Assembly (NCBI GenBank): GCA_004322015.1
Contig: SCQT01000132.1
Span: 1-53,124 of the forward strand
Direction: 5' to 3'
Source of the DNA: Chitinophagaceae bacterium
Lineage (GTDB): Bacteria > Bacteroidota > Bacteroidia > Chitinophagales > Chitinophagaceae
DNA length: 53,124 nucleotides
Shown here piece after piece: positions 1-53,124 of this stretch. Position 1 is the first letter of the stretch; each line of letters begins with the position of its first letter. The notes beneath the pieces are model-generated. The model did no database searches. It was not told where the DNA came from and saw only the letters and a list, made by a program, of their open reading frames with translations. Made by a program: the position numbers and the translations under genes.

Positions 1-56
1 TTGACGATTGACGATTGACCATTAAACATTGACCCTTGACCCTTGACCATTGACAG
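1..56. repeat. Heptanucleotide tandem array (TTGACNN), 8 units
   Basis: Eight consecutive 7-base units lie in exact phase: TTGACGA twice, TTGACCA, TTAAACA, TTGACCC twice, TTGACCA, TTGACAG. The array lies just beyond the stop codon of dapF (minus strand) and may continue to the left of the window. The first five bases of the unit are mostly fixed and the last two drift. Confidence 0.9.
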
Positions 57-86
57 TTTTAGAATCTATAACATGAAACATAAGAA

Positions 87-872
87 CTATTTATTTAATT
101 CAATATCCGCTTCAAACACAAATTCAGCCGGTCCGCATAGCCAGATGTTCTCGTATTGTTTTTGATTAATCTTATCAAAACGAACTTCCAGTTCACCGCC
201 ATTGGTTGCAACCGGTATTTTATAGGAGCGATTTTGATTTCCGGACACCACCAATGCAGCGGCTGTCACTCCGGTGCCACAGGCTTTTGTTTCATCTTCC
301 ACTCCCCTTTCATAAGTCCTCACCAACAAATGGTTCGTTCCATATTCCACAAAGTTCACGTTGATCCCATCCTTTTTAAACCTTGCACTATTGCGAATGC
401 CCCTGCCCTCTTTCACCACATCCACATCACCTAAATGCTCCACATACTTCACATAATGCGGAGAACCGGTATTTAATATGGCAAAATCATCTCCGAATTC
501 CACCCCCTTCACATCACTCATCTTTAACTCGACCCAATTATCTTTTGTCAATACCGCTTCATGTATGCCGTCATACGCCATAAATTTCACTTTATCCTGA
601 GTGAGACCCAAACGATGTGCAAAAGCCACTATACATCTTCCTCCGTTGCCGCACATGGAACCTTCTTTCCCGTCCGAATTAAAATATTTCATCTCGAAGC
701 CTGCTTCCGGATGATCATTAAGCATCATCAGCCCATCCGCTCCCACACCAAAATGACGATTGCAAAGCAAAAGAATTTGTTCTTTTCCCAACCCGTTATA
801 CCTGTCATCTCTGTTATCCAGAATAATGAAATCATTGCCCACACCCTGATATTTAAAAAAATGAACGGTCAT
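87..872 (-). CDS. dapF: Diaminopimelate epimerase
   Basis: Converts LL-diaminopimelate to the meso form, the last shared step for lysine and peptidoglycan crosslinks, in the cytoplasm without a cofactor. At 261 residues it is slightly shorter than the E. coli protein. Both catalytic cysteines are visible: C74 in MCGNGGRC and C198 in KACGTG, each in the usual half-domain position. The N-terminal KYQGVGNDFI motif is typical. The ATG at 872 is preceded by a TATCTTTG promoter element. The gene lies downstream of the nucleoside phosphorylase on the same strand, separated by about 230 bp of repeats, so it is probably transcribed on its own. Confidence 0.96.
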   Translation of the reverse strand: MTVHFFKYQGVGNDFIILDNRDDRYNGLGKEQILLLCNRHFGVGADGLMMLNDHPEAGFEMKYFNSDGKEGSMCGNGGRCIVAFAHRLGLTQDKVKFMAYDGIHEAVLTKDNWVELKMSDVKGVEFGDDFAILNTGSPHYVKYVEHLGDVDVVKEGRGIRNSARFKKDGINVNFVEYGTNHLLVRTYERGVEDETKACGTGVTAAALVVSGNQNRSYKIPVATNGGELEVRFDKINQKQYENIWLCGPAEFVFEADIELNK

Positions 873-888
873 GCTTTAAAAGTTTCCG

Positions 889-896
889 CAAAGATA
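889..896 (-). promoter_or_regulatory. -7 promoter element of dapF (TATCTTTG)
   Basis: Reading the minus strand, TATCTTTG matches the Bacteroidota consensus TAnnTTTG exactly and lies 16 bases before the dapF start codon. No clear TTTG is seen 19-21 bases further upstream. Confidence 0.5.
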
Positions 897-946
897 AAGT
901 AAAGATAAAAGATAAAAGCGGAAAGGTTGAAGGTGATTAAGTATTT

Positions 947-1002
947 TATGGTTCTATGGTTCTATGGCTCTATTGTTTTATGGTTTTATGGTTTTATGGT
1001 CC
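947..1002. repeat. Octanucleotide tandem array (TATGGTTY), 7 units
   Basis: Seven 8-base units are in exact phase: TATGGTTC twice, TATGGCTC, TATTGTTT, TATGGTTT twice, TATGGTCC. The last unit runs into the palindrome at 1000-1015. It lies in the gap between dapF and the nucleoside phosphorylase. Confidence 0.9.
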
Positions 1003-1015
1003 CGAAAATTCGGGA
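1000..1015. repeat. Short palindrome TCCCGAA-AA-TTCGGGA
   Basis: A 7-bp perfect inverted repeat separated by two bases. It shares the (A)TCCCG...CGGGA(T) frame with the palindrome at 35699-35720, which suggests a small dispersed family of intergenic palindromes. Confidence 0.6.
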
Positions 1016-1063
1016 TGGTTTTGGAGTTCAAGGATTCACAATTCGCAGGAAATAAATCATCAT

Positions 1064-1112
1064 CACATCATAAATCACAGATCACAGATCATAAATCACA
1101 GATCATAGATCT
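1064..1112. repeat. Heptanucleotide tandem array (CAGATCA/TAAATCA), 7 units
   Basis: Seven in-phase 7-base units: CACATCA, TAAATCA, CAGATCA, CAGATCA, TAAATCA, CAGATCA, TAGATCT. The last two units carry the stop codon (1103-1105) and final codons of the nucleoside phosphorylase on the minus strand, so the array begins exactly where that gene ends. Confidence 0.85.
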
Positions 1113-1981
1113 AACAGGGTTTCCAACGATTTTGCAATCATTTTCTCAATCGCTTTTTTACTGTCTTTACTGAATTGATGAGTAGCCCGGTTAGCCACTA
1201 CGGTATTGATTGACAGACATTGATGCCCCATTAATTTCCCCAATCCGTAAATAGCCGATGTTTCCATTTCAAAATTCGTTATGCGAAAGTCCCGGTACCG
1301 GAAAGAAGAGAGCTTTTCCGGAAGATCAGGAAAGTTAACAGGTATTCTGAGCATACGCCCTTGGGGTGCATAAAATCCGGGGCAGGTAGCTGTTATTCCA
1401 TGGAAATATCCTGCTTTTATAAAAGCCTGTAAAAGATCATTGTTACCCTGGACTAAATACGGAATAATATGCTTTTTATACAAATCTGCATGTTCGATGA
1501 AGGTATTAATGATGATATCTTCCTCTCTGGTTTGCCCGAATTTATAATAATGCATCAGGTTATCCAACCCTAATCCATGGGAGGAAGCAATTAATCCATC
1601 GGTAGGAATATCCGGTTGCAATCCGCCGCAAGTACCCATCCTGACTATAGTTAAGGCAGTTAAATCCTTTTTAATAGTCCTGGCATCAAAATCAATATTC
1701 ACCAAAGCATCTAATTCGTTGAGGGTGATATCAATATTATCCGGACCAATTCCCGTTGAAACAACCGACAGTCTTTTCTTACCAATGTATCCGGTGTGGG
1801 TATTAAATTCACGGTGGGAGGAGCGGTGTTCAACCCTATCAAAATGTTTTGACACTTCAGGCACGCGTCCCGGATCACCCACAGTAATCACCAGAGGGGC
1901 TAATTCCCCGGGACACAGATCGAGATGATAAATAGCACCCCTGTCGTTTAAGATCATCTCAGATTCGGCGATACGATCCAT
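1103..1981 (-). CDS. Nucleoside phosphorylase (uridine phosphorylase-like, PNP/UDP family)
   Basis: Predicted to split a nucleoside with phosphate into free base and ribose-1-phosphate for salvage. The 292-residue protein has the family phosphate-binding motif GDPGRVPEV near residue 37, and NFEMETSAIYGLG near residue 236, which contributes the ribose-binding Glu-Met-Glu. The FEMETSA form is closer to uridine phosphorylase than to purine enzymes, but Bacteroidota members are somewhat longer and the substrate is not proven. The start is the ATG at 1981; an upstream TCAGTTTG differs from the promoter consensus by one base. It is transcribed divergently from the TerC gene. Confidence 0.85.
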   Translation of the reverse strand: MDRIAESEMILNDRGAIYHLDLCPGELAPLVITVGDPGRVPEVSKHFDRVEHRSSHREFNTHTGYIGKKRLSVVSTGIGPDNIDITLNELDALVNIDFDARTIKKDLTALTIVRMGTCGGLQPDIPTDGLIASSHGLGLDNLMHYYKFGQTREEDIIINTFIEHADLYKKHIIPYLVQGNNDLLQAFIKAGYFHGITATCPGFYAPQGRMLRIPVNFPDLPEKLSSFRYRDFRITNFEMETSAIYGLGKLMGHQCLSINTVVANRATHQFSKDSKKAIEKMIAKSLETLLDL

Positions 1982-2064
1982 AATAAAACTTTAAACCTTC
2001 TAAAACAGCAAACTGATGTGTAAAAATAAGACGTATTTACTATTTAAACTAAGATCAGAGAACG

Positions 2065-2072
2065 TATATTTG
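2065..2072 (+). promoter_or_regulatory. -7 promoter element of the TerC gene (TATATTTG)
   Basis: TATATTTG fits TAnnTTTG exactly, 20 bases before the ATG at 2093. It lies in the 111-bp divergent gap with the nucleoside phosphorylase. A -33 TTTG is not obvious. Confidence 0.5.
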
Positions 2073-2092
2073 CAACATACCCTTTTTCACCC

Positions 2093-3034
2093 ATGACCGC
2101 GAAAGAATGGACTTATCTCATTTTCGGAATCGTACTGCTTCTCGGACTGATTTTTGACCTGGGACTATTCAGCAAAAAATCTTCGGTGGTCTCTATCAAA
2201 AAAGCTTTAGTCCAGACACTTTTCTGGATAGGGTTATCTGTGGTATTTTTCGTTTTTGTCTGGTTTGAAGACGGGCATAATGACGCCATTAATTATATGA
2301 GCGCTTACCTGATGGAATGGTCCCTGTCCATGGACAATGTGTTTGTATTCATTCTTATTTTCAATTTCTTTAAAATTCAGGAAGATCATCTTGGGAGAAC
2401 GCTTCTGATAGGAATTCTTGCAGCCATCATTCTCCGGATCATCTTTATCACAATCGGCGTTGCTTTAGTACAACAATTTCACTGGATCCTTTACATTTTT
2501 GGCGTGTTACTGGTTTATACCGGCATTAAATTATTCATCACGAAAGAAGAGCACAGCTTTAATCCGGAGAATAATTTTGCTTATAAATTCATGAATAAAT
2601 ATCTCCGCCTTACTACAAAAGAACACGGGGGGAAATTTATTATCCGGCGGAAAGGAAAGGTTTATTTTACCATATTATCGGTAGTAGTTGCCATCCTGGC
2701 CCTTACGGATATTATTTTTGCATTGGATTCCATTCCTGCCGTATTTGCCATTACCCAATCTCCCCTGTTGATCTATACTTCCAATATTCTGGCAGTACTA
2801 GGGTTAAGATCATTATTCTTTTTGCTAAGGGGCGCCGCCGAAAAATTTGAATATCTTCAGCATGGCATTGCTATTGTCCTTATCTTCATAGGGCTCAAAA
2901 TGCTTATTGAGATATTTAAAATAGAAATGCCTGTGTACGTTTCATTAATTGTCATTGTGCTATGTCTGGCAGGTTCCATATTCATTTCATTATACAAAAA
3001 CAAAACTAAAAAAGCAATGGAGGAAGTACCTTAA
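2093..3034 (+). CDS. TerC/Alx family integral membrane protein
   Basis: A 313-residue polytopic inner-membrane protein with about eight or nine hydrophobic segments. The family hallmarks are visible: SMDNVFVFILIF around residue 80 (acidic Asp in a helix) and LTDIIFALDSIPAVFAIT around residue 204, a second acidic pair. Related proteins (TerC, Alx) are linked to manganese or other metal-ion homeostasis and to tellurite resistance; the ion is not shown by the sequence. The gene ends 14 bp before murF-alr on the same strand, so the two are probably co-transcribed. Confidence 0.88.
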   Translation: MTAKEWTYLIFGIVLLLGLIFDLGLFSKKSSVVSIKKALVQTLFWIGLSVVFFVFVWFEDGHNDAINYMSAYLMEWSLSMDNVFVFILIFNFFKIQEDHLGRTLLIGILAAIILRIIFITIGVALVQQFHWILYIFGVLLVYTGIKLFITKEEHSFNPENNFAYKFMNKYLRLTTKEHGGKFIIRRKGKVYFTILSVVVAILALTDIIFALDSIPAVFAITQSPLLIYTSNILAVLGLRSLFFLLRGAAEKFEYLQHGIAIVLIFIGLKMLIEIFKIEMPVYVSLIVIVLCLAGSIFISLYKNKTKKAMEEVP

Positions 3035-3048
3035 CGGGAAATAAACTT

Positions 3049-5607
3049 ATGGCAACCTATTCGATCGAAGAAATAGCTAAAATTGTAAAGGCAGAAGTAA
3101 AACCGCCCGTGGAAGCCGGTAATATCACCCACTTGCTGACTGACAGCCGCAAACTTGCTTATCCGGGATCCACTTTATTTGTCGCCCTTGTTACCTCAAA
3201 TCGTAATGGGCATCAATTCATCCCGGCATTATATCAAAAAGGGGTACGCAACTTTTTGGTCGGCGAAGAGTATAACAGAGAAGAATTTCCCCATGCCAAT
3301 TTTCTCAAAGTTCCGGATACATTACAGGCACTGCAGAACCTGGCGGCGTTTCACAGAAAAAGATTCCAGATCCCGGTAATCGGAATCACGGGAAGCAACG
3401 GTAAAACCATAGTCAAAGAATGGCTCTTCCAGCTTTTGCACGAAGATTACAGGATTGTACGAAGTCCGCGTAGTTATAATTCGCAGATCGGCGTGCCGCT
3501 CTCCGTATGGCAAATGGAACCTGAAAATACCCTCGCCATCATTGAAGCGGGTATATCACAGCCGGGCGAGATGACCCATCTGGAAAAAATTATTCAACCA
3601 ACTATCGGTATTTTTACAAATATCGGGGATGCGCATAATGAGGGATTCCTGAACATCCTGCAAAAAATCCGGGAGAAATTAGTGTTGTTCATACATTCAA
3701 AAGTATTGATCTACTGCAAAGACTATCCCCAACTGCATGAAAGTATTTTACAATTTCACGGACAAATGCGTCGCAATGAAAACAGTGACGAAAAGCCATT
3801 GCAACTATTTACCTGGTCTCATAAGACGGAAGCGGATTTAAAAATAACAGGGATCCGGCTTTTTGAAGAAAATAATCAGGCACCCGGAAGAAACACGGGA
3901 TACACCCGTATAGATGCAGTTTACAAAGAGAAGGCCGTTTATATACAAATACCTTTTACCGACCAGGGGTCCATAGAAAATGCCATACATTGCTGGTGTG
4001 TGATGCTGTTGTTTAAAACAGATGAAGCAATGATCCTGGAAAGAATGTGGCAGTTGGCGCCCATTGCAATGAGGCTTGAATTAAAGCAGGCTGTGAATGA
4101 TTGCTCCATCATAAATGACAGCTATAATTCTGATTTCAACTCCCTGTCCATTGCATTAGATTTTTTATCACAACAAAAACAACATCTTAAGAAAACGCTG
4201 ATCCTGAGCGACATACTGCAAAGCGGAAGAAACAATGCTAATCTGTATGCTGAGGTTGCAGAATTGTTAAAGCAAAAAGGTATTAGCAAATTAATCGGAA
4301 TAGGTAAAAACATCAGTAAAGAAAAAAATATTTTTTTAAAAAATAAAGAGTTGTCTTCCAGCTTTTATACTGATACCGATGCATTTATTTCCGGATACCA
4401 ATCGGATACGGATGTTAATTTGCTATTTCATGATGAGACCATACTTTTAAAAGGCGCCCGCATATTTGAATTTGAGCGTATCAGCAATTTACTCGAACAG
4501 AAAACACACCAGACTGTCCTGGAAATTAACCTGAATGCGTTAGCCAACAATATCCGGGTGTATCAGTCATTGCTCAGGCCTCCTGTGAAAATGATGGCGA
4601 TGGTGAAAGCTTTTTCGTATGGAAGCGGAAGTTACGAGATAGCGAATCAGCTTCAATTTCAAGGTATAGATTATTTAGCAGTCGCTTATGCGGACGAAGG
4701 AGTGGAACTGAGAAAAAGAGGTATTACATTGCCCATCATGGTCATGAGTCCGGAAGTTCATGCATTCCGTTCTATCATACAATGGCAGTTGGAACCTGAA
4801 ATCTATTCCCTGAATTTATTAAAATTATTTACCGGGGCAATGAACGATCTAAAAAAGAATCATTACCCGGTTCATATAAAGTTAGATACCGGAATGCACC
4901 GTCTGGGCTTTTCTCCGGAGGATATTCCATCATTAATACAACTATTAAAACAGAATGAATCCCTAAAGATAGTCTCTGTTTTCAGCCATCTGGCAGCCAG
5001 CGACGAACCGGATCAAAAGACTTTTACTTTAGAACAAGCCCGCAGGTTTGAAGATATGAGCGGCCCGATCATGAGATCGCTGTCTTATCCAGTCCTCCGT
5101 CATCTTGCCAATTCTGCAGCCATCAGCAGCTATCCTGAACTGCAGTATGATATGGTGAGGTTAGGGATCGGAATGTTCGGGATTGATCATTCAGGACATA
5201 TACAGCAAAAACTTGAAGCAGTCAGTACTTTAAAGACCACTATTTCCCAGTTAAGGAAAGTACGGGCAGGCGAGACAGTCGGTTACGGGAGGAATGGGAA
5301 AGTTGATACAGATAAAATAATCGCCACCATTCCTGTCGGATACGCAGATGGCTTGCATCGAACCCTTGGGAACGGGAAAGGAAAATTATCAGTCCATGGA
5401 AAATCAGCTCCTGTAATTGGAAATATATGTATGGATATGCTGATGATAGATGTAACCAATATAACGGATGCTAAAGAAGGAGACCCGGTGGTGGTATTCG
5501 GAAAAGAACCTTCCATACAGGAAGTGGCGGCGTGGGCCGGCACCATCCCCTACGAAATCATGACAGGTATTTCTCAAAGAGTAAAAAGGATCTATGTGCA
5601 GGAATAG
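3049..5607 (+). CDS. murF/alr: Bifunctional UDP-MurNAc-tripeptide:D-Ala-D-Ala ligase / alanine racemase
   Basis: A fusion of two cell-wall enzymes that act on the same metabolite line. Residues 1 to about 480 are MurF, which adds D-Ala-D-Ala to the UDP-MurNAc-tripeptide. Its ATP loop GITGSNGKT is at 112-120. Residues from about 486 to 852 are a fold-III PLP alanine racemase that makes D-alanine. The PLP lysine is K520 in MVKAFSYGSG, the second catalytic tyrosine is in VGYGRNG, and VGYADG and ICMDML motifs follow. Both halves look intact. This fusion is known in Bacteroidota. The gene stops only 6 bp from the convergent T9SS-domain gene, leaving no room for a separate terminator. Confidence 0.96.
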   Translation: MATYSIEEIAKIVKAEVKPPVEAGNITHLLTDSRKLAYPGSTLFVALVTSNRNGHQFIPALYQKGVRNFLVGEEYNREEFPHANFLKVPDTLQALQNLAAFHRKRFQIPVIGITGSNGKTIVKEWLFQLLHEDYRIVRSPRSYNSQIGVPLSVWQMEPENTLAIIEAGISQPGEMTHLEKIIQPTIGIFTNIGDAHNEGFLNILQKIREKLVLFIHSKVLIYCKDYPQLHESILQFHGQMRRNENSDEKPLQLFTWSHKTEADLKITGIRLFEENNQAPGRNTGYTRIDAVYKEKAVYIQIPFTDQGSIENAIHCWCVMLLFKTDEAMILERMWQLAPIAMRLELKQAVNDCSIINDSYNSDFNSLSIALDFLSQQKQHLKKTLILSDILQSGRNNANLYAEVAELLKQKGISKLIGIGKNISKEKNIFLKNKELSSSFYTDTDAFISGYQSDTDVNLLFHDETILLKGARIFEFERISNLLEQKTHQTVLEINLNALANNIRVYQSLLRPPVKMMAMVKAFSYGSGSYEIANQLQFQGIDYLAVAYADEGVELRKRGITLPIMVMSPEVHAFRSIIQWQLEPEIYSLNLLKLFTGAMNDLKKNHYPVHIKLDTGMHRLGFSPEDIPSLIQLLKQNESLKIVSVFSHLAASDEPDQKTFTLEQARRFEDMSGPIMRSLSYPVLRHLANSAAISSYPELQYDMVRLGIGMFGIDHSGHIQQKLEAVSTLKTTISQLRKVRAGETVGYGRNGKVDTDKIIATIPVGYADGLHRTLGNGKGKLSVHGKSAPVIGNICMDMLMIDVTNITDAKEGDPVVVFGKEPSIQEVAAWAGTIPYEIMTGISQRVKRIYVQE

Positions 5608-5613
5608 ATGAGT

Positions 5614-6297
5614 TCACTTCCTCTTTATCTTATGTATAAATTTCTCCATCACCGAACCCTCATTGGTGGTGTCATTTACCTGCAGGAAATAAACACCCGG
5701 CTTCAGATCGCCTACATAAATGCTTTCCATGTTGGCTCCTTCTTTCATATTCACAACAAATGTTTTCAGTACATTTCCCGAAATATCCGATACCAGCACA
5801 CTGGCAAAAGAAGCCTTTGGAGATATGATAGCAAAGTGCAATTCCGTCTCCTTCGCGGCAGACCGGATGCCGGTCAGTTCCAAAGAAATAATGGGCTTGA
5901 AAGCAGAGATCACCGGTGTTTGAAACTGTTTACCGGAGGAATCCACTTCTTTCAGCCTGTAAAACATTTTGCCGCCTACCGGTTTAGGATCATCAAAATA
6001 ATAATGCTGTGATGAATGGCTGTTGCCAACGCTGTGCGCAGTGCCTATCACAAAAAAATGCAGGCTGTCCAACGAACGTTCTATCTCAAAACGCTCATTA
6101 TTTTTTTCAGTAGCTGTAACCCAATGAAGGCTTACCACCTGTCTCGCAGGCTCATATTTAGCGGTAAAAAGTATTATTTTTACCGGTAAGATCTTTTTAT
6201 GCCCCGAACCATTATTCAAAGAGGAAGCCGTGCCGAAGGTATTAAATATACCAACTGATAAAACAGTAATGACTAATATTTTAATTATTTTTCTCAT
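5614..6297 (-). CDS. Small secreted protein with T9SS type A C-terminal sorting domain
   Basis: A 227-residue protein of unknown function. It starts with a signal peptide (MRKIIKILVITVLSVGIFNTFG). A fibronectin-like strand region follows with HWVTATEKNNERFEIERS and FYRLKEVDSSGK, common in Bacteroidota secreted proteins. The C-terminus (DISGNVLKTF ... LKPGVYFLQV ... KFI) resembles a type A signal for the type IX secretion system. The ATG at 6297 is chosen because it opens the signal peptide and because ATGA overlaps the stop of the upstream YpdA gene by 4 bases. Without further domains it may be an adhesin-like or structural surface protein. Confidence 0.8.
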   Translation of the reverse strand: MRKIIKILVITVLSVGIFNTFGTASSLNNGSGHKKILPVKIILFTAKYEPARQVVSLHWVTATEKNNERFEIERSLDSLHFFVIGTAHSVGNSHSSQHYYFDDPKPVGGKMFYRLKEVDSSGKQFQTPVISAFKPIISLELTGIRSAAKETELHFAIISPKASFASVLVSDISGNVLKTFVVNMKEGANMESIYVGDLKPGVYFLQVNDTTNEGSVMEKFIHKIKRK

Positions 6298-7253
6298 GGC
6301 TTCCCGGTAATTCTTTCGATGATCTTCCCTGCATGTGCTCTCGAATTTTCGATAAACCAGACATGCGTATCCATTCCGCCGCAAACCACCCCTGCAAGGA
6401 AAATATTTTTCATATTAGTTTCCATGGTATCAGGATTATATGCAGGATATTTCCTTTCATCCTCGGACAATTTAATACCCGCTCTTTCTAAAAATGAAAA
6501 GTCGGGTTGGTACCCTGTCATAGCGATTACATAATCATTCGGAATAGTTATTTTTCCATTGGGTGTGTAGATATCCGCTTCCTTTTCTCTTATTTCCAGC
6601 AAACGGGAATTAAAATAAGCCTTCACGCAACCTTCTTTGATACGGTTTTCAATATCCGGTTTTTTCCAATATTTGACCCGTTTCCCAATCACCCCTCCTC
6701 TCACCACCATCGTGACTTCCGCTCCTTTCCTCCATGTTTCCAAAGCCGCATCCACCGCAGAATTATTAGCACCGACTACTATCACTTTTTGCATGGCATA
6801 AAAATGGGGGTCCGCATAATAATGCCTGACTTTGGGTAATTCTTCGCCCCGGATGTTTAACAAATTCGGTATATCATAAAATCCTGTGGCGATAATCACA
6901 TGCCGGGCCTGGTAACTGCTTTTGTTAGTCTTAATGATATAATGATCTCCATCTCCTTTTATATCTTCCACTCTTTCAAACAAATGAATATTTATATGAT
7001 TGGAAGTGGCAGCTCTTCTGTAATATTCTAATGCTTCGGGTCTTGTAGGTTTGGGATTATTACTGACAAAAGGTATGCCACCGATTTCAAGCAATTCAGA
7101 AGTTGAGAAGAAAGTCATATTGGCCGGATAATGGTATAATGAATTGACCAGGCATCCTTTCTCCACAATTAAATAAGAAAGATCCGCTTTCCGTGCTTCC
7201 AGAGCGCAGGCTAATCCTATAGGACCGCCTCCGATGATTAATATATCAAACAT
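6294..7253 (-). CDS. ypdA: YpdA-family FAD/NAD(P)-dependent oxidoreductase (putative bacillithiol disulfide reductase)
   Basis: A 319-residue two-dinucleotide-domain flavoprotein. The FAD-binding GGGPIGLACA lies at the N-terminus (about 8-17), ATGFYD follows, then a second nucleotide fold VVGANNSAVDAAL near residue 158. A C-terminal FLAGVVCGG segment closes the FAD site. It lacks a thioredoxin-reductase CxxC pair, which is usual for YpdA. Family members reduce bacillithiol disulfide with NADPH in Firmicutes and are widespread in Bacteroidota. No bacillithiol synthesis gene is in this window, so the substrate is inferred. It overlaps the T9SS-domain gene by 4 bases and is presumably translated with it. 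Confidence 0.85.
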   Translation of the reverse strand: MFDILIIGGGPIGLACALEARKADLSYLIVEKGCLVNSLYHYPANMTFFSTSELLEIGGIPFVSNNPKPTRPEALEYYRRAATSNHINIHLFERVEDIKGDGDHYIIKTNKSSYQARHVIIATGFYDIPNLLNIRGEELPKVRHYYADPHFYAMQKVIVVGANNSAVDAALETWRKGAEVTMVVRGGVIGKRVKYWKKPDIENRIKEGCVKAYFNSRLLEIREKEADIYTPNGKITIPNDYVIAMTGYQPDFSFLERAGIKLSEDERKYPAYNPDTMETNMKNIFLAGVVCGGMDTHVWFIENSRAHAGKIIERITGKP

Positions 7254-7283
7254 AGATACTCAAGATAAATGTAAAAAGATAAA

Positions 7284-7332
7284 AATTATTGTTTCGAGTT
7301 TCGGGTTTCGAGTTTATTGTTTAGTATTTACA
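7284..7332. repeat. Heptanucleotide tandem array (GTTTNNN), 7 units
   Basis: In-phase 7-base units AATTATT, GTTTCGA, GTTTCGG, GTTTCGA, GTTTATT, GTTTAGT, ATTTACA. The fixed core GTTT is the reverse complement of the AAAC core of the array at 7385-7419, so the two can face each other as inverted arms. Confidence 0.85.
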
Positions 7333-7384
7333 GTCAAAGAAATTTCAAATATCAGCATAGTATTATCAAATTAAACAATTTCAC

Positions 7385-7419
7385 GCAAACAACAAACATA
7401 AAACAGTAAACACAAAACA
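7385..7419. repeat. Heptanucleotide tandem array (NNAAACA), 5 units
   Basis: In-phase units GCAAACA, ACAAACA, TAAAACA, GTAAACA, CAAAACA, ending 5 bases from the stop codon of the AlaX gene. It forms an inverted counterpart of the GTTT array about 50 bases away. Confidence 0.85.
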
Positions 7420-7424
7420 AAGGA

Positions 7425-8159
7425 CTACCCTGCTTCATAACTTATCCTGATCTTCCCTTTTTTATGCTTTATATGCCTAATTTTTAAAAAATCCAGTTCT
7501 CCCGTATGATGCAAATGAGTCCCTCCGCAGGGATAAGCCAGGTAATCACCGATCTTTACTAATCTTAACGGTCTGTCTTCCGGTATAACAAATCCGGCAG
7601 GTTTGAACGCCTGCTTAAATAAAAGATCATCTCCTTGAACTATTTTTGTAGTTATTTTGAGTTGTCTTTGAACATCCTCCTTTAAAGCTTCGTTAATGTT
7701 ATTTTCAGCAATTTCAGGGATATCTTCCGAGGGTTCAAATTCAACATAGGCGCCTTGTTGATAATGGAACCCCTTTACCGGAATAAGGGGCAATTTTAAC
7801 TTTTCGTAAATCACGGAAGATAATAAGTGGCCTCCGGTATGAAGCCTGGTATTTTTCAACCGGTGATCTTTATCAATAGAAATGGTAACCGGATCACCGG
7901 GTTTAAATTCCACCTGATCCTTTTCATAATACAGCCTCACATGATGATTAATCAATAATACATGTATCACGGGAACGACGTGGCCGGGCATATCAGCCAC
8001 CGTTCCTTTATCAGGCTCCTGCCCGCCTCCGCCGGGATAAAAAATGGTTTCATTTGTTTCTATGTAAGTGCCATTCTCATCCTCGTCAAAAGCTGAGACC
8101 AATGTGCTCAATTCCCACTGAAACGTATCTGAGAGAAATAATAATTCGGTCCTTGCCAT
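7425..8159 (-). CDS. alaX: Alanyl-tRNA editing protein, AlaX type
   Basis: A free-standing editing domain that hydrolyses mischarged Ser- or Gly-tRNA(Ala). Of its 244 residues, the zinc-binding motifs are visible: LHTGGHLL (HxxxH) near residue 100 and PCGGTHL near residue 211. The N-terminal beta-barrel with FYPGGGGQ matches the part of alanyl-tRNA synthetase that precedes the editing core, so this resembles the longer AlaX forms. It is probably a single-gene unit: repeats fill both flanks and a TAATTTTG promoter element lies just upstream. Confidence 0.9.
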   Translation of the reverse strand: MARTELLFLSDTFQWELSTLVSAFDEDENGTYIETNETIFYPGGGGQEPDKGTVADMPGHVVPVIHVLLINHHVRLYYEKDQVEFKPGDPVTISIDKDHRLKNTRLHTGGHLLSSVIYEKLKLPLIPVKGFHYQQGAYVEFEPSEDIPEIAENNINEALKEDVQRQLKITTKIVQGDDLLFKQAFKPAGFVIPEDRPLRLVKIGDYLAYPCGGTHLHHTGELDFLKIRHIKHKKGKIRISYEAG

Positions 8160-8169
8160 ATTTCTCAGG

Positions 8170-8177
8170 CAAAATTA
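8170..8177 (-). promoter_or_regulatory. -7 promoter element of alaX (TAATTTTG)
   Basis: On the minus strand TAATTTTG fits TAnnTTTG, 10 bases before the start codon, which implies a very short leader. No -33 TTTG is seen at the normal distance. Confidence 0.35.
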
Positions 8178-8240
8178 CGAAAGAAGAGAGAAACCTTTAC
8201 CTTAAATTCACCGTATTGCTATTATTCTGCAATATAGTCC

Positions 8241-8272
8241 ATCAATAAATCAATAAATCATTAACGTCAAAC
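8241..8272. repeat. Octanucleotide tandem array (ATCAATAA), 3-4 units
   Basis: ATCAATAA twice, then ATCATTAA and a diverged CGTCAAAC, in 8-base phase, between the start of alaX and the stop of the AAA+ gene. Confidence 0.65.
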
Positions 8273-8304
8273 ACCTTAACTTCCATTTACTGCAATGATT
8301 ACTT

Positions 8305-9822
8305 TCAGAATATATCCAAATCCCGTTCTTCCCCTTCGTCCCGCCCTCCGGGATCTAAATTCATGATCGTTCCCAACAGATCACCAAACTCCACATTCCC
8401 TTCCACAAACTTCTTGCTGATGAGTGAATAAGCAGCTAATCCGTGAAGCACAAATTCCATCAATAAGGAAGTTTCTTTATTGCCGGATTTAGGAAAATAA
8501 GCTTTTACAATATCCCTCAATCCCTCCGCTTTGCTTAATTGCTGATCCCACTGCTTTTCAGGCATATCCTGGACCAGATTCAGCCTGTTTCCTTTTTCAA
8601 ACCATTGAATTGTCTTACGGTAGGGATTACCGCCGTTTTCCTGTTTTTTCTTTTTAAACAAATCAGGATTAGGGAAATACAGAGCAAACTGTGTGCGTAT
8701 GGCTTTATCCAATAAATTCAAAGCCACTTGCTGCGGACCTTCCTGTTCCCCTTCATATACTAACTCTATTTTTCCTGTAATGGCAGGAATGATACCTGCC
8801 AAATCAGAAACGCGCACTTGTGTTTGCTTTTCTTTGTTTAAAATAATTCTTCTTTCCGCGGCGCTCACTGCATTTTCATAAGCTGTAATAGTCATTCGCG
8901 CAGATACCCCGCTTTTCTTATCTACGAATTCGCTGCCGCGTGCTTCAAATGCTACCTGTTCTATTAATCTTTTAATCAAATCTGGTACTTCTATCTTTTT
9001 CGTTTGTTCAGGTAATACCTGCGCTTCCTGGGCAGTAATGGCTAAAGCAGTTTCTATATCTTTCGGATAATGTGTAATGATCTGGCTTTGAATACGGTCT
9101 TTCAAAGGAGTCACGATGGCGCCTCTGTTTGTATAATCTTCGGGATTGGCGGTAAATACAAATAAAATATCTAACGGTAATCTTAGTTTAAATCCCCGTA
9201 TCTGAATATCGCCTTCCTGTAGAATATTAAATAACGCTACCTGAATACGGGCCTGCAGATCAGGCAGTTCATTGATCACAAAAACACTTCTGTTAGAACG
9301 GGGCACGATGCCGTAATGAATCACTTCTTCATCCGAAAAGCTGAGATGCAAATTGGCAGCTTTTATCGGATCAATATCTCCGATCAGATCGGCTACTGTG
9401 ACATCCGGAGTAGCTAATTTTTCTCCATACCGTTCACTGCGGTGCAACCATGTAACAGGGGTATTGTCACCGCGTTCTTCAATAAGCTTTTTTGCAAATC
9501 CGGAGACCGGACTTAACGGATCATCATTGATTTCCGAACCGGCCACTATGGGAATATATTCGTCCAGTAAATCAGTCATTTGCCGTGCCATCCTCGTCTT
9601 GGCCTGCCCTCTTAACCCCAAAAAAAGGATATTGTGTCGCGAAAGCAAGGCTCGCTCTGTATCCGGTATCACGCTGTCTTCATAACCGATGATCCCGGGA
9701 AAGGGGGGTTCTTTCTTCTCTAACATGCTGATCAGGTTCTCCCTGACCTCGTCTTTTATACTTTTAGATATATATCCTGATTTTTTCAATTCGCCCAGGG
9801 TAGCAGGTTTGTTTTTATTCAT
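8305..9822 (-). CDS. AAA+ ATPase, magnesium-chelatase subunit I-like, paired with VWA protein
   Basis: A 505-residue ATPase of the ChlI/MoxR-like group. It probably remodels a protein target together with the upstream VWA protein; no chlorophyll genes are present, so a chelatase role is unlikely. The Walker A loop is GLRGQAKT (69-76) with Ala where Gly is usual. The Walker B strand reads FVINE (181-185), with Asn in place of the usual Asp; TANPEDY and a LKDRI arginine-finger region follow. The ATG at 9822 (MNKNKP...) is preferred; an in-frame ATG at 9849 would add nine residues. The gap to the VWA gene is 36 bp. Confidence 0.85.
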   Translation of the reverse strand: MNKNKPATLGELKKSGYISKSIKDEVRENLISMLEKKEPPFPGIIGYEDSVIPDTERALLSRHNILFLGLRGQAKTRMARQMTDLLDEYIPIVAGSEINDDPLSPVSGFAKKLIEERGDNTPVTWLHRSERYGEKLATPDVTVADLIGDIDPIKAANLHLSFSDEEVIHYGIVPRSNRSVFVINELPDLQARIQVALFNILQEGDIQIRGFKLRLPLDILFVFTANPEDYTNRGAIVTPLKDRIQSQIITHYPKDIETALAITAQEAQVLPEQTKKIEVPDLIKRLIEQVAFEARGSEFVDKKSGVSARMTITAYENAVSAAERRIILNKEKQTQVRVSDLAGIIPAITGKIELVYEGEQEGPQQVALNLLDKAIRTQFALYFPNPDLFKKKKQENGGNPYRKTIQWFEKGNRLNLVQDMPEKQWDQQLSKAEGLRDIVKAYFPKSGNKETSLLMEFVLHGLAAYSLISKKFVEGNVEFGDLLGTIMNLDPGGRDEGEERDLDIF

Positions 9823-9858
9823 TGTTTTGTTAAATGGAGTGGTCCACATATCTTTTTC

Positions 9859-10956
9859 TTAGCGTAAATATTTTCTTTTATTCCTTTCAAAATCGTAAAA
9901 TACAAATTGTCCTAAAGCATCCAGGGAGGAAAAGAAGGCTTTCCCCTGATTCGTTTCCGTAAACTCCTTTACAAAATGTTGCAGCCATGGGTCGGTGGCC
10001 ACCATAAAAGTGGTGATTGGAATTTTCAGCTTACGGCACTGTGCAGCCAGATTTAACGTCCTCGTCAATATTTTCCTGTCTAATCCGAAAGCATTCTTAT
10101 AATATTTTCTTCCTATTTTCAGACAGGTAGGTTTACCATCTGTGATCATAAATATCTGCTTATTCGGATTTTTTCTTCTTCGTAATAAAGTCATGGCTAA
10201 TTCCAAACCTGCCACAGTATTTGTGTGAAACGGTCCCACCTGCAAATACGGAAGATCTTTGATCTCTATAGGCCAGGCGTCATTGCCGAAGGCAATCACA
10301 TCCAGGGTATCTTTCGGATATTTGGTAAGTATCAGTTCGCTGAGCGCCATCGCTACTTTCTTCGCCGGGGTGATACGGTCTTCTCCGTATAAAATCATGG
10401 AATGAGAAACATCTATCATCAATACAGTAGAAGTTTGTGATTTGAAATCCGTTTCCGTGATCTCCAGGTCATCCTGCGCCAATTGAAAACTTTGGAGCCC
10501 GTGATTAATCTGCGCATTACGAATGGAATTGGTAAAGTCAATTTGTTCAATCGTATCACCAAAACGGTAGGGACGCGTATCCGCATTAGGCTCATCACCC
10601 TGTCCTGAAACATAGGTGGGATGATTACCGGTTCTTGATTTTTTTAATTTACCGAAAATTTCCTCCAGCGAACGCTTGCGGATACTTTGTTCCGTTTTGG
10701 GCGTAATATGAATTTGTCCGTTACCTGGATCCTCATCCAGATATCCTTTATCTTTCAGATCCTGGATAAAATCTCCGATTCCGTAATCTCCCTCATTCAG
10801 CTTATATTCCTTGTCTAATTCTGTCAGCCAGCGCAAAGCTTCCTCTACATCACCGCTGGTATAGGTCAGCAATTGCAGAAAAAGATTCAGCAACTGCTCA
10901 AAAGGCGTTTTTCCCGAAGCTTTCGGATCATATTTCGAAAATAAGAAACTTCGCAT
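9859..10956 (-). CDS. VWA domain protein, partner of the AAA+ ATPase
   Basis: A 365-residue cytoplasmic protein. The N-terminal half is alpha-helical and charged. A von Willebrand A domain begins around residue 175 with the metal-binding MIDAS motif DVSHS (182-186), followed by a MITDGKPT segment that carries the last metal ligand. Such VWA proteins act as adaptors for the AAA+ partner encoded next to them, as ChlD does for ChlI. The gene is first in the two-gene unit. It lacks a signal peptide and membrane segments, so it is not one of the Bacteroidetes BatA/BatB membrane VWA proteins. Confidence 0.85.
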   Translation of the reverse strand: MRSFLFSKYDPKASGKTPFEQLLNLFLQLLTYTSGDVEEALRWLTELDKEYKLNEGDYGIGDFIQDLKDKGYLDEDPGNGQIHITPKTEQSIRKRSLEEIFGKLKKSRTGNHPTYVSGQGDEPNADTRPYRFGDTIEQIDFTNSIRNAQINHGLQSFQLAQDDLEITETDFKSQTSTVLMIDVSHSMILYGEDRITPAKKVAMALSELILTKYPKDTLDVIAFGNDAWPIEIKDLPYLQVGPFHTNTVAGLELAMTLLRRRKNPNKQIFMITDGKPTCLKIGRKYYKNAFGLDRKILTRTLNLAAQCRKLKIPITTFMVATDPWLQHFVKEFTETNQGKAFFSSLDALGQFVFYDFERNKRKYLR

Positions 10957-11289
10957 AGCTGCAAGTTACTTTAATATCTTTAAAATTGAAAAATTGGTCA
11001 CTTTAGTAGAACAGTTAACGGCAAGAGATGTTTATTTCGTATCAACAGAAATTATTCAGGGTCTCCAAATACTATCAATTTCTTAATTCTGTCAGGAATT
11101 GTCTACCTGGATAATATTGTCTTAATTATATAACAATCCACAACATTAGTAGAAATTTGATTTCTTTAATTCCACTCATATTTTTCAGCAAAAAGAGGGA
11201 GACGATAAAAGTATGTAAATACAAAATGGGTATATAAATTATTATAATCGATTTTCATTTGACTTCCATAAAGTGACCTGCCTTTGCCG

Positions 11290-11319
11290 CCTGCCTGTCC
11301 GGTAGGCAGGGCAGGCAGG
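11290..11319. repeat. GC-rich palindromic repeat, CCTGCCT with two AGGCAGG arms
   Basis: CCTGCCT (11290-11296) can pair with AGGCAGG at 11304-11310 or with a second AGGCAGG at 11313-11319, giving two mutually exclusive 7-bp hairpins. It is a sharp GC island in AT-rich DNA, typical of dispersed intergenic palindromes. Confidence 0.7.
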
Positions 11320-11578
11320 TAAGGTTCAGGAGTAAGAGATTTGCTTTTCTGCTAAGATTTTGCTGACGTACGCTTCTCTCCATCACAGATCCAATATTAT
11401 TAAGTTCACATAAAAACAAATTTAAACATTTATATCCAATAGTGCCTTCAAGTATTGCTTAGTCAAATTATACGAAGTTAACGGACTCTCATCAAAGATA
11501 AAATGATTCAAGCATCTTCTCTTCTACTCTATCTCACCAAATATTCATCCATCATAAAGATATCTATTTATCCTATCA

Positions 11579-11620
11579 ATGACAACTCACAACTGACAAC
11601 AGGCGACCAACGACCTCAAA
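11579..11620. repeat. Heptanucleotide tandem array (CTGACAA-like), 6 units
   Basis: In-phase units ATGACAA, CTCACAA, CTGACAA, CAGGCGA, CCAACGA, CCTCAAA; the array ends 9 bases before the stop codon of the GT117 gene. Confidence 0.75.
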
Positions 11621-11629
11621 ACAAAAAAC

Positions 11630-14600
11630 TCATTCTCTCCCGCTGTCCTTCTCCAATTGATTCAGTTTCATCCTCATTTCCTTTACCTTCGCTGCCTCCG
11701 CGCCAAAAGTTCTTTTCCATTCTTCCAATTGCGCAATGATCATATTGGCAGATTGTGCATCCTGCTCCAGCATGGGACTTAAGAAACGGGGAGGTAAGGA
11801 ATTATAATAATCGCCCTGTTGCCGGCAATCGTGAATGATCTGATTGGCTATTTCATCTCCTTTAGTGCTGTCGCCGGCAATGTAATAAGCATACACTGTT
11901 TGCAGAGAACTGATATTATCATTATTCCCCGGAGAGGTAAATGCGTAGGGATAATTGCTCTGCAGGATATGTTGATTGCAATAATTCAATACCTGAACAG
12001 CGCTGTCTTTTCTGCCTTCTTCCGCTAAAGCTATTCCCAATTTAGCATACGCATTTCTGATTCCCATGAGCATACGGCGGTTAGGTTCGTCAAAATAAGT
12101 ACCTGGGATCTGCGCCCCGCCGAATTTGAATTTAGTCATCAGATTATCATACATAAAATCCACATTCACGTTGCCCGCACTCAGGATGGCATTGGCATTT
12201 TTGCCGCTCCTCACCGGTACCAGCCTGTAAGTTAAACCATCAGTTTCCAGGTAGCTTCCCAATCCTAATCTGGAAGCAGTCACCGGGCTTGTAAAATAAA
12301 CAGGCCGCTCCCATTTGCTGGCTGCGATAATATTCAATAACATCAGGATATTTTTATACAATACATCTTTAGGCATAGTGAAGGTCATATCGCCTGCAAT
12401 ATACCCTGTATCCGAAACCGGAACTAAATTATTCTTAATAGCCTGCTGTTTATTTACAGGTATGAACATGTTTTTAGTGGGATAATAATTCAAATCCGAA
12501 TTATTTCCTGAAAGCCTGTATTTGTCATTGCCCATGAAAGCCATCATATCATCTAAACTATAATATTGGGAATCAGCCGCGCCGGATTGCGGCGGCACAT
12601 ACGGAATATAATTACGTGTATCTCCCGCATATTTATCCGGCGACCAGCTCATGGGTACAGGCGGAGCCTGATTGATCCTGTAACGCAGGTTATTGATATA
12701 CCAATCCACTCCTAAGAGGCTCATATTCACCACACGCACATCAGGCCGGATTCCTTCCACCTCCTGCGCATACCAGAGCGGATAAGTATCATTATCCCCT
12801 TCTGTAAATAAGATAGCATGGGGCTTGCACGACTCCAAATAATCTGCGGCTATATCGCGCGCCAAAGTTTTTCGTGAACGGTCGTGGTCATCCCATTCCC
12901 TGAATCCCATGATGGCCGGAACCAATAATAAACAAATCAGAGATGCCGACACTGCGGCTATTTTCCCGGATGTTTTCTTTTGGATAAAATAATGTAGGGA
13001 CAATACACCTAATCCAATCCAGATGGCAAAAGCATAGAAAGAACCCACAAAAGCATAATCGCGTTCACGGGGTTGCGGCCCGCTCTGATTGAGATATAAT
13101 ACGATCGCCAATCCGGTGAAAAAGAATAAAAGGAATGTGACCATGAAATCTTTTTTACTTCTTCCCAGTTGAAAGAACAACCCCAGCAATCCGAGTATAA
13201 AAGGTAATCCGTAAAGCTTGTTATTTGCTTTATTATGCTTTAAGCTGTCCGGCATTTTACTTTGATCTCCCAAACGAAGGTTATCAATAAAATGAATGCC
13301 GGTTATCCAGTTCCCGTCGCGCACATCGCCATATCCCTGCACATCATTTTGTCTTCCGGAAAAATTCCACAAGAAATAACGTAAATACATCCATCCGGTC
13401 TGATAGGTTACCAGCCAGTTCAGGTTATCAAAAAAGGAAGGCTTTTCATTGGGCGACAATCCCAACCATTGTTCATAAAATCCTGACTGGCCGCGGTCAC
13501 CGCCATTATCCCAAACCCGCGGGAACAAGTGCATGTCTTCAGGATCATACACAGCCTTCATGGCATATCCCCTTATCACATATCTGCCGGTACTGTCATC
13601 GCTTTCATAATTAGGTGTGCCTTTGTCATAACGAATGGGTTTTGCCGTAAAATCCTGTCCGTGGAGCAAAGGCCAGTCACCATATTGACTTCGGTTCAGG
13701 TAATTATCCAACGCCATGGGATCATCCACATTTTGCATATTAATGGCAGGCATGGCATTCGCACGGATTAAGGTAGTAAAATAAGAAGAATATCCTATTA
13801 ACATGAAAAGAATGCATAGAATTCCAAGATGCAGAAAATGTCTTTTTTTCCGAAAGGAATACCTTAGTCCCATTATAATCAGTACGGCTATCAGTAATAA
13901 GAAAAAGTATGAACCCGAATTAAAAGGAAGATGCAATGCATTTACAAAAAACACATCAAAATAACCGGCTGCTTCCACTATATATTGGATCACTACCTTT
14001 TGCACTACCCCTGTAATAAGGCAGCCCAGCAGAAAGATCCATACAGCGCCCTTTATGGAAACTTTTTTCGATCTTCTGAAATAATAGAGCATGACCACCG
14101 CCGGTATCGTGAGGATGCAAAGCAGATGCACCCCAATTGCCAACCCTGTCATAAAAGCCATAAAAACGATCCAACGGTCTGCATGCGGCTGATCAGCCTG
14201 GTTTTCCCATTTCAGCATAGCCCAGAAAATAACTGCCGTAAAAAAAGAGGATAAAGCATATACTTCACCTTCTACCGCAGAAAACCAGAACGAATCGCTG
14301 AAAGTAAATGCCAGGGCGCCTGCCACGCCGGCCCCCATAATAACAATCAACTTCTCAGTGCTGACAGAAGCATCATCTTTTATCAATAGTTTTTTTGCAA
14401 AATGAGTAATAGTCCAGAATAAAAACAGGATAGTGAATCCACTGGCTAATGCAGACAGTAAATTCACATCTGATGCCGCAGTATGTGGTCCCCCACCGAA
14501 TAAAATAATGAAAAAACGATCTAAGAGCAGGACTAAGGGAGCGCCGGGGGCATGAGGAATCTGCAGCTTATAGGCAGCGGAAATAAATTCTCCGCAATCC

Positions 14601-14698
14601 CAAAAACTTGCAGTAGCTTCACGGGTTAAAATATAAACGGTACATGCAATAGCACAAACAATCCAGCCTGTAATATTATTCAGTTTCTTATAATTCAT
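11630..14698 (-). CDS. DUF2723 / GT117 family membrane glycosyltransferase
   Basis: A 1022-residue protein. The N-terminal half has about 12 membrane helices and the C-terminal half is soluble. The family signature lies in the first periplasmic loop: ASFWDCGEFISAAYKL, with the Asp and Glu expected to be catalytic, then HAPGAPL. DUF2723 includes the human TMEM260 O-mannosyltransferase, now GT117; Bacteroidota copies are thought to be lipid-linked sugar transferases, with acceptor unknown. The C-terminal part (FTEGDNDTYPLWYAQE onward) is typical of bacterial members. The ATG at 14698 is chosen because it opens the first helix; the in-frame start further upstream would overlap the divergent GT39 gene. 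Confidence 0.85.
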   Translation of the reverse strand: MNYKKLNNITGWIVCAIACTVYILTREATASFWDCGEFISAAYKLQIPHAPGAPLVLLLDRFFIILFGGGPHTAASDVNLLSALASGFTILFLFWTITHFAKKLLIKDDASVSTEKLIVIMGAGVAGALAFTFSDSFWFSAVEGEVYALSSFFTAVIFWAMLKWENQADQPHADRWIVFMAFMTGLAIGVHLLCILTIPAVVMLYYFRRSKKVSIKGAVWIFLLGCLITGVVQKVVIQYIVEAAGYFDVFFVNALHLPFNSGSYFFLLLIAVLIIMGLRYSFRKKRHFLHLGILCILFMLIGYSSYFTTLIRANAMPAINMQNVDDPMALDNYLNRSQYGDWPLLHGQDFTAKPIRYDKGTPNYESDDSTGRYVIRGYAMKAVYDPEDMHLFPRVWDNGGDRGQSGFYEQWLGLSPNEKPSFFDNLNWLVTYQTGWMYLRYFLWNFSGRQNDVQGYGDVRDGNWITGIHFIDNLRLGDQSKMPDSLKHNKANNKLYGLPFILGLLGLFFQLGRSKKDFMVTFLLFFFTGLAIVLYLNQSGPQPRERDYAFVGSFYAFAIWIGLGVLSLHYFIQKKTSGKIAAVSASLICLLLVPAIMGFREWDDHDRSRKTLARDIAADYLESCKPHAILFTEGDNDTYPLWYAQEVEGIRPDVRVVNMSLLGVDWYINNLRYRINQAPPVPMSWSPDKYAGDTRNYIPYVPPQSGAADSQYYSLDDMMAFMGNDKYRLSGNNSDLNYYPTKNMFIPVNKQQAIKNNLVPVSDTGYIAGDMTFTMPKDVLYKNILMLLNIIAASKWERPVYFTSPVTASRLGLGSYLETDGLTYRLVPVRSGKNANAILSAGNVNVDFMYDNLMTKFKFGGAQIPGTYFDEPNRRMLMGIRNAYAKLGIALAEEGRKDSAVQVLNYCNQHILQSNYPYAFTSPGNNDNISSLQTVYAYYIAGDSTKGDEIANQIIHDCRQQGDYYNSLPPRFLSPMLEQDAQSANMIIAQLEEWKRTFGAEAAKVKEMRMKLNQLEKDSGRE

Positions 14699-14721
14699 AG
14701 TAGCATTTTTTAAGGTTCGGG

Positions 14722-14729
14722 CAAAAATA
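14722..14729 (-). promoter_or_regulatory. -7 promoter element of the GT117 gene (TATTTTTG)
   Basis: On the minus strand TATTTTTG fits TAnnTTTG, 23 bases before the ATG at 14698, within the 64-bp divergent gap. Confidence 0.4.
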
Positions 14730-14762
14730 GACAAAGAAACCCAATAAAAACCACATTCCTCT

Positions 14763-16307
14763 ATGGCCGTATTTATTCGCAAAAATGGGCTGATTGTCTT
14801 AATGGCATTATTTATTTTAGCTCTCCATTTAATTTTGATCAATTCCGGCTGGGAACTTCACCGTGATGAATACTTATATCTGATGCAGGGCAATCACCTG
14901 GCCTGGGGATATCCTGCCGTACCGCCTACCATCGCTTTTCTTGGATTTATTTGTAAATTATTCGGGTATTCCGTTTTCATCATCAGGCTTATCCCAGCTT
15001 TATTCGGAGCCTTTACTGTATATATGATCGGCAGGATTGTCATTGAAATGAAAGGCGGATATTTCGCACAATTTCTTGCATGCCTGGCCTATTTTGTTAC
15101 GGGATTTTTACGTATGAACCTGTTGTTTCAGCCCAACTCAATGGATGTATTGTATTTCACGATTTGTGTATATTACACGGTCAGGTATATTCATACTTCC
15201 TCCGGCAAATACCTCCTCTACTGCGGTATATTGATTGGTTTGGGTTTATTGAATAAATATACCATGGCGCTTTTTCCTATCGGAATGCTAATTGGATTAT
15301 TACTTACGCCACACCGGAGATTATTTAAAGATAGAAATTTATATATTGCTTTATTGATTGCCTTTATCATCTTTTTACCAAATCTTTTATGGGAATATTT
15401 CCATCATTTTCCGATCTTAATTCAGGTGCATGCCCTGCAGGGAAATCAATTAAAGCATTCCGATGCAGCCAAATTTATCTTTGGCCAAATAGTGAATTGT
15501 TTTCCCTCTCTATTTGTCTGGATAGCGGGACTTATATTTTATTTATTTGCAAAAAGCGGTAAACCTTACAGGATGTTCGGATGGATTTACGTCACCACCA
15601 TTGTAGTTCTAATTTTCTCCAATGGCAAAGATTATTATGCGATGGGTACCTATCCCATGCTGATGGCGGGTGGAGGGATTTTTTTGGAAAGGCTAACGTA
15701 TAAGGTCATATTAAGATGGAGCTTATGTCCCATTATGATAGTAGCAATGCTGTGGCTGGCTATACCGGTATTATTCATTTGCATTCCTGTATTTTCTCCT
15801 GCAAAAATGGCAAGATATTGCATAAGATATAAATCAGCCGGCGTACTGCACTGGGAGGACGGTAAAGATCACTTGCTGCCGCAGGATTTTGCCGATATGC
15901 TGGGGTGGAAGGAAATGACTAATAAAGTAGTTTCTGCCTATATTTCTTTGGATTCTGGTCAAAAAGCCAAGACTATTATATTTTGCGACAATTATGGAGA
16001 GGCTGCCGCCGTTTCCATTTACGGAAGAAAAGATCATTTGCCGCAGGTACAATCAAAAGAAGGAGGTTTCATTTTATGGAATCCCATGCACCAGCAATTT
16101 GATAATCTAATTTTAGTTACTGATGATACCTCTGATATTCACAATCCTCTGCTCACTGAAAACTTTAAGCAGGTAACAGAAGTAGGTGCTGTTACTGATA
16201 CTTTCGCCCGTGAACAGGGAACGATGATCCTGCTTTGTCAAGGAGCCAGTGAGGCAGTAATTGATTTTATTAATAAAAGGCAGGCAGAACTGAGGAGCAA
16301 ATATTAA
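14763..16307 (+). CDS. GT39-family membrane glycosyltransferase (ArnT/PMT-like)
   Basis: A 514-residue protein with 10-12 membrane helices in the first 350 residues and a soluble tail. The first loop carries LHRDEYLYL, whose Asp-Glu pair matches the catalytic acid motif of GT39 and ArnT enzymes. It should use a polyprenyl-phosphate-linked sugar on the periplasmic face; the acceptor could be lipid A or a protein. It is divergent from the GT117 gene with a 64-bp gap, so two different lipid-sugar-dependent transferases share one regulatory region. Confidence 0.82.
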   Translation: MAVFIRKNGLIVLMALFILALHLILINSGWELHRDEYLYLMQGNHLAWGYPAVPPTIAFLGFICKLFGYSVFIIRLIPALFGAFTVYMIGRIVIEMKGGYFAQFLACLAYFVTGFLRMNLLFQPNSMDVLYFTICVYYTVRYIHTSSGKYLLYCGILIGLGLLNKYTMALFPIGMLIGLLLTPHRRLFKDRNLYIALLIAFIIFLPNLLWEYFHHFPILIQVHALQGNQLKHSDAAKFIFGQIVNCFPSLFVWIAGLIFYLFAKSGKPYRMFGWIYVTTIVVLIFSNGKDYYAMGTYPMLMAGGGIFLERLTYKVILRWSLCPIMIVAMLWLAIPVLFICIPVFSPAKMARYCIRYKSAGVLHWEDGKDHLLPQDFADMLGWKEMTNKVVSAYISLDSGQKAKTIIFCDNYGEAAAVSIYGRKDHLPQVQSKEGGFILWNPMHQQFDNLILVTDDTSDIHNPLLTENFKQVTEVGAVTDTFAREQGTMILLCQGASEAVIDFINKRQAELRSKY

Positions 16308-16342
16308 GTTTCCGAAATCAAAAGGCTATAAGCATATTACAT

Positions 16343-16377
16343 AGTTGTCAATTGACGATTAACGGCTCACCCTTCAC
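16343..16377. repeat. Heptanucleotide array (NNTTNAC), 5 units
   Basis: In-phase units AGTTGTC, AATTGAC, GATTAAC, GGCTCAC, CCTTCAC between the convergent GT39 and patatin genes; weaker units continue towards the patatin stop codon. Confidence 0.65.
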
Positions 16378-16387
16378 GATTTCGCCA

Positions 16388-17422
16388 TCATTCATTCTCC
16401 AATATCTTCTGCACAATTTCATCCAACACAGCTTTGTTTTTATCTATAAACCACAAGCCAGCCTGTTTCAAATTATCTATGTTTTGAAGAGAAGCCAGAT
16501 CCATTTTAGGCAGAGCTTCTCTCAGCGAAGGTTCCAGCCGGTAGTAATCGGTCTGATCTTTAGGTTCTAATGTTTTATAAATCTGATTTAGCTGATAATC
16601 TACTGTTTCTGCATTTCCGGACATCAGGATGTCAATGATGGGCTGAAGCCATTTCAACTGCCCTGCATTTTTAAAGTCCTTATAATGGTAGGCTTCTTTT
16701 ACCGTTCCGGTTCCAATAGATATCAGCAGCATATCCTTTGCCGTGGGCAAATCAGGTTTTTCTCTATTTCTTAAAAGCTCAGAAAATTTCATTTTGCGGG
16801 CTTCTGCATAGGCGCACAACGCGGGGTTATTTGCAAAAACTCCACCGTCAATCATTGAAAAACTCTGTCCTGCCTGCGAATAAATCAAAGCAGGTTCAAA
16901 ATAAGTAGGGGCGGCAGAGGTTGCCCTGGCGATATCCCTTACTTTAAAATTATATAAAGGATCCTGTGCTTCCGCACTATTAAAAAAATGTGCATTCCTC
17001 GCGGTAATTTCATAAGATGTGATCAGACAGGGTTTTATAAAAGAATCCAGCACGGCATCTCCGAAAAAAGAGAGTAAATCCTGCTCTAATGCTTTGGCGC
17101 TATACTTCTCATCCAACAGTCCAAAACCTGAAGAAACTTTCTGCTTAAGGCTTCTATAGAATATTCCACTACCTTCTTTCAGGTAAAGATCTACTGCATC
17201 GCCGGCGCTATATTTAGCCATACCATCCTCGTTTCCCATCAAATAAGCACAGGCGAGAATACCCCCGGTGCTGGTTCCTGCAATAAAATCAAAATAGTCG
17301 CCGATCTTCCGGTGACTGTTTTCTTTTAATTGTAATTGCTTTTCAAGATAGCTTAAAATAACTCCGGGAATAATGCCCCTGATACCTCCGCCATCGAGAG
17401 AGAGAATCCTGATCTTTTTCAT
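16388..17422 (-). CDS. Patatin-like phospholipase
   Basis: A 344-residue serine lipid hydrolase of the CapV/patatin group. The oxyanion motif DGGGIRG is at 10-16, the nucleophile S51 is in GTSTG, and the catalytic Asp192 is in DGGVFANNP, completing the Ser-Asp dyad. No signal peptide is seen, so it should act in the cytoplasm or at the inner membrane. It lies 28 bp downstream of sucB and is probably part of the sucAB transcript, although its link to the TCA cycle is unclear. No cyclic-nucleotide synthase is adjacent, so a CBASS defence role is not supported. Confidence 0.88.
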   Translation of the reverse strand: MKKIRILSLDGGGIRGIIPGVILSYLEKQLQLKENSHRKIGDYFDFIAGTSTGGILACAYLMGNEDGMAKYSAGDAVDLYLKEGSGIFYRSLKQKVSSGFGLLDEKYSAKALEQDLLSFFGDAVLDSFIKPCLITSYEITARNAHFFNSAEAQDPLYNFKVRDIARATSAAPTYFEPALIYSQAGQSFSMIDGGVFANNPALCAYAEARKMKFSELLRNREKPDLPTAKDMLLISIGTGTVKEAYHYKDFKNAGQLKWLQPIIDILMSGNAETVDYQLNQIYKTLEPKDQTDYYRLEPSLREALPKMDLASLQNIDNLKQAGLWFIDKNKAVLDEIVQKILENE

Positions 17423-17450
17423 GGGTCTTTGTTTTAGAATTATAATCAGA

Positions 17451-19046
17451 TCACATCCCCAGCAACGTCTTTACAGGATCTTTTCCGAATAATAATTGCT
17501 CCGGTTTCTCCAATAATTCCTTGACCCGCACTAAGAAGCTGACGGATTCTCTGCCGTCAATGACACGATGATCATAGCTGAGCGCTAAATACATCATTGG
17601 GCGAACGACTATTTGCCCATCTATCACTTTCGGACGGTCCTCAATTTTGTGCATGCCTAAAATGGCAGATTGCGGAATATTTAAAATAGGTGTGCTCATC
17701 AGAGAGCCAAATACGCCGCCATTCGTGATCGTGAAAGTACCGCCTGTCATCTCTTCAATGGATAATTTTCCATCTCTGGCTTTCTTAGCTAAAGAAGCCA
17801 CTTCCTTCTCAATATCAGCCATACCCAGACTTTCTGCATTACGGATAACCGGTACAACTAACCCTCTCGGTGTGCTAACAGCAATAGATATATCGCAAAA
17901 ATCGTGATAAATGAGATCGGTGCCGTCTATATATGCATTTACTGCAGGCCATTCCTGCAATGCAAAGCAACAGGCTTTGGCAAAGAAAGACATAAACCCC
18001 AACCCGATACCATGCACTTCTTTAAACTTATCTTTATATTGCTTGCGAATAGCCATAATGGCGCTCATATCTGCCTCGTTAAAGGTAGTGAGCATAGCGG
18101 TACTGTTTTTAGCTTCCACCAGACGGCGGGAAATAGTCTTACGCAGATTACTCATTTTTTCCCTGCGCTCTTCCCTGCTGAACAAAGGCTTTTCAATATT
18201 CGTACCCGGGTGTTCCAGCGCCGCCATGACATCGTTTTTGATGATCTTGCCCCCTGCCCCGCTGCCATGAATCTGTGCGGAACTTACATTCTTGTCGGCC
18301 ATGATGGCGGCGGCAACAGGAGTGGCTTTAGCGGCAGTTTCAGCCACAGATTTAGGGGCAGGCGTTTCTACGGTTATACGTTCGCGTATTTCAGATTCAG
18401 GTAAAATATCTTTTTCGACAGATTTTACTGCAGCAGTTTTACCCGAGGGTGCAGCTACAGAAGTATCTATTTTGGCAACTACATCCCCGATCTTTAAGGT
18501 ATCTCCCTCTTTACCCACCTGCTGCAAGGAACCTGATTCTTCAGCATTCAGTTCAAAAGTAGCTTTTTCAGATTCCAGTTCGCAGATCACTTCATCCCGC
18601 TCTACATAATCGCCATTATCCTTTTTCCAGCTTAACAGGGTTACTTCGTTAATGGACTCCCCTATGACAGGAACTTTTATCTCAATAATGCCTTTGTTGG
18701 AAAGAGGAGCAGAGGTAACCGCAGGGGCGGTTACAGCCGCATCCTTATTTATTGCCTCTTTTACGGCAGGCTCTGGTGCTTTTTTTTGCGGGGCGGGAGC
18801 TTCGGGAGCCGCTGCTTTTTCATTAATCTGAGCAATCGTTTCACCGATTTTCACCGTATCACCCTCCTTGGCCTGTATTTTTAACACACCGGATTCTTCG
18901 GCATTCAGCTCAAAAGAGGCTTTTTCAGATTCCAATTCACAAATCACTTCGTCACGCTCTACATATTCACCATCTTTCTTTAACCATTTTGCAATTGTAG
19001 CTTCATTAATAGACTCTCCGATGGGAGGCACTTTAATATCAATCAT
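17451..19046 (-). CDS. sucB: 2-oxoglutarate dehydrogenase E2, dihydrolipoamide succinyltransferase with two lipoyl domains
   Basis: Transfers succinyl groups from the E1 enzyme to CoA. The 531-residue protein has two nearly identical lipoyl domains, with lysines K42 and K161 in ELESEKA motifs, joined by Ala/Pro-rich linkers. A short E3/E1-binding region follows ([14 protein letters not shown]), then the catalytic domain ending with [12 protein letters not shown], which holds the active His and Asp. E. coli SucB has one lipoyl domain; a second copy is common in Bacteroidota. The gene starts 6 bp after sucA. The dihydrolipoamide dehydrogenase (E3) is not in this window. Confidence 0.95.
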
Positions 19047-19052
19047 AATACA

Positions 19053-21806
19053 TTAATGATTTAAAATAGAAAAAGCCGTTTCTATGATTTCGTTTTGTTC
19101 TTCCTTATGCAGACGGTTATAACCCGTGGCAGTAGCGGCGCTTGCATTACGGCTTATGACTCCGAAATTATACTGTTCCAAATTCATTTTCAAAAACCAG
19201 GCTGCTCCCATATTCAGCGGTTCTTCCTGTACCCAAAACCAGTTAGCCTGCTTATATTTATCGTAAAGCGCACTCAATTGCTTTAACGGCAAAGGATATA
19301 ACTGCTCCATCCTGATCACTGCCACTTCTTTTCTTTCATCATGCATTTGTTTTTCGCTCAGATCAAAATACAGTTTACCGCTGCAAAGCAATACTTTTTT
19401 TATTTTTTTCGGATCCGTATCGCAATATTCGTCTTCAATGATCTCTTTAAAACTGCCTTCGGTAAATGCATCAATAGGTGAATATGTCCGGGGATGACGC
19501 AAATTAGCTTTAGGTGAGAAATTGATCAATGGCTTGCGGAAAGGATAGGTTAATTGCCTGCGTAATACGTGGAAGAAATTAGCGGCAGTGGTACAGTTAG
19601 TGATAATGATATTGTATTCAGCGGCCATTTGTAAAAACCGTTCTAACCGTGCACTGGAATGCTCCGGACCTTGTCCTTCATAACCGTGCGGCATCAGCAT
19701 GACCAATCCGTCCATCCGGTTCCATTTCTGCTCGGCAGAAGTAACAAACTGATCAACCAGGGTTTGAGCTCCATTGGCAAAATCACCAAACTGTGCTTCC
19801 CAAACAGTAAGCGTACTTGGATTAGCCAAAGCATAACCATATTCAAACCCGACTACAGCCAGTTCGCTTAATAAAGAATTATATATCCTGAAAATACCCT
19901 GGTCAGGTGATATTTCACTTAACCTGTTATATTCTTCATCTGTTCTTTCATCGCGTGGACACGCGTGCCGGTGAGAAAAAGTACCGCGTTTTACATCCTG
20001 CCCACTCATGCGCACATCATGACCTTCCAGCAACAAGGTTCCATAAGCTGCCAGTTCTCCCATGGACCAATCCAGAGAACCTGCTTCGTATAATTTTTTC
20101 TTTTCTTCCAGAAGCTTGGCCATCTTCCTGAGCGGCTGGAACCCGGCAGGTAAGGTGAGGGAAGCCTTTATCACCTGATCAAGCTGTTCCCCGGTAACAG
20201 CAGTAACAGGGGATTTGTCAAAATCTTCGGGTGTTGATTTGCGCAATTTCTGCCACCATAATTCCGGCTTTTGATAAATAAAAGGCAGCGGATGCTGCTT
20301 TACCTCATCTAATCTTTCCTGCAAAGTGGTCCAGAAACTTTTTTCCATTTCCCTGGCAAGATCAGCATGCACATCACTGGCATTGATCAGCTTTTGTGAA
20401 TATACCTGCCGCGGATCCGGATGGTTATCAATTAAAGCATACAATTTGGGTTGGGTATATTTCGGATCGTCGCCTTCATTATGGCCATGCTTGCGATAAC
20501 ATACCATATCCACAAATATATCGCTGTTAAATTGCTGGCGGTAACGGGCTGCGGCTTCACATACTTTTAAGACAGCTTCCGCATCATCCCCGTTTACATG
20601 GAACACAGGAGCCTCTACCATAGCCGCCAGGCTGGTACAATAATCCGAAGAACGCGCATCATCAAAGTCGGTAGTAAAACCAATTTGATTATTAATAACG
20701 AAATGAATAGTTCCACCGGTATAATAACCTCTCAGTCCGCTCATTTGCAAAACCTCGTAAACCATTCCCTGTGCTGCTACCGCAGAGTCGCCATGTATTA
20801 AAATAGGAAGTATTTTATCATAATCACTCTCATACATCACATCTGCCTTACTGCGGGTATAACCTACCACCACAGGATCCACTAATTCCAAATGAGACGG
20901 GTTGGGTACCAACTGGATATTGACCTGCTTCCCGTTCATAGTGGTTATATCCGACCGGAAACCGACATGATATTTAACATCGCCGCTTCCCATGGTGATG
21001 TCTTCTTCGGTAACGTTTCCTTCAAATTCATTAAAGATCTGTGCATACGTTTTTTGCAAAATATTGGCTAATATATTCAATCGCCCACGATGGGCCATTC
21101 CAATGACCACTTCCTGAACCCCCAGATCCGCAGAAAGATTGATAATGGCATCCAAACCTGAAATAGTATTCTCTCCTCCTTCCAGAGAAAATCTTTTCTG
21201 TCCGATAAATTTAGTTTGGAGGAATTTTTCAAAAATGGTCCCTTCATTCAGTTTTTGCAAAATCCTTTTTTTCTTTTCGAGAGGGACAGGCTTCAATAAT
21301 TCCACTTCCGCCTGATGCTGTATCCAGTCATATTTCTTCTGATCGTCAATATAAGTAAATTCTACTCCTACGGAAGAAGTATAACATTTATGTAAAAAAT
21401 CAAGTATTTGTTGTAAAGTGGCCTTTTGCATACCCACAAAAGAAGCGGCATAAAATTCTTTCTGCAGATCGCCGCCGCTTAAATTAAAATAGGCAAGGTC
21501 CAGGTTTGCTTTCCGGTCTTTCCTCGGACGAATGGGATTGGTTTGTGCAATTAAATGGCCTTTTTTCCTGTATGCCTGAATGAGTTTATAGACGGAGAAT
21601 TCCTTCACAAGCAGATCACCGGAGATACCGGCACTGCCGTTTACAGTATTGACAGCATTTCCGTTGGTACGATTATAGGCATAATCAAACCCCTCAAAAA
21701 ACCTCGCCCATTCCGTATCTACCGATCCGGGGGATTGGATATATTCCTTATATAATGATTCGATATAAGCAGGGTGTGCGCCGGAGACAAATGAAAAATC
21801 TTTCAT
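19053..21806 (-). CDS. sucA: 2-oxoglutarate dehydrogenase E1
   Basis: Thiamine-diphosphate enzyme that decarboxylates 2-oxoglutarate and succinylates the lipoyl group of SucB. At 917 residues it has family-normal length. Motifs in order: SPGSVDTEWARFF at the N-terminus, GMAHRGRLN (about 241), HGDSAVAAQGMVYE, GTIHFVINNQIGFTT for thiamine binding, GTFSHRHA, and MLMPHGYEGQGPEHSSAR. The N-terminus carries the E2-contact peptide of this family. It is the first gene of the sucA-sucB-patatin unit, with a hairpin-rich leader upstream. Confidence 0.96.
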   Translation of the reverse strand: MKDFSFVSGAHPAYIESLYKEYIQSPGSVDTEWARFFEGFDYAYNRTNGNAVNTVNGSAGISGDLLVKEFSVYKLIQAYRKKGHLIAQTNPIRPRKDRKANLDLAYFNLSGGDLQKEFYAASFVGMQKATLQQILDFLHKCYTSSVGVEFTYIDDQKKYDWIQHQAEVELLKPVPLEKKKRILQKLNEGTIFEKFLQTKFIGQKRFSLEGGENTISGLDAIINLSADLGVQEVVIGMAHRGRLNILANILQKTYAQIFNEFEGNVTEEDITMGSGDVKYHVGFRSDITTMNGKQVNIQLVPNPSHLELVDPVVVGYTRSKADVMYESDYDKILPILIHGDSAVAAQGMVYEVLQMSGLRGYYTGGTIHFVINNQIGFTTDFDDARSSDYCTSLAAMVEAPVFHVNGDDAEAVLKVCEAAARYRQQFNSDIFVDMVCYRKHGHNEGDDPKYTQPKLYALIDNHPDPRQVYSQKLINASDVHADLAREMEKSFWTTLQERLDEVKQHPLPFIYQKPELWWQKLRKSTPEDFDKSPVTAVTGEQLDQVIKASLTLPAGFQPLRKMAKLLEEKKKLYEAGSLDWSMGELAAYGTLLLEGHDVRMSGQDVKRGTFSHRHACPRDERTDEEYNRLSEISPDQGIFRIYNSLLSELAVVGFEYGYALANPSTLTVWEAQFGDFANGAQTLVDQFVTSAEQKWNRMDGLVMLMPHGYEGQGPEHSSARLERFLQMAAEYNIIITNCTTAANFFHVLRRQLTYPFRKPLINFSPKANLRHPRTYSPIDAFTEGSFKEIIEDEYCDTDPKKIKKVLLCSGKLYFDLSEKQMHDERKEVAVIRMEQLYPLPLKQLSALYDKYKQANWFWVQEEPLNMGAAWFLKMNLEQYNFGVISRNASAATATGYNRLHKEEQNEIIETAFSILNH

Positions 21807-21815
21807 TATCTATGC

Positions 21816-21850
21816 GTTTGCTTCGCAAACAATTTGTTTGTGCAAATATC
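21816..21850. promoter_or_regulatory. sucA leader: overlapping hairpins and weak -7 element
   Basis: In the 5' leader of sucA, GTTTGC-TTC-GCAAAC (21816-21830) is a perfect 6-bp inverted repeat. CAAAC (21826-21830) can pair instead with GTTTG (21836-21840). On the minus strand GATATTTG (21843-21850) differs from TAnnTTTG by one base. The leader would thus start with mutually exclusive hairpins that end 9 bases before the start codon. Confidence 0.45.
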
Positions 21851-21879
21851 GGTCATATTAGCCTTATAAAAAAGGTAAT

Positions 21880-24273
21880 TTATTCCCGCATCATGCTGAT
21901 AACTGTAGTGACAATATCTTCCCGGTTAGGTTTGGAAAAATAATCGCCATCGGAACCGTAGGCGGGACGATGGGAAGTACCGGAAAGACAGCGGGGAGCC
22001 ACATCTAACCAGCGATAACCTCCCTGTTCTTCCATCACATGGCGGAACATGTAGGCAGTGGCTCCACCCGGAACATCCTCATCCAAAAAAAGGATCCGGT
22101 TAGTCTTTTTGAGCGATTCTGAAATTTTGTAATGAATATCGAAAGGAAGCAGGGTTTGCACATCTATCAACTCGCAGGAAATACCTAGAGTCTTCAATTC
22201 GCTTAATGCTTCTTGTGCAATACGCAGTATCGAACCGTAGGACACAATGGTCACATCCTCTCCTTCGGAAATAATCTCCGGAGTACCCAACGGAACGGTA
22301 TATTCTGATAAATTAGCAGGTAACTTTTCTTTCAAACGGTAGCCATTCAGACATTCAATGATCAAGGCCGGTTCATTGGCCTGGAATAAAGTATTATACA
22401 TACCCGCGGCTTTGGTCATATTTCTGGGTACACAGATATACATACCGCGTAAAGCATGCGTCAACAATCCCAAAGGTGATCCGGAATGCCAGATGCCTTC
22501 TAACCTGTGCCCTCTCGTACGAATGATCAATGGGCAAAATTGCAAGCCTTTCGTCCGGTACTGAAGCGTGGCAACCTCATCACTTAATTGCTCCAGCGCA
22601 AAAAGTACATAATCCAGATATTGTATCTCAGCTATAGGCCTCAATCCGCGCTGGGCCATCCCTATTGCCTGCCCCATGATGGTCAGTTCGCGGATACCGG
22701 TATCGAAAACCCTGTGCTCACCGTGCTTAAGCTGCAAACCTGTAAATGCCTGATTCACTCCTCCTATTTTACCCAAATCCTCGCCAAAGGCAAAAACCAA
22801 CGGATTATTTTCCAAAAGCTGATCAAAAAAATGATTCAGCACTTCATAACCATTAATCAAAGGCGCCTCTTCATCATATCGTACCGGCACTTCGGGAACA
22901 TTCAGGGCGGAATTGGCTCCTGTGGCATATAAATTAGAACCATACAACTCCTCCCCTTCCGATTTTAATTTTTTATATAACTCCTCCATCTGCAGCATCC
23001 CGGGTGTTTTTACCGGATTTCTTACAGTAATGATCTCCGATATTGCGGCAAGTACATCGCGTCTTAGCACTTCCTTATTCGCCAATAAAGTTTTGGCGAC
23101 TTTTTTAATATGGGCGTTATCATTTTTCGCTTCCTTAATGAGCACATTGCAATGAGCAATAACCGATTTAACCTGCTCTTTAATAGGAGCCTGAAATTGC
23201 TTAAACGCCCTGATCCTCGCCGCTACTACTGTTTCATGCGACTCCTTTTCTATTTTTTCAAGATCTTCCTCCGTAGCCAGTGCATTTTCTATAAGCCATC
23301 CCCGCATCTGGCTGATGCAATCCCATTCTTTTTCCCATGCAAGCCTTTCAGCGCTTTTATATCGTTCATGGGAACCGGAGGTGGAATGGCCTTGCGGCTG
23401 GGTAAGCTCCTCCACATGGAAAACGGCAGGGATATGCTTTTCCCTTACCCTCTGAATTCCCTTTTCAAATACCTCGCATAAGGCGGCATAATCCCATCCT
23501 CTGACGCGATAAATATCTACGCCATTAGAACCATCGGTCTTCTGGAATCCTTCCAAAGCGGCGGAAATAGAGCCTTTGACCGTTTGATATTTCCTTGGCA
23601 CAGAAATCCCATACCCATCATCCCAGACAAAAATGGCTAAAGGGATCTGTATAACAGCGGCAGCATTCACTGTTTCCCAGAAATGTCCTTCCGATGTGCT
23701 GGCATCGCCGATAGTAGCAAAACATACCTCATTGCCCCCGCGGGACAGAAAGGGAAATTGCCGTAAAGAATCTACTTCTCGGAAAAGTTTGGAGGCAAAA
23801 GCTAAGCCAACGGAACGGGGCATTTGTGAAGAAGTGGGAGCCAAATCGGCGGCGGTGTTTTTTATCTCTGTCAGATTCAGCCAATGGCCGTTTTCATCAA
23901 TATTTTGGGTGGTAAAATGGGCATTCATTTGCCTGCCCGCCGAATTAGGATCATGATGCGGATCCGGGTCTGCATAGAGTTGGGCAAAGTATTGCTCGAT
24001 CGTGCACATCCCCGACGCCATAGCAAAAGTCTGGTCACGGTAATATCCTGATCGCCAGTCTCCCGGTTTGAAAAACTTGGCCATGGCAATTTGAGGGATC
24101 TCTTTCCCGTCGCCGAAAATCCCAAATTTCGCTTTCCCCGTAAAAACCTCTTTTCTGGCCTGCACACTGGTCTCCCTGCTTTCGCAGGCAATCCGGTAGT
24201 CCTGCAATACTTCTGCCTTGAATTCTTCAAATGATAACGGACTATTCAGCCCGGGATGACTTTGTGTTTGCAT
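21880..24273 (-). CDS. Fused alpha-beta E1 of a branched-chain/2-oxo acid dehydrogenase
   Basis: A 797-residue thiamine-diphosphate enzyme with both E1 subunits in one chain. The alpha half holds IGDASTSEGHFWE and a later Asn (about residue 220-250) for Mg-thiamine binding and the phosphorylation-loop-like TSGSHERY. The beta half begins near residue 470, with FAFGEDLGKIGGVN. Fused E1 proteins in Bacteroidota are usually annotated as branched-chain 2-oxo acid dehydrogenase. No E2 partner is adjacent, so it may share SucB or one elsewhere. The ATG at 24273 is chosen because upstream codons encode a hydrophobic stretch unlike the family and overlap the promoter. Confidence 0.88.
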   Translation of the reverse strand: MQTQSHPGLNSPLSFEEFKAEVLQDYRIACESRETSVQARKEVFTGKAKFGIFGDGKEIPQIAMAKFFKPGDWRSGYYRDQTFAMASGMCTIEQYFAQLYADPDPHHDPNSAGRQMNAHFTTQNIDENGHWLNLTEIKNTAADLAPTSSQMPRSVGLAFASKLFREVDSLRQFPFLSRGGNEVCFATIGDASTSEGHFWETVNAAAVIQIPLAIFVWDDGYGISVPRKYQTVKGSISAALEGFQKTDGSNGVDIYRVRGWDYAALCEVFEKGIQRVREKHIPAVFHVEELTQPQGHSTSGSHERYKSAERLAWEKEWDCISQMRGWLIENALATEEDLEKIEKESHETVVAARIRAFKQFQAPIKEQVKSVIAHCNVLIKEAKNDNAHIKKVAKTLLANKEVLRRDVLAAISEIITVRNPVKTPGMLQMEELYKKLKSEGEELYGSNLYATGANSALNVPEVPVRYDEEAPLINGYEVLNHFFDQLLENNPLVFAFGEDLGKIGGVNQAFTGLQLKHGEHRVFDTGIRELTIMGQAIGMAQRGLRPIAEIQYLDYVLFALEQLSDEVATLQYRTKGLQFCPLIIRTRGHRLEGIWHSGSPLGLLTHALRGMYICVPRNMTKAAGMYNTLFQANEPALIIECLNGYRLKEKLPANLSEYTVPLGTPEIISEGEDVTIVSYGSILRIAQEALSELKTLGISCELIDVQTLLPFDIHYKISESLKKTNRILFLDEDVPGGATAYMFRHVMEEQGGYRWLDVAPRCLSGTSHRPAYGSDGDYFSKPNREDIVTTVISMMRE

Positions 24274-24291
24274 TCGATGAGGCTTTGTGTG

Positions 24292-24299
24292 CAAATGTA
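24292..24299 (-). promoter_or_regulatory. -7 promoter element of the fused E1 gene (TACATTTG)
   Basis: On the minus strand TACATTTG fits TAnnTTTG, 18 bases before the ATG at 24273, in the divergent gap with the DUF1573 gene. Confidence 0.5.
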
Positions 24300-24496
24300 A
24301 TGAAAACAGAAAAAATGCATACGGGTAAATTATGCATACATTTAAACAAGCGATAATGATGCTTGAAAATCTTAACACGAACTTAACTCCCGCTCACATT
24401 TTCCTAAAACTTATATAAATATTTAATAGTAATATTGCATCGCTATAAATTCTGGTTTGAGTTTTGCTCATACTTTTTGTTAAAAATATCCACATC

Positions 24497-24931
24497 ATGA
24501 AGAAACTATTGATCTTAGCCAGTGCAGCTTTTTTCATTTGCTGCGGAACCGCTTTTGCACAAGGGCAATCTGCCTCCAGTACGAAAGGACATGTGAAGGA
24601 AGCCGTCAAAAAATCTCCTTTTGACGGGAAAGTAAAGTTCGAAAGAGAAACAGTTGATTTCGGCACTGCCAAACTCAATAAGCCGGTTACAGTGGAATTC
24701 AACTTTACAAATGTCAGCGATGCGCCGGTCATTATTGAGAATGCACAGCCAAGTTGTGGTTGCACCACACCTGACTGGACAAAAGCACCTGTGCTTCCGG
24801 GAAAAGAAGGTATTATTAAGGCTACTTATAATTCAGCGATTTTAGGGCCCGTCAATAAAACAGTATTCGTCAATTTTCGGGGTATCCCACAAACCATGGA
24901 ACTCCATTTGGTCGGTAAAGTGGATAAATAG
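24497..24931 (+). CDS. DUF1573 secreted protein
   Basis: A 144-residue exported protein of unknown function. A signal peptide (MKKLLILASAAFFICCGTAFAQ) is followed by a low-complexity Lys/Ser spacer. A single Ig/ASPM-like beta domain follows, with the family core FGTAKLNKPVTVEFNFTNVSDAPVIIENAQPSCGCTTPDW and PGKEGIIKATY. The CGC pair is typical. The ATG at 24497 opens the signal peptide. It is divergent from the fused E1 gene and is followed after 15 bp by the aminotransferase. Confidence 0.88.
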   Translation: MKKLLILASAAFFICCGTAFAQGQSASSTKGHVKEAVKKSPFDGKVKFERETVDFGTAKLNKPVTVEFNFTNVSDAPVIIENAQPSCGCTTPDWTKAPVLPGKEGIIKATYNSAILGPVNKTVFVNFRGIPQTMELHLVGKVDK

Positions 24932-24946
24932 GTGTAAGTTTGTGTT

Positions 24947-26173
24947 ATGCCAAAAATCAGTCACAGGGGCATGCAAATGCCTCCGTCTCCTATCAGGAAG
25001 TTAGTTCCTTATGCAGAAGCTGCAAAGAAAAAAGGGATCAGGGTATATCATCTGAATATCGGACAGCCTGATATTGAAACTCCGCCGCAGATATTGGATG
25101 CAGTACGTCATTCCACTTTTAAAGTATTGGAATACAGCCACAGTGCTGGCAATGAAAGCTATCGTAAAAAGCTCACCTCGTATTACGCACGCTTCGATAT
25201 TCATTTGGATTATTCGCAGATTATCATCACTACAGGCGGTTCCGAAGCCATCCTGTTTGCCATGATGAGTTGCTTAAATCCCGGCGATGAAATAATTATT
25301 CCCGAACCTTTTTATGCCAATTATAACGGTTTTGCGATGGAAGCCCAGGTACGTATCATACCGGTTACCTCCACCATCGAAAATTCATTTGCCCTGCCTC
25401 CGGTGAAGGATTTTGAGAAACTGATCACAGAAAGAACGAAAGCTATTTTAATTTGTAATCCGAATAATCCTACAGGCTATTTATACAGCCGGGAGGAATT
25501 AGAAACACTTCGCGAGATATGCCTGAGGCATGATCTGTATTTATTCTCGGATGAAGCATATCGTGAATTTTGTTATGAAGGTTCCCATTTTTCTGCTTTG
25601 CAGCTCAGAGGCATGAAAGAAAATGTCATCGTGCTGGATACCATCTCTAAAAGATACAGCGCTTGCGGAGGCAGGATTGGAGCTTTTGTCACCAAAAATC
25701 AGACGGTATTGGACAGCGTCATGAAATTTGCACAGTCAAGACTCAGCCCCCCCTCTTTTGCACAGATTTTAGGAGAAGCGGCAGTGGATTTGCCGGCTGA
25801 TTATTTCGATCATGTGAAAGAAGAATACCGCTCCCGCCGCAATCTGTTGGTAAAAATGCTCAATGATATTCCGGGAGTGAAATGTCCGCGGCCCGGTGGT
25901 GCCTTTTACGCAATGGCACAATTGCCTGTGGATGATGCGGATACATTTTGTCAGTGGATTTTAGAAGAATTTGCATTTAAAAATCAAACGGTCATGCTTG
26001 CGCCTGCATCCGGATTTTATGCCAGTTCCTCTTTAGGAAAACAGGAAGTAAGACTGGCTTATGTATTGAATAAAAATGATATACAGCATGCGATGGAATG
26101 TCTTGCAGAAGCTTTAAAAATTTATCCGGGTAAAAAAGAAACTACAGAAGTGCTTGCGCGTTCAAATGTTTAA
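24947..26173 (+). CDS. PLP-dependent aminotransferase, class I/II
   Basis: A 408-residue fold-I aminotransferase of the aspartate/PatA-like group. NIGQPDIETPP is near residue 32, the cofactor-binding TGGSEA is around residue 97, and the NPNNPTGYLYS and SDEAYREFCY motifs follow. The PLP lysine is K235 in SKRYSACGGRIGAF, and the substrate carboxylate Arg lies in KQEVRLAYVLN. Substrate cannot be assigned from sequence; aspartate, aromatic or N-succinyl-diaminopimelate are all possible. It follows the DUF1573 gene after 15 bp and ends about 100 bp before an independent RNA candidate. Confidence 0.9.
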   Translation: MPKISHRGMQMPPSPIRKLVPYAEAAKKKGIRVYHLNIGQPDIETPPQILDAVRHSTFKVLEYSHSAGNESYRKKLTSYYARFDIHLDYSQIIITTGGSEAILFAMMSCLNPGDEIIIPEPFYANYNGFAMEAQVRIIPVTSTIENSFALPPVKDFEKLITERTKAILICNPNNPTGYLYSREELETLREICLRHDLYLFSDEAYREFCYEGSHFSALQLRGMKENVIVLDTISKRYSACGGRIGAFVTKNQTVLDSVMKFAQSRLSPPSFAQILGEAAVDLPADYFDHVKEEYRSRRNLLVKMLNDIPGVKCPRPGGAFYAMAQLPVDDADTFCQWILEEFAFKNQTVMLAPASGFYASSSLGKQEVRLAYVLNKNDIQHAMECLAEALKIYPGKKETTEVLARSNV

Positions 26174-26256
26174 CGGCCAAAATCTAAGAACAAGACGGAT
26201 ATCAATCCGCCGTGTAAATTAACAAAACTTAAACTTTTTTCTGTAACTATATGGTT

Positions 26257-26264
26257 TAGTTTTG
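26257..26264 (+). promoter_or_regulatory. -7 promoter element (TAGTTTTG) before the small RNA candidate
   Basis: TAGTTTTG fits TAnnTTTG exactly. It is followed within about 110 bases by a strong intrinsic terminator and no coding frame, which marks a short transcript. Only a TTTT run, not TTTG, is found 17-20 bases upstream. Confidence 0.5.
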
Positions 26265-26270
26265 CGTTAT

Positions 26271-26380
26271 TACAAAAAACAGATAATAAAAATTATTCAA
26301 GAATACAAGCCATCAGTCCTTGATGGCTGTCGTAGAGAGGATGGGAGTAGTCCCCCTGTATCCACAGGGGGAATTTTTTT
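26271..26380 (+). ncRNA. Candidate structured small RNA or attenuator leader
   Basis: No known family recognised. Predicted structure: an A/T-rich 5' part, then hairpin GCCATCA (26309-26315), loop GTCCT, TGATGGC (26321-26327). The loop can pair with AGGAT at 26338-26342 as a pseudoknot. GGGA-GTAG-TCCC (26343-26354) can form a small hairpin that competes with the 3' terminator (26351-26372). Length would be about 105-110 nt. It is either a free sRNA or a leader for the gene at 26560, although a further 180 bp separate them. Confidence 0.55.
26351..26380 (+). terminator. Strong intrinsic terminator
   Basis: TCCCCCTGT (26351-26359), loop ATCC, ACAGGGGGA (26364-26372): a perfect 9-bp stem followed by ATTTTTTT. 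The stem is the most GC-rich element in the local AT-rich region. Confidence 0.85.
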
Positions 26381-26559
26381 GCCTTCAACGAAAAAAAGCG
26401 ATCTCTTACAAAAAACCATCTGTTTTCCTGCTGAAATCAAGTAAATTTGAAGTGGAATAATAGTTATTTAGTTGGCTTAGTGAACCTTCGTGCCTTAGAG
26501 TGGATATTCGCGGCGGGATTTTGCTTAAATAAACAGAATTAAATCATAAACGTTCAACA

Positions 26560-26862
26560 ATGAAAATAGAAGCTATTATAGAAGAACATGCCCACCGTTT
26601 TTTGCAGGATGCAAAGACGGAATATAAAGGTGAGAAAGCGGCGGGCATTATTATACAGAAATATATAAAAGAAGGGAAAATAAGCGATGAAGAAGAAATG
26701 ATATTAAAGACTCAACTGATGGACTCGTTGAAAATTGTGGGTATTGGTGTTCCTTTCGTATTAATACCGGGGGCATCCATACTAATGCCCATACTTATAA
26801 AAGTGGCGGCTAAATACCGTATAGAATTGATGCCATCAGCGTTTATCAATAAGAAGCCGTAA
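26560..26862 (+). CDS. Small conserved-looking protein of unknown function
   Basis: A 100-residue protein without a signal peptide. The N-terminal half is charged and helical (KIEAIIEEHAHRFLQDAKTEYKGEK), followed by DEEEMILKTQLMDSLKIVGIGVPFVLIPGASILMPILIKVA, which contains one membrane-compatible helix. The order 'acidic helix, then GVPFVLIPGAS...PILIK' resembles the LETM1 ribosome-binding region of mitochondrial and Bacteroidota proteins, a weak similarity by eye. It is convergent with carA with a 13-bp gap. Confidence 0.65.
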   Translation: MKIEAIIEEHAHRFLQDAKTEYKGEKAAGIIIQKYIKEGKISDEEEMILKTQLMDSLKIVGIGVPFVLIPGASILMPILIKVAAKYRIELMPSAFINKKP

Positions 26863-26875
26863 GATTTATTAATTG

Positions 26876-27988
26876 CTATGCCCGCATTTTGATCATGTTC
26901 ATAAACTCATCAAAAAGATAGCGGGAGTCATACGGTCCAGGCGTAGATTCAGGGTGATATTGCACAGAGAAAGCAGGCTTATTTCTTAATTTTATCCCTT
27001 CAATGGATCCGTCATTCAGGTTCACATGAGTTATTTCAATGGTATCAGATTTTCTGGTGGCTTCGGGATCTATTCCAAATCCGTGGTTTTGAGTAGTGAT
27101 CTCACTTTTACCGGTAATTACATTTTTCACAGGATGATTTAATCCTCTGTGGCCGTGATGCATTTTAAAAGTGGGAATACCATTTGCCAATGCTAACAGC
27201 TGATGACCTAAACAGATACCGAAAAAAGGTTTCTCAGAACTCAAAATATCTTTGACTGTTTTTATGGCGTAATCCATCACTGCAGGATCACCCGGCCCAT
27301 TGGAGATAAAATAACCATGCGGAGCAAACTTTTCCATTTCTTCAAATGTAGTTTTGGCAGGATAAATTTGCAGAAATGCACCCCGTTCAGTAAAACAATG
27401 TAAAATATTCCGCTTCACACCTAAATCCAGAACGGCAATACGATAGGTCGCATCAGGATTACCTGCCTTATATATTTGCCTGGTAGAAACCTTTGAAGAT
27501 AACTCCAATCCCTCCATGGATGGTACTTTATTCAATTCTGCCTGCAACTGGTCCCTGTCTGTTATTTCAGAAGAAATAATGCAATTCATTGCCCCTTTGC
27601 TGCGAATATGCGTCACCAGAGCCCGGGTGTCCAGATCATAAATACCTGTAAGATTACTTTTAACGAGGTAATCATCCAAAGAAGCATCAGCCATCGGCCT
27701 GAAGTACTGATCAGAAATATTTTTGCATATCAAACCGCTGATCTTAATACTATCAGACTCCCTGTCTTCCTTCCGTGTCCCGTAGTTGCCGATATAACAG
27801 TTGTTCATGATAAGCGTTTGCCCCGCATAAGAAGGGTCGGTAAAAACCTCCTGGTAACCGGTCATCCCCGTATTAAAGCAAATTTCACCGGTAGAAGTGC
27901 CTTTTTTACCAAGAGCTTTCCCTTTATAAAAAGTCCCGTCCTGGAGCAGCAACGCGGCAGAAAAATGATTATGATTCAAACTGGACAT
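26876..27988 (-). CDS. carA: Carbamoyl-phosphate synthase small (glutaminase) subunit
   Basis: Supplies ammonia from glutamine to the large subunit for arginine and pyrimidine synthesis. It has 370 residues. The N-terminal small domain (LLLQDGTFYKGKALG, then FNTGMTGYQEVFTDPSYAGQ) is followed by a class I glutaminase with nucleophile C259 in FFGICLGHQ and the His-Glu pair in SVQYHPESTPGP. The large subunit carB is not adjacent. It sits directly after the rplQ terminator, a place often occupied by carA in Bacteroidota, and has its own -7 element. Confidence 0.95.
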   Translation of the reverse strand: MSSLNHNHFSAALLLQDGTFYKGKALGKKGTSTGEICFNTGMTGYQEVFTDPSYAGQTLIMNNCYIGNYGTRKEDRESDSIKISGLICKNISDQYFRPMADASLDDYLVKSNLTGIYDLDTRALVTHIRSKGAMNCIISSEITDRDQLQAELNKVPSMEGLELSSKVSTRQIYKAGNPDATYRIAVLDLGVKRNILHCFTERGAFLQIYPAKTTFEEMEKFAPHGYFISNGPGDPAVMDYAIKTVKDILSSEKPFFGICLGHQLLALANGIPTFKMHHGHRGLNHPVKNVITGKSEITTQNHGFGIDPEATRKSDTIEITHVNLNDGSIEGIKLRNKPAFSVQYHPESTPGPYDSRYLFDEFMNMIKMRA

Positions 27989-28019
27989 GGAATTGATATA
28001 TTTTAATTTTCAATTTTTG

Positions 28020-28027
28020 CAAAAATA
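28020..28027 (-). promoter_or_regulatory. -7 promoter element of carA (TATTTTTG)
   Basis: On the minus strand TATTTTTG fits TAnnTTTG, 31 bases before the carA start codon. It overlaps the U-tract of the rplQ terminator, so the same bases end one transcript and may start the next. Confidence 0.4.
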
Positions 28028-28054
28028 AAAAAGACAAAGCGGAAATGCTTTGCC
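28021..28054 (-). terminator. Intrinsic terminator of the ribosomal supercluster after rplQ
   Basis: As minus-strand RNA, GGCAAAGC, loop AUUUCC, GCUUUGUC form an 8-bp stem, followed by a U-rich run UUUUUUAUUUUU. One pair is G-U in this orientation but would be A-C on the plus strand, so the minus orientation is favoured. Confidence 0.75.
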
Positions 28055-28087
28055 TTTTATATAAAGATGTGAATAAGTTGATAACTT

Positions 28088-28633
28088 TCATGCTTCAGGT
28101 TGTTCTTCTTTTTTATTTCCTTCAGAAGCGGCTTCTTTTTTATTCTCTTCGGCTTCAACCTCATCTGTTGTTCCTTTTGTTTCTGCTGCGACAGATTCAG
28201 CCGTCTTCTTTTTTGCTCCGCTGCGGCGTGTCCTTTTCTTCTTACCTGCGTCAGGAGCCTGGTTAGTGTACAGATCATTGAAATCCACCAATTCAATCAT
28301 AGCCATCTCCGCCGCGTCGCCCAAACGGGTACCTAACTTGATAACTCTTGTATATCCCCCGGGGCGTGCAGCAATTTTTTCACTCACTACGCTGAATAAT
28401 TCTTTAACGGCTTCCTTATCTTCCAAATAACTGAATACAACTCTGCGCTGATGGGTGGTATTATCCTTGGATTTAGTTAATAAAGGTTCTACATAGACCC
28501 TTAAAGCCTTTGCTTTGGCGAGGGTAGTAATAAGACGTTTATGAAGAATAAGGTCGCTTGCCAGGCCAGAAAGCAGTGCTTTACGGTGAGCCGATGTTCT
28601 TCCGAGATGATTTAATTTTACTCCGTGACGCAT
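28088..28633 (-). CDS. rplQ: 50S ribosomal protein L17 with charged C-terminal tail
   Basis: The core [21 protein letters not shown], residues 1 to about 125, is a normal L17 that sits near the peptide exit tunnel. A tail of about 55 residues follows, first basic ([13 protein letters not shown]) and then acidic ([11 protein letters not shown]...), making 181 residues against about 127 in E. coli. Last gene of the operon, 103 bp after rpoA; that gap contains two hairpins. Confidence 0.96.
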
Positions 28634-28664
28634 AATTTGTAAATTTTAAAGACGGATATTTCCT

Positions 28665-28712
28665 GCGAAATACCTTTAATTATTCCTCTGCACCGTGTCA
28701 GGAATTGCAGAG
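28665..28712 (-). other. Two hairpins between rpoA and rplQ
   Basis: In minus-strand RNA order: CTCTGCA/TGCAGAG, a perfect 7-bp stem with a 13-base loop (28686-28712), then GGTATTTC-GCAG-GAAATATCC, an 8-bp stem with one bulged base. Neither is followed by a U-tract, so they are more likely processing, stability or translation-control structures than terminators. Confidence 0.4.
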
Positions 28713-28736
28713 TACCTGTAAAAAAATTTTTATCCT

Positions 28737-29732
28737 TTATTCATCATCAATTTTCATCTTCGACAACTCCATGCCGAAACGTAATCCGCGGTCGTGTAAC
28801 ACTTGTTCTATTTCAGCTAATGATTTCTGGCCGAAATTGCGGAACTTCATCAACTCTTCCTGGGTGTATTGTACCAGTTCACTTAAAGAATTGATCTTAG
28901 CAGCTTTCAGACAGTTAAACGCACGTACACTCAAATCCAGATCCTCTAAAGGAGTTTTCAGTACTTTGCGAAGCTGTAATGCATTTTCATCTACCACATC
29001 TTCCTTCACCTCACCTTTGGTGTCGAAGTTAATGTTTTCATCCGTAATGATCATCAGATGCTGTATAAGAATACGGGAAGCGTCCTTCACAGCCTCTTCC
29101 GGTTGAATAGTCCCATCGGTAACCACATCCATCACTAATTTTTCATAGTCGGTCTTTTGTTCCACACGGGTATTTTCAATGCTGTATTTCACATTTTTGA
29201 TTGGTGTATAAATAGCATCAATAGCTATATAACCATGTGGCGCATCTTTAACCTGATTTTCCTCTGCCGGTACATAACCACGCCCTTTGGAAACCGTCAA
29301 CTCAATGTCAATTTTGGCAGAAGAATCCAGGGTGCAAATATACAAATCCGGATTCATGATCTGGAAAGAGCTGGTCGCCTTTTCAATCAAACCGGCAGTA
29401 AACTCAGGTTTTCCCTTAATGGAAAGCTGTATTTTTTCAGAGGTAATATCTGTCTCAACTATCTTTTTAAAACGAACCTGCTTCAGGTTAAGGATGATTT
29501 CAGTCACGTCTTCGGATACGCCTTTAATAGTGTTGAATTCATGATCAGCGCCCTCTATTTTAATGCCGGTAATGGCATATCCCTCTAAGGAAGATAACAG
29601 CACGCGGCGCAAAGCATTACCAATGGTAACACCATAACCGGGTTCTAAAGGACGAAATTCGAACTGCGCTTCGAAATCATTTGATTTCTGTAAAGCAATT
29701 TTTTCAGGTTTTTGAAAATTTAAAATAGCCAT
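28737..29732 (-). CDS. rpoA: DNA-directed RNA polymerase alpha subunit
   Basis: Scaffold of RNA polymerase assembly. The 331-residue protein has the N-terminal dimerisation domain (FEFRPLEPGYGVTIGNALRRVLLSSLEG at about 26-53) and the C-terminal DNA/regulator-binding domain (LSVRAFNCLKAAKINSLSELVQYTQEELMKFRNFGQKSLAEIE). Length and both domains are normal. It follows rpsD after 23 bp. Confidence 0.98.
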   Translation of the reverse strand: MAILNFQKPEKIALQKSNDFEAQFEFRPLEPGYGVTIGNALRRVLLSSLEGYAITGIKIEGADHEFNTIKGVSEDVTEIILNLKQVRFKKIVETDITSEKIQLSIKGKPEFTAGLIEKATSSFQIMNPDLYICTLDSSAKIDIELTVSKGRGYVPAEENQVKDAPHGYIAIDAIYTPIKNVKYSIENTRVEQKTDYEKLVMDVVTDGTIQPEEAVKDASRILIQHLMIITDENINFDTKGEVKEDVVDENALQLRKVLKTPLEDLDLSVRAFNCLKAAKINSLSELVQYTQEELMKFRNFGQKSLAEIEQVLHDRGLRFGMELSKMKIDDE

Positions 29733-29755
29733 TTAATCAGCAGTTTAGGTATTTC

Positions 29756-30361
29756 TTACTTGGAATATAATTCGACTATCAGTTGTTCTTTTATATTTTC
29801 CGGTACACTTTCTCTTTCGGGATATGCAATAAAAGTTCCTTTACGTTCCTTTTCATCCCAGTCGAGCCAGTTGAACTTCGGATTTTTACCTTTTATAGCG
29901 CTTGTCAGTGCAGAATTTTGATCTGCCTTGGGTTTCAGAGCAATCAAATCCCCTGGTTTCAGTTGGAATGAAGGCACATTCACCACTTCACCGTTCACAG
30001 TTACATGCTTGTGAGATACCAGTTGGCGTGCTGCGGGCCTTGAAGGCGCTACCCCCAGACGAAAAATGGTATTATCTAACCTCGCCTCCAGCAGCTTAAT
30101 CAGGTTTTCGCCGGTTGCCCCTTTCAGCCTGGAAGCATCTTCAAAGGTTTTCCGGAACTGGCGTTCCAGCACACCGTAGGTATATTTTGCTTTTTGCTTT
30201 TCGCGAAGCTGAATAGCATATTCACTGGGTTGTTTACGGCGACGGGAAGGCCCGTGTTGACCGGGAGGGTTACTGTTTTTTCCTAAATACTTTCCATTGC
30301 CTAAGACAGGCTCACCAAAAATGCGGGAAATACGCGTTTTAGGTCCGGTATATCTTGCCAT
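29756..30361 (-). CDS. rpsD: 30S ribosomal protein S4
   Basis: Primary 16S rRNA binder that nucleates the 30S body. The protein is 201 residues, starting MARYTGPKTRISRIFGEP, with the S4 RNA-binding fold (RLDNTIFRLGVAPSRPAARQLVSHKHVTVNG) in the second half. It has no N-terminal cysteine cluster, so it is the zinc-free form. It is preceded by an unusually long 125-bp gap with an octamer array. Confidence 0.97.
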   Translation of the reverse strand: MARYTGPKTRISRIFGEPVLGNGKYLGKNSNPPGQHGPSRRRKQPSEYAIQLREKQKAKYTYGVLERQFRKTFEDASRLKGATGENLIKLLEARLDNTIFRLGVAPSRPAARQLVSHKHVTVNGEVVNVPSFQLKPGDLIALKPKADQNSALTSAIKGKNPKFNWLDWDEKERKGTFIAYPERESVPENIKEQLIVELYSK

Positions 30362-30365
30362 CGTT

Positions 30366-30429
30366 TAGTTATTCTGTTATGTAGTTATTTGTTATTTTTG
30401 TTATGCAGTTATTGGCTATTGGGTTATCT
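30366..30429. repeat. Octanucleotide array (NNGTTATN), about 8 units
   Basis: TAGTTATT, CTGTTATG, TAGTTATT, TGTTATTT (one base out of phase), TTGTTATG, CAGTTATT, GGCTATTG, GGTTATCT, between rpsK and rpsD. It is the left arm of an inverted pair with 30450-30473. Confidence 0.8.
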
Positions 30430-30449
30430 TTTCCTCGTTCAATTGATTT

Positions 30450-30473
30450 AATAACTGAGTAACTCAATAACTT
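30450..30473. repeat. Octanucleotide array (NNTAACTN), 3 units, inverted to 30366-30429
   Basis: AATAACTG, AGTAACTC, AATAACTT. The core TAACT is the reverse complement of AGTTA in the left array, so the rpsK-rpsD spacer can fold into a long imperfect hairpin with 8-base register. Confidence 0.75.
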
Positions 30474-30486
30474 GATCTTCTTAGCT

Positions 30487-30891
30487 TTACACTCTTCTTC
30501 TTTTAGGAGGCCTGCAGCCATTATGGGGAAGCGGAGTTACATCTTTAATCATATTTACTTCAATGCCGGATGTGGCAATAGCACGGATGGCGCTCTCACG
30601 TCCGGAACCAGGCCCCTTTACAAAAACATCTGCTTTTTTCATTCCTGCATCCATTGCTTTTTTCGCAGCATCCTGTGCGGCCGTTTGAGCGGCATAAGGT
30701 GTATTCTTTTTGGAACCTTTAAAGCCCATCTTACCTGCAGAAGACCAGGAAACCACCTGTCCCTGCTTATTGGTAATACTGATAATGATGTTGTTAAAGC
30801 TGGCAGTAATATACACATCTCCATAAGTGTCCACCTTCACTACCCTTTTACGGGCGGCAGCTTTAGTAGTGGTTGTTGCTGGTTTTGCCAT
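30487..30891 (-). CDS. rpsK: 30S ribosomal protein S11
   Basis: Platform protein of the 30S subunit near the mRNA exit. It has 134 residues, with the conserved [31 protein letters not shown] and C-terminal PPKRRRV. The first 16 residues are Ala/Thr/Lys-rich. It starts 38 bp after rpsM and is separated from rpsD by the octamer-array spacer. Confidence 0.97.
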
Positions 30892-30929
30892 TTGTTCTTA
30901 AATTCAGTATGTTGGTTTATTGATTATGA

Positions 30930-31310
30930 CTATTTCTTAGCTACTTTTTTCTTACCTGCCACCGTCTTACGTTTGCCTTTGCGGGTACGGGAGTTGGTCC
31001 GTGTACGCTGCCCTCTCACCGGTAATCCTTTACGATGACGAAGACCGCGATAACAGGCTATATCCAGCAAATGTTTGATATTCATCTGCACTTCTGAGCG
31101 CAAAGCCCCTTCCACCTTGATTTCGTTATTGATGACCGAGCGAATGGAAGCTAATTCATCATCATTCCAGTCGCTCACCTTTTTATCGTAATTGATATTC
31201 GCTTTATCTAAAATATAACGCGCGGTAGAACGGCCAATACCATAAATATAGGTAAGTCCGATTTCACCGCGCTTATTTTTGGGAAGATCTATACCGGCTA
31301 TACGTGCCAT
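30930..31310 (-). CDS. rpsM: 30S ribosomal protein S13
   Basis: Head protein that contacts the P-site tRNA and the 50S bridge. It is 126 residues long, starting [26 protein letters not shown]. The [18 protein letters not shown] tail reaches towards the P site. It is preceded by the longest gap of the operon (141 bp to rpmJ), filled by two repeat arrays. Confidence 0.97.
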
Positions 31311-31320
31311 AAGTATTTAA

Positions 31321-31392
31321 TGATTGTTAAATGGTTTTATTGTTAAATTGCTGAATGGTTGAATTGCTATATTGCCAAACGATTTTATTGTT
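31321..31392. repeat. Octanucleotide tandem array (NNATTGNT), 9 units
   Basis: Nine units in exact 8-base phase: TGATTGTT, AAATGGTT, TTATTGTT, AAATTGCT, GAATGGTT, GAATTGCT, ATATTGCC, AAACGATT, TTATTGTT. It begins 10 bases after the rpsM start codon, inside the rpmJ-rpsM spacer. Confidence 0.88.
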
Positions 31393-31405
31393 AAGTGCGA
31401 ATAAT

Positions 31406-31447
31406 AGCTACAGATTACCGGTAACCGACTACCGATTACCATTTACC
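31406..31447. repeat. Heptanucleotide tandem array (GATTACC), 6 units
   Basis: AGCTACA, GATTACC, GGTAACC, GACTACC, GATTACC, ATTTACC in exact 7-base phase, directly between the octamer array and the rpmJ stop codon. An array of period 8 and one of period 7 therefore lie side by side in one spacer. Confidence 0.85.
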
Positions 31448-31451
31448 GGCA

Positions 31452-31568
31452 TCAACCCTGGCGCTGCTTAAAGCGCGGGTTTTTCTTGTTGATCACATAT
31501 AACTTGCCCTTACGCCGTACAATTTTGCAATCACCGCTGCGTTTCTTTATGGATGCTCTGACTCTCAT
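31452..31568 (-). CDS. rpmJ: 50S ribosomal protein L36 (zinc-free type)
   Basis: A 38-residue protein, [19 protein letters not shown]...[10 protein letters not shown]. The start (ATG at 31568) and stop (31452-31454) are clear. Classical L36 has a C-C-C-H zinc site; here only one Cys remains, with Ser, Asn and Phe at the other positions, so it cannot bind zinc the classical way. It lies 21 bp after infA. Confidence 0.95.
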
Positions 31569-31589
31569 TGTAAATTATTTCTCTTGTGT

Positions 31590-31808
31590 TTATCTATACC
31601 TATATATAATTCTTCCTCTCGATAAATCATACGGGCTCATTTCAACGCTTACCTTATCACCCGGTAAAATCCGTATATAATGCATCCTCATTTTCCCGGA
31701 AATTGTCGCAAGGATCTCATGTCCATTCTCTAATTTTACCCTGAACATCGCATTGGATAAGGATTCTACAATGGTACCGTCTTGTTTGATGAGCGCCTGC
31801 TTAGCCAT
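31590..31808 (-). CDS. infA: Translation initiation factor IF-1
   Basis: A 72-residue OB-fold factor that occupies the 30S A site during initiation. It starts [34 protein letters not shown] and ends [11 protein letters not shown], both family-typical. It has its own good promoter in the 69-bp gap after map, with the unusual CACCTCCTT leader described as a separate finding. Confidence 0.97.
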
Positions 31809-31825
31809 AATTTTTTAAGGAGGTG

Positions 31826-31858
31826 CAAAGATACAACAATTGAATTGAAATTGTCAAA
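31826..31858 (-). promoter_or_regulatory. Promoter before infA (TTTG-N21-TATCTTTG)
   Basis: On the minus strand TTTG (31855-31858) and TATCTTTG (31826-31833) are 21 bases apart, matching the Bacteroidota housekeeping promoter. It lies in the map-infA gap and should drive infA-rpmJ-rpsM-rpsK-rpsD-rpoA-rplQ separately from the upstream operon. Confidence 0.65.
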
Positions 31859-31877
31859 TTTCTCCCCCTCTATTTCT

Positions 31878-32696
31878 TTAAAACTCCCTGTTTTCGTAAT
31901 ATGAGCTATTCAAATTGATATTAGCTTTCTCTGCCTTTTCAATCTCATCAAACGAAGAAAGTACCTCAGCCTTCTCCTTTTTCACCAAAACCACATGTTC
32001 GTAGTGGGCGGAGGGTTTCCCGTCCTTGGTTACCACCGTCCACCCGTCGTTTTTATAATTAATTTCCCTCGTCCCTAAATTAATCATCGGTTCTATGCAG
32101 ATCACCATCCCTTCCTTCATGATCTGCCCGTGCCCTCTTCTGCCGTAATTGGGTACCTGGGGATCTTCATGCAGGTCGCGTCCTAAACCATGCCCCACTA
32201 ATTCCCTGACGATCCCGTAGCCGTGTTCTTTTTCACAATAATGCTGTATCACAAAAGCGATATCCCCGATCCGGTTGCCTGCTACTGCCCTATTAATGCC
32301 CAAATACAGGGATTCTTTCGTAATTCGCATTAACTCCAACACCTCGGGTTTTACTTCCCCCAGGGCAAAAGTATAAGCACTGTCCCCGTGGAAATCATGC
32401 ATGATCACACCACAATCTACGGAAACCACGTCCCCTTCTTTTAGTACATAGGAGCCCGGGATACCGTGCACAACCGCGTCATTGACCGAAATACAGGTGG
32501 CGTTGGGAAAACCCTGGTATCCTTTGAAAGAAGGGATAGCGCCATGGTCCATCATATATTTTTCAATAAACTGATCTAATTGTAGTGTAGTAACCCCCGG
32601 CTTTAAAAATTCAGCCGCTTCCGCTAATGTCGAAGAAACCATTAAAGCGCTTTGGCGCATCAGTTCTACTTCTTCATTCGTTTTATAATAGATCAT
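31878..32696 (-). CDS. map: Methionine aminopeptidase, type I
   Basis: Removes the N-terminal methionine of new proteins. It is 272 residues. The metal ligands are in VSVDCGVIMHDFHGDSAY (two Asp), GHGLGRDLHEDPQVPN (His) and the C-terminal ICIEPMI and HYEHVVLV (two Glu). It starts 5 bp after secY. A tail of about 25 residues extends beyond the last ligand. Confidence 0.97.
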   Translation of the reverse strand: MIYYKTNEEVELMRQSALMVSSTLAEAAEFLKPGVTTLQLDQFIEKYMMDHGAIPSFKGYQGFPNATCISVNDAVVHGIPGSYVLKEGDVVSVDCGVIMHDFHGDSAYTFALGEVKPEVLELMRITKESLYLGINRAVAGNRIGDIAFVIQHYCEKEHGYGIVRELVGHGLGRDLHEDPQVPNYGRRGHGQIMKEGMVICIEPMINLGTREINYKNDGWTVVTKDGKPSAHYEHVVLVKKEKAEVLSSFDEIEKAEKANINLNSSYYENREF

Positions 32697-32701
32697 GGTA
32701 T

Positions 32702-34042
32702 TTAATAGGTAGGCACTCCGGCAGATCTGCCCGCAATCCTGCCTTTGCTCATCAAACCATCGTAATGACGCATCAGCAGATGGCCTTCAATTTGCTGTAA
32801 AGTATCCAGAATTACGCCTACAATAATCAGCATAGAAGTACCTCCAAAGAATATGGCAAACTGAGAGTTAATATTTAAAGCACTGGCAAAACCGGGTAAG
32901 ATACCTACAATGGCCAGTAAAAAGGCCCCCGGCAACATGATCCGGTCCATAATAGCACCAATGTAGTTGGCTGTGGCCTTACCCGGCTTGATGCCCGGAA
33001 TGAAGCCATTATTTCGCTTCATTTCATCAGCCATCTGGGTGGGGTTAAAAATAAGAGCCGTATAGAAATAGGTAAACAGGATCACCATAATGCCATATAC
33101 TACGTTATACGGTACTGTAGTATAATCTGATAAAGCCTGAATAGCTCCTGCCAGCTTACTTCCGGGTTTGACCATCCCTTCAAAGACCATCGGGATGAAC
33201 ATGACAGACTGTGCAAATATGATAGGCATTACACCCGCAGCATTTACTTTCAGCGGTAAAAATTGCCTTACTCCTCCTAACTGGCGATTGCCTACAATAC
33301 GTTTAGCATAGTTCACAGGTACTTTTCTGGTGCCCTGCACCAATAATACAAGTCCGATGATCACGGCGATGAGGAACACAATTTCGAGCAGGAATATCAA
33401 TAAACCGCCACCACCCATATTTACCTTGGATTTCCATTCATAGATCAGGGCATGGGGTAATGCAGCTATAATACCAATTTCAATTAAAATAGAAGTACCG
33501 TTGCCAATTCCTTTATCAGTTATTTTTTCGCCCAACCACATCACGAATAACGTACCGGAAGTAAGAACGATTACCGTGGACAGCCAAAAGAAATAACCGC
33601 TAAACTGGGGCAGGATCGCTCCTCCCGATTGGGTACGCAGGTAAGCTACATAGGCGGCAGATTGGACTGCCGTAACCAACACAGTTAAATAGCGGGTATA
33701 TTGATTTATTTTACGCTGACCGCTCTCCCCTTCTTTTTGCATTTTAGCAAAGGAAGGAACGGCAATGGTCAACAATTGCATGGCAATCTGGGCAGAAATG
33801 AACGGCATAATACCCAAGGCGAAGATAGATGCGCGGGAAAAAGATCCGCCTGCAAACATATTCAACAAGCCCAATAATCCCTGATTGCTGCTTTGCAGCG
33901 ATAATTTAACGGGGTCAATTCCCGGAAGAATGATAAAAGATCCGATTCGATATATGAAAATAAGTCCTAACGAATAAAGAATCCTCTTTCGCAGATCTTC
34001 AATACTCCAAATATTGCGTATGGTTTCTACTATCTTCTTCAC
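32702..34042 (-). CDS. secY: Preprotein translocase subunit SecY
   Basis: The central pore of the Sec translocon, 446 residues with ten membrane helices; the plug region PGIDPVKL is at about 39-46. The only reasonable start is GTG at 34042, since no in-frame ATG fits and the next residues (KKIVETIRNIWSIEDLRKRI) match the family N-terminus. This is the one non-ATG start among the ribosomal-cluster genes and could lower SecY yield relative to its neighbours. It lies 46 bp after rplO and 5 bp before map. Confidence 0.97.
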   Translation of the reverse strand: MKKIVETIRNIWSIEDLRKRILYSLGLIFIYRIGSFIILPGIDPVKLSLQSSNQGLLGLLNMFAGGSFSRASIFALGIMPFISAQIAMQLLTIAVPSFAKMQKEGESGQRKINQYTRYLTVLVTAVQSAAYVAYLRTQSGGAILPQFSGYFFWLSTVIVLTSGTLFVMWLGEKITDKGIGNGTSILIEIGIIAALPHALIYEWKSKVNMGGGGLLIFLLEIVFLIAVIIGLVLLVQGTRKVPVNYAKRIVGNRQLGGVRQFLPLKVNAAGVMPIIFAQSVMFIPMVFEGMVKPGSKLAGAIQALSDYTTVPYNVVYGIMVILFTYFYTALIFNPTQMADEMKRNNGFIPGIKPGKATANYIGAIMDRIMLPGAFLLAIVGILPGFASALNINSQFAIFFGGTSMLIIVGVILDTLQQIEGHLLMRHYDGLMSKGRIAGRSAGVPTY

Positions 34043-34088
34043 CGGAAGTATGTTAAAAGGTTAATAACAGTACAAACAATCATTATGT

Positions 34089-34535
34089 TTACACTAATTC
34101 GACTGTTCCGCCGGCAGCTTCGATAGCCTTCCGGGCTTTTTCACTCACTGCATTGATTTTAAAGTTAATCTTCGATTTCAATTCGCCGTCGCCCAAAACC
34201 TTTACCAGGTCAGTCCGGCTTATCAGTCCGTTTATATAAAGATTTTCCAAAGTTACCTCTTCCAATTTATATTTGGAAATTAATTCATCCAGTTGTCCGA
34301 TATTAAAAATCTGGTAGTTAACGCGGTTATTGTTTTTAAATCCGCGTTTTGGCAGACGTCGCTGTATAGGCATCTGACCTCCCTCGTGCCCTATCTTGCT
34401 TTTATATCCGGTTCTGGCTTGCTGCCCTTTAGTGCCTTTGGTAGAAGTGCCTCCTTTACCGGAAGCTTCCCCGCGTCCCAACCGTTTTGCTTTTTTTACT
34501 GAACCTGTAGCAGGCTTTAGTTGATGTAATTCCAT
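34089..34535 (-). CDS. rplO: 50S ribosomal protein L15
   Basis: Late-assembly 50S protein of 148 residues. The glycine/lysine-rich loop (KRLGRGEASGKGGTSTKGTKGQQARTGYKSKIGHEGGQMPIQRRLPKRGF) threads through 23S rRNA, and the globular C-terminus follows. It is 11 bp after rpmD. Confidence 0.97.
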   Translation of the reverse strand: MELHQLKPATGSVKKAKRLGRGEASGKGGTSTKGTKGQQARTGYKSKIGHEGGQMPIQRRLPKRGFKNNNRVNYQIFNIGQLDELISKYKLEEVTLENLYINGLISRTDLVKVLGDGELKSKINFKINAVSEKARKAIEAAGGTVELV

Positions 34536-34546
34536 CGTTAATATGT

Positions 34547-34729
34547 TTACGATTCTTTTTCTACTTTTATCAGGTGAACAACTTTACGCACCATCCCCGC
34601 TATTTGAGGCGTTTCTTCTATTTCCCTGCTATCGTGAAGCTTGGTAAGTCCGAGAGCTCTCAAAGTTTTCTTCTGTCTTTCAGGACGATCAATCGCACTT
34701 TTCACCTGGGTTATTTTAATTTTTGCCAT
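34547..34729 (-). CDS. rpmD: 50S ribosomal protein L30
   Basis: A 60-residue protein, [28 protein letters not shown], with the compact family fold. It sits between rpsE (40 bp) and rplO (11 bp), the usual spc position. Confidence 0.95.
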
Positions 34730-34769
34730 GACTTTTTATTTTAAAATATCAATCCTGTCTGATGCTGAT

Positions 34770-35288
34770 TTATCCGTTGAAAACTTTTTTCAGAGACACT
34801 GATCTTGTTTTGGCCACTTGAGCCGGCTCCCTCAATTGCATCAGCGCATTAAAAGTAGCCTTCACCACGTTGTGAGGATTGGCAGATCCTAAGGATTTGG
34901 CAAGCACATCTTTAATACCGGCGCTTTCCAGTACCGCGCGCATAGTTCCTCCGGCTATTACGCCGGTCCCTTTGGCAGCAGGCTTGATCAATACTTTAGC
35001 TGCCCCTTCCTTGGCATCCTGATCATGGGGAATAGTTCCATGCATCACGGGAATACGAATCAGATTTTTCTTAGCATCATCAATGCCTTTAGCTATAGCT
35101 TCCTGCACTTCTTTAGCTTTACCCAATCCATGACCTACCACACCGTTCTCATCACCAACTACCACCAAAGCTGAAAAGCTAAAAGTCCTTCCGCCTTTCG
35201 TAGTCTTCGTTACCCGATTGATAGCCACTACTTTTTCTTTTAGTTCTAATTCGCCCGCTTTAACTCTGTCGGCTGTATGTTTTGCCAT
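34770..35288 (-). CDS. rpsE: 30S ribosomal protein S5
   Basis: Decoding-fidelity protein of 172 residues. The double-stranded RNA-binding N-domain ([45 protein letters not shown]) is followed by the C-domain [23 protein letters not shown]. The spectinomycin loop around KTTKGGRTF is conserved. Confidence 0.97.
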
Positions 35289-35328
35289 TGATTAAATATT
35301 GTTGAATAAAAATTTAAACTTAGTTTTA

Positions 35329-35682
35329 TTAAAATTGTAATCCTCCCTCCCTGGCTCCGTCACTTAATGCTTTTACCCTGCCGTGATATAAGTATCCGCT
35401 GCGATCAAATACGCATTCAGTAATACCTAAGGATACCGCTTTTTTAGCCAGCTCCTGCCCTACCTGCTTAGATTGTTCTGTCTTGGTCCCTTTCAGCGCC
35501 TTTAATCCTTTATCTCTCGATGAAGATGCAGTTAATGTCTGCTTTTTTTCATCATCAATCAATTGTGCATAAATATCGTTGTTACTGCGAAAAACAGAAA
35601 GTCGCGGCCTTTGCGCAGTACCTGAAACCTTGGTGCGGATATGAAGATGAATCCTTTTTCTCCGATTTGCTTTTGTATTCAT
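35329..35682 (-). CDS. rplR: 50S ribosomal protein L18
   Basis: 5S rRNA-binding protein of 117 residues. The family signatures are [20 protein letters not shown] and [26 protein letters not shown]. The upstream gap (53 bp) contains a CATCCCG...CGGGATG palindrome. Confidence 0.96.
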
Positions 35683-35698
35683 TTTTGAAACTTGTTGC

Positions 35699-35720
35699 CA
35701 TCCCGATATTTGCCGGGATG
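35699..35720. repeat. Palindrome CATCCCG-N8-CGGGATG between rplF and rplR
   Basis: A 7-bp perfect inverted repeat inside the ribosomal operon, similar in frame to the one at 1000-1015. The transcript would carry a GC-rich hairpin 16 bases before the rplR start codon. Confidence 0.65.
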
Positions 35721-35735
35721 AAGATGAATTAAAAC

Positions 35736-36290
35736 TTATTTACCTGCTGTTTTACCGGCTTTTCTTCTCACTACCTCATCACTGTAACGCACGCCTTTCC
35801 CCTGATAAGGTTCCGGCTTACGTAAACTGCGGATCTTGGAAGCTATCTGGCCCAACAACTCATTGTCCGCACTATCCAGATAAATTGTCGGGTTCTGTCC
35901 TTTCAAAGTTTCAGTTTTTACACTTACTTCTTTAGGCAATTCAACTATATAATTATGCGAATATCCCAAAGACAAATCCAACAACTGACCCTGGTTAGTA
36001 GCCTTATAACCTACTCCCACAAGCTCCAGCTTTTTAGAAAACCCGTGACTCACTCCGGTAACCATATTTTGTATCAGGGCACGATACAGCCCATGCAATG
36101 AACGATGACGTATCTGATCGGTCGGGCGCGTCAGCACCACATGCCCGTCTTTAATCTCCACATGAATGTCCCTGTCAATATGTTTTTTTAACTCTCCTTT
36201 GGGACCCTTCACGGTTATTTCATTGGAAGGAGAAACAGAAACTGTAACTCCTTTGGGTAATGCAACCGGATTTTTACCTATACGTGACAT
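35736..36290 (-). CDS. rplF: 50S ribosomal protein L6
   Basis: A 184-residue protein with two similar domains. It contacts the sarcin-ricin region. It starts [19 protein letters not shown] and ends with the conserved [25 protein letters not shown]. Confidence 0.97.
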
Positions 36291-36340
36291 GATATAAAAA
36301 ATTCAGCTTATATTTTAACTAAGTATTCCTTCAAAAAAAA

Positions 36341-36739
36341 TTAATGTACATAGCATAATACTTCCCCACCCACATGCTGCTGTTGCGCCTCTTTATCAGT
36401 CATTACCCCTTTGGAAGTGGAAAGAATGGCTACACCTAATCCGTTCTTCACCCTTTTGAAACCGGACGGACTTGAATATTGTCTCAGCCCCGGGCGACTT
36501 ACACGCTCCAAGGCTCTGATAGCAGGCTGCTTCGATTCAGGATCATATTTTAATGCAATTTTTATAACCCCCTGCTTAGTATCGTCTTCAAACTTATATT
36601 TCAAAATATATCCTTTTTCGTACAGGATCTCTGTCATTCGTTTTTTCAGGTTGGATGCCGGTATCTCCACAATCCGGTGACGAGCCATTTGCGCATTACG
36701 AATGCGGGTCAAAAAATCTGCTATGGGATCTGTTACCAT
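36341..36739 (-). CDS. rpsH: 30S ribosomal protein S8
   Basis: 16S rRNA central-domain binder of 132 residues. The family C-terminus is [33 protein letters not shown]. In E. coli S8 is the repressor of the spc operon; no matching target hairpin was identified here. It is separated from rpsN by a 99-bp gap. Confidence 0.97.
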
Positions 36740-36742
36740 TTG

Positions 36743-36838
36743 TTTATTGTTATATTGTGCTTGATTGCTTTTTTGTTATATGCTCTGTTGGCTGATGACT
36801 ATGATATATTCATATATTGTCCGTTACCCGCCGGCATC
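36743..36838. repeat. Weak octamer-periodic spacer between rpsN and rpsH
   Basis: The spacer starts TTTATTGT, TATATTGT and continues with T/G-rich 8-base units of lower regularity. It resembles the arrays at 31321 and 30366 but is too diverged to define exact units. Confidence 0.4.
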
Positions 36839-37108
36839 TTACCAGGATGCTTTTCTCACTCCGGGTATTTTCCCCTCCAATGCCATTTCTCTGAATTTAA
36901 TACGGGAAACACCAAAATAGCGGATGTAGCCTCTTGGCCTTCCGCTCAACTGGCACCTGTTGTGTAAACGGACGGGCGAAGCGTTTTTGGGTAACTTATC
37001 CAGTGTTTCATAATCACCGGCAGCCTTTAGCGCAGCACGCTTTTCAGCATATTTTGCCACCATCGCCTCTCTTTTTCTTTGTCTCGCCTTTACAGATTCT
37101 TTAGCCAT
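36839..37108 (-). CDS. rpsN: 30S ribosomal protein S14 (long, zinc-free type)
   Basis: An 89-residue protein, longer than the 61-residue zinc form. The [24 protein letters not shown] region contains a single Cys rather than two CxxC pairs, so no zinc site. It is 14 bp after rplE. Confidence 0.96.
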
Positions 37109-37122
37109 ATATATCTATCTTT

Positions 37123-37698
37123 TTAATTAGCTGATTTATTGCTTTCTTTAAATGGCATACCCAATGCTTTCAGTAACTCGTAAGCTTCTTCATTGGATTG
37201 GGCGGAAGTCACGAAGGTGATATCCATACCATTCATTTTCGTTACCTTATCAATATCAATTTCAGGGAAAATGATCTGTTCGGTAATACCCAGGGTATAA
37301 TTTCCCCGTCCGTCAAATGATTTATCATTGATTCCTTTAAAATCCCTCACGCGTGGCAACGAAACTGAGATCAGGCGATCCAGAAATTCGTACATCTTCG
37401 TGCCACGAAGAGTTACTTTAGTTCCGATAGGAATACCCTTTCTCAATTTAAAATTGGAAATATCTTTTTTAGACATCGTGGAGACGGCCTTTTGACCGCT
37501 GATTGAGGTCATTTCAGTCACCGCGGCATCTACCAGCTTTTTATCGGTAACAGATCCATTCACACCCTGATTTAAACAAATCTTCTCAAGGCGCGGGACC
37601 TGCATAACGGATTTATAGTTAAACTTCTTTTTTAAAGAATTAACCACTTCTTTTTGATATTTCTCCTGTAATCTCGGTGTATATTTAGTGGATGCCAT
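37123..37698 (-). CDS. rplE: 50S ribosomal protein L5
   Basis: 5S rRNA-binding protein of 191 residues. Its motifs include [17 protein letters not shown] and a C-terminal [38 protein letters not shown]. Its start codon overlaps the rplX stop by one base (TGATG), so translation is probably coupled. Confidence 0.97.
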
Positions 37699-38033
37699 CA
37701 GATCTCTCCTCCTGATTTTTTTGCTATTCGAACAGATTTACCGTTTTCTCTATTATGACTGATGCGGGAAGGCGCTCCGGATTTAGCATCCCATAACATC
37801 ACGTTGGAAATATGTACCGGCGCTTCCTGCTTTACGATACCACCTTTGGTATTTTGAGCGCTGGGTTTAGCGTGGTGGGTACGGATGTTTACACCTTCCA
37901 CCAATACCCTTCCCTTTTCAGGAAGGACTTCAAGGACTTTCCGCGGATGCGACAGGTTTTTATCATTTCCTGAAATCACCGCCACCATATCGCCTTTTTT
38001 AATATGAAGTTTCGGTTTAAATCTTGTCTTCAT
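37698..38033 (-). CDS. rplX: 50S ribosomal protein L24
   Basis: Early 50S assembly initiator, 111 residues, with the KOW motif [16 protein letters not shown] at the N-terminus. It shares the TGATG junction with rplE. A TATCTTTG element lies just upstream, an internal promoter candidate. Confidence 0.96.
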
Positions 38034-38058
38034 GACCTATTTTTAAAATTTCGGGGTG

Positions 38059-38066
38059 CAAAGATA
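38059..38066 (-). promoter_or_regulatory. Possible internal promoter before rplX (TATCTTTG)
   Basis: On the minus strand TATCTTTG fits TAnnTTTG exactly, in the 44-bp gap after rplN. The -33 position would fall inside the end of rplN and shows no TTTG, so it is weaker than the infA and S10 promoters. Confidence 0.4.
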
Positions 38067-38077
38067 CTATTTTTAAT

Positions 38078-38446
38078 TTAGAGCACTTCGGGTGCTAAAG
38101 AAACGATTTTCATATAGCCCTTATCACGCAGTTCACGGGCTACCGGCCCAAAAATCCTGGTCCCGCGAGGTTCATCGGCATTGGTCAACAATACCACCGC
38201 ATTATCATCAAACCGGATATAAGAGCCATCTTTACGACGTAATTTATTTTTGGTACGTACGATCACGGCTTTGCTGACAGTACCTTTTTTAATACCTCCT
38301 GCGGGGAGGGCATCTTTCACGGTAACTACAATCGTATCACCTATTTTGGCATAATCCTGACCGGAATTCCCCAATACCCGGATACACAAAACTTCTTTTG
38401 CTCCGCTGTTATCGGCTACTCTTAACCTGGATTCTTGCTGGATCAT
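38078..38446 (-). CDS. rplN: 50S ribosomal protein L14
   Basis: A 122-residue protein of the subunit interface, [29 protein letters not shown], ending IVSLAPEVL. It follows a 118-bp gap after rpsQ, the longest gap in this half of the cluster that does not show a 7/8-base array; that gap holds a CCCC-N5-GGGG hairpin without a U-tract. Confidence 0.97.
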
Positions 38447-38564
38447 TTTGGCCTCTCCTTTTCCCCGCTTGTTGCAGGTATTATTTTAATTATTCAAAAA
38501 TTTTAAACTTTCTGTCTATTCTGTTTGCCTCCATTTCGGCCCCTGTTGGGGGATTTCAGGAGTT

Positions 38565-38822
38565 TTACTTCGCTTTTTCAATAACTTCTACCAATCTCCA
38601 GCGTTTATTTTTGCTGAGCGGACGAGTCTCCATAATACGCACCACGTCGCCTATTGTACACTCATTCTTTTCATCATGAGTCATGTATTTGGTACTTTTC
38701 TTTACGAACTTACCATAGAGCGGATGCCTTAACCTCCTCTGAACAGTTACCAGAATGGTTTTGTCCATCTTATTGCTCGAAACAACTCCTATTCTGGTTT
38801 TTCTTAAGTTTCTTTCAGTCAT
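38565..38822 (-). CDS. rpsQ: 30S ribosomal protein S17
   Basis: 16S rRNA binder of the 30S body. The ATG at 38822 gives 85 residues starting [23 protein letters not shown], the family N-terminus; a longer TTG start three codons upstream is less likely. The C-terminal [15 protein letters not shown] is normal. It is 20 bp after rpmC. Confidence 0.95.
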
Positions 38823-38842
38823 TTTTTTCAATTTAAAATATC

Positions 38843-39073
38843 TTACTCGGTAGGCGCAGTAGCCTGATGTTTTTCGGGAAATAACTCGCGTGAACGGCGT
38901 TCTGTTTTAAGCTGTGCAATTTCTTTCCGTAAGGCGCGAATGCTCAACGGATTTTCCAGTGGAGAAACCACATGCGTGAACTTCAGTTTTTTCAACCTGA
39001 GCTCGCTTTCAGCAATCCTGTTTGCCAGATCATGATCGCTCAGGTTATTCATATCTATTTTTTCTTTTGCCAT
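38843..39073 (-). CDS. rpmC: 50S ribosomal protein L29
   Basis: A 76-residue helical-hairpin protein near the tunnel exit, starting [20 protein letters not shown]. The conserved part is [17 protein letters not shown]. It is slightly longer than the usual 63-70 residues, with a short C-terminal extension. Confidence 0.94.
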
Positions 39074-39111
39074 ATCAAAAAGTTTATTCCCGAACCAGGT
39101 TTCAGTCAGTA

Positions 39112-39531
39112 TCAGGGTTTATAATCGTAACGAATAATAAATTTTGTTTTAATGGGCAGTTTAGCTGCTGCCAGAGTCAAAGCTTCCTGCGCTACATTTT
39201 GAGGAACGCCGTCCACCTCAAACATGATACATCCGGGTTTTACCACGGCAGCCCAATGATCGGGAGCGCCTTTACCTTTACCCATACGTACTTCAGCAGG
39301 TTTCTTCGTAATGGGTTTATCAGGGAAAATACGGATCCAAACACTTCCCTGGCGGTTCATGGCACGGGTAAGCGCGACACGGGAAGCCTCTATCTGCCTG
39401 TCAGTAAGCCAAATAGCTTCCAATGCTTTTAATCCAAAAGAACCGAAAGAAATAACGCTTCCCCTATGGGCATTTCCTCTGATCCTGCCTTTATGTACTT
39501 TTCTATGTTTCGTCTTTTTTGGCTGTAACAT
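39112..39531 (-). CDS. rplP: 50S ribosomal protein L16
   Basis: Binds near the A- and P-site tRNAs. The ATG at 39531 gives [25 protein letters not shown], the family start, and 139 residues; a GTG immediately upstream is not used here. [17 protein letters not shown] and the C-terminal [12 protein letters not shown] are typical. Confidence 0.96.
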
Positions 39532-39573
39532 CACTGATGATTTATATAGCTTTCTGTTTCAATTTAATGCTGG

Positions 39574-40350
39574 TTATCTTTTTCTCCTCGATCCGCCATT
39601 ACCACCTCTGCGTTCTCCCCGATCACGACCTCTTTCCCGGTCACCTTCATGCCTTTCACCATGACGTTCATGATGTCCATCGCGACCGCCGGCTACGAAG
39701 TTAGGATTCAAGTCTCGTTTACCTAAAATTTCGCCTTTGCATATCCAAACCTTAATACCTATTTTTCCATACACTGTTTGGGCAGCCATCTCGGCATAAT
39801 CAATGTCCATACGGAAAGTGTGTAAAGGAGTACGTCCCTGTTTGATCTCTTCTGTACGGGCTATCTCGGCGCCACCCAAACGGCCGCTCACTTTTACCTT
39901 AATACCTTCCGCCCCCATGCGCAATGCAGTGGCAATTGACATCCTGATAGCTCTTTTATAATTGATGCGACTCTCTATCTGCCTGGCAATGGTGTCTGCC
40001 ACAATAGCTGCATCCACTTCAGGACGACGGATCTCTAAAATATTGATCTGAACGTCATCTTTACCTGTCAGTTTTTTCAGCTCTTCTTTGATACGATCTA
40101 CTTCCTGTCCGCCTTTACCGATAATGATACCTGGTTTGGAGGTATGAATGGTAACAATCAGTTTATTTAATGTGCGTTCAATCACGATACGTGCAATACC
40201 GCCCTTGTTAATACGGGCATCCAGGTAAGCGCGTATTTTCTGATCTTCCACTAACTTCAGGGCATAATCTTTCTTGTTTCCAAACCAGTTGGAATCCCAT
40301 CCCCGGATAATACCGAGACGATTGCCGATCGGATTTGTTTTTTGACCCAT
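39574..40350 (-). CDS. rpsC: 30S ribosomal protein S3 with Arg/His/Gly tail
   Basis: Forms part of the mRNA entry channel and helicase. KH domain [20 protein letters not shown] is at about 77-96, and the conserved [12 protein letters not shown] follows. The protein has 258 residues; after about residue 219 it carries a roughly 38-residue tail rich in Arg, Gly, Glu and His ([16 protein letters not shown]...). A charged C-terminal tail on S3 is variable among bacteria. Confidence 0.97.
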
Positions 40351-40385
40351 TAGGTAATTTTTATTTAGTCTGTTTTTTCTATATA

Positions 40386-40871
40386 TTATTTTTCTTCCAC
40401 CTTCGCTTCCACTGTTTCTTTTTTAGGCTTCCTGCCCTTAGAAGCCTGGGCCGGGGTGGTAACCTGAGGCGTTTTTTCTTCTGTCTGCTCTTTTGCCTCA
40501 ATTGCAGGCTGTACTTCCACTGTTTCCTTTAATTTACCATCCACCACAATGGTCACGTGATTGCTTCTTTTTCGTATCCGATAACCACGTCCCTGTGGAG
40601 CCGGCCGTAAACGTTTTAAAGTAGCACCGCCATCCACCGTTATTCTCTTTACATATAGTCCTGCATCTTCTACCCTCGAACCTTCATTTTTTTGTTCCCA
40701 GTTATTAATAGCCGACAACAATAACTTTTCTAACGGTACACTGGGGTGTTTCGGATGGTGTTTTAGTACGCCCAATGCCTTATCCACTTCCATTCCCCGG
40801 ATCAAATCTGCCAACAACCGCATTTTACGCGGTGAGGTCGGATTATTGTTCAGCTTAGCTGCTGCTTCCAT
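40386..40871 (-). CDS. rplV: 50S ribosomal protein L22 with charged tail
   Basis: Tunnel-wall protein. The core (residues 1 to about 110) has the conserved beta-hairpin [21 protein letters not shown] that lines the tunnel. A tail of about 50 Lys/Glu/Ala/Thr-rich residues brings it to 161, against 110 in E. coli. It follows rpsS after 11 bp. Confidence 0.96.
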
Positions 40872-40882
40872 GTCTTTATCTT

Positions 40883-41164
40883 TTAAGATTCTGTGGTTAC
40901 TTTCTTGTTTGAATGCCCTTTAAAATTTCTGGTAGGCGCAAATTCTCCTAATTTATGTCCCACCATGAATTCAGTGATATACACCGGGATAAACTTATTA
41001 CCATTGTGCACTGCAAAAGTATGCCCTACGAACTCAGGGGTAATTACCGAGCGCCGGCTCCAGGTTTTTACAACCGACTTCTTGGTCTTACCTTCATTCA
41101 TAGCACTCACTTTGTGCATCAGTGAATGTTCTACATAAGGGCCTTTTTTAATGGAACGAGCCAT
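40883..41164 (-). CDS. rpsS: 30S ribosomal protein S19
   Basis: A 93-residue head protein, [19 protein letters not shown], with the conserved [23 protein letters not shown]. It is preceded by a 105-bp gap after rplB that contains TGAT-type repeats. Confidence 0.97.
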
Positions 41165-41175
41165 ATCTACTATTT

Positions 41176-41252
41176 AATGATTTTTGATTTGTTGATCTCT
41201 GATTTATCACCTCTGATTTACAATCTTACCCATATCAGACATTATAAATCAG
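41176..41252. repeat. TGAT-periodic array with 9-bp inverted repeat between rplB and rpsS
   Basis: GAT recurs at 41179, 41186, 41194, 41201 and 41215, spacing 7, 8, 7, 14. CTGATTTAT (41199-41207) is the exact reverse complement of ATAAATCAG (41244-41252), so a 9-bp hairpin could form in the transcript. Confidence 0.65.
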
Positions 41253-41269
41253 TCATCTGAAAATTGTTT

Positions 41270-42103
41270 TTATAACTTCTTACCGTTTTTGCGTTGTAAG
41301 ATCAGCTTGTTGGATGACTTATGATGCTTTCGCGTTTTCAACCCTTTAGCTATCTTACCTTTACGCGAACGGGGATGTCCACCCGAAGCTTTACCTTCGC
41401 CACCACCCATCGGATGATCTACAGGATTCATGGCTACGCCGCGATTGCGGGGGCGGATACCACTCCATCTGCTGCGACCTGCTTTTCCCAGGGATTGTAA
41501 TCCATGGTCCGAATTGGAAACGGTACCTACTGTGGCCACGCATTGTATCAATACTCTCCTCAATTCACCGGAAGGCATTTTCAATACAGCATACTTTTCT
41601 TCTTTCGCATTTAACTGTGCATAAGCGCCGGCGCTGCGTGCTATCACACCACCCTGTCCGGGATGCAATTCAATGTTATGCACTACGGTACCCAAAGGCA
41701 TATTTCCCAGAGGCAAAGCATTTCCCACCTCAGGGGCCGCCTTTTCACCGCTGACCACTTTAGCGCCCACCTCTAAACCCTGCGGAGCCAGGATATACCG
41801 TTTTTCACCATCGGTATAGGATAACAGGGCGATAAAAGCGCTGCGGTTAGGATCATATTCAATGGTCTTTACCGTAGCTTCTATATCTTTCTTGTCTCTT
41901 TTAAAATCAATAATCCGGTAATGCTGTTTATGACCGCCACCTATATAACGCATAGACCGGCGCCCCTGGAAGTTCCGTCCACCCGTTTTCTTTTTCGGCG
42001 CTAACAGGCTCTGTTCGGGAGTACTGGTTGTAATTTCCGAATAGGCATTGCCTATTCTCCAACGCGTCCCTGCAGTTACCGGTTTGAATTTCTTTAATGC
42101 CAT
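41270..42103 (-). CDS. rplB: 50S ribosomal protein L2
   Basis: Core 50S protein required for subunit association, 277 residues. [21 protein letters not shown] lies in the N-terminal part; the C-terminal [25 protein letters not shown] is the functionally critical loop with its conserved His. Confidence 0.98.
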
Positions 42104-42160
42104 GATTTAATTCTTTAGGGCAAATTTCTCAGCTTTGCCAAACTATAATTTATATTAACT

Positions 42161-42460
42161 TTAAAGATTCTCAAAAATATCAATCGTATCCCCCTCTGAT
42201 AATACCACCACTGCTTTCTTATAAGATGGCTTGCGTCCCGAAATAATGCCGGCTTTAGTATAACGGCTCTTATTTTTGGCAGGCACTACCATAGTTTTTA
42301 CTTCGGCCACCGTTACGTTATACATCGCTTCCACCGCCTTGCTGATTTCCAGCTTATTGGCTTTACGAGCCACAGCAAAAGTGTAACGATGGGATTTTTC
42401 GGATAATTTATTGGCTTTCTCAGTAAGCACCGGTCTTATCAATACATCAGACGGATTCAT
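42161..42460 (-). CDS. rplW: 50S ribosomal protein L23
   Basis: Docking site for nascent-chain factors at the tunnel exit. The 99-residue protein starts MNPSDVLIRPVLTEKANKLSEKSHRYTFAV. It lies between rplD (25 bp) and rplB (57 bp). Confidence 0.96.
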   Translation of the reverse strand: MNPSDVLIRPVLTEKANKLSEKSHRYTFAVARKANKLEISKAVEAMYNVTVAEVKTMVVPAKNKSRYTKAGIISGRKPSYKKAVVVLSEGDTIDIFENL

Positions 42461-42485
42461 ATCTCAATTTTTTCAATTGTTTTAT

Positions 42486-43127
42486 TTAAACTTTTTCCGC
42501 TTCTACTTCCTCTCCTGTAAATATTTTAGCAGCTTCTTCTGTAAACACCAGGAAATTGCTGTTCATAATATCATACGTATTCAAATCACTTAATATTACT
42601 CCTTTCACGTCCGGCAGATTACGGAGTGACAGATAAGTATTATTCTCAGGTTCCGGAGTTATATATAACACTTTTTCCCCATATATATCCAGCTTTTGAA
42701 GAATATCCGCAAAGTCTTTAGTCTTAGGCGCTTCCAACTTTACATCTTCCAATATCCTGATAGCCTGTGTGGCAGCTTTATGAGAAAGGGCAGACATTTT
42801 CGCCAAATCCTTTTCCTTACGATTCATTTTCAAATTATACTCATGCGGCTTAGGTCCGAAAACCGTTCCGCCCCCTTTATATAATGGATTACGGATATTC
42901 CCTTTACGGGAGCCGCCGGTGCCTTTCTGACGGTGAAGCTTGCGACTGGAGCCTTTTACTTCACTGCGGGTTTTTACCTTATGGGTACCTTGTCTCTGCG
43001 CTGCCAGATATTGTTTTACAGACAAATAAATTACATGATCATTCGGCTCTATCCCGAATATTTCTTCGGGCAAGTCAACAGTTCTTCCTGTTTTTTCTCC
43101 GGCCTTATTTAAAACGTCAAGTTGCAT
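42486..43127 (-). CDS. rplD: 50S ribosomal protein L4
   Basis: Tunnel-constriction protein, 213 residues, with the extended loop VKTRSEVKGSSRKLHRQKGTGGSRKGNIRNPLYKGGGTVFGPKPHEY. In E. coli L4 is the autogenous regulator of the S10 operon; no equivalent leader structure was identified here. It starts one base after the rplC stop. Confidence 0.97.
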   Translation of the reverse strand: MQLDVLNKAGEKTGRTVDLPEEIFGIEPNDHVIYLSVKQYLAAQRQGTHKVKTRSEVKGSSRKLHRQKGTGGSRKGNIRNPLYKGGGTVFGPKPHEYNLKMNRKEKDLAKMSALSHKAATQAIRILEDVKLEAPKTKDFADILQKLDIYGEKVLYITPEPENNTYLSLRNLPDVKGVILSDLNTYDIMNSNFLVFTEEAAKIFTGEEVEAEKV

Positions 43128-43128
43128 A

Positions 43129-43746
43129 TCAATTCTGAATTAAAACGATGGAACCATTATGGCCGGGTACGGAACCGCTGACCAGGATATAATTCTTTTC
43201 TGGAAAAATCTTCAGGATACGTAATCCTCTTACTTTTACTCTGTCGCCTCCCATTCTGCCCGCCATACGCATTCCTTTAAACACCCTGGAAGGATAGGAA
43301 GATCCGCCCACGGAACCCGGAGCTCGCTGACGGTCATGCTGGCCATGTGTGGATTCGCCGACACCGCCAAAACCATGACGTTTTACCACACCCTGGAAGC
43401 CTTTTCCCTTGGAAGTTCCTACCACATCCACTTCTTCACCTTCGGCAAAAATGTCGCAAGTGATCACATCGCCTGAATTCTTTTCCAGGCTGTAATCACG
43501 GAATTCTTTAACGATTTTTTTGGGAGCCGTACCGGCTTTGGAGAAATGAGTGACAAGACTTTTAGGAGTATTCTTTTCTTTGCGTTCGCCATAAGCAATC
43601 TGGACCGCATGATAGCCGTCTTTTTCGGGGGATTTCACTTGCGTCACTACACAAGGGCCTGCTTCGATGATAGTGCAGGATGTTTGTTTCCCGTTTGGCT
43701 CGAAAATGCTGGTCATTCCGACCTTCTTACCAATAATACCTTTCAT
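43129..43746 (-). CDS. rplC: 50S ribosomal protein L3
   Basis: Peptidyl-transferase-centre protein. The start ATG at 43746 gives 205 residues with the family N-terminus [15 protein letters not shown]; the reading frame is open further upstream without similarity. The central [35 protein letters not shown] is the conserved loop. It is 65 bp after rpsJ. Confidence 0.96.
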
Positions 43747-43811
43747 GATTCTCATTTTACCCAGCGCCTGGCGGCAAAGCCGGCAGGAATAGGCGGTTAC
43801 CAATATTGTTT

Positions 43812-44117
43812 TTATGCTTTTATCTCCACATCCACACCTGAAGGCAGGTCGAGCTTGGAAAGCGCGTCCACCGTGCGGGAAGAAGATGTATATATGTCTA
43901 ATAGTCTTTTATGCGTGCAAAGTTCAAATTGCTCACGGGCTTTTTTATTCACATGGGGCGAACGCAATACGGTGAATATTTTCTTTTCAGTGGGCAGCGG
44001 AATGGGTCCGGTCACCACTGCACCGGTACTGCGTACCGTCTTAACGATCTTTTCAGCCGATTTATCCACCAGGCTGTGATCGTAAGATTTTAATTTTATT
44101 CTGATCCTCTGTGACAT
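43812..44117 (-). CDS. rpsJ: 30S ribosomal protein S10
   Basis: First gene of the cluster. The 101-residue protein starts [25 protein letters not shown]; the [29 protein letters not shown] segment is the conserved body. It has a clear promoter 46-76 bases upstream. rpsL, rpsG and fusA, which precede it in many bacteria, are absent. Confidence 0.97.
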
Positions 44118-44162
44118 AATTCCTGTTCTTTTTCAGGGAAAAACCCGTAGTTTTTGGGAGTG

Positions 44163-44193
44163 CAAAGGTAATGGTGATTTTTTTAATTGCAAA
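44163..44193 (-). promoter_or_regulatory. Promoter of the S10-spc-alpha cluster (TTTG-N19-TACCTTTG)
   Basis: On the minus strand TTTG (44190-44193) and TACCTTTG (44163-44170) are 19 bases apart, an exact match to both boxes of the Bacteroidota promoter. Transcription should start about 40 bases before rpsJ. Confidence 0.75.
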
Positions 44194-44354
44194 GAAAAAG
44201 ATTGAGAATTTTGAAAATGCCGGCAGGCACAGCAGATTATTTTTAACAGAGGTAGAAAATACGGCTCTCTTTTCCCATTTTATATTGATATTTATGCGCT
44301 TTATACATGCTTTAGGTACGGCTTATACAGGGCTTATCTGTGATTTATTATGAA

Positions 44355-44452
44355 TTCTGGCGCCTGACTCCGCAATCACTTGCAACGCCCCGACTCAGGG
44401 CTGCAACCAGGTGTCACAGTCATGAAAGCAGCAGGTATCACATTCCGCCTCC
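44355..44452 (+). ncRNA. Candidate structured RNA upstream of the export region (weak SRP-RNA resemblance)
   Basis: A GC-richer island in a 430-bp gene-free region. TTGCA-AC-GCCC (44380-44390) pairs with GGGC-TGCAA (44398-44406) around the loop CGACTCA. GCAA-TCAC-TTGC forms a second possible hairpin. Further on, AACCAGGT...GAAAGCAGC resembles part of the small bacterial SRP RNA, but the canonical GGAA loop is missing. Strand is uncertain; plus is suggested by AGCAGC. No promoter match or terminator was found. Confidence 0.35.
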
Positions 44453-44549
44453 ATTTAATTTATATCATGTGAGGAACTGACAGTTATCAACCTTTTTACT
44501 TCTCCATATTGATAATTTCGTTCAGATACTATTCTAAAAATCCCGGTTT

Positions 44550-45170
44550 ATGAAACCGTTAGGCATAAAAATCAGATTACCAGTCCTCTTCATTTTATCA
44601 TTTATGGTAAGAGGATGCTTTATACCTAACCATGCTTCGTATGATGCGACCTATGTGAATCCATCCTGGGCGCCTTCTTATTACGAAGGTACCAGGTATT
44701 ACTACCCTCCTGACCTCGAGGTCTATTATGATCTGCCCAATCAGGAGTTTATATACCTTGACAACGGTATGTGGATTTTTGCAACTACCTTACCTCCCGT
44801 TTACGGCTATTATGATCTGAATAACGGTTTTGTTGTTGCCCTGAATTGGAGAGTTTATCAGCCCTGGCTATATCACCAGTATTATCTTTTTCATTATCCG
44901 CGATATTACTACCGCCATTATTACCCTAAAAGTAAAACCCCGGTAAGAGGCTTTAATGAAAATGACCGTAGACCTATTAAAGTAATTAGTCCTGATAAGC
45001 GCATCAGTATTCCCCGAAACCCAGGAAGGATAAGAATCCCAAATCAACCGGAAAATATTCAACGGAAGACTCCGGTGAATAAGAGTCCTCAACCTTCTAT
45101 TTTCCGCGGGCGTGATATCGGGCGGCCTGTAAAAGTCAAATCAGATATGAGGGAGAGAAAAGGAAAGTAA
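44550..45170 (+). CDS. Tyrosine-rich exported protein of unknown function
   Basis: A 206-residue protein. A hydrophobic signal is followed by GC, a possible lipoprotein cysteine (C23, with Arg at -2, which is unusual). Then comes a Tyr-rich domain (YYEGTRYYYPPDLEVYYD, LPNQEFIYLDNGMWIFATTLPP) and a run of aromatic residues YLFHYPRYYYRHYYP. The C-terminal 70 residues are basic and Pro-rich. Similar Tyr-rich exported proteins are common in Bacteroidota, without a known role. It precedes the exporter operon on the same strand, with a 76-bp gap to TolC. Confidence 0.75.
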   Translation: MKPLGIKIRLPVLFILSFMVRGCFIPNHASYDATYVNPSWAPSYYEGTRYYYPPDLEVYYDLPNQEFIYLDNGMWIFATTLPPVYGYYDLNNGFVVALNWRVYQPWLYHQYYLFHYPRYYYRHYYPKSKTPVRGFNENDRRPIKVISPDKRISIPRNPGRIRIPNQPENIQRKTPVNKSPQPSIFRGRDIGRPVKVKSDMRERKGK

Positions 45171-45246
45171 AAAATATCAGATAAGATTTTAACCGGTTGA
45201 TGAAAAAATGATTTTCTCCATTACAAATGATGATGTGAATTGCAAG

Positions 45247-46590
45247 ATGAAACAGACCATCAAATATTTCTTCTTCTTTTTTCCGGTATTCATTTCAGTT
45301 AGAGGGGTGGCACAAGTATCGGATACGCTCAGGTGGAGTTTAACTGACTGTTTTAGTTTTGCCGCGGGACATAATATCCAAATCAATACATTACGGTTAA
45401 ATCAGCAATCAGCGAAACAGGACCTGGCTGCCGCAAAAGCTGCAAAAACCCCCAATCTTGACGCTGAAATTACCAGTACGTTCAACAATAGAAACAACAG
45501 CAATGGCAATAGCGGGCTGGTGAATCAATTAGTCAATGCCGGAGATTATGCACTGACTTCTTCAGTTCTTATTTGGAATGGAAATGCTCTTAACCACACC
45601 ATACAATTGAACCGATTACAGTTTGAGTCAGATGCGCTGTTGATTCAACAGTCGCTTAACAATATTCAGCTGCAGATTACAGGGGCATACCTAAATATTT
45701 TATTAGCCAAAGAAAATCTAACTTACTTTACTGATTTGGTCAACACTTCTCAAGCGCTGGTCCGCCGGGGTCAGCAGTTTTATAAAGCAGGAAGCATAGC
45801 CAAAAAAGATTTATTGGAACTGCAGGCACAGTTAGCCGGAAACAGATATTTACAGGTGCAGGCACAAAATGCGGTCCGGCAGAATCTGCTTACTTTAAAG
45901 CAAATATTGCAACTAACTGCTGACAGCATTTTTGATATTATTTCTCCCGACACCATCGAAGTGTCAACTATTTTGCCTCCACTTGAAGAAGTACGACGGG
46001 CAGCATTCAATAATTTTCCCGATGTCAAGATTGGCCATGCAGGTATGGCAATTGCATCTGCTAATATCAGTATAGCCAAAGCTCACTTTATGCCAGTATT
46101 ATCGGTCTACGGATCCCTGGCTTCTGCTAACAATTTTGAATTAACTCATGCCATGGCACCTAAAACCGCTTATTTCACTCAAATAGACAATAATTTTTAT
46201 CAGCAATTGGGGCTGACTTTATCCATTCCGGTCTTCACTAACCGACTCAATAGGACTAATCTGGAAAAAGCCAGAATTAATTACCGGCAGGCTTATCTTA
46301 ACCTGCAAAATGACCAATTGGTATTATCCCAAGCGGTAGAACAATATTATATCAATGCTGAAAACGCTATTCAATCCTTTCAGGCGGCAGAAGAATTACT
46401 TACTTCTGCCACCGAAAGCTACCGGATAGTTAATGCACAATTCAGGTTGGGAGGTGCCACCATATACGATCTTCTGCAACAGCAAAATCAGTATGTGCAA
46501 TCTTTCCAACAATATATACAAGCTAAATACAGCGCTGTCTTAGAGCAAAAAATATATTTATTCTATAACGGCATACCGATAACTCTTTAA
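45247..46590 (+). CDS. TolC-family outer membrane efflux protein
   Basis: A 447-residue outer-membrane channel with signal peptide (MKQTIKYFFFFFPVFISVRGVAQ). Two repeated coiled-coil regions follow the TolC plan: LRLNQQSAKQDLAAAKAAKTPNLD near residue 50, and ISIAKAHFMPVLSVYG, YINAENAIQSFQAAEELLTSATESYRIVNAQFRLGGATIYDLLQQQNQYVQ in the second half. The ATG at 45247 is preferred over an upstream in-frame start because it opens the signal peptide. First gene of the six-gene exporter unit. Confidence 0.88.
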   Translation: MKQTIKYFFFFFPVFISVRGVAQVSDTLRWSLTDCFSFAAGHNIQINTLRLNQQSAKQDLAAAKAAKTPNLDAEITSTFNNRNNSNGNSGLVNQLVNAGDYALTSSVLIWNGNALNHTIQLNRLQFESDALLIQQSLNNIQLQITGAYLNILLAKENLTYFTDLVNTSQALVRRGQQFYKAGSIAKKDLLELQAQLAGNRYLQVQAQNAVRQNLLTLKQILQLTADSIFDIISPDTIEVSTILPPLEEVRRAAFNNFPDVKIGHAGMAIASANISIAKAHFMPVLSVYGSLASANNFELTHAMAPKTAYFTQIDNNFYQQLGLTLSIPVFTNRLNRTNLEKARINYRQAYLNLQNDQLVLSQAVEQYYINAENAIQSFQAAEELLTSATESYRIVNAQFRLGGATIYDLLQQQNQYVQSFQQYIQAKYSAVLEQKIYLFYNGIPITL

Positions 46591-46603
46591 TAAAACGGAG
46601 AAA

Positions 46604-47815
46604 ATGAAAAAAAGAATGCTGATTATAGGGGTGATTCTGGTTGCGATCATGGGATTGATGTATTATTGGTTGAGATCATCAAAAAAAAACAAAGGTATTT
46701 TTTTGACGACTTCAACTGCAGCATATGGTTACATTGCTAACACTGTCACTGCCACAGGCACCGCGGAGCCTGTTGATACTGTTTTAGTGGGAGCACAGGT
46801 ATCCGGTCTTTTAAAAAAAGTATATGTTGATTTTAATGACGTAGTCAGGCAGGGGCAACTGCTGGCAAAAATAGATCCTTCTATTTTTAATGAACAACAA
46901 GTAGAAGCCACCGCCAATCTTGCCAATACAAAAAGCAATCTTGAATATCAGCAGGCTAACTTCAACAGGCAACAGGAGCTTTTCAACCTTGGCGGTATAA
47001 GCCAGTCTGATTACCAATTGGCTGTCAATCAATATAAAAATGCAAAAGCCGCGGTGGATAATGCACAAGCTTTGCTTCGGGTTGCGCAACGAAATATCTA
47101 TTATACCAACATTTATTCCCCTATTAACGGCGTGGTACTCAACCGCAATGTAAATGCCGGGCAAACCATCGCCGCCAGTTTTGCGGCTCCCACATTATTT
47201 GTTATTGCCAGAGATCTTACCAAAATGGAAGTCAACGCTGCGGTTGATGAAGCGGATATTGGCGGAGTAAGGTCCGGAGATCGCGTCAGCTTTACAGTGG
47301 ATGCTTTCCCCGATGACATATTCAACGGGAATGTCAGGCAAGTGGTGTTGGAGCCTTCAGTCTCGAGTAATGTGGTAACCTATCCTACGAAAATAATTGT
47401 GAGCAACAAGGAATTGAAATTAAAGCCCGGAATGACCGCCAGCGTGAACATTTATGTGCAAGAAGACAGTAATGCCCTATTGATTCCATCTAAAGCCCTC
47501 ACCTTTAAGCCGGATTCCACTTTGCTGAAAAAATTCGTCCTTCTTAAAAATAATCTCCATTCTCAAAATCCAGGAGGAAATATTGTTTCTATTTGGATAA
47601 AAAAGCGGGATACACTTGTAGAAAAGAATATTTTTATCGGCATTAATGATGACAGCCGGGTAGAGGTAAAAAGGGGGTTAGCAGCCGGTGAGATAGTGGT
47701 TACCGGCATACAAACAGAAGCAAAGGCGGCGGGTGCGGGTAATTCCCAACACAGCCCGTTTATACCTCAAATGAGCAGAAGCAACAGAAGTACTTCTCCG
47801 GGCTCTCATAAATAG
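46604..47815 (+). CDS. HlyD/MacA-type periplasmic adaptor
   Basis: A 403-residue membrane-fusion protein. The N-terminal anchor is at residues 4-22; a barrel-sandwich half VLVGAQVSGLLKKVYVDFNDVVRQGQLLAKID and a coiled-coil hairpin (NLANTKSNLEYQQANFNRQQELF) follow. Then come the second sandwich half SPINGVVLNRNVNAGQTIA and a beta-barrel. This is the MacA arrangement, which links the inner-membrane MacB to TolC. A GGAG is near the ATG, an unusual Shine-Dalgarno-like sequence for this phylum. It begins 13 bp after TolC. Confidence 0.88.
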   Translation: MKKRMLIIGVILVAIMGLMYYWLRSSKKNKGIFLTTSTAAYGYIANTVTATGTAEPVDTVLVGAQVSGLLKKVYVDFNDVVRQGQLLAKIDPSIFNEQQVEATANLANTKSNLEYQQANFNRQQELFNLGGISQSDYQLAVNQYKNAKAAVDNAQALLRVAQRNIYYTNIYSPINGVVLNRNVNAGQTIAASFAAPTLFVIARDLTKMEVNAAVDEADIGGVRSGDRVSFTVDAFPDDIFNGNVRQVVLEPSVSSNVVTYPTKIIVSNKELKLKPGMTASVNIYVQEDSNALLIPSKALTFKPDSTLLKKFVLLKNNLHSQNPGGNIVSIWIKKRDTLVEKNIFIGINDDSRVEVKRGLAAGEIVVTGIQTEAKAAGAGNSQHSPFIPQMSRSNRSTSPGSHK

Positions 47816-47825
47816 AATAACAGTC

Positions 47826-48575
47826 ATGGCTAATGTAATTGTGGATATTAAAAATTTAATGCGTTTATTTAAAATGGGTGAGGAAACTATTCACGCCCTG
47901 GATGGAGTGAGCTTTAGCATCAATCAAAGTGAATTCCTGACCATTATGGGCAGTAGCGGATCTGGAAAGACCACCCTGCTTAATATCATGGGTTGCCTTG
48001 ACAGACCTACTTCAGGGAGATACATACTTGACGGTACCGATATCAGCAGTTTCAGCAAAACTGAACTTGCCAGATTTCGCAATAAAAAGTTAGGGTTCGT
48101 TTTTCAAACCTATAACCTGCTGGCCCGAACATCAGCTCTCGAAAATGTGGAGCTGCCACTGTTATATAATCCGGCCATTTCTTCCAAAAAAAGGAAAGAA
48201 TTAGCATCCGAGGCGCTGGATGCTGTGAAGCTGAGCGACCGCATGTATCATTTCCCTAATCAATTGTCGGGCGGACAGCAACAAAGAGTGGCAATAGCAC
48301 GAGCTATAGTCAATGACCCGGTTATGATCCTTGCAGATGAAGCCACAGGTAACCTTGATTCAAAAACCTCTTACGAAATCATGGCACTATTCCAGGAACT
48401 CAATGAGACAAAGGGAAAAACCATCGCATTTGTTACCCACGAAGTGGATATAGCTTCCTTTAGCAAGCGGACCATTCAACTTAGGGATGGCAAAATTATA
48501 AAGGACGAACCGAACAAAAATGTGCGTAACGCCAGGGAAGTTTTACAAAATATGAAGGTTACTGCAGTACCTTAA
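47826..48575 (+). CDS. MacB-type ABC transporter ATPase
   Basis: A 249-residue nucleotide-binding domain of the MacB/LolD group. Walker A is GSSGSGKTT (about 43-51), the signature is [14 protein letters not shown], Walker B is [13 protein letters not shown], and FVTHEVDIA carries the switch His. The permease is a separate gene, whereas E. coli MacB fuses both. It is 10 bp after the adaptor gene and 10 bp before the permease. Confidence 0.93.
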
Positions 48576-48585
48576 AAAAAATAAA

Positions 48586-49806
48586 ATGAACTTGCTCAAT
48601 CTTCTCCGGATTTCATGGAAAGCAATCAGCCGCAACAAGCTCAGGGCCTCACTGACCATGCTGGGAATCATCATTGGGGTAGCCGCCGTTATTGCGATGG
48701 TAGCTATCGGTCAGGGCTCTAAGCAAAGCATTCAGAGCCAGATAGCGGCTATGGGTAGTAATATGATTGTGATACGCCCGGTAAGCAATGTGACAGGCGG
48801 AGCCCGGTTAGATAACACTACGGTACAAACTTTAACAGAGGCCGATGTGAACGCATTGAGAAAGAAAGCGCAGTATATCACCGCAGTTTCTCCATCCGTT
48901 TCAGCAAGAGGGCAGGTCATCAACGGACCCTATAACTGGACGACCACTGTCCAGGGTATCTCTCCGGAATATCTCTCCATCAGAGGCTGGTCTTTACAAG
49001 ACGGAGTACCATTCAATGAACAAAACATGAAAGCCGGGGCAAAAGTTTGTCTCGCAGGTCAGACAGTCATACAAAACCTTTTCCCTGATAGAGAAAACGT
49101 TATTGGTAAAAGCATCCGGTTTAAACATATCCCTTTTAAAATTATTGGCATCCTGTCTAAGAAAGGAGAAAACACTTTCGGCCAGGATCAGGATGACATT
49201 ATCCTTACTCCCATTACTACGGTGCAAAAAAGAATCCTGCCAACCATTTACTATCAGTTGATATTTGCTTCTGCAATAAGTGAAAATGCAACTGCGCAAG
49301 CAATGTCAGAAATTGAAAAAATCATGCGGGCAAGTCATCGGTTACAACCGGGCATTGATGATGATTTTTCTATCCGGAGCCAGGCAGAACTCATCAATGC
49401 TTTCAGTTCTACAGGCAGGATACTGACAATCCTGTTGGCAGTAATTGCAGGTATTTCTCTGGTGGTTGGTGGTATTGGGATTATGAACATCATGTATGTT
49501 TCGGTGACCGAGCGTACAAAAGAAATAGGATTACGGATGTCTATTGGAGCGAGAGGAACTGATATCCTGCTCCAATTTTTGATTGAAGCAATTCTGATCA
49601 GCATTAGCGGTGGGATAATCGGAGTAGGATTAGGTTTTCTGATAACTAAGCTGGTAGGCGTTTTTCTGCACTGGCCCACCTTAGTTACCCAATCTTCCGT
49701 GATATTATCCTTTCTCGTTTGTTTTTTAACAGGGGTGTTCTTCGGTTATTACCCTGCATTGAAAGCATCGAGACTGGATCCCATAGATGCATTGCGGTAT
49801 GAATAA
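48586..49806 (+). CDS. MacB-type ABC transporter permease
   Basis: A 406-residue FtsX-like permease. The first helix is at residues 20-42 (LTMLGIIIGVAAVIAMVAIGQGS); a periplasmic MacB core of about 200 residues follows, then three C-terminal helices with GGIGIMNIMYVSVTERTKEIGLRMSIGARG and the closing EAILISISGGIIGVGLG. Such proteins drive mechanotransmission to extract substrates from the periplasm or membrane and push them through TolC. Confidence 0.92.
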   Translation: MNLLNLLRISWKAISRNKLRASLTMLGIIIGVAAVIAMVAIGQGSKQSIQSQIAAMGSNMIVIRPVSNVTGGARLDNTTVQTLTEADVNALRKKAQYITAVSPSVSARGQVINGPYNWTTTVQGISPEYLSIRGWSLQDGVPFNEQNMKAGAKVCLAGQTVIQNLFPDRENVIGKSIRFKHIPFKIIGILSKKGENTFGQDQDDIILTPITTVQKRILPTIYYQLIFASAISENATAQAMSEIEKIMRASHRLQPGIDDDFSIRSQAELINAFSSTGRILTILLAVIAGISLVVGGIGIMNIMYVSVTERTKEIGLRMSIGARGTDILLQFLIEAILISISGGIIGVGLGFLITKLVGVFLHWPTLVTQSSVILSFLVCFLTGVFFGYYPALKASRLDPIDALRYE

Positions 49807-49820
49807 TCAATAGTTTTTAT

Positions 49821-50621
49821 ATGGATATTATTGTATATACGGCTCAACTCTGCAAATATTTCGGCTCTTTTACAGCACTGGATAATCTCACTATTTCTGT
49901 GGAGAAGGCGGAGATATTTTCGTTGCTGGGTCCTAATGGAGCGGGGAAAACGACCGCTATGAAATTACTGACTACCCTGCTGAAGCCATCCTCCGGAGAC
50001 GCTTTTATAAACGGAGTCAGCATCAGAAAAGACCCCTTTAAGGTAAGATCAATGATAGGCTATGTACCTCAAATGATCTCCGTTGATGGTACACTTACTG
50101 GTTACGAAAACCTTTTGCTTTTTGCAAAACTATATGACATACCTTCCAAAGAAGCAAAACAACGCGTAAAACAATCTCTTGAATTTATGAATCTCGAGGA
50201 CTCCGCTCACAAGGTTGTCAGGACATACTCAGGCGGCATGATCAGAAGACTGGAAATTGCCCAATCCATGCTTCATCGTCCTAAAGTATTGTTCCTGGAT
50301 GAACCGACAACAGGTCTTGATCCCCTTGGTGTGCAAACAGTGTGGCAACGAATCCTGGAACTGAAAAAACAATTCAATACCACCATTCTGTTAACGACGC
50401 ACATCATGGAGGAAGCAGATAAACTATCAGATCATATCGCTTTTCTGTCAGGAGGAAAATTAGCTGCTGCCGGAACACCCGGGGATTTAAAGAAGTCCCT
50501 GCACATGAAGGGTGTTACTTTGGAAGATGTATTTATTCATTATACCAAAGAATCAGCAGATAGTGAAAGAAGTTTCCGTGAAACAGCAAAAGAACGTAAA
50601 ATAACTTCCCGTTTAGGATGA
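49821..50621 (+). CDS. ABC-2 type (DrrA-like) transporter ATPase
   Basis: A 266-residue nucleotide-binding domain. Walker A is GPNGAGKTT (about 38-46), the Q-loop is YVPQM, the signature is YSGGMIRRLEIAQSM, Walker B is VLFLDEPTTGLDP, and TTHIMEEAD carries the switch His. The C-terminal VTLEDVFIHYT matches the DrrA-like drug and lipid exporters. The last four bases overlap the permease start (ATGA). Confidence 0.92.
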   Translation: MDIIVYTAQLCKYFGSFTALDNLTISVEKAEIFSLLGPNGAGKTTAMKLLTTLLKPSSGDAFINGVSIRKDPFKVRSMIGYVPQMISVDGTLTGYENLLLFAKLYDIPSKEAKQRVKQSLEFMNLEDSAHKVVRTYSGGMIRRLEIAQSMLHRPKVLFLDEPTTGLDPLGVQTVWQRILELKKQFNTTILLTTHIMEEADKLSDHIAFLSGGKLAAAGTPGDLKKSLHMKGVTLEDVFIHYTKESADSERSFRETAKERKITSRLG

Positions 50622-51397
50622 AAATGTCCAAGATTATACGATTTATAAAAAAGAGCCTGATAATAACGGAACTGGAGGGCCGCAAGATATTTCATGATCC
50701 TACTGAAATTTTTACCAGAGCAGTACAGCCCGCCTTATGGTTATTGATATTCGGTCAGGTGTTTGAAAAATTGCATCCCATCCATACATCCGTATCCTAT
50801 CTTGAATTCATGACACCCGGCATTTTAGCACAAAGTGTATTATTCATTTCCATCTTTTACGGTATTGCCATTATCTGGGAGAGAGACCTGGGGCTTACCC
50901 ATAAGTTGTTGGTCACTCCAACTCCCCGCACGGCGCTGGTTTTGGGGAAAGCATTATCAGCAGGGCTGCGTGCCATTCCGGTGATTATCATCATTGATCT
51001 GCTGGCCGTTTTACTGAATGTACCATTAAACTGGCATCCATTGCAACTCCTTGCAGTCCTGATCATAGTAATAACAGGTTCGGTATTATTTTCAACTTTT
51101 TCCCTTATCATCGCCTGTATTGTAAAAACTAGAGAAAGGTTTATGGGTATCGGACAGATTCTTACGATGCCGCTGTTCTTTGCAAGCAATGCCATTTACC
51201 CGATTGATATTATGCCAGACTGGTTAAAAGTTCTGTCTCGTGTTAACCCGCTTACTTATATGATAAATGCCTTACGGGCTAACATGCTTCCTGCCCAGGC
51301 GGGGGTAAATATCCTGCCTGATATCATGATACTGGTGTTTATTTCAGTCATTTTGATCATCCTGGGAGGCTTATTATATAAAAGAGTTATTATATGA
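50618..51397 (+). CDS. ABC-2 type (DrrB-like) transporter permease
   Basis: A 259-residue integral membrane permease with six predicted helices, including RAVQPALWLLIFGQVF, TPGILAQSVLFISIFYGIAIIWERDLGLTHKLLVTP (the ABC-2 coupling region), and a final ILPDIMILVFISVILIILGG. It overlaps its ATPase gene by 4 bases. It closes an exporter operon that already contains a complete MacAB-TolC system, so this operon encodes two ABC systems. Substrate is unknown. Confidence 0.9.
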   Translation: MKMSKIIRFIKKSLIITELEGRKIFHDPTEIFTRAVQPALWLLIFGQVFEKLHPIHTSVSYLEFMTPGILAQSVLFISIFYGIAIIWERDLGLTHKLLVTPTPRTALVLGKALSAGLRAIPVIIIIDLLAVLLNVPLNWHPLQLLAVLIIVITGSVLFSTFSLIIACIVKTRERFMGIGQILTMPLFFASNAIYPIDIMPDWLKVLSRVNPLTYMINALRANMLPAQAGVNILPDIMILVFISVILIILGGLLYKRVII

Positions 51398-51617
51398 ATT
51401 CACCTATAGAGAAGTTACTCTTCCCAACCCCTAAATCCCGTCTTAACAAAATCATTCAATTGGGTACTTTTTTAAACCAACCGCCAGTTAAAGCATAACA
51501 GAAAGAGGGAGCGGGAAGGTTAGTGCAGTCTTAATTTTGCTTTTGCCGAAGTGTATGATACGGGTTGAAATCATGAATAATTAAATATCTTTACCACCGA
51601 CTCAAAACTTTCTAAAA
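51398..51617. other. Gap after the exporter operon
   Basis: About 220 bp with no gene. No clear intrinsic terminator was seen. A TTG (51565-51567) and TATCTTTA (51586-51593), 18 bases apart, form an imperfect promoter for the NamZ gene. Confidence 0.4.
51565..51593 (+). promoter_or_regulatory. Possible promoter of the NamZ gene (TTG-N18-TATCTTTA)
   Basis: TATCTTTA differs from TAnnTTTG in the last base; TTG lies 18 bases upstream. It is 24 bases before the ATG at 51618. Confidence 0.35.
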
Positions 51618-52832
51618 ATGAATTTTAAGCATTTTATGGTTTTTGCCTTGTTGCCGGTAATTTCTTTCTATGGATTCGGACAATCCAATCAAAGATCTTC
51701 CGCCAATAATGATCATTCCATCATCGTCGGCGCCGCACGGATGAATGAATATTTACCTATGCTGAAGGGCAAGCGGGTGGCTATTCTTACCAACAATACG
51801 GCTTTGGTAAACGGTGTGCATATAGTAGATACCTTATTAAAAAAAGGTGTGCACATTGTAGAAATATTCGGACCGGAACACGGTTTTCGGGGTACCGCCA
51901 ATGCGGGCGCCACCGTGGAAAACAGCGTGGATCCCCAGACAGGGATCCCTGTTATTTCCCTTTACGGGAAACATGATAAACCCACTCCGGAAGAATTAAA
52001 AAATGTGGATGTGATGATCTATGATATACAGGATGTGGGTGTACGCTTTTATACCTACATCAGCACCATGCAACGCTTTATGGAAGCCGCTGCTGAGAAT
52101 CATAAGCCGTTTCTCATTTTAGACCGCCCCAATCCCAACGGGTTTTATCTGGACGGGCCTGTGCTGGATAAAAAGTTCAAATCAGGTGTGGGAATGCAAC
52201 CTGTTCCTGTGATATATGGCATGACTATCGGTGAATATGCCAACATGCTGATCGGACAACATTGGCTGAGTGATCCTGATATGAAACCGGAGCTGACAGT
52301 TATCAAATGTCTGCATTATACGCACGACAGTTTGTATCAACTTCCGACAAAACCATCCCCGAATTTACCGAACATGGCTTCGGTATATCTGTATCCTTCG
52401 CTTTGTTTTTTTGAAGGCACAGCGTGCAGCGTGGGCAGGGGAACAGTTCACCCATTCCAGCTTTTCGGCTCACCCTATTTTCCTGACAGTTTATATACTT
52501 TTACCCCGAAACCGGAGCCCGGCGCCACCGATCCAAAACTGAACGGACAGGTTTGCCACGGTTATTTAGTGGCCACGCAGGGGGATGAAGCATTGGAAAA
52601 AATTGATCATCACATCCAATTGAAATGGCTGATACACGCTTACCAATTATTCCCCGATAAGGATAAATTTTTTACAAAATATATTAACCTGCTCGCCGGA
52701 ACCGACCAATTGCAGAAAGAAATTAAGGAGGGCTGGAGCGCTGAAAGGATCAGGAAAAGCTGGCAGCCGGAATTGAAAAAGTTCGAAAAGATCAGGAAGA
52801 AATATTTGTTGTATCCTGATTTCAAAAAATAG
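51618..52832 (+). CDS. namZ: DUF1343 exo-beta-N-acetylmuramidase (NamZ-type)
   Basis: Predicted to release MurNAc from the non-reducing ends of peptidoglycan fragments, allowing cell-wall recycling. The 404-residue protein has a signal peptide (MNFKHFMVFALLPVISFYGFGQ). DUF1343 motifs in order: LKGKRVAILTNNTALV, IVEIFGPEHGFRG, IPVISLYGKHDKPTPEEL, DVMIYDIQDVGVRFYTYISTM and FLILDRPNPNG. The conserved Glu in GPEHG is in the active-site loop. No NamZ partner (NagZ or AmiE homologue) lies adjacent. Confidence 0.88.
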   Translation: MNFKHFMVFALLPVISFYGFGQSNQRSSANNDHSIIVGAARMNEYLPMLKGKRVAILTNNTALVNGVHIVDTLLKKGVHIVEIFGPEHGFRGTANAGATVENSVDPQTGIPVISLYGKHDKPTPEELKNVDVMIYDIQDVGVRFYTYISTMQRFMEAAAENHKPFLILDRPNPNGFYLDGPVLDKKFKSGVGMQPVPVIYGMTIGEYANMLIGQHWLSDPDMKPELTVIKCLHYTHDSLYQLPTKPSPNLPNMASVYLYPSLCFFEGTACSVGRGTVHPFQLFGSPYFPDSLYTFTPKPEPGATDPKLNGQVCHGYLVATQGDEALEKIDHHIQLKWLIHAYQLFPDKDKFFTKYINLLAGTDQLQKEIKEGWSAERIRKSWQPELKKFEKIRKKYLLYPDFKK

Positions 52833-52884
52833 TTTCTCATATCTCAAACATTCCAAAAATTTTAAACATACAACCCTTCCGGAA

Positions 52885-52919
52885 CAACCGACAACCGACA
52901 ACCGACAACTGTCAATGCC
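52885..52919. repeat. Heptanucleotide tandem array (CAACCGA), 5 units
   Basis: CAACCGA three times, then CAACTGT and CAATGCC in exact phase, immediately left of the insertion sequence. The three perfect copies make it the most regular array of the window. Confidence 0.85.
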
Positions 52920-52929
52920 TGAAATACGT

Positions 52930-53124
52930 TGACCGTTTTTGCGGACTAAAAAAGACAAAATCATGGCAAGGCGGGAACAGTTTCAAATGAGCCTTTCGGA
53001 AAGACAAAGGCGAAAATTCAGTGAAAGTTTCAAGCAGAAGAAGGTACTTGAGATAGAGAGGGGTCAAACTAAAGTTTCACAAATATGTCGACAATATGAA
53101 GTATCCGACACGGCCGTTCGTCAT
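52930..53124 (+). mobile_element. Left end of an IS3-like insertion sequence, cut by the window edge
   Basis: A TGACCGTTTTTGCGGAC start, a short leader and an open transposase OrfA frame give the expected layout of an IS3/IS911-type element. The first bases are a candidate left inverted repeat; the right end is outside the window. Confidence 0.55.
52963..53124 (+). CDS. Partial transposase OrfA, IS3/IS911 family (helix-turn-helix)
   Basis: The first 54 codons of an open frame that continues beyond the window. The product starts MARREQFQMSLSERQRRKFSESFKQKKVLEIERGQTKVSQICRQYEVSDTAVRH. This is the basic region plus helix-turn-helix that opens OrfA of IS3-type elements (FSESFKQKKVLEIE...VSQICRQYEVSDTAVRHW). 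In such elements, a frameshift downstream joins OrfA to the DDE catalytic OrfB. Confidence 0.85.
   Translation, partial: MARREQFQMSLSERQRRKFSESFKQKKVLEIERGQTKVSQICRQYEVSDTAVRH

What the first reader, a model, noticed from the sequence alone, without database searches (positions are those of the whole stretch)
26257..26380. Independent small RNA with pseudoknot and terminator between the aminotransferase and a small gene
An exact TAnnTTTG element (26257-26264), no coding frame, a 7-bp hairpin whose loop GTCCT can pair with AGGAT downstream, a possible GGGA/TCCC hairpin that excludes the terminator, and a 9-bp G+C-rich intrinsic terminator ending at 26380. This is the layout of a regulated sRNA or a ligand-sensing attenuator. 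I cannot match it to a known riboswitch or sRNA class.
Basis: partly seen in the sequence, partly recalled or inferred. Interest (0 to 1): 0.7.

Follow-up and report, generated by a model that had tools for sequence, protein, structure and literature searches.

The report
Genus-restricted orphan bacterial small RNA
A roughly 112-nucleotide stretch between two genes is very probably a free-standing small regulatory RNA with its own promoter and terminator, kept almost letter for letter in a distant sister species at a different place in the genome; it is a sound new example of a known kind of thing, with its target still unknown.

Summary
The promoter-to-terminator unit is real. The only other genome held for the genus (G001) has it as one copy. 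Identity is 60/61 in the promoter block, 15/24 in the 5' leader and 80/81 from hairpin to terminator, although fourfold codon positions of two genes are near saturation (6/24 and 34/112 identical). In G001 it lies after panB and before a convergent reading frame; in the window it lies after an aminotransferase and before a small gene. It is therefore an independent gene, not a leader or attenuator of a neighbour. Nothing reaches an Rfam gathering score. Models find no further convincing member in samples of 394 family and 396 order genomes. The proposed pseudoknot is what chance gives (53-55% of shuffles), and the GGGA/UCCC "anti-terminator" is far weaker than the terminator (-4.5 against -16.2 kcal/mol). 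Best explanation: a trans-acting sRNA whose invariant 22-nt purine-rich linker is the contact site. No target could be identified. New member of a known kind (Bacteroidota intergenic sRNAs such as GibS and Rfp18), not shown to belong to any named family.

The parts
26215..26238 (+). conserved upstream block, about -54 to -31 (TAAATTAACAAAACTTAAACTTTT): possible activator/UP-like site
   Evidence: identical in G001; the 20-mer within it occurs exactly only at this unit in both genomes; the two other hits in each genome have 3 mismatches, and totals do not exceed the backward control
26257..26264 (+). TAnnTTTG -7 box (TAGTTTTG); predicted +1 near 26269
   Evidence: exact match, identical in G001; box spans -12 to -5 in F. 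psychrophilum (PMC9723704 passages). No clear -33 TTTG box (by eye)
26269..26380 (+). predicted sRNA, about 112 nt
   Evidence: promoter, conserved core and terminator; transcription not shown
26276..26299 (+). A-rich 5' leader, poorly conserved (15/24)
26308..26328 (+). 8-bp hairpin AGCCATCA-GTCCT-TGATGGCT
   Evidence: -10.8 kcal/mol; invariant in G001
26329..26350 (+). invariant, mostly unpaired 22-nt purine-rich linker GTCGTAGAGAGGATGGGAGTAG: proposed contact site (seed)
   Evidence: identical in G001; alone folds only at -0.9 kcal/mol
26351..26380 (+). intrinsic terminator: 9-bp stem 26351-26372, T7 26374-26380
   Evidence: only difference in G001 is loop base 26363

Best explanation
A free-standing, genus-restricted small RNA gene. 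SHOWN by sequence: a promoter-to-terminator unit under strong purifying selection, one copy in each of the two genus genomes held, at unrelated loci. INFERRED: sigma-A-type transcription from about 26269 to 26380 gives a ~112-nt RNA; the hairpin and terminator protect and present the single-stranded linker GUCGUAGAGAGGAUGGGAGUAG, which acts in trans by pairing with pyrimidine-rich mRNA stretches, changing their translation or stability, and the conserved -54 to -31 block makes its expression conditional. That it is a trans-acting sRNA gene I put at about 0.75; mRNA pairing as its mechanism at about 0.5 (the protein-binding rival below overlaps with the first claim).
For: Conservation 60/61 (promoter), 15/24 (leader), 80/81 (hairpin-linker-terminator); leader against core p = 4e-6 by Fisher. 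Fourfold sites identical 6/24 (small gene) and 34/112 (panB, a poorly aligned N-terminal stretch included), so unselected sites are near saturation; the diverged leader inside the unit argues against recent transfer. Block edges coincide with promoter and T-run, which points to the + strand. Different neighbours: panB is followed by the sRNA in G001 but by tRNA-Cys and a prs-like gene in the window's genome (panB and prs named by eye); R1 finds nothing beside the small gene's homologues. One copy each at E <= 0.1. Same plan as validated Bacteroidota intergenic sRNAs (PMC7366714 passages; PMC9723704 section 20).
Against: No transcript data. Only one homologue, so no covariation. Sites complementary to the 13-nt linker core with up to 1 mismatch (6 other sites in the window's genome, 3 in G001; backward control 0 and 1) gave no plausible target: all 6 and 1 of the 3 lie antisense to the long reading frame there, the other two deep inside one. 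No clear -33 box. The linker could equally bind a protein.
Confidence: 0.72

Rival explanations
1. An sRNA gene that works by binding a protein (a decoy or scaffold) through the G-rich linker (AGGAU, GGGA) rather than by pairing with mRNAs.
For: Every base from 26300 to 26380 but one is conserved, stems and loops alike, as expected of a protein-bound RNA; no plausible mRNA complement was found.
Against: No repeated motif or array as in known decoy RNAs (recalled); no candidate protein identified or searched for.
Confidence: 0.18
2. A ligand-sensing attenuator or leader of the downstream small gene (26560-26862), switching between GGGA/UCCC and the terminator.
For: It ends in a terminator about 180 nt before a co-directional gene in the window.
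Against: In G001 the same RNA is followed by a convergent reading frame; homologues of the small gene in 9 genomes carry no copy in the stretch held around them; alternative hairpin -4.5 against terminator -16.2 kcal/mol.
Confidence: 0.03
3. Antisense to a tRNA 3' end: the linker resembles the reverse complement of the T-arm and acceptor of a tRNA-Met (CAT anticodon), either as a tRNA-derived relic or as an RNA that pairs with tRNA precursors.
For: 2 of the 28 other R1 loci that I read (L044, L068) are the minus strand of tRNA genes with a hairpin after them; 15/19 match to own tRNA-Met.
Against: 15 of 300 shuffles match as well or better; no place in the two genomes but the unit itself matches the 19-mer within 3 mismatches; tRNA 3' ends are structured and a hairpin after a tRNA gene is routine (recalled).
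Confidence: 0.04
4. A mobile or recently transferred DNA segment or chance conservation, not a functional RNA.
For: Different loci in the two genomes.
Against: Single copy in each genome; leader already differs at 9 of 24 positions while both sides are near-identical; no flanking repeat seen by eye (no repeat search was run).
Confidence: 0.03

Closest known systems
GibS (Bacteroides thetaiotaomicron intergenic sRNA; PMC7366714)
   Same: Intergenic, sequence and promoter conserved within a genus, conserved single-stranded seed, Rho-independent terminator (passages)
   Different: 145 nt with the seed in its 5' part; here ~112 nt with a variable 5' leader and the conserved unpaired stretch between hairpin and terminator; no sequence comparison was made
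Rfp18 (Flavobacterium sRNA; PMC9723704)
   Same: Independent structured sRNA conserved across a genus, in a species whose sigma-A -7 consensus is TAnnTTTG (passages; section 20)
   Different: Rfp18 has predicted targets and a deletion phenotype; its sequence was not compared
Rfam RF02452 ncr1575 (Bacillus sRNA)
   Same: Best-scoring sub-threshold Rfam match on the + strand, hairpin and terminator
   Different: 25 bits against a gathering score of 60; other phylum; not a member

Membership tests
Any Rfam 15 family | score at or above the curated gathering cut-off | tested here: not met
   0 matches in the window and in L002
Riboswitch / transcription attenuator | stands in the leader of the gene it controls, consistently across species | tested here: not met
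   convergent frame downstream in G001; none near small-gene homologues
Riboswitch / transcription attenuator | two mutually exclusive folds of comparable stability | tested here: not met
   -4.5 against -16.2 kcal/mol; forced fold -26.8 against -31.8
H-type pseudoknot RNA | second helix beyond chance or supported by covariation | tested here: not met
   5-bp loop match in 53-55% of shuffles; no varying pair to test
Bacteroidota intergenic sRNA (criteria as in PMC7366714) | Rho-independent terminator | tested here: met
   predicted by scan and fold, and conserved
Bacteroidota intergenic sRNA (criteria as in PMC7366714) | own promoter / TSS | tested here: inconclusive
   TAnnTTTG box and 60/61 conserved block, but no mapped TSS and no clear -33 box
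Bacteroidota intergenic sRNA (criteria as in PMC7366714) | transcript of defined length | not testable with these tools
   no RNA-seq at hand
Trans-acting base-pairing sRNA | conserved target complementarity | tested here: inconclusive
   no shared or plausible target for the 13-nt linker core in G000 and G001; low-power test
tRNA-antisense RNA | complementarity to a tRNA beyond chance | tested here: inconclusive
   15/19 to tRNA-Met; 15 of 300 shuffles reach 15 or more

The most novel reading that the evidence does not exclude
A near-invariant sRNA of a single genus whose linker mimics the complement of a tRNA 3' end (tRNA-Met type) and acts on tRNA maturation or abundance instead of on mRNAs, a mode not described for Bacteroidota as far as I recall (not searched for in the papers).
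Probability: 0.04. Interest if true: 0.6.

Novelty: new member of a known kind. Interest (0 to 1): 0.33.

Why it matters
I saw no described sRNA of the family Chitinophagaceae, but looked little: one search of the open-licence library for papers holding 'Chitinophagaceae', 'sRNA' and 'terminator' together found none, and a listing for 'Chitinophaga' with riboswitch and RNA-motif terms showed nothing pertinent in its titles. A unit identical at 140 of 142 promoter and core positions, where fourfold codon sites are near saturation, is a strong candidate for an important regulator and gives an exact 22-nt stretch to test. It also shows, in one pair of species, an sRNA gene that has changed neighbours.

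Tried and rejected
Rfam at gathering and at relaxed E: nothing. Model R1 over 394 family genomes, own included: 150 of 394 with E <= 0.1, but beyond the two genus members (120.6 and 121.8 bits) the best is 41.4 bits. I read the 30 loci returned: 2 are the genus members, 13 belong to a different, mostly lon-associated RNA, 2 are antisense to tRNA genes, 13 are other hairpin/terminator look-alikes; the unfetched lower matches were not read. Model R2 without the terminator (promoter, hairpin, linker): 2 of 394 family genomes and 1 of 396 order genomes, the window's own (an even sample, whether G001 was in it is not shown). Exact 19-mer GAGAGGATGGGAGTAGTCC: one contig in genome contigs, of the same length and match position as G001's C482 and so taken to be the same; none in viral contigs.

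Anti-Shine-Dalgarno pairing of the linker: -12.7 kcal/mol, but 113 of 2000 shuffles are as good; not beyond chance. A regulon sharing the -54 block: no sign. Small ORF within the RNA (ATG 26323): runs through the terminator without a stop in the window (read); rejected. Adjacent tRNA-Cys at the panB locus of the window's genome: not the tRNA type that the linker resembles, so taken as coincidence.

Full report
What is there. The + strand from 26215 to 26380 holds an exact TAnnTTTG box (26257-26264), an A-rich leader, an 8-bp hairpin with loop GTCCT, a 22-nt purine-rich linker and a 9-bp G+C-rich hairpin followed by seven T. In Flavobacterium psychrophilum the TAnnTTTG box spans -12 to -5 (passages of PMC9723704), which puts +1 near 26269 and gives an RNA of about 112 nt. 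Taken one by one the motifs are weak: TAnnTTTG occurs 55 times in the window against 54 expected; 88 of 2000 shuffles hold a hairpin of at least 8 bp and 142 of 2000 one of at least 9 bp. The segment folds better than 199 of 200 shuffles, but without the terminator 6 of 200 shuffles fold as well.

Conservation. The window's genome (G000) has one other genus member in the held set, G001. An exact core match in the genome collection lies on a contig of the same length and match position, from the MAG Chitinophagaceae bacterium FW021_bin.37, so I take G001 to be that MAG. G001 has one copy at E <= 0.1. Aligned, 26215-26275 is identical at 60 of 61 positions, 26276-26299 at 15 of 24, 26300-26380 at 80 of 81, and the 15 aligned positions after 26380 at 10. 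The single core difference is in the terminator loop. Leader against core gives p = 4e-6 (Fisher). Between the same genomes, fourfold-degenerate sites are identical at 6 of 24 (small gene) and 34 of 112 (panB), near the level of unrelated sequence; these are the only two genes compared. So the promoter and the hairpin-linker-terminator part are held by strong selection, and the diverged leader within the unit speaks against recent transfer. The conserved block starts at the promoter and ends at the T-run, which points to the + strand as the transcribed one.

Location. In the window the unit lies after an aminotransferase gene (Aminotran_1_2) and before a 100-aa gene without Pfam match. In G001 it lies after panB (named by eye), on the same strand, and before a convergent reading frame that the contig end cuts. 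The window genome's panB is followed by tRNA-Cys (ARAGORN) and a prs-like gene (by eye) instead. G001's small gene sits on another contig without a copy in the 2.7 kb held, and R1 finds none beside eight further homologues (L033-L040). The unit is thus independent of its neighbours, which speaks strongly against a leader or attenuator role for them.

Distribution. Nothing in Rfam reaches a gathering score; the best relaxed match, ncr1575, has 25 bits against 60. R1 (hairpin, linker, terminator) over 394 family genomes gives two strong members, both of this genus; 150 of 394 genomes have some match at E <= 0.1, which on the 28 other loci read are other RNAs, tRNA antisense strands and terminators, best 41.4 bits. 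R2 (promoter, hairpin, linker) finds 2 of 394 family and 1 of 396 order genomes at E <= 0.01. These searches used stricter filters for over 40 genomes, so diverged members may be missed. The exact 19-mer core occurs in one contig of the species-level genome collection, in which the window's own genome may be left out, and in no viral contig.

Structure claims. Both stems are invariant in the two species, so there is no covariation for or against them. The GTCCT/AGGAT pairing is at chance (5-bp match in 53-55% of 5000 shuffles) and would use every loop base, leaving no connecting nucleotide (geometry recalled). The GGGA/UCCC hairpin (-4.5 kcal/mol) cannot rival the terminator (-16.2); forcing it costs 5 kcal/mol over the whole RNA.

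How it likely works. A trans-acting sRNA is the best reading: own promoter, conserved upstream block, protective hairpins, and an invariant unpaired 22-nt linker as contact site. Whether it contacts mRNAs or a protein is open. Sites complementary to the 13-nt linker core (up to one mismatch) number 6 besides the unit in the window's genome and 3 in G001 (backward control 0 and 1). All 6 and one of the 3 lie antisense to the long reading frame there, the other two lie more than 1 kb inside one, and the six sense-strand frames compared share no homologue; so no target is proposed. Pairing with the 16S tail (recalled letters) is not beyond chance (113 of 2000 shuffles). The likeness of the linker to the complement of a tRNA-Met 3' end (15/19) is reached or passed by 15 of 300 shuffles, so it stays a lead.

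Comparison. By plan it matches intergenic sRNAs of the phylum: GibS (PMC7366714; passages), with genus-level conservation of promoter and seed and an intrinsic terminator, and Rfp18 (PMC9723704; section 20). It is not shown to be a homologue of either; their sequences were not compared. It is a new member of a known kind.

Noticed in passing
L043, L045, L046, L048, L049, L050, L051, L052, L054, L057, L059, L062, L069 (loci; cores near locus position 1520): A different conserved RNA element: nearly invariant TTTCATGTTGGTTGTTTTAAGGGTTAAA directly before a G+C-rich terminator, in six genera of the family. In 9 of the 10 loci examined it follows a lon-like gene (C-terminus ...HYVKTMQQVL... or close, recognised by eye; L057 is the exception), in several before a PorQ-like gene (by eye); no Rfam gathering match to it in the seven of these loci scanned. 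Looks like an unannotated lon 3'UTR-derived or intergenic sRNA family. Not checked whether the window's genome has it.
   Followed up: partly
L060 and L067, near locus position 1500: Look-alike element CATAAGCAGTTGGTTTTG before a terminator; in both after a gene whose end looks hsp20-like (by eye): possibly a related group of 3'UTR RNAs behind heat-shock genes.
   Followed up: no
L044 and L068: Minus strands of tRNA genes with their following hairpins score 40.3 and 29.7 bits with R1.
   Followed up: yes
window 26560-26862 (+): 100-aa protein without Pfam match, found in 10 of 147 family genomes including the window's own; a patchily distributed family of unknown function.
   Followed up: no
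L128:3811-4098 (G001 contig C482): Reading frame made of short repeats (FRVVSEWFQ-like), probably a minisatellite between genes.
   Followed up: no
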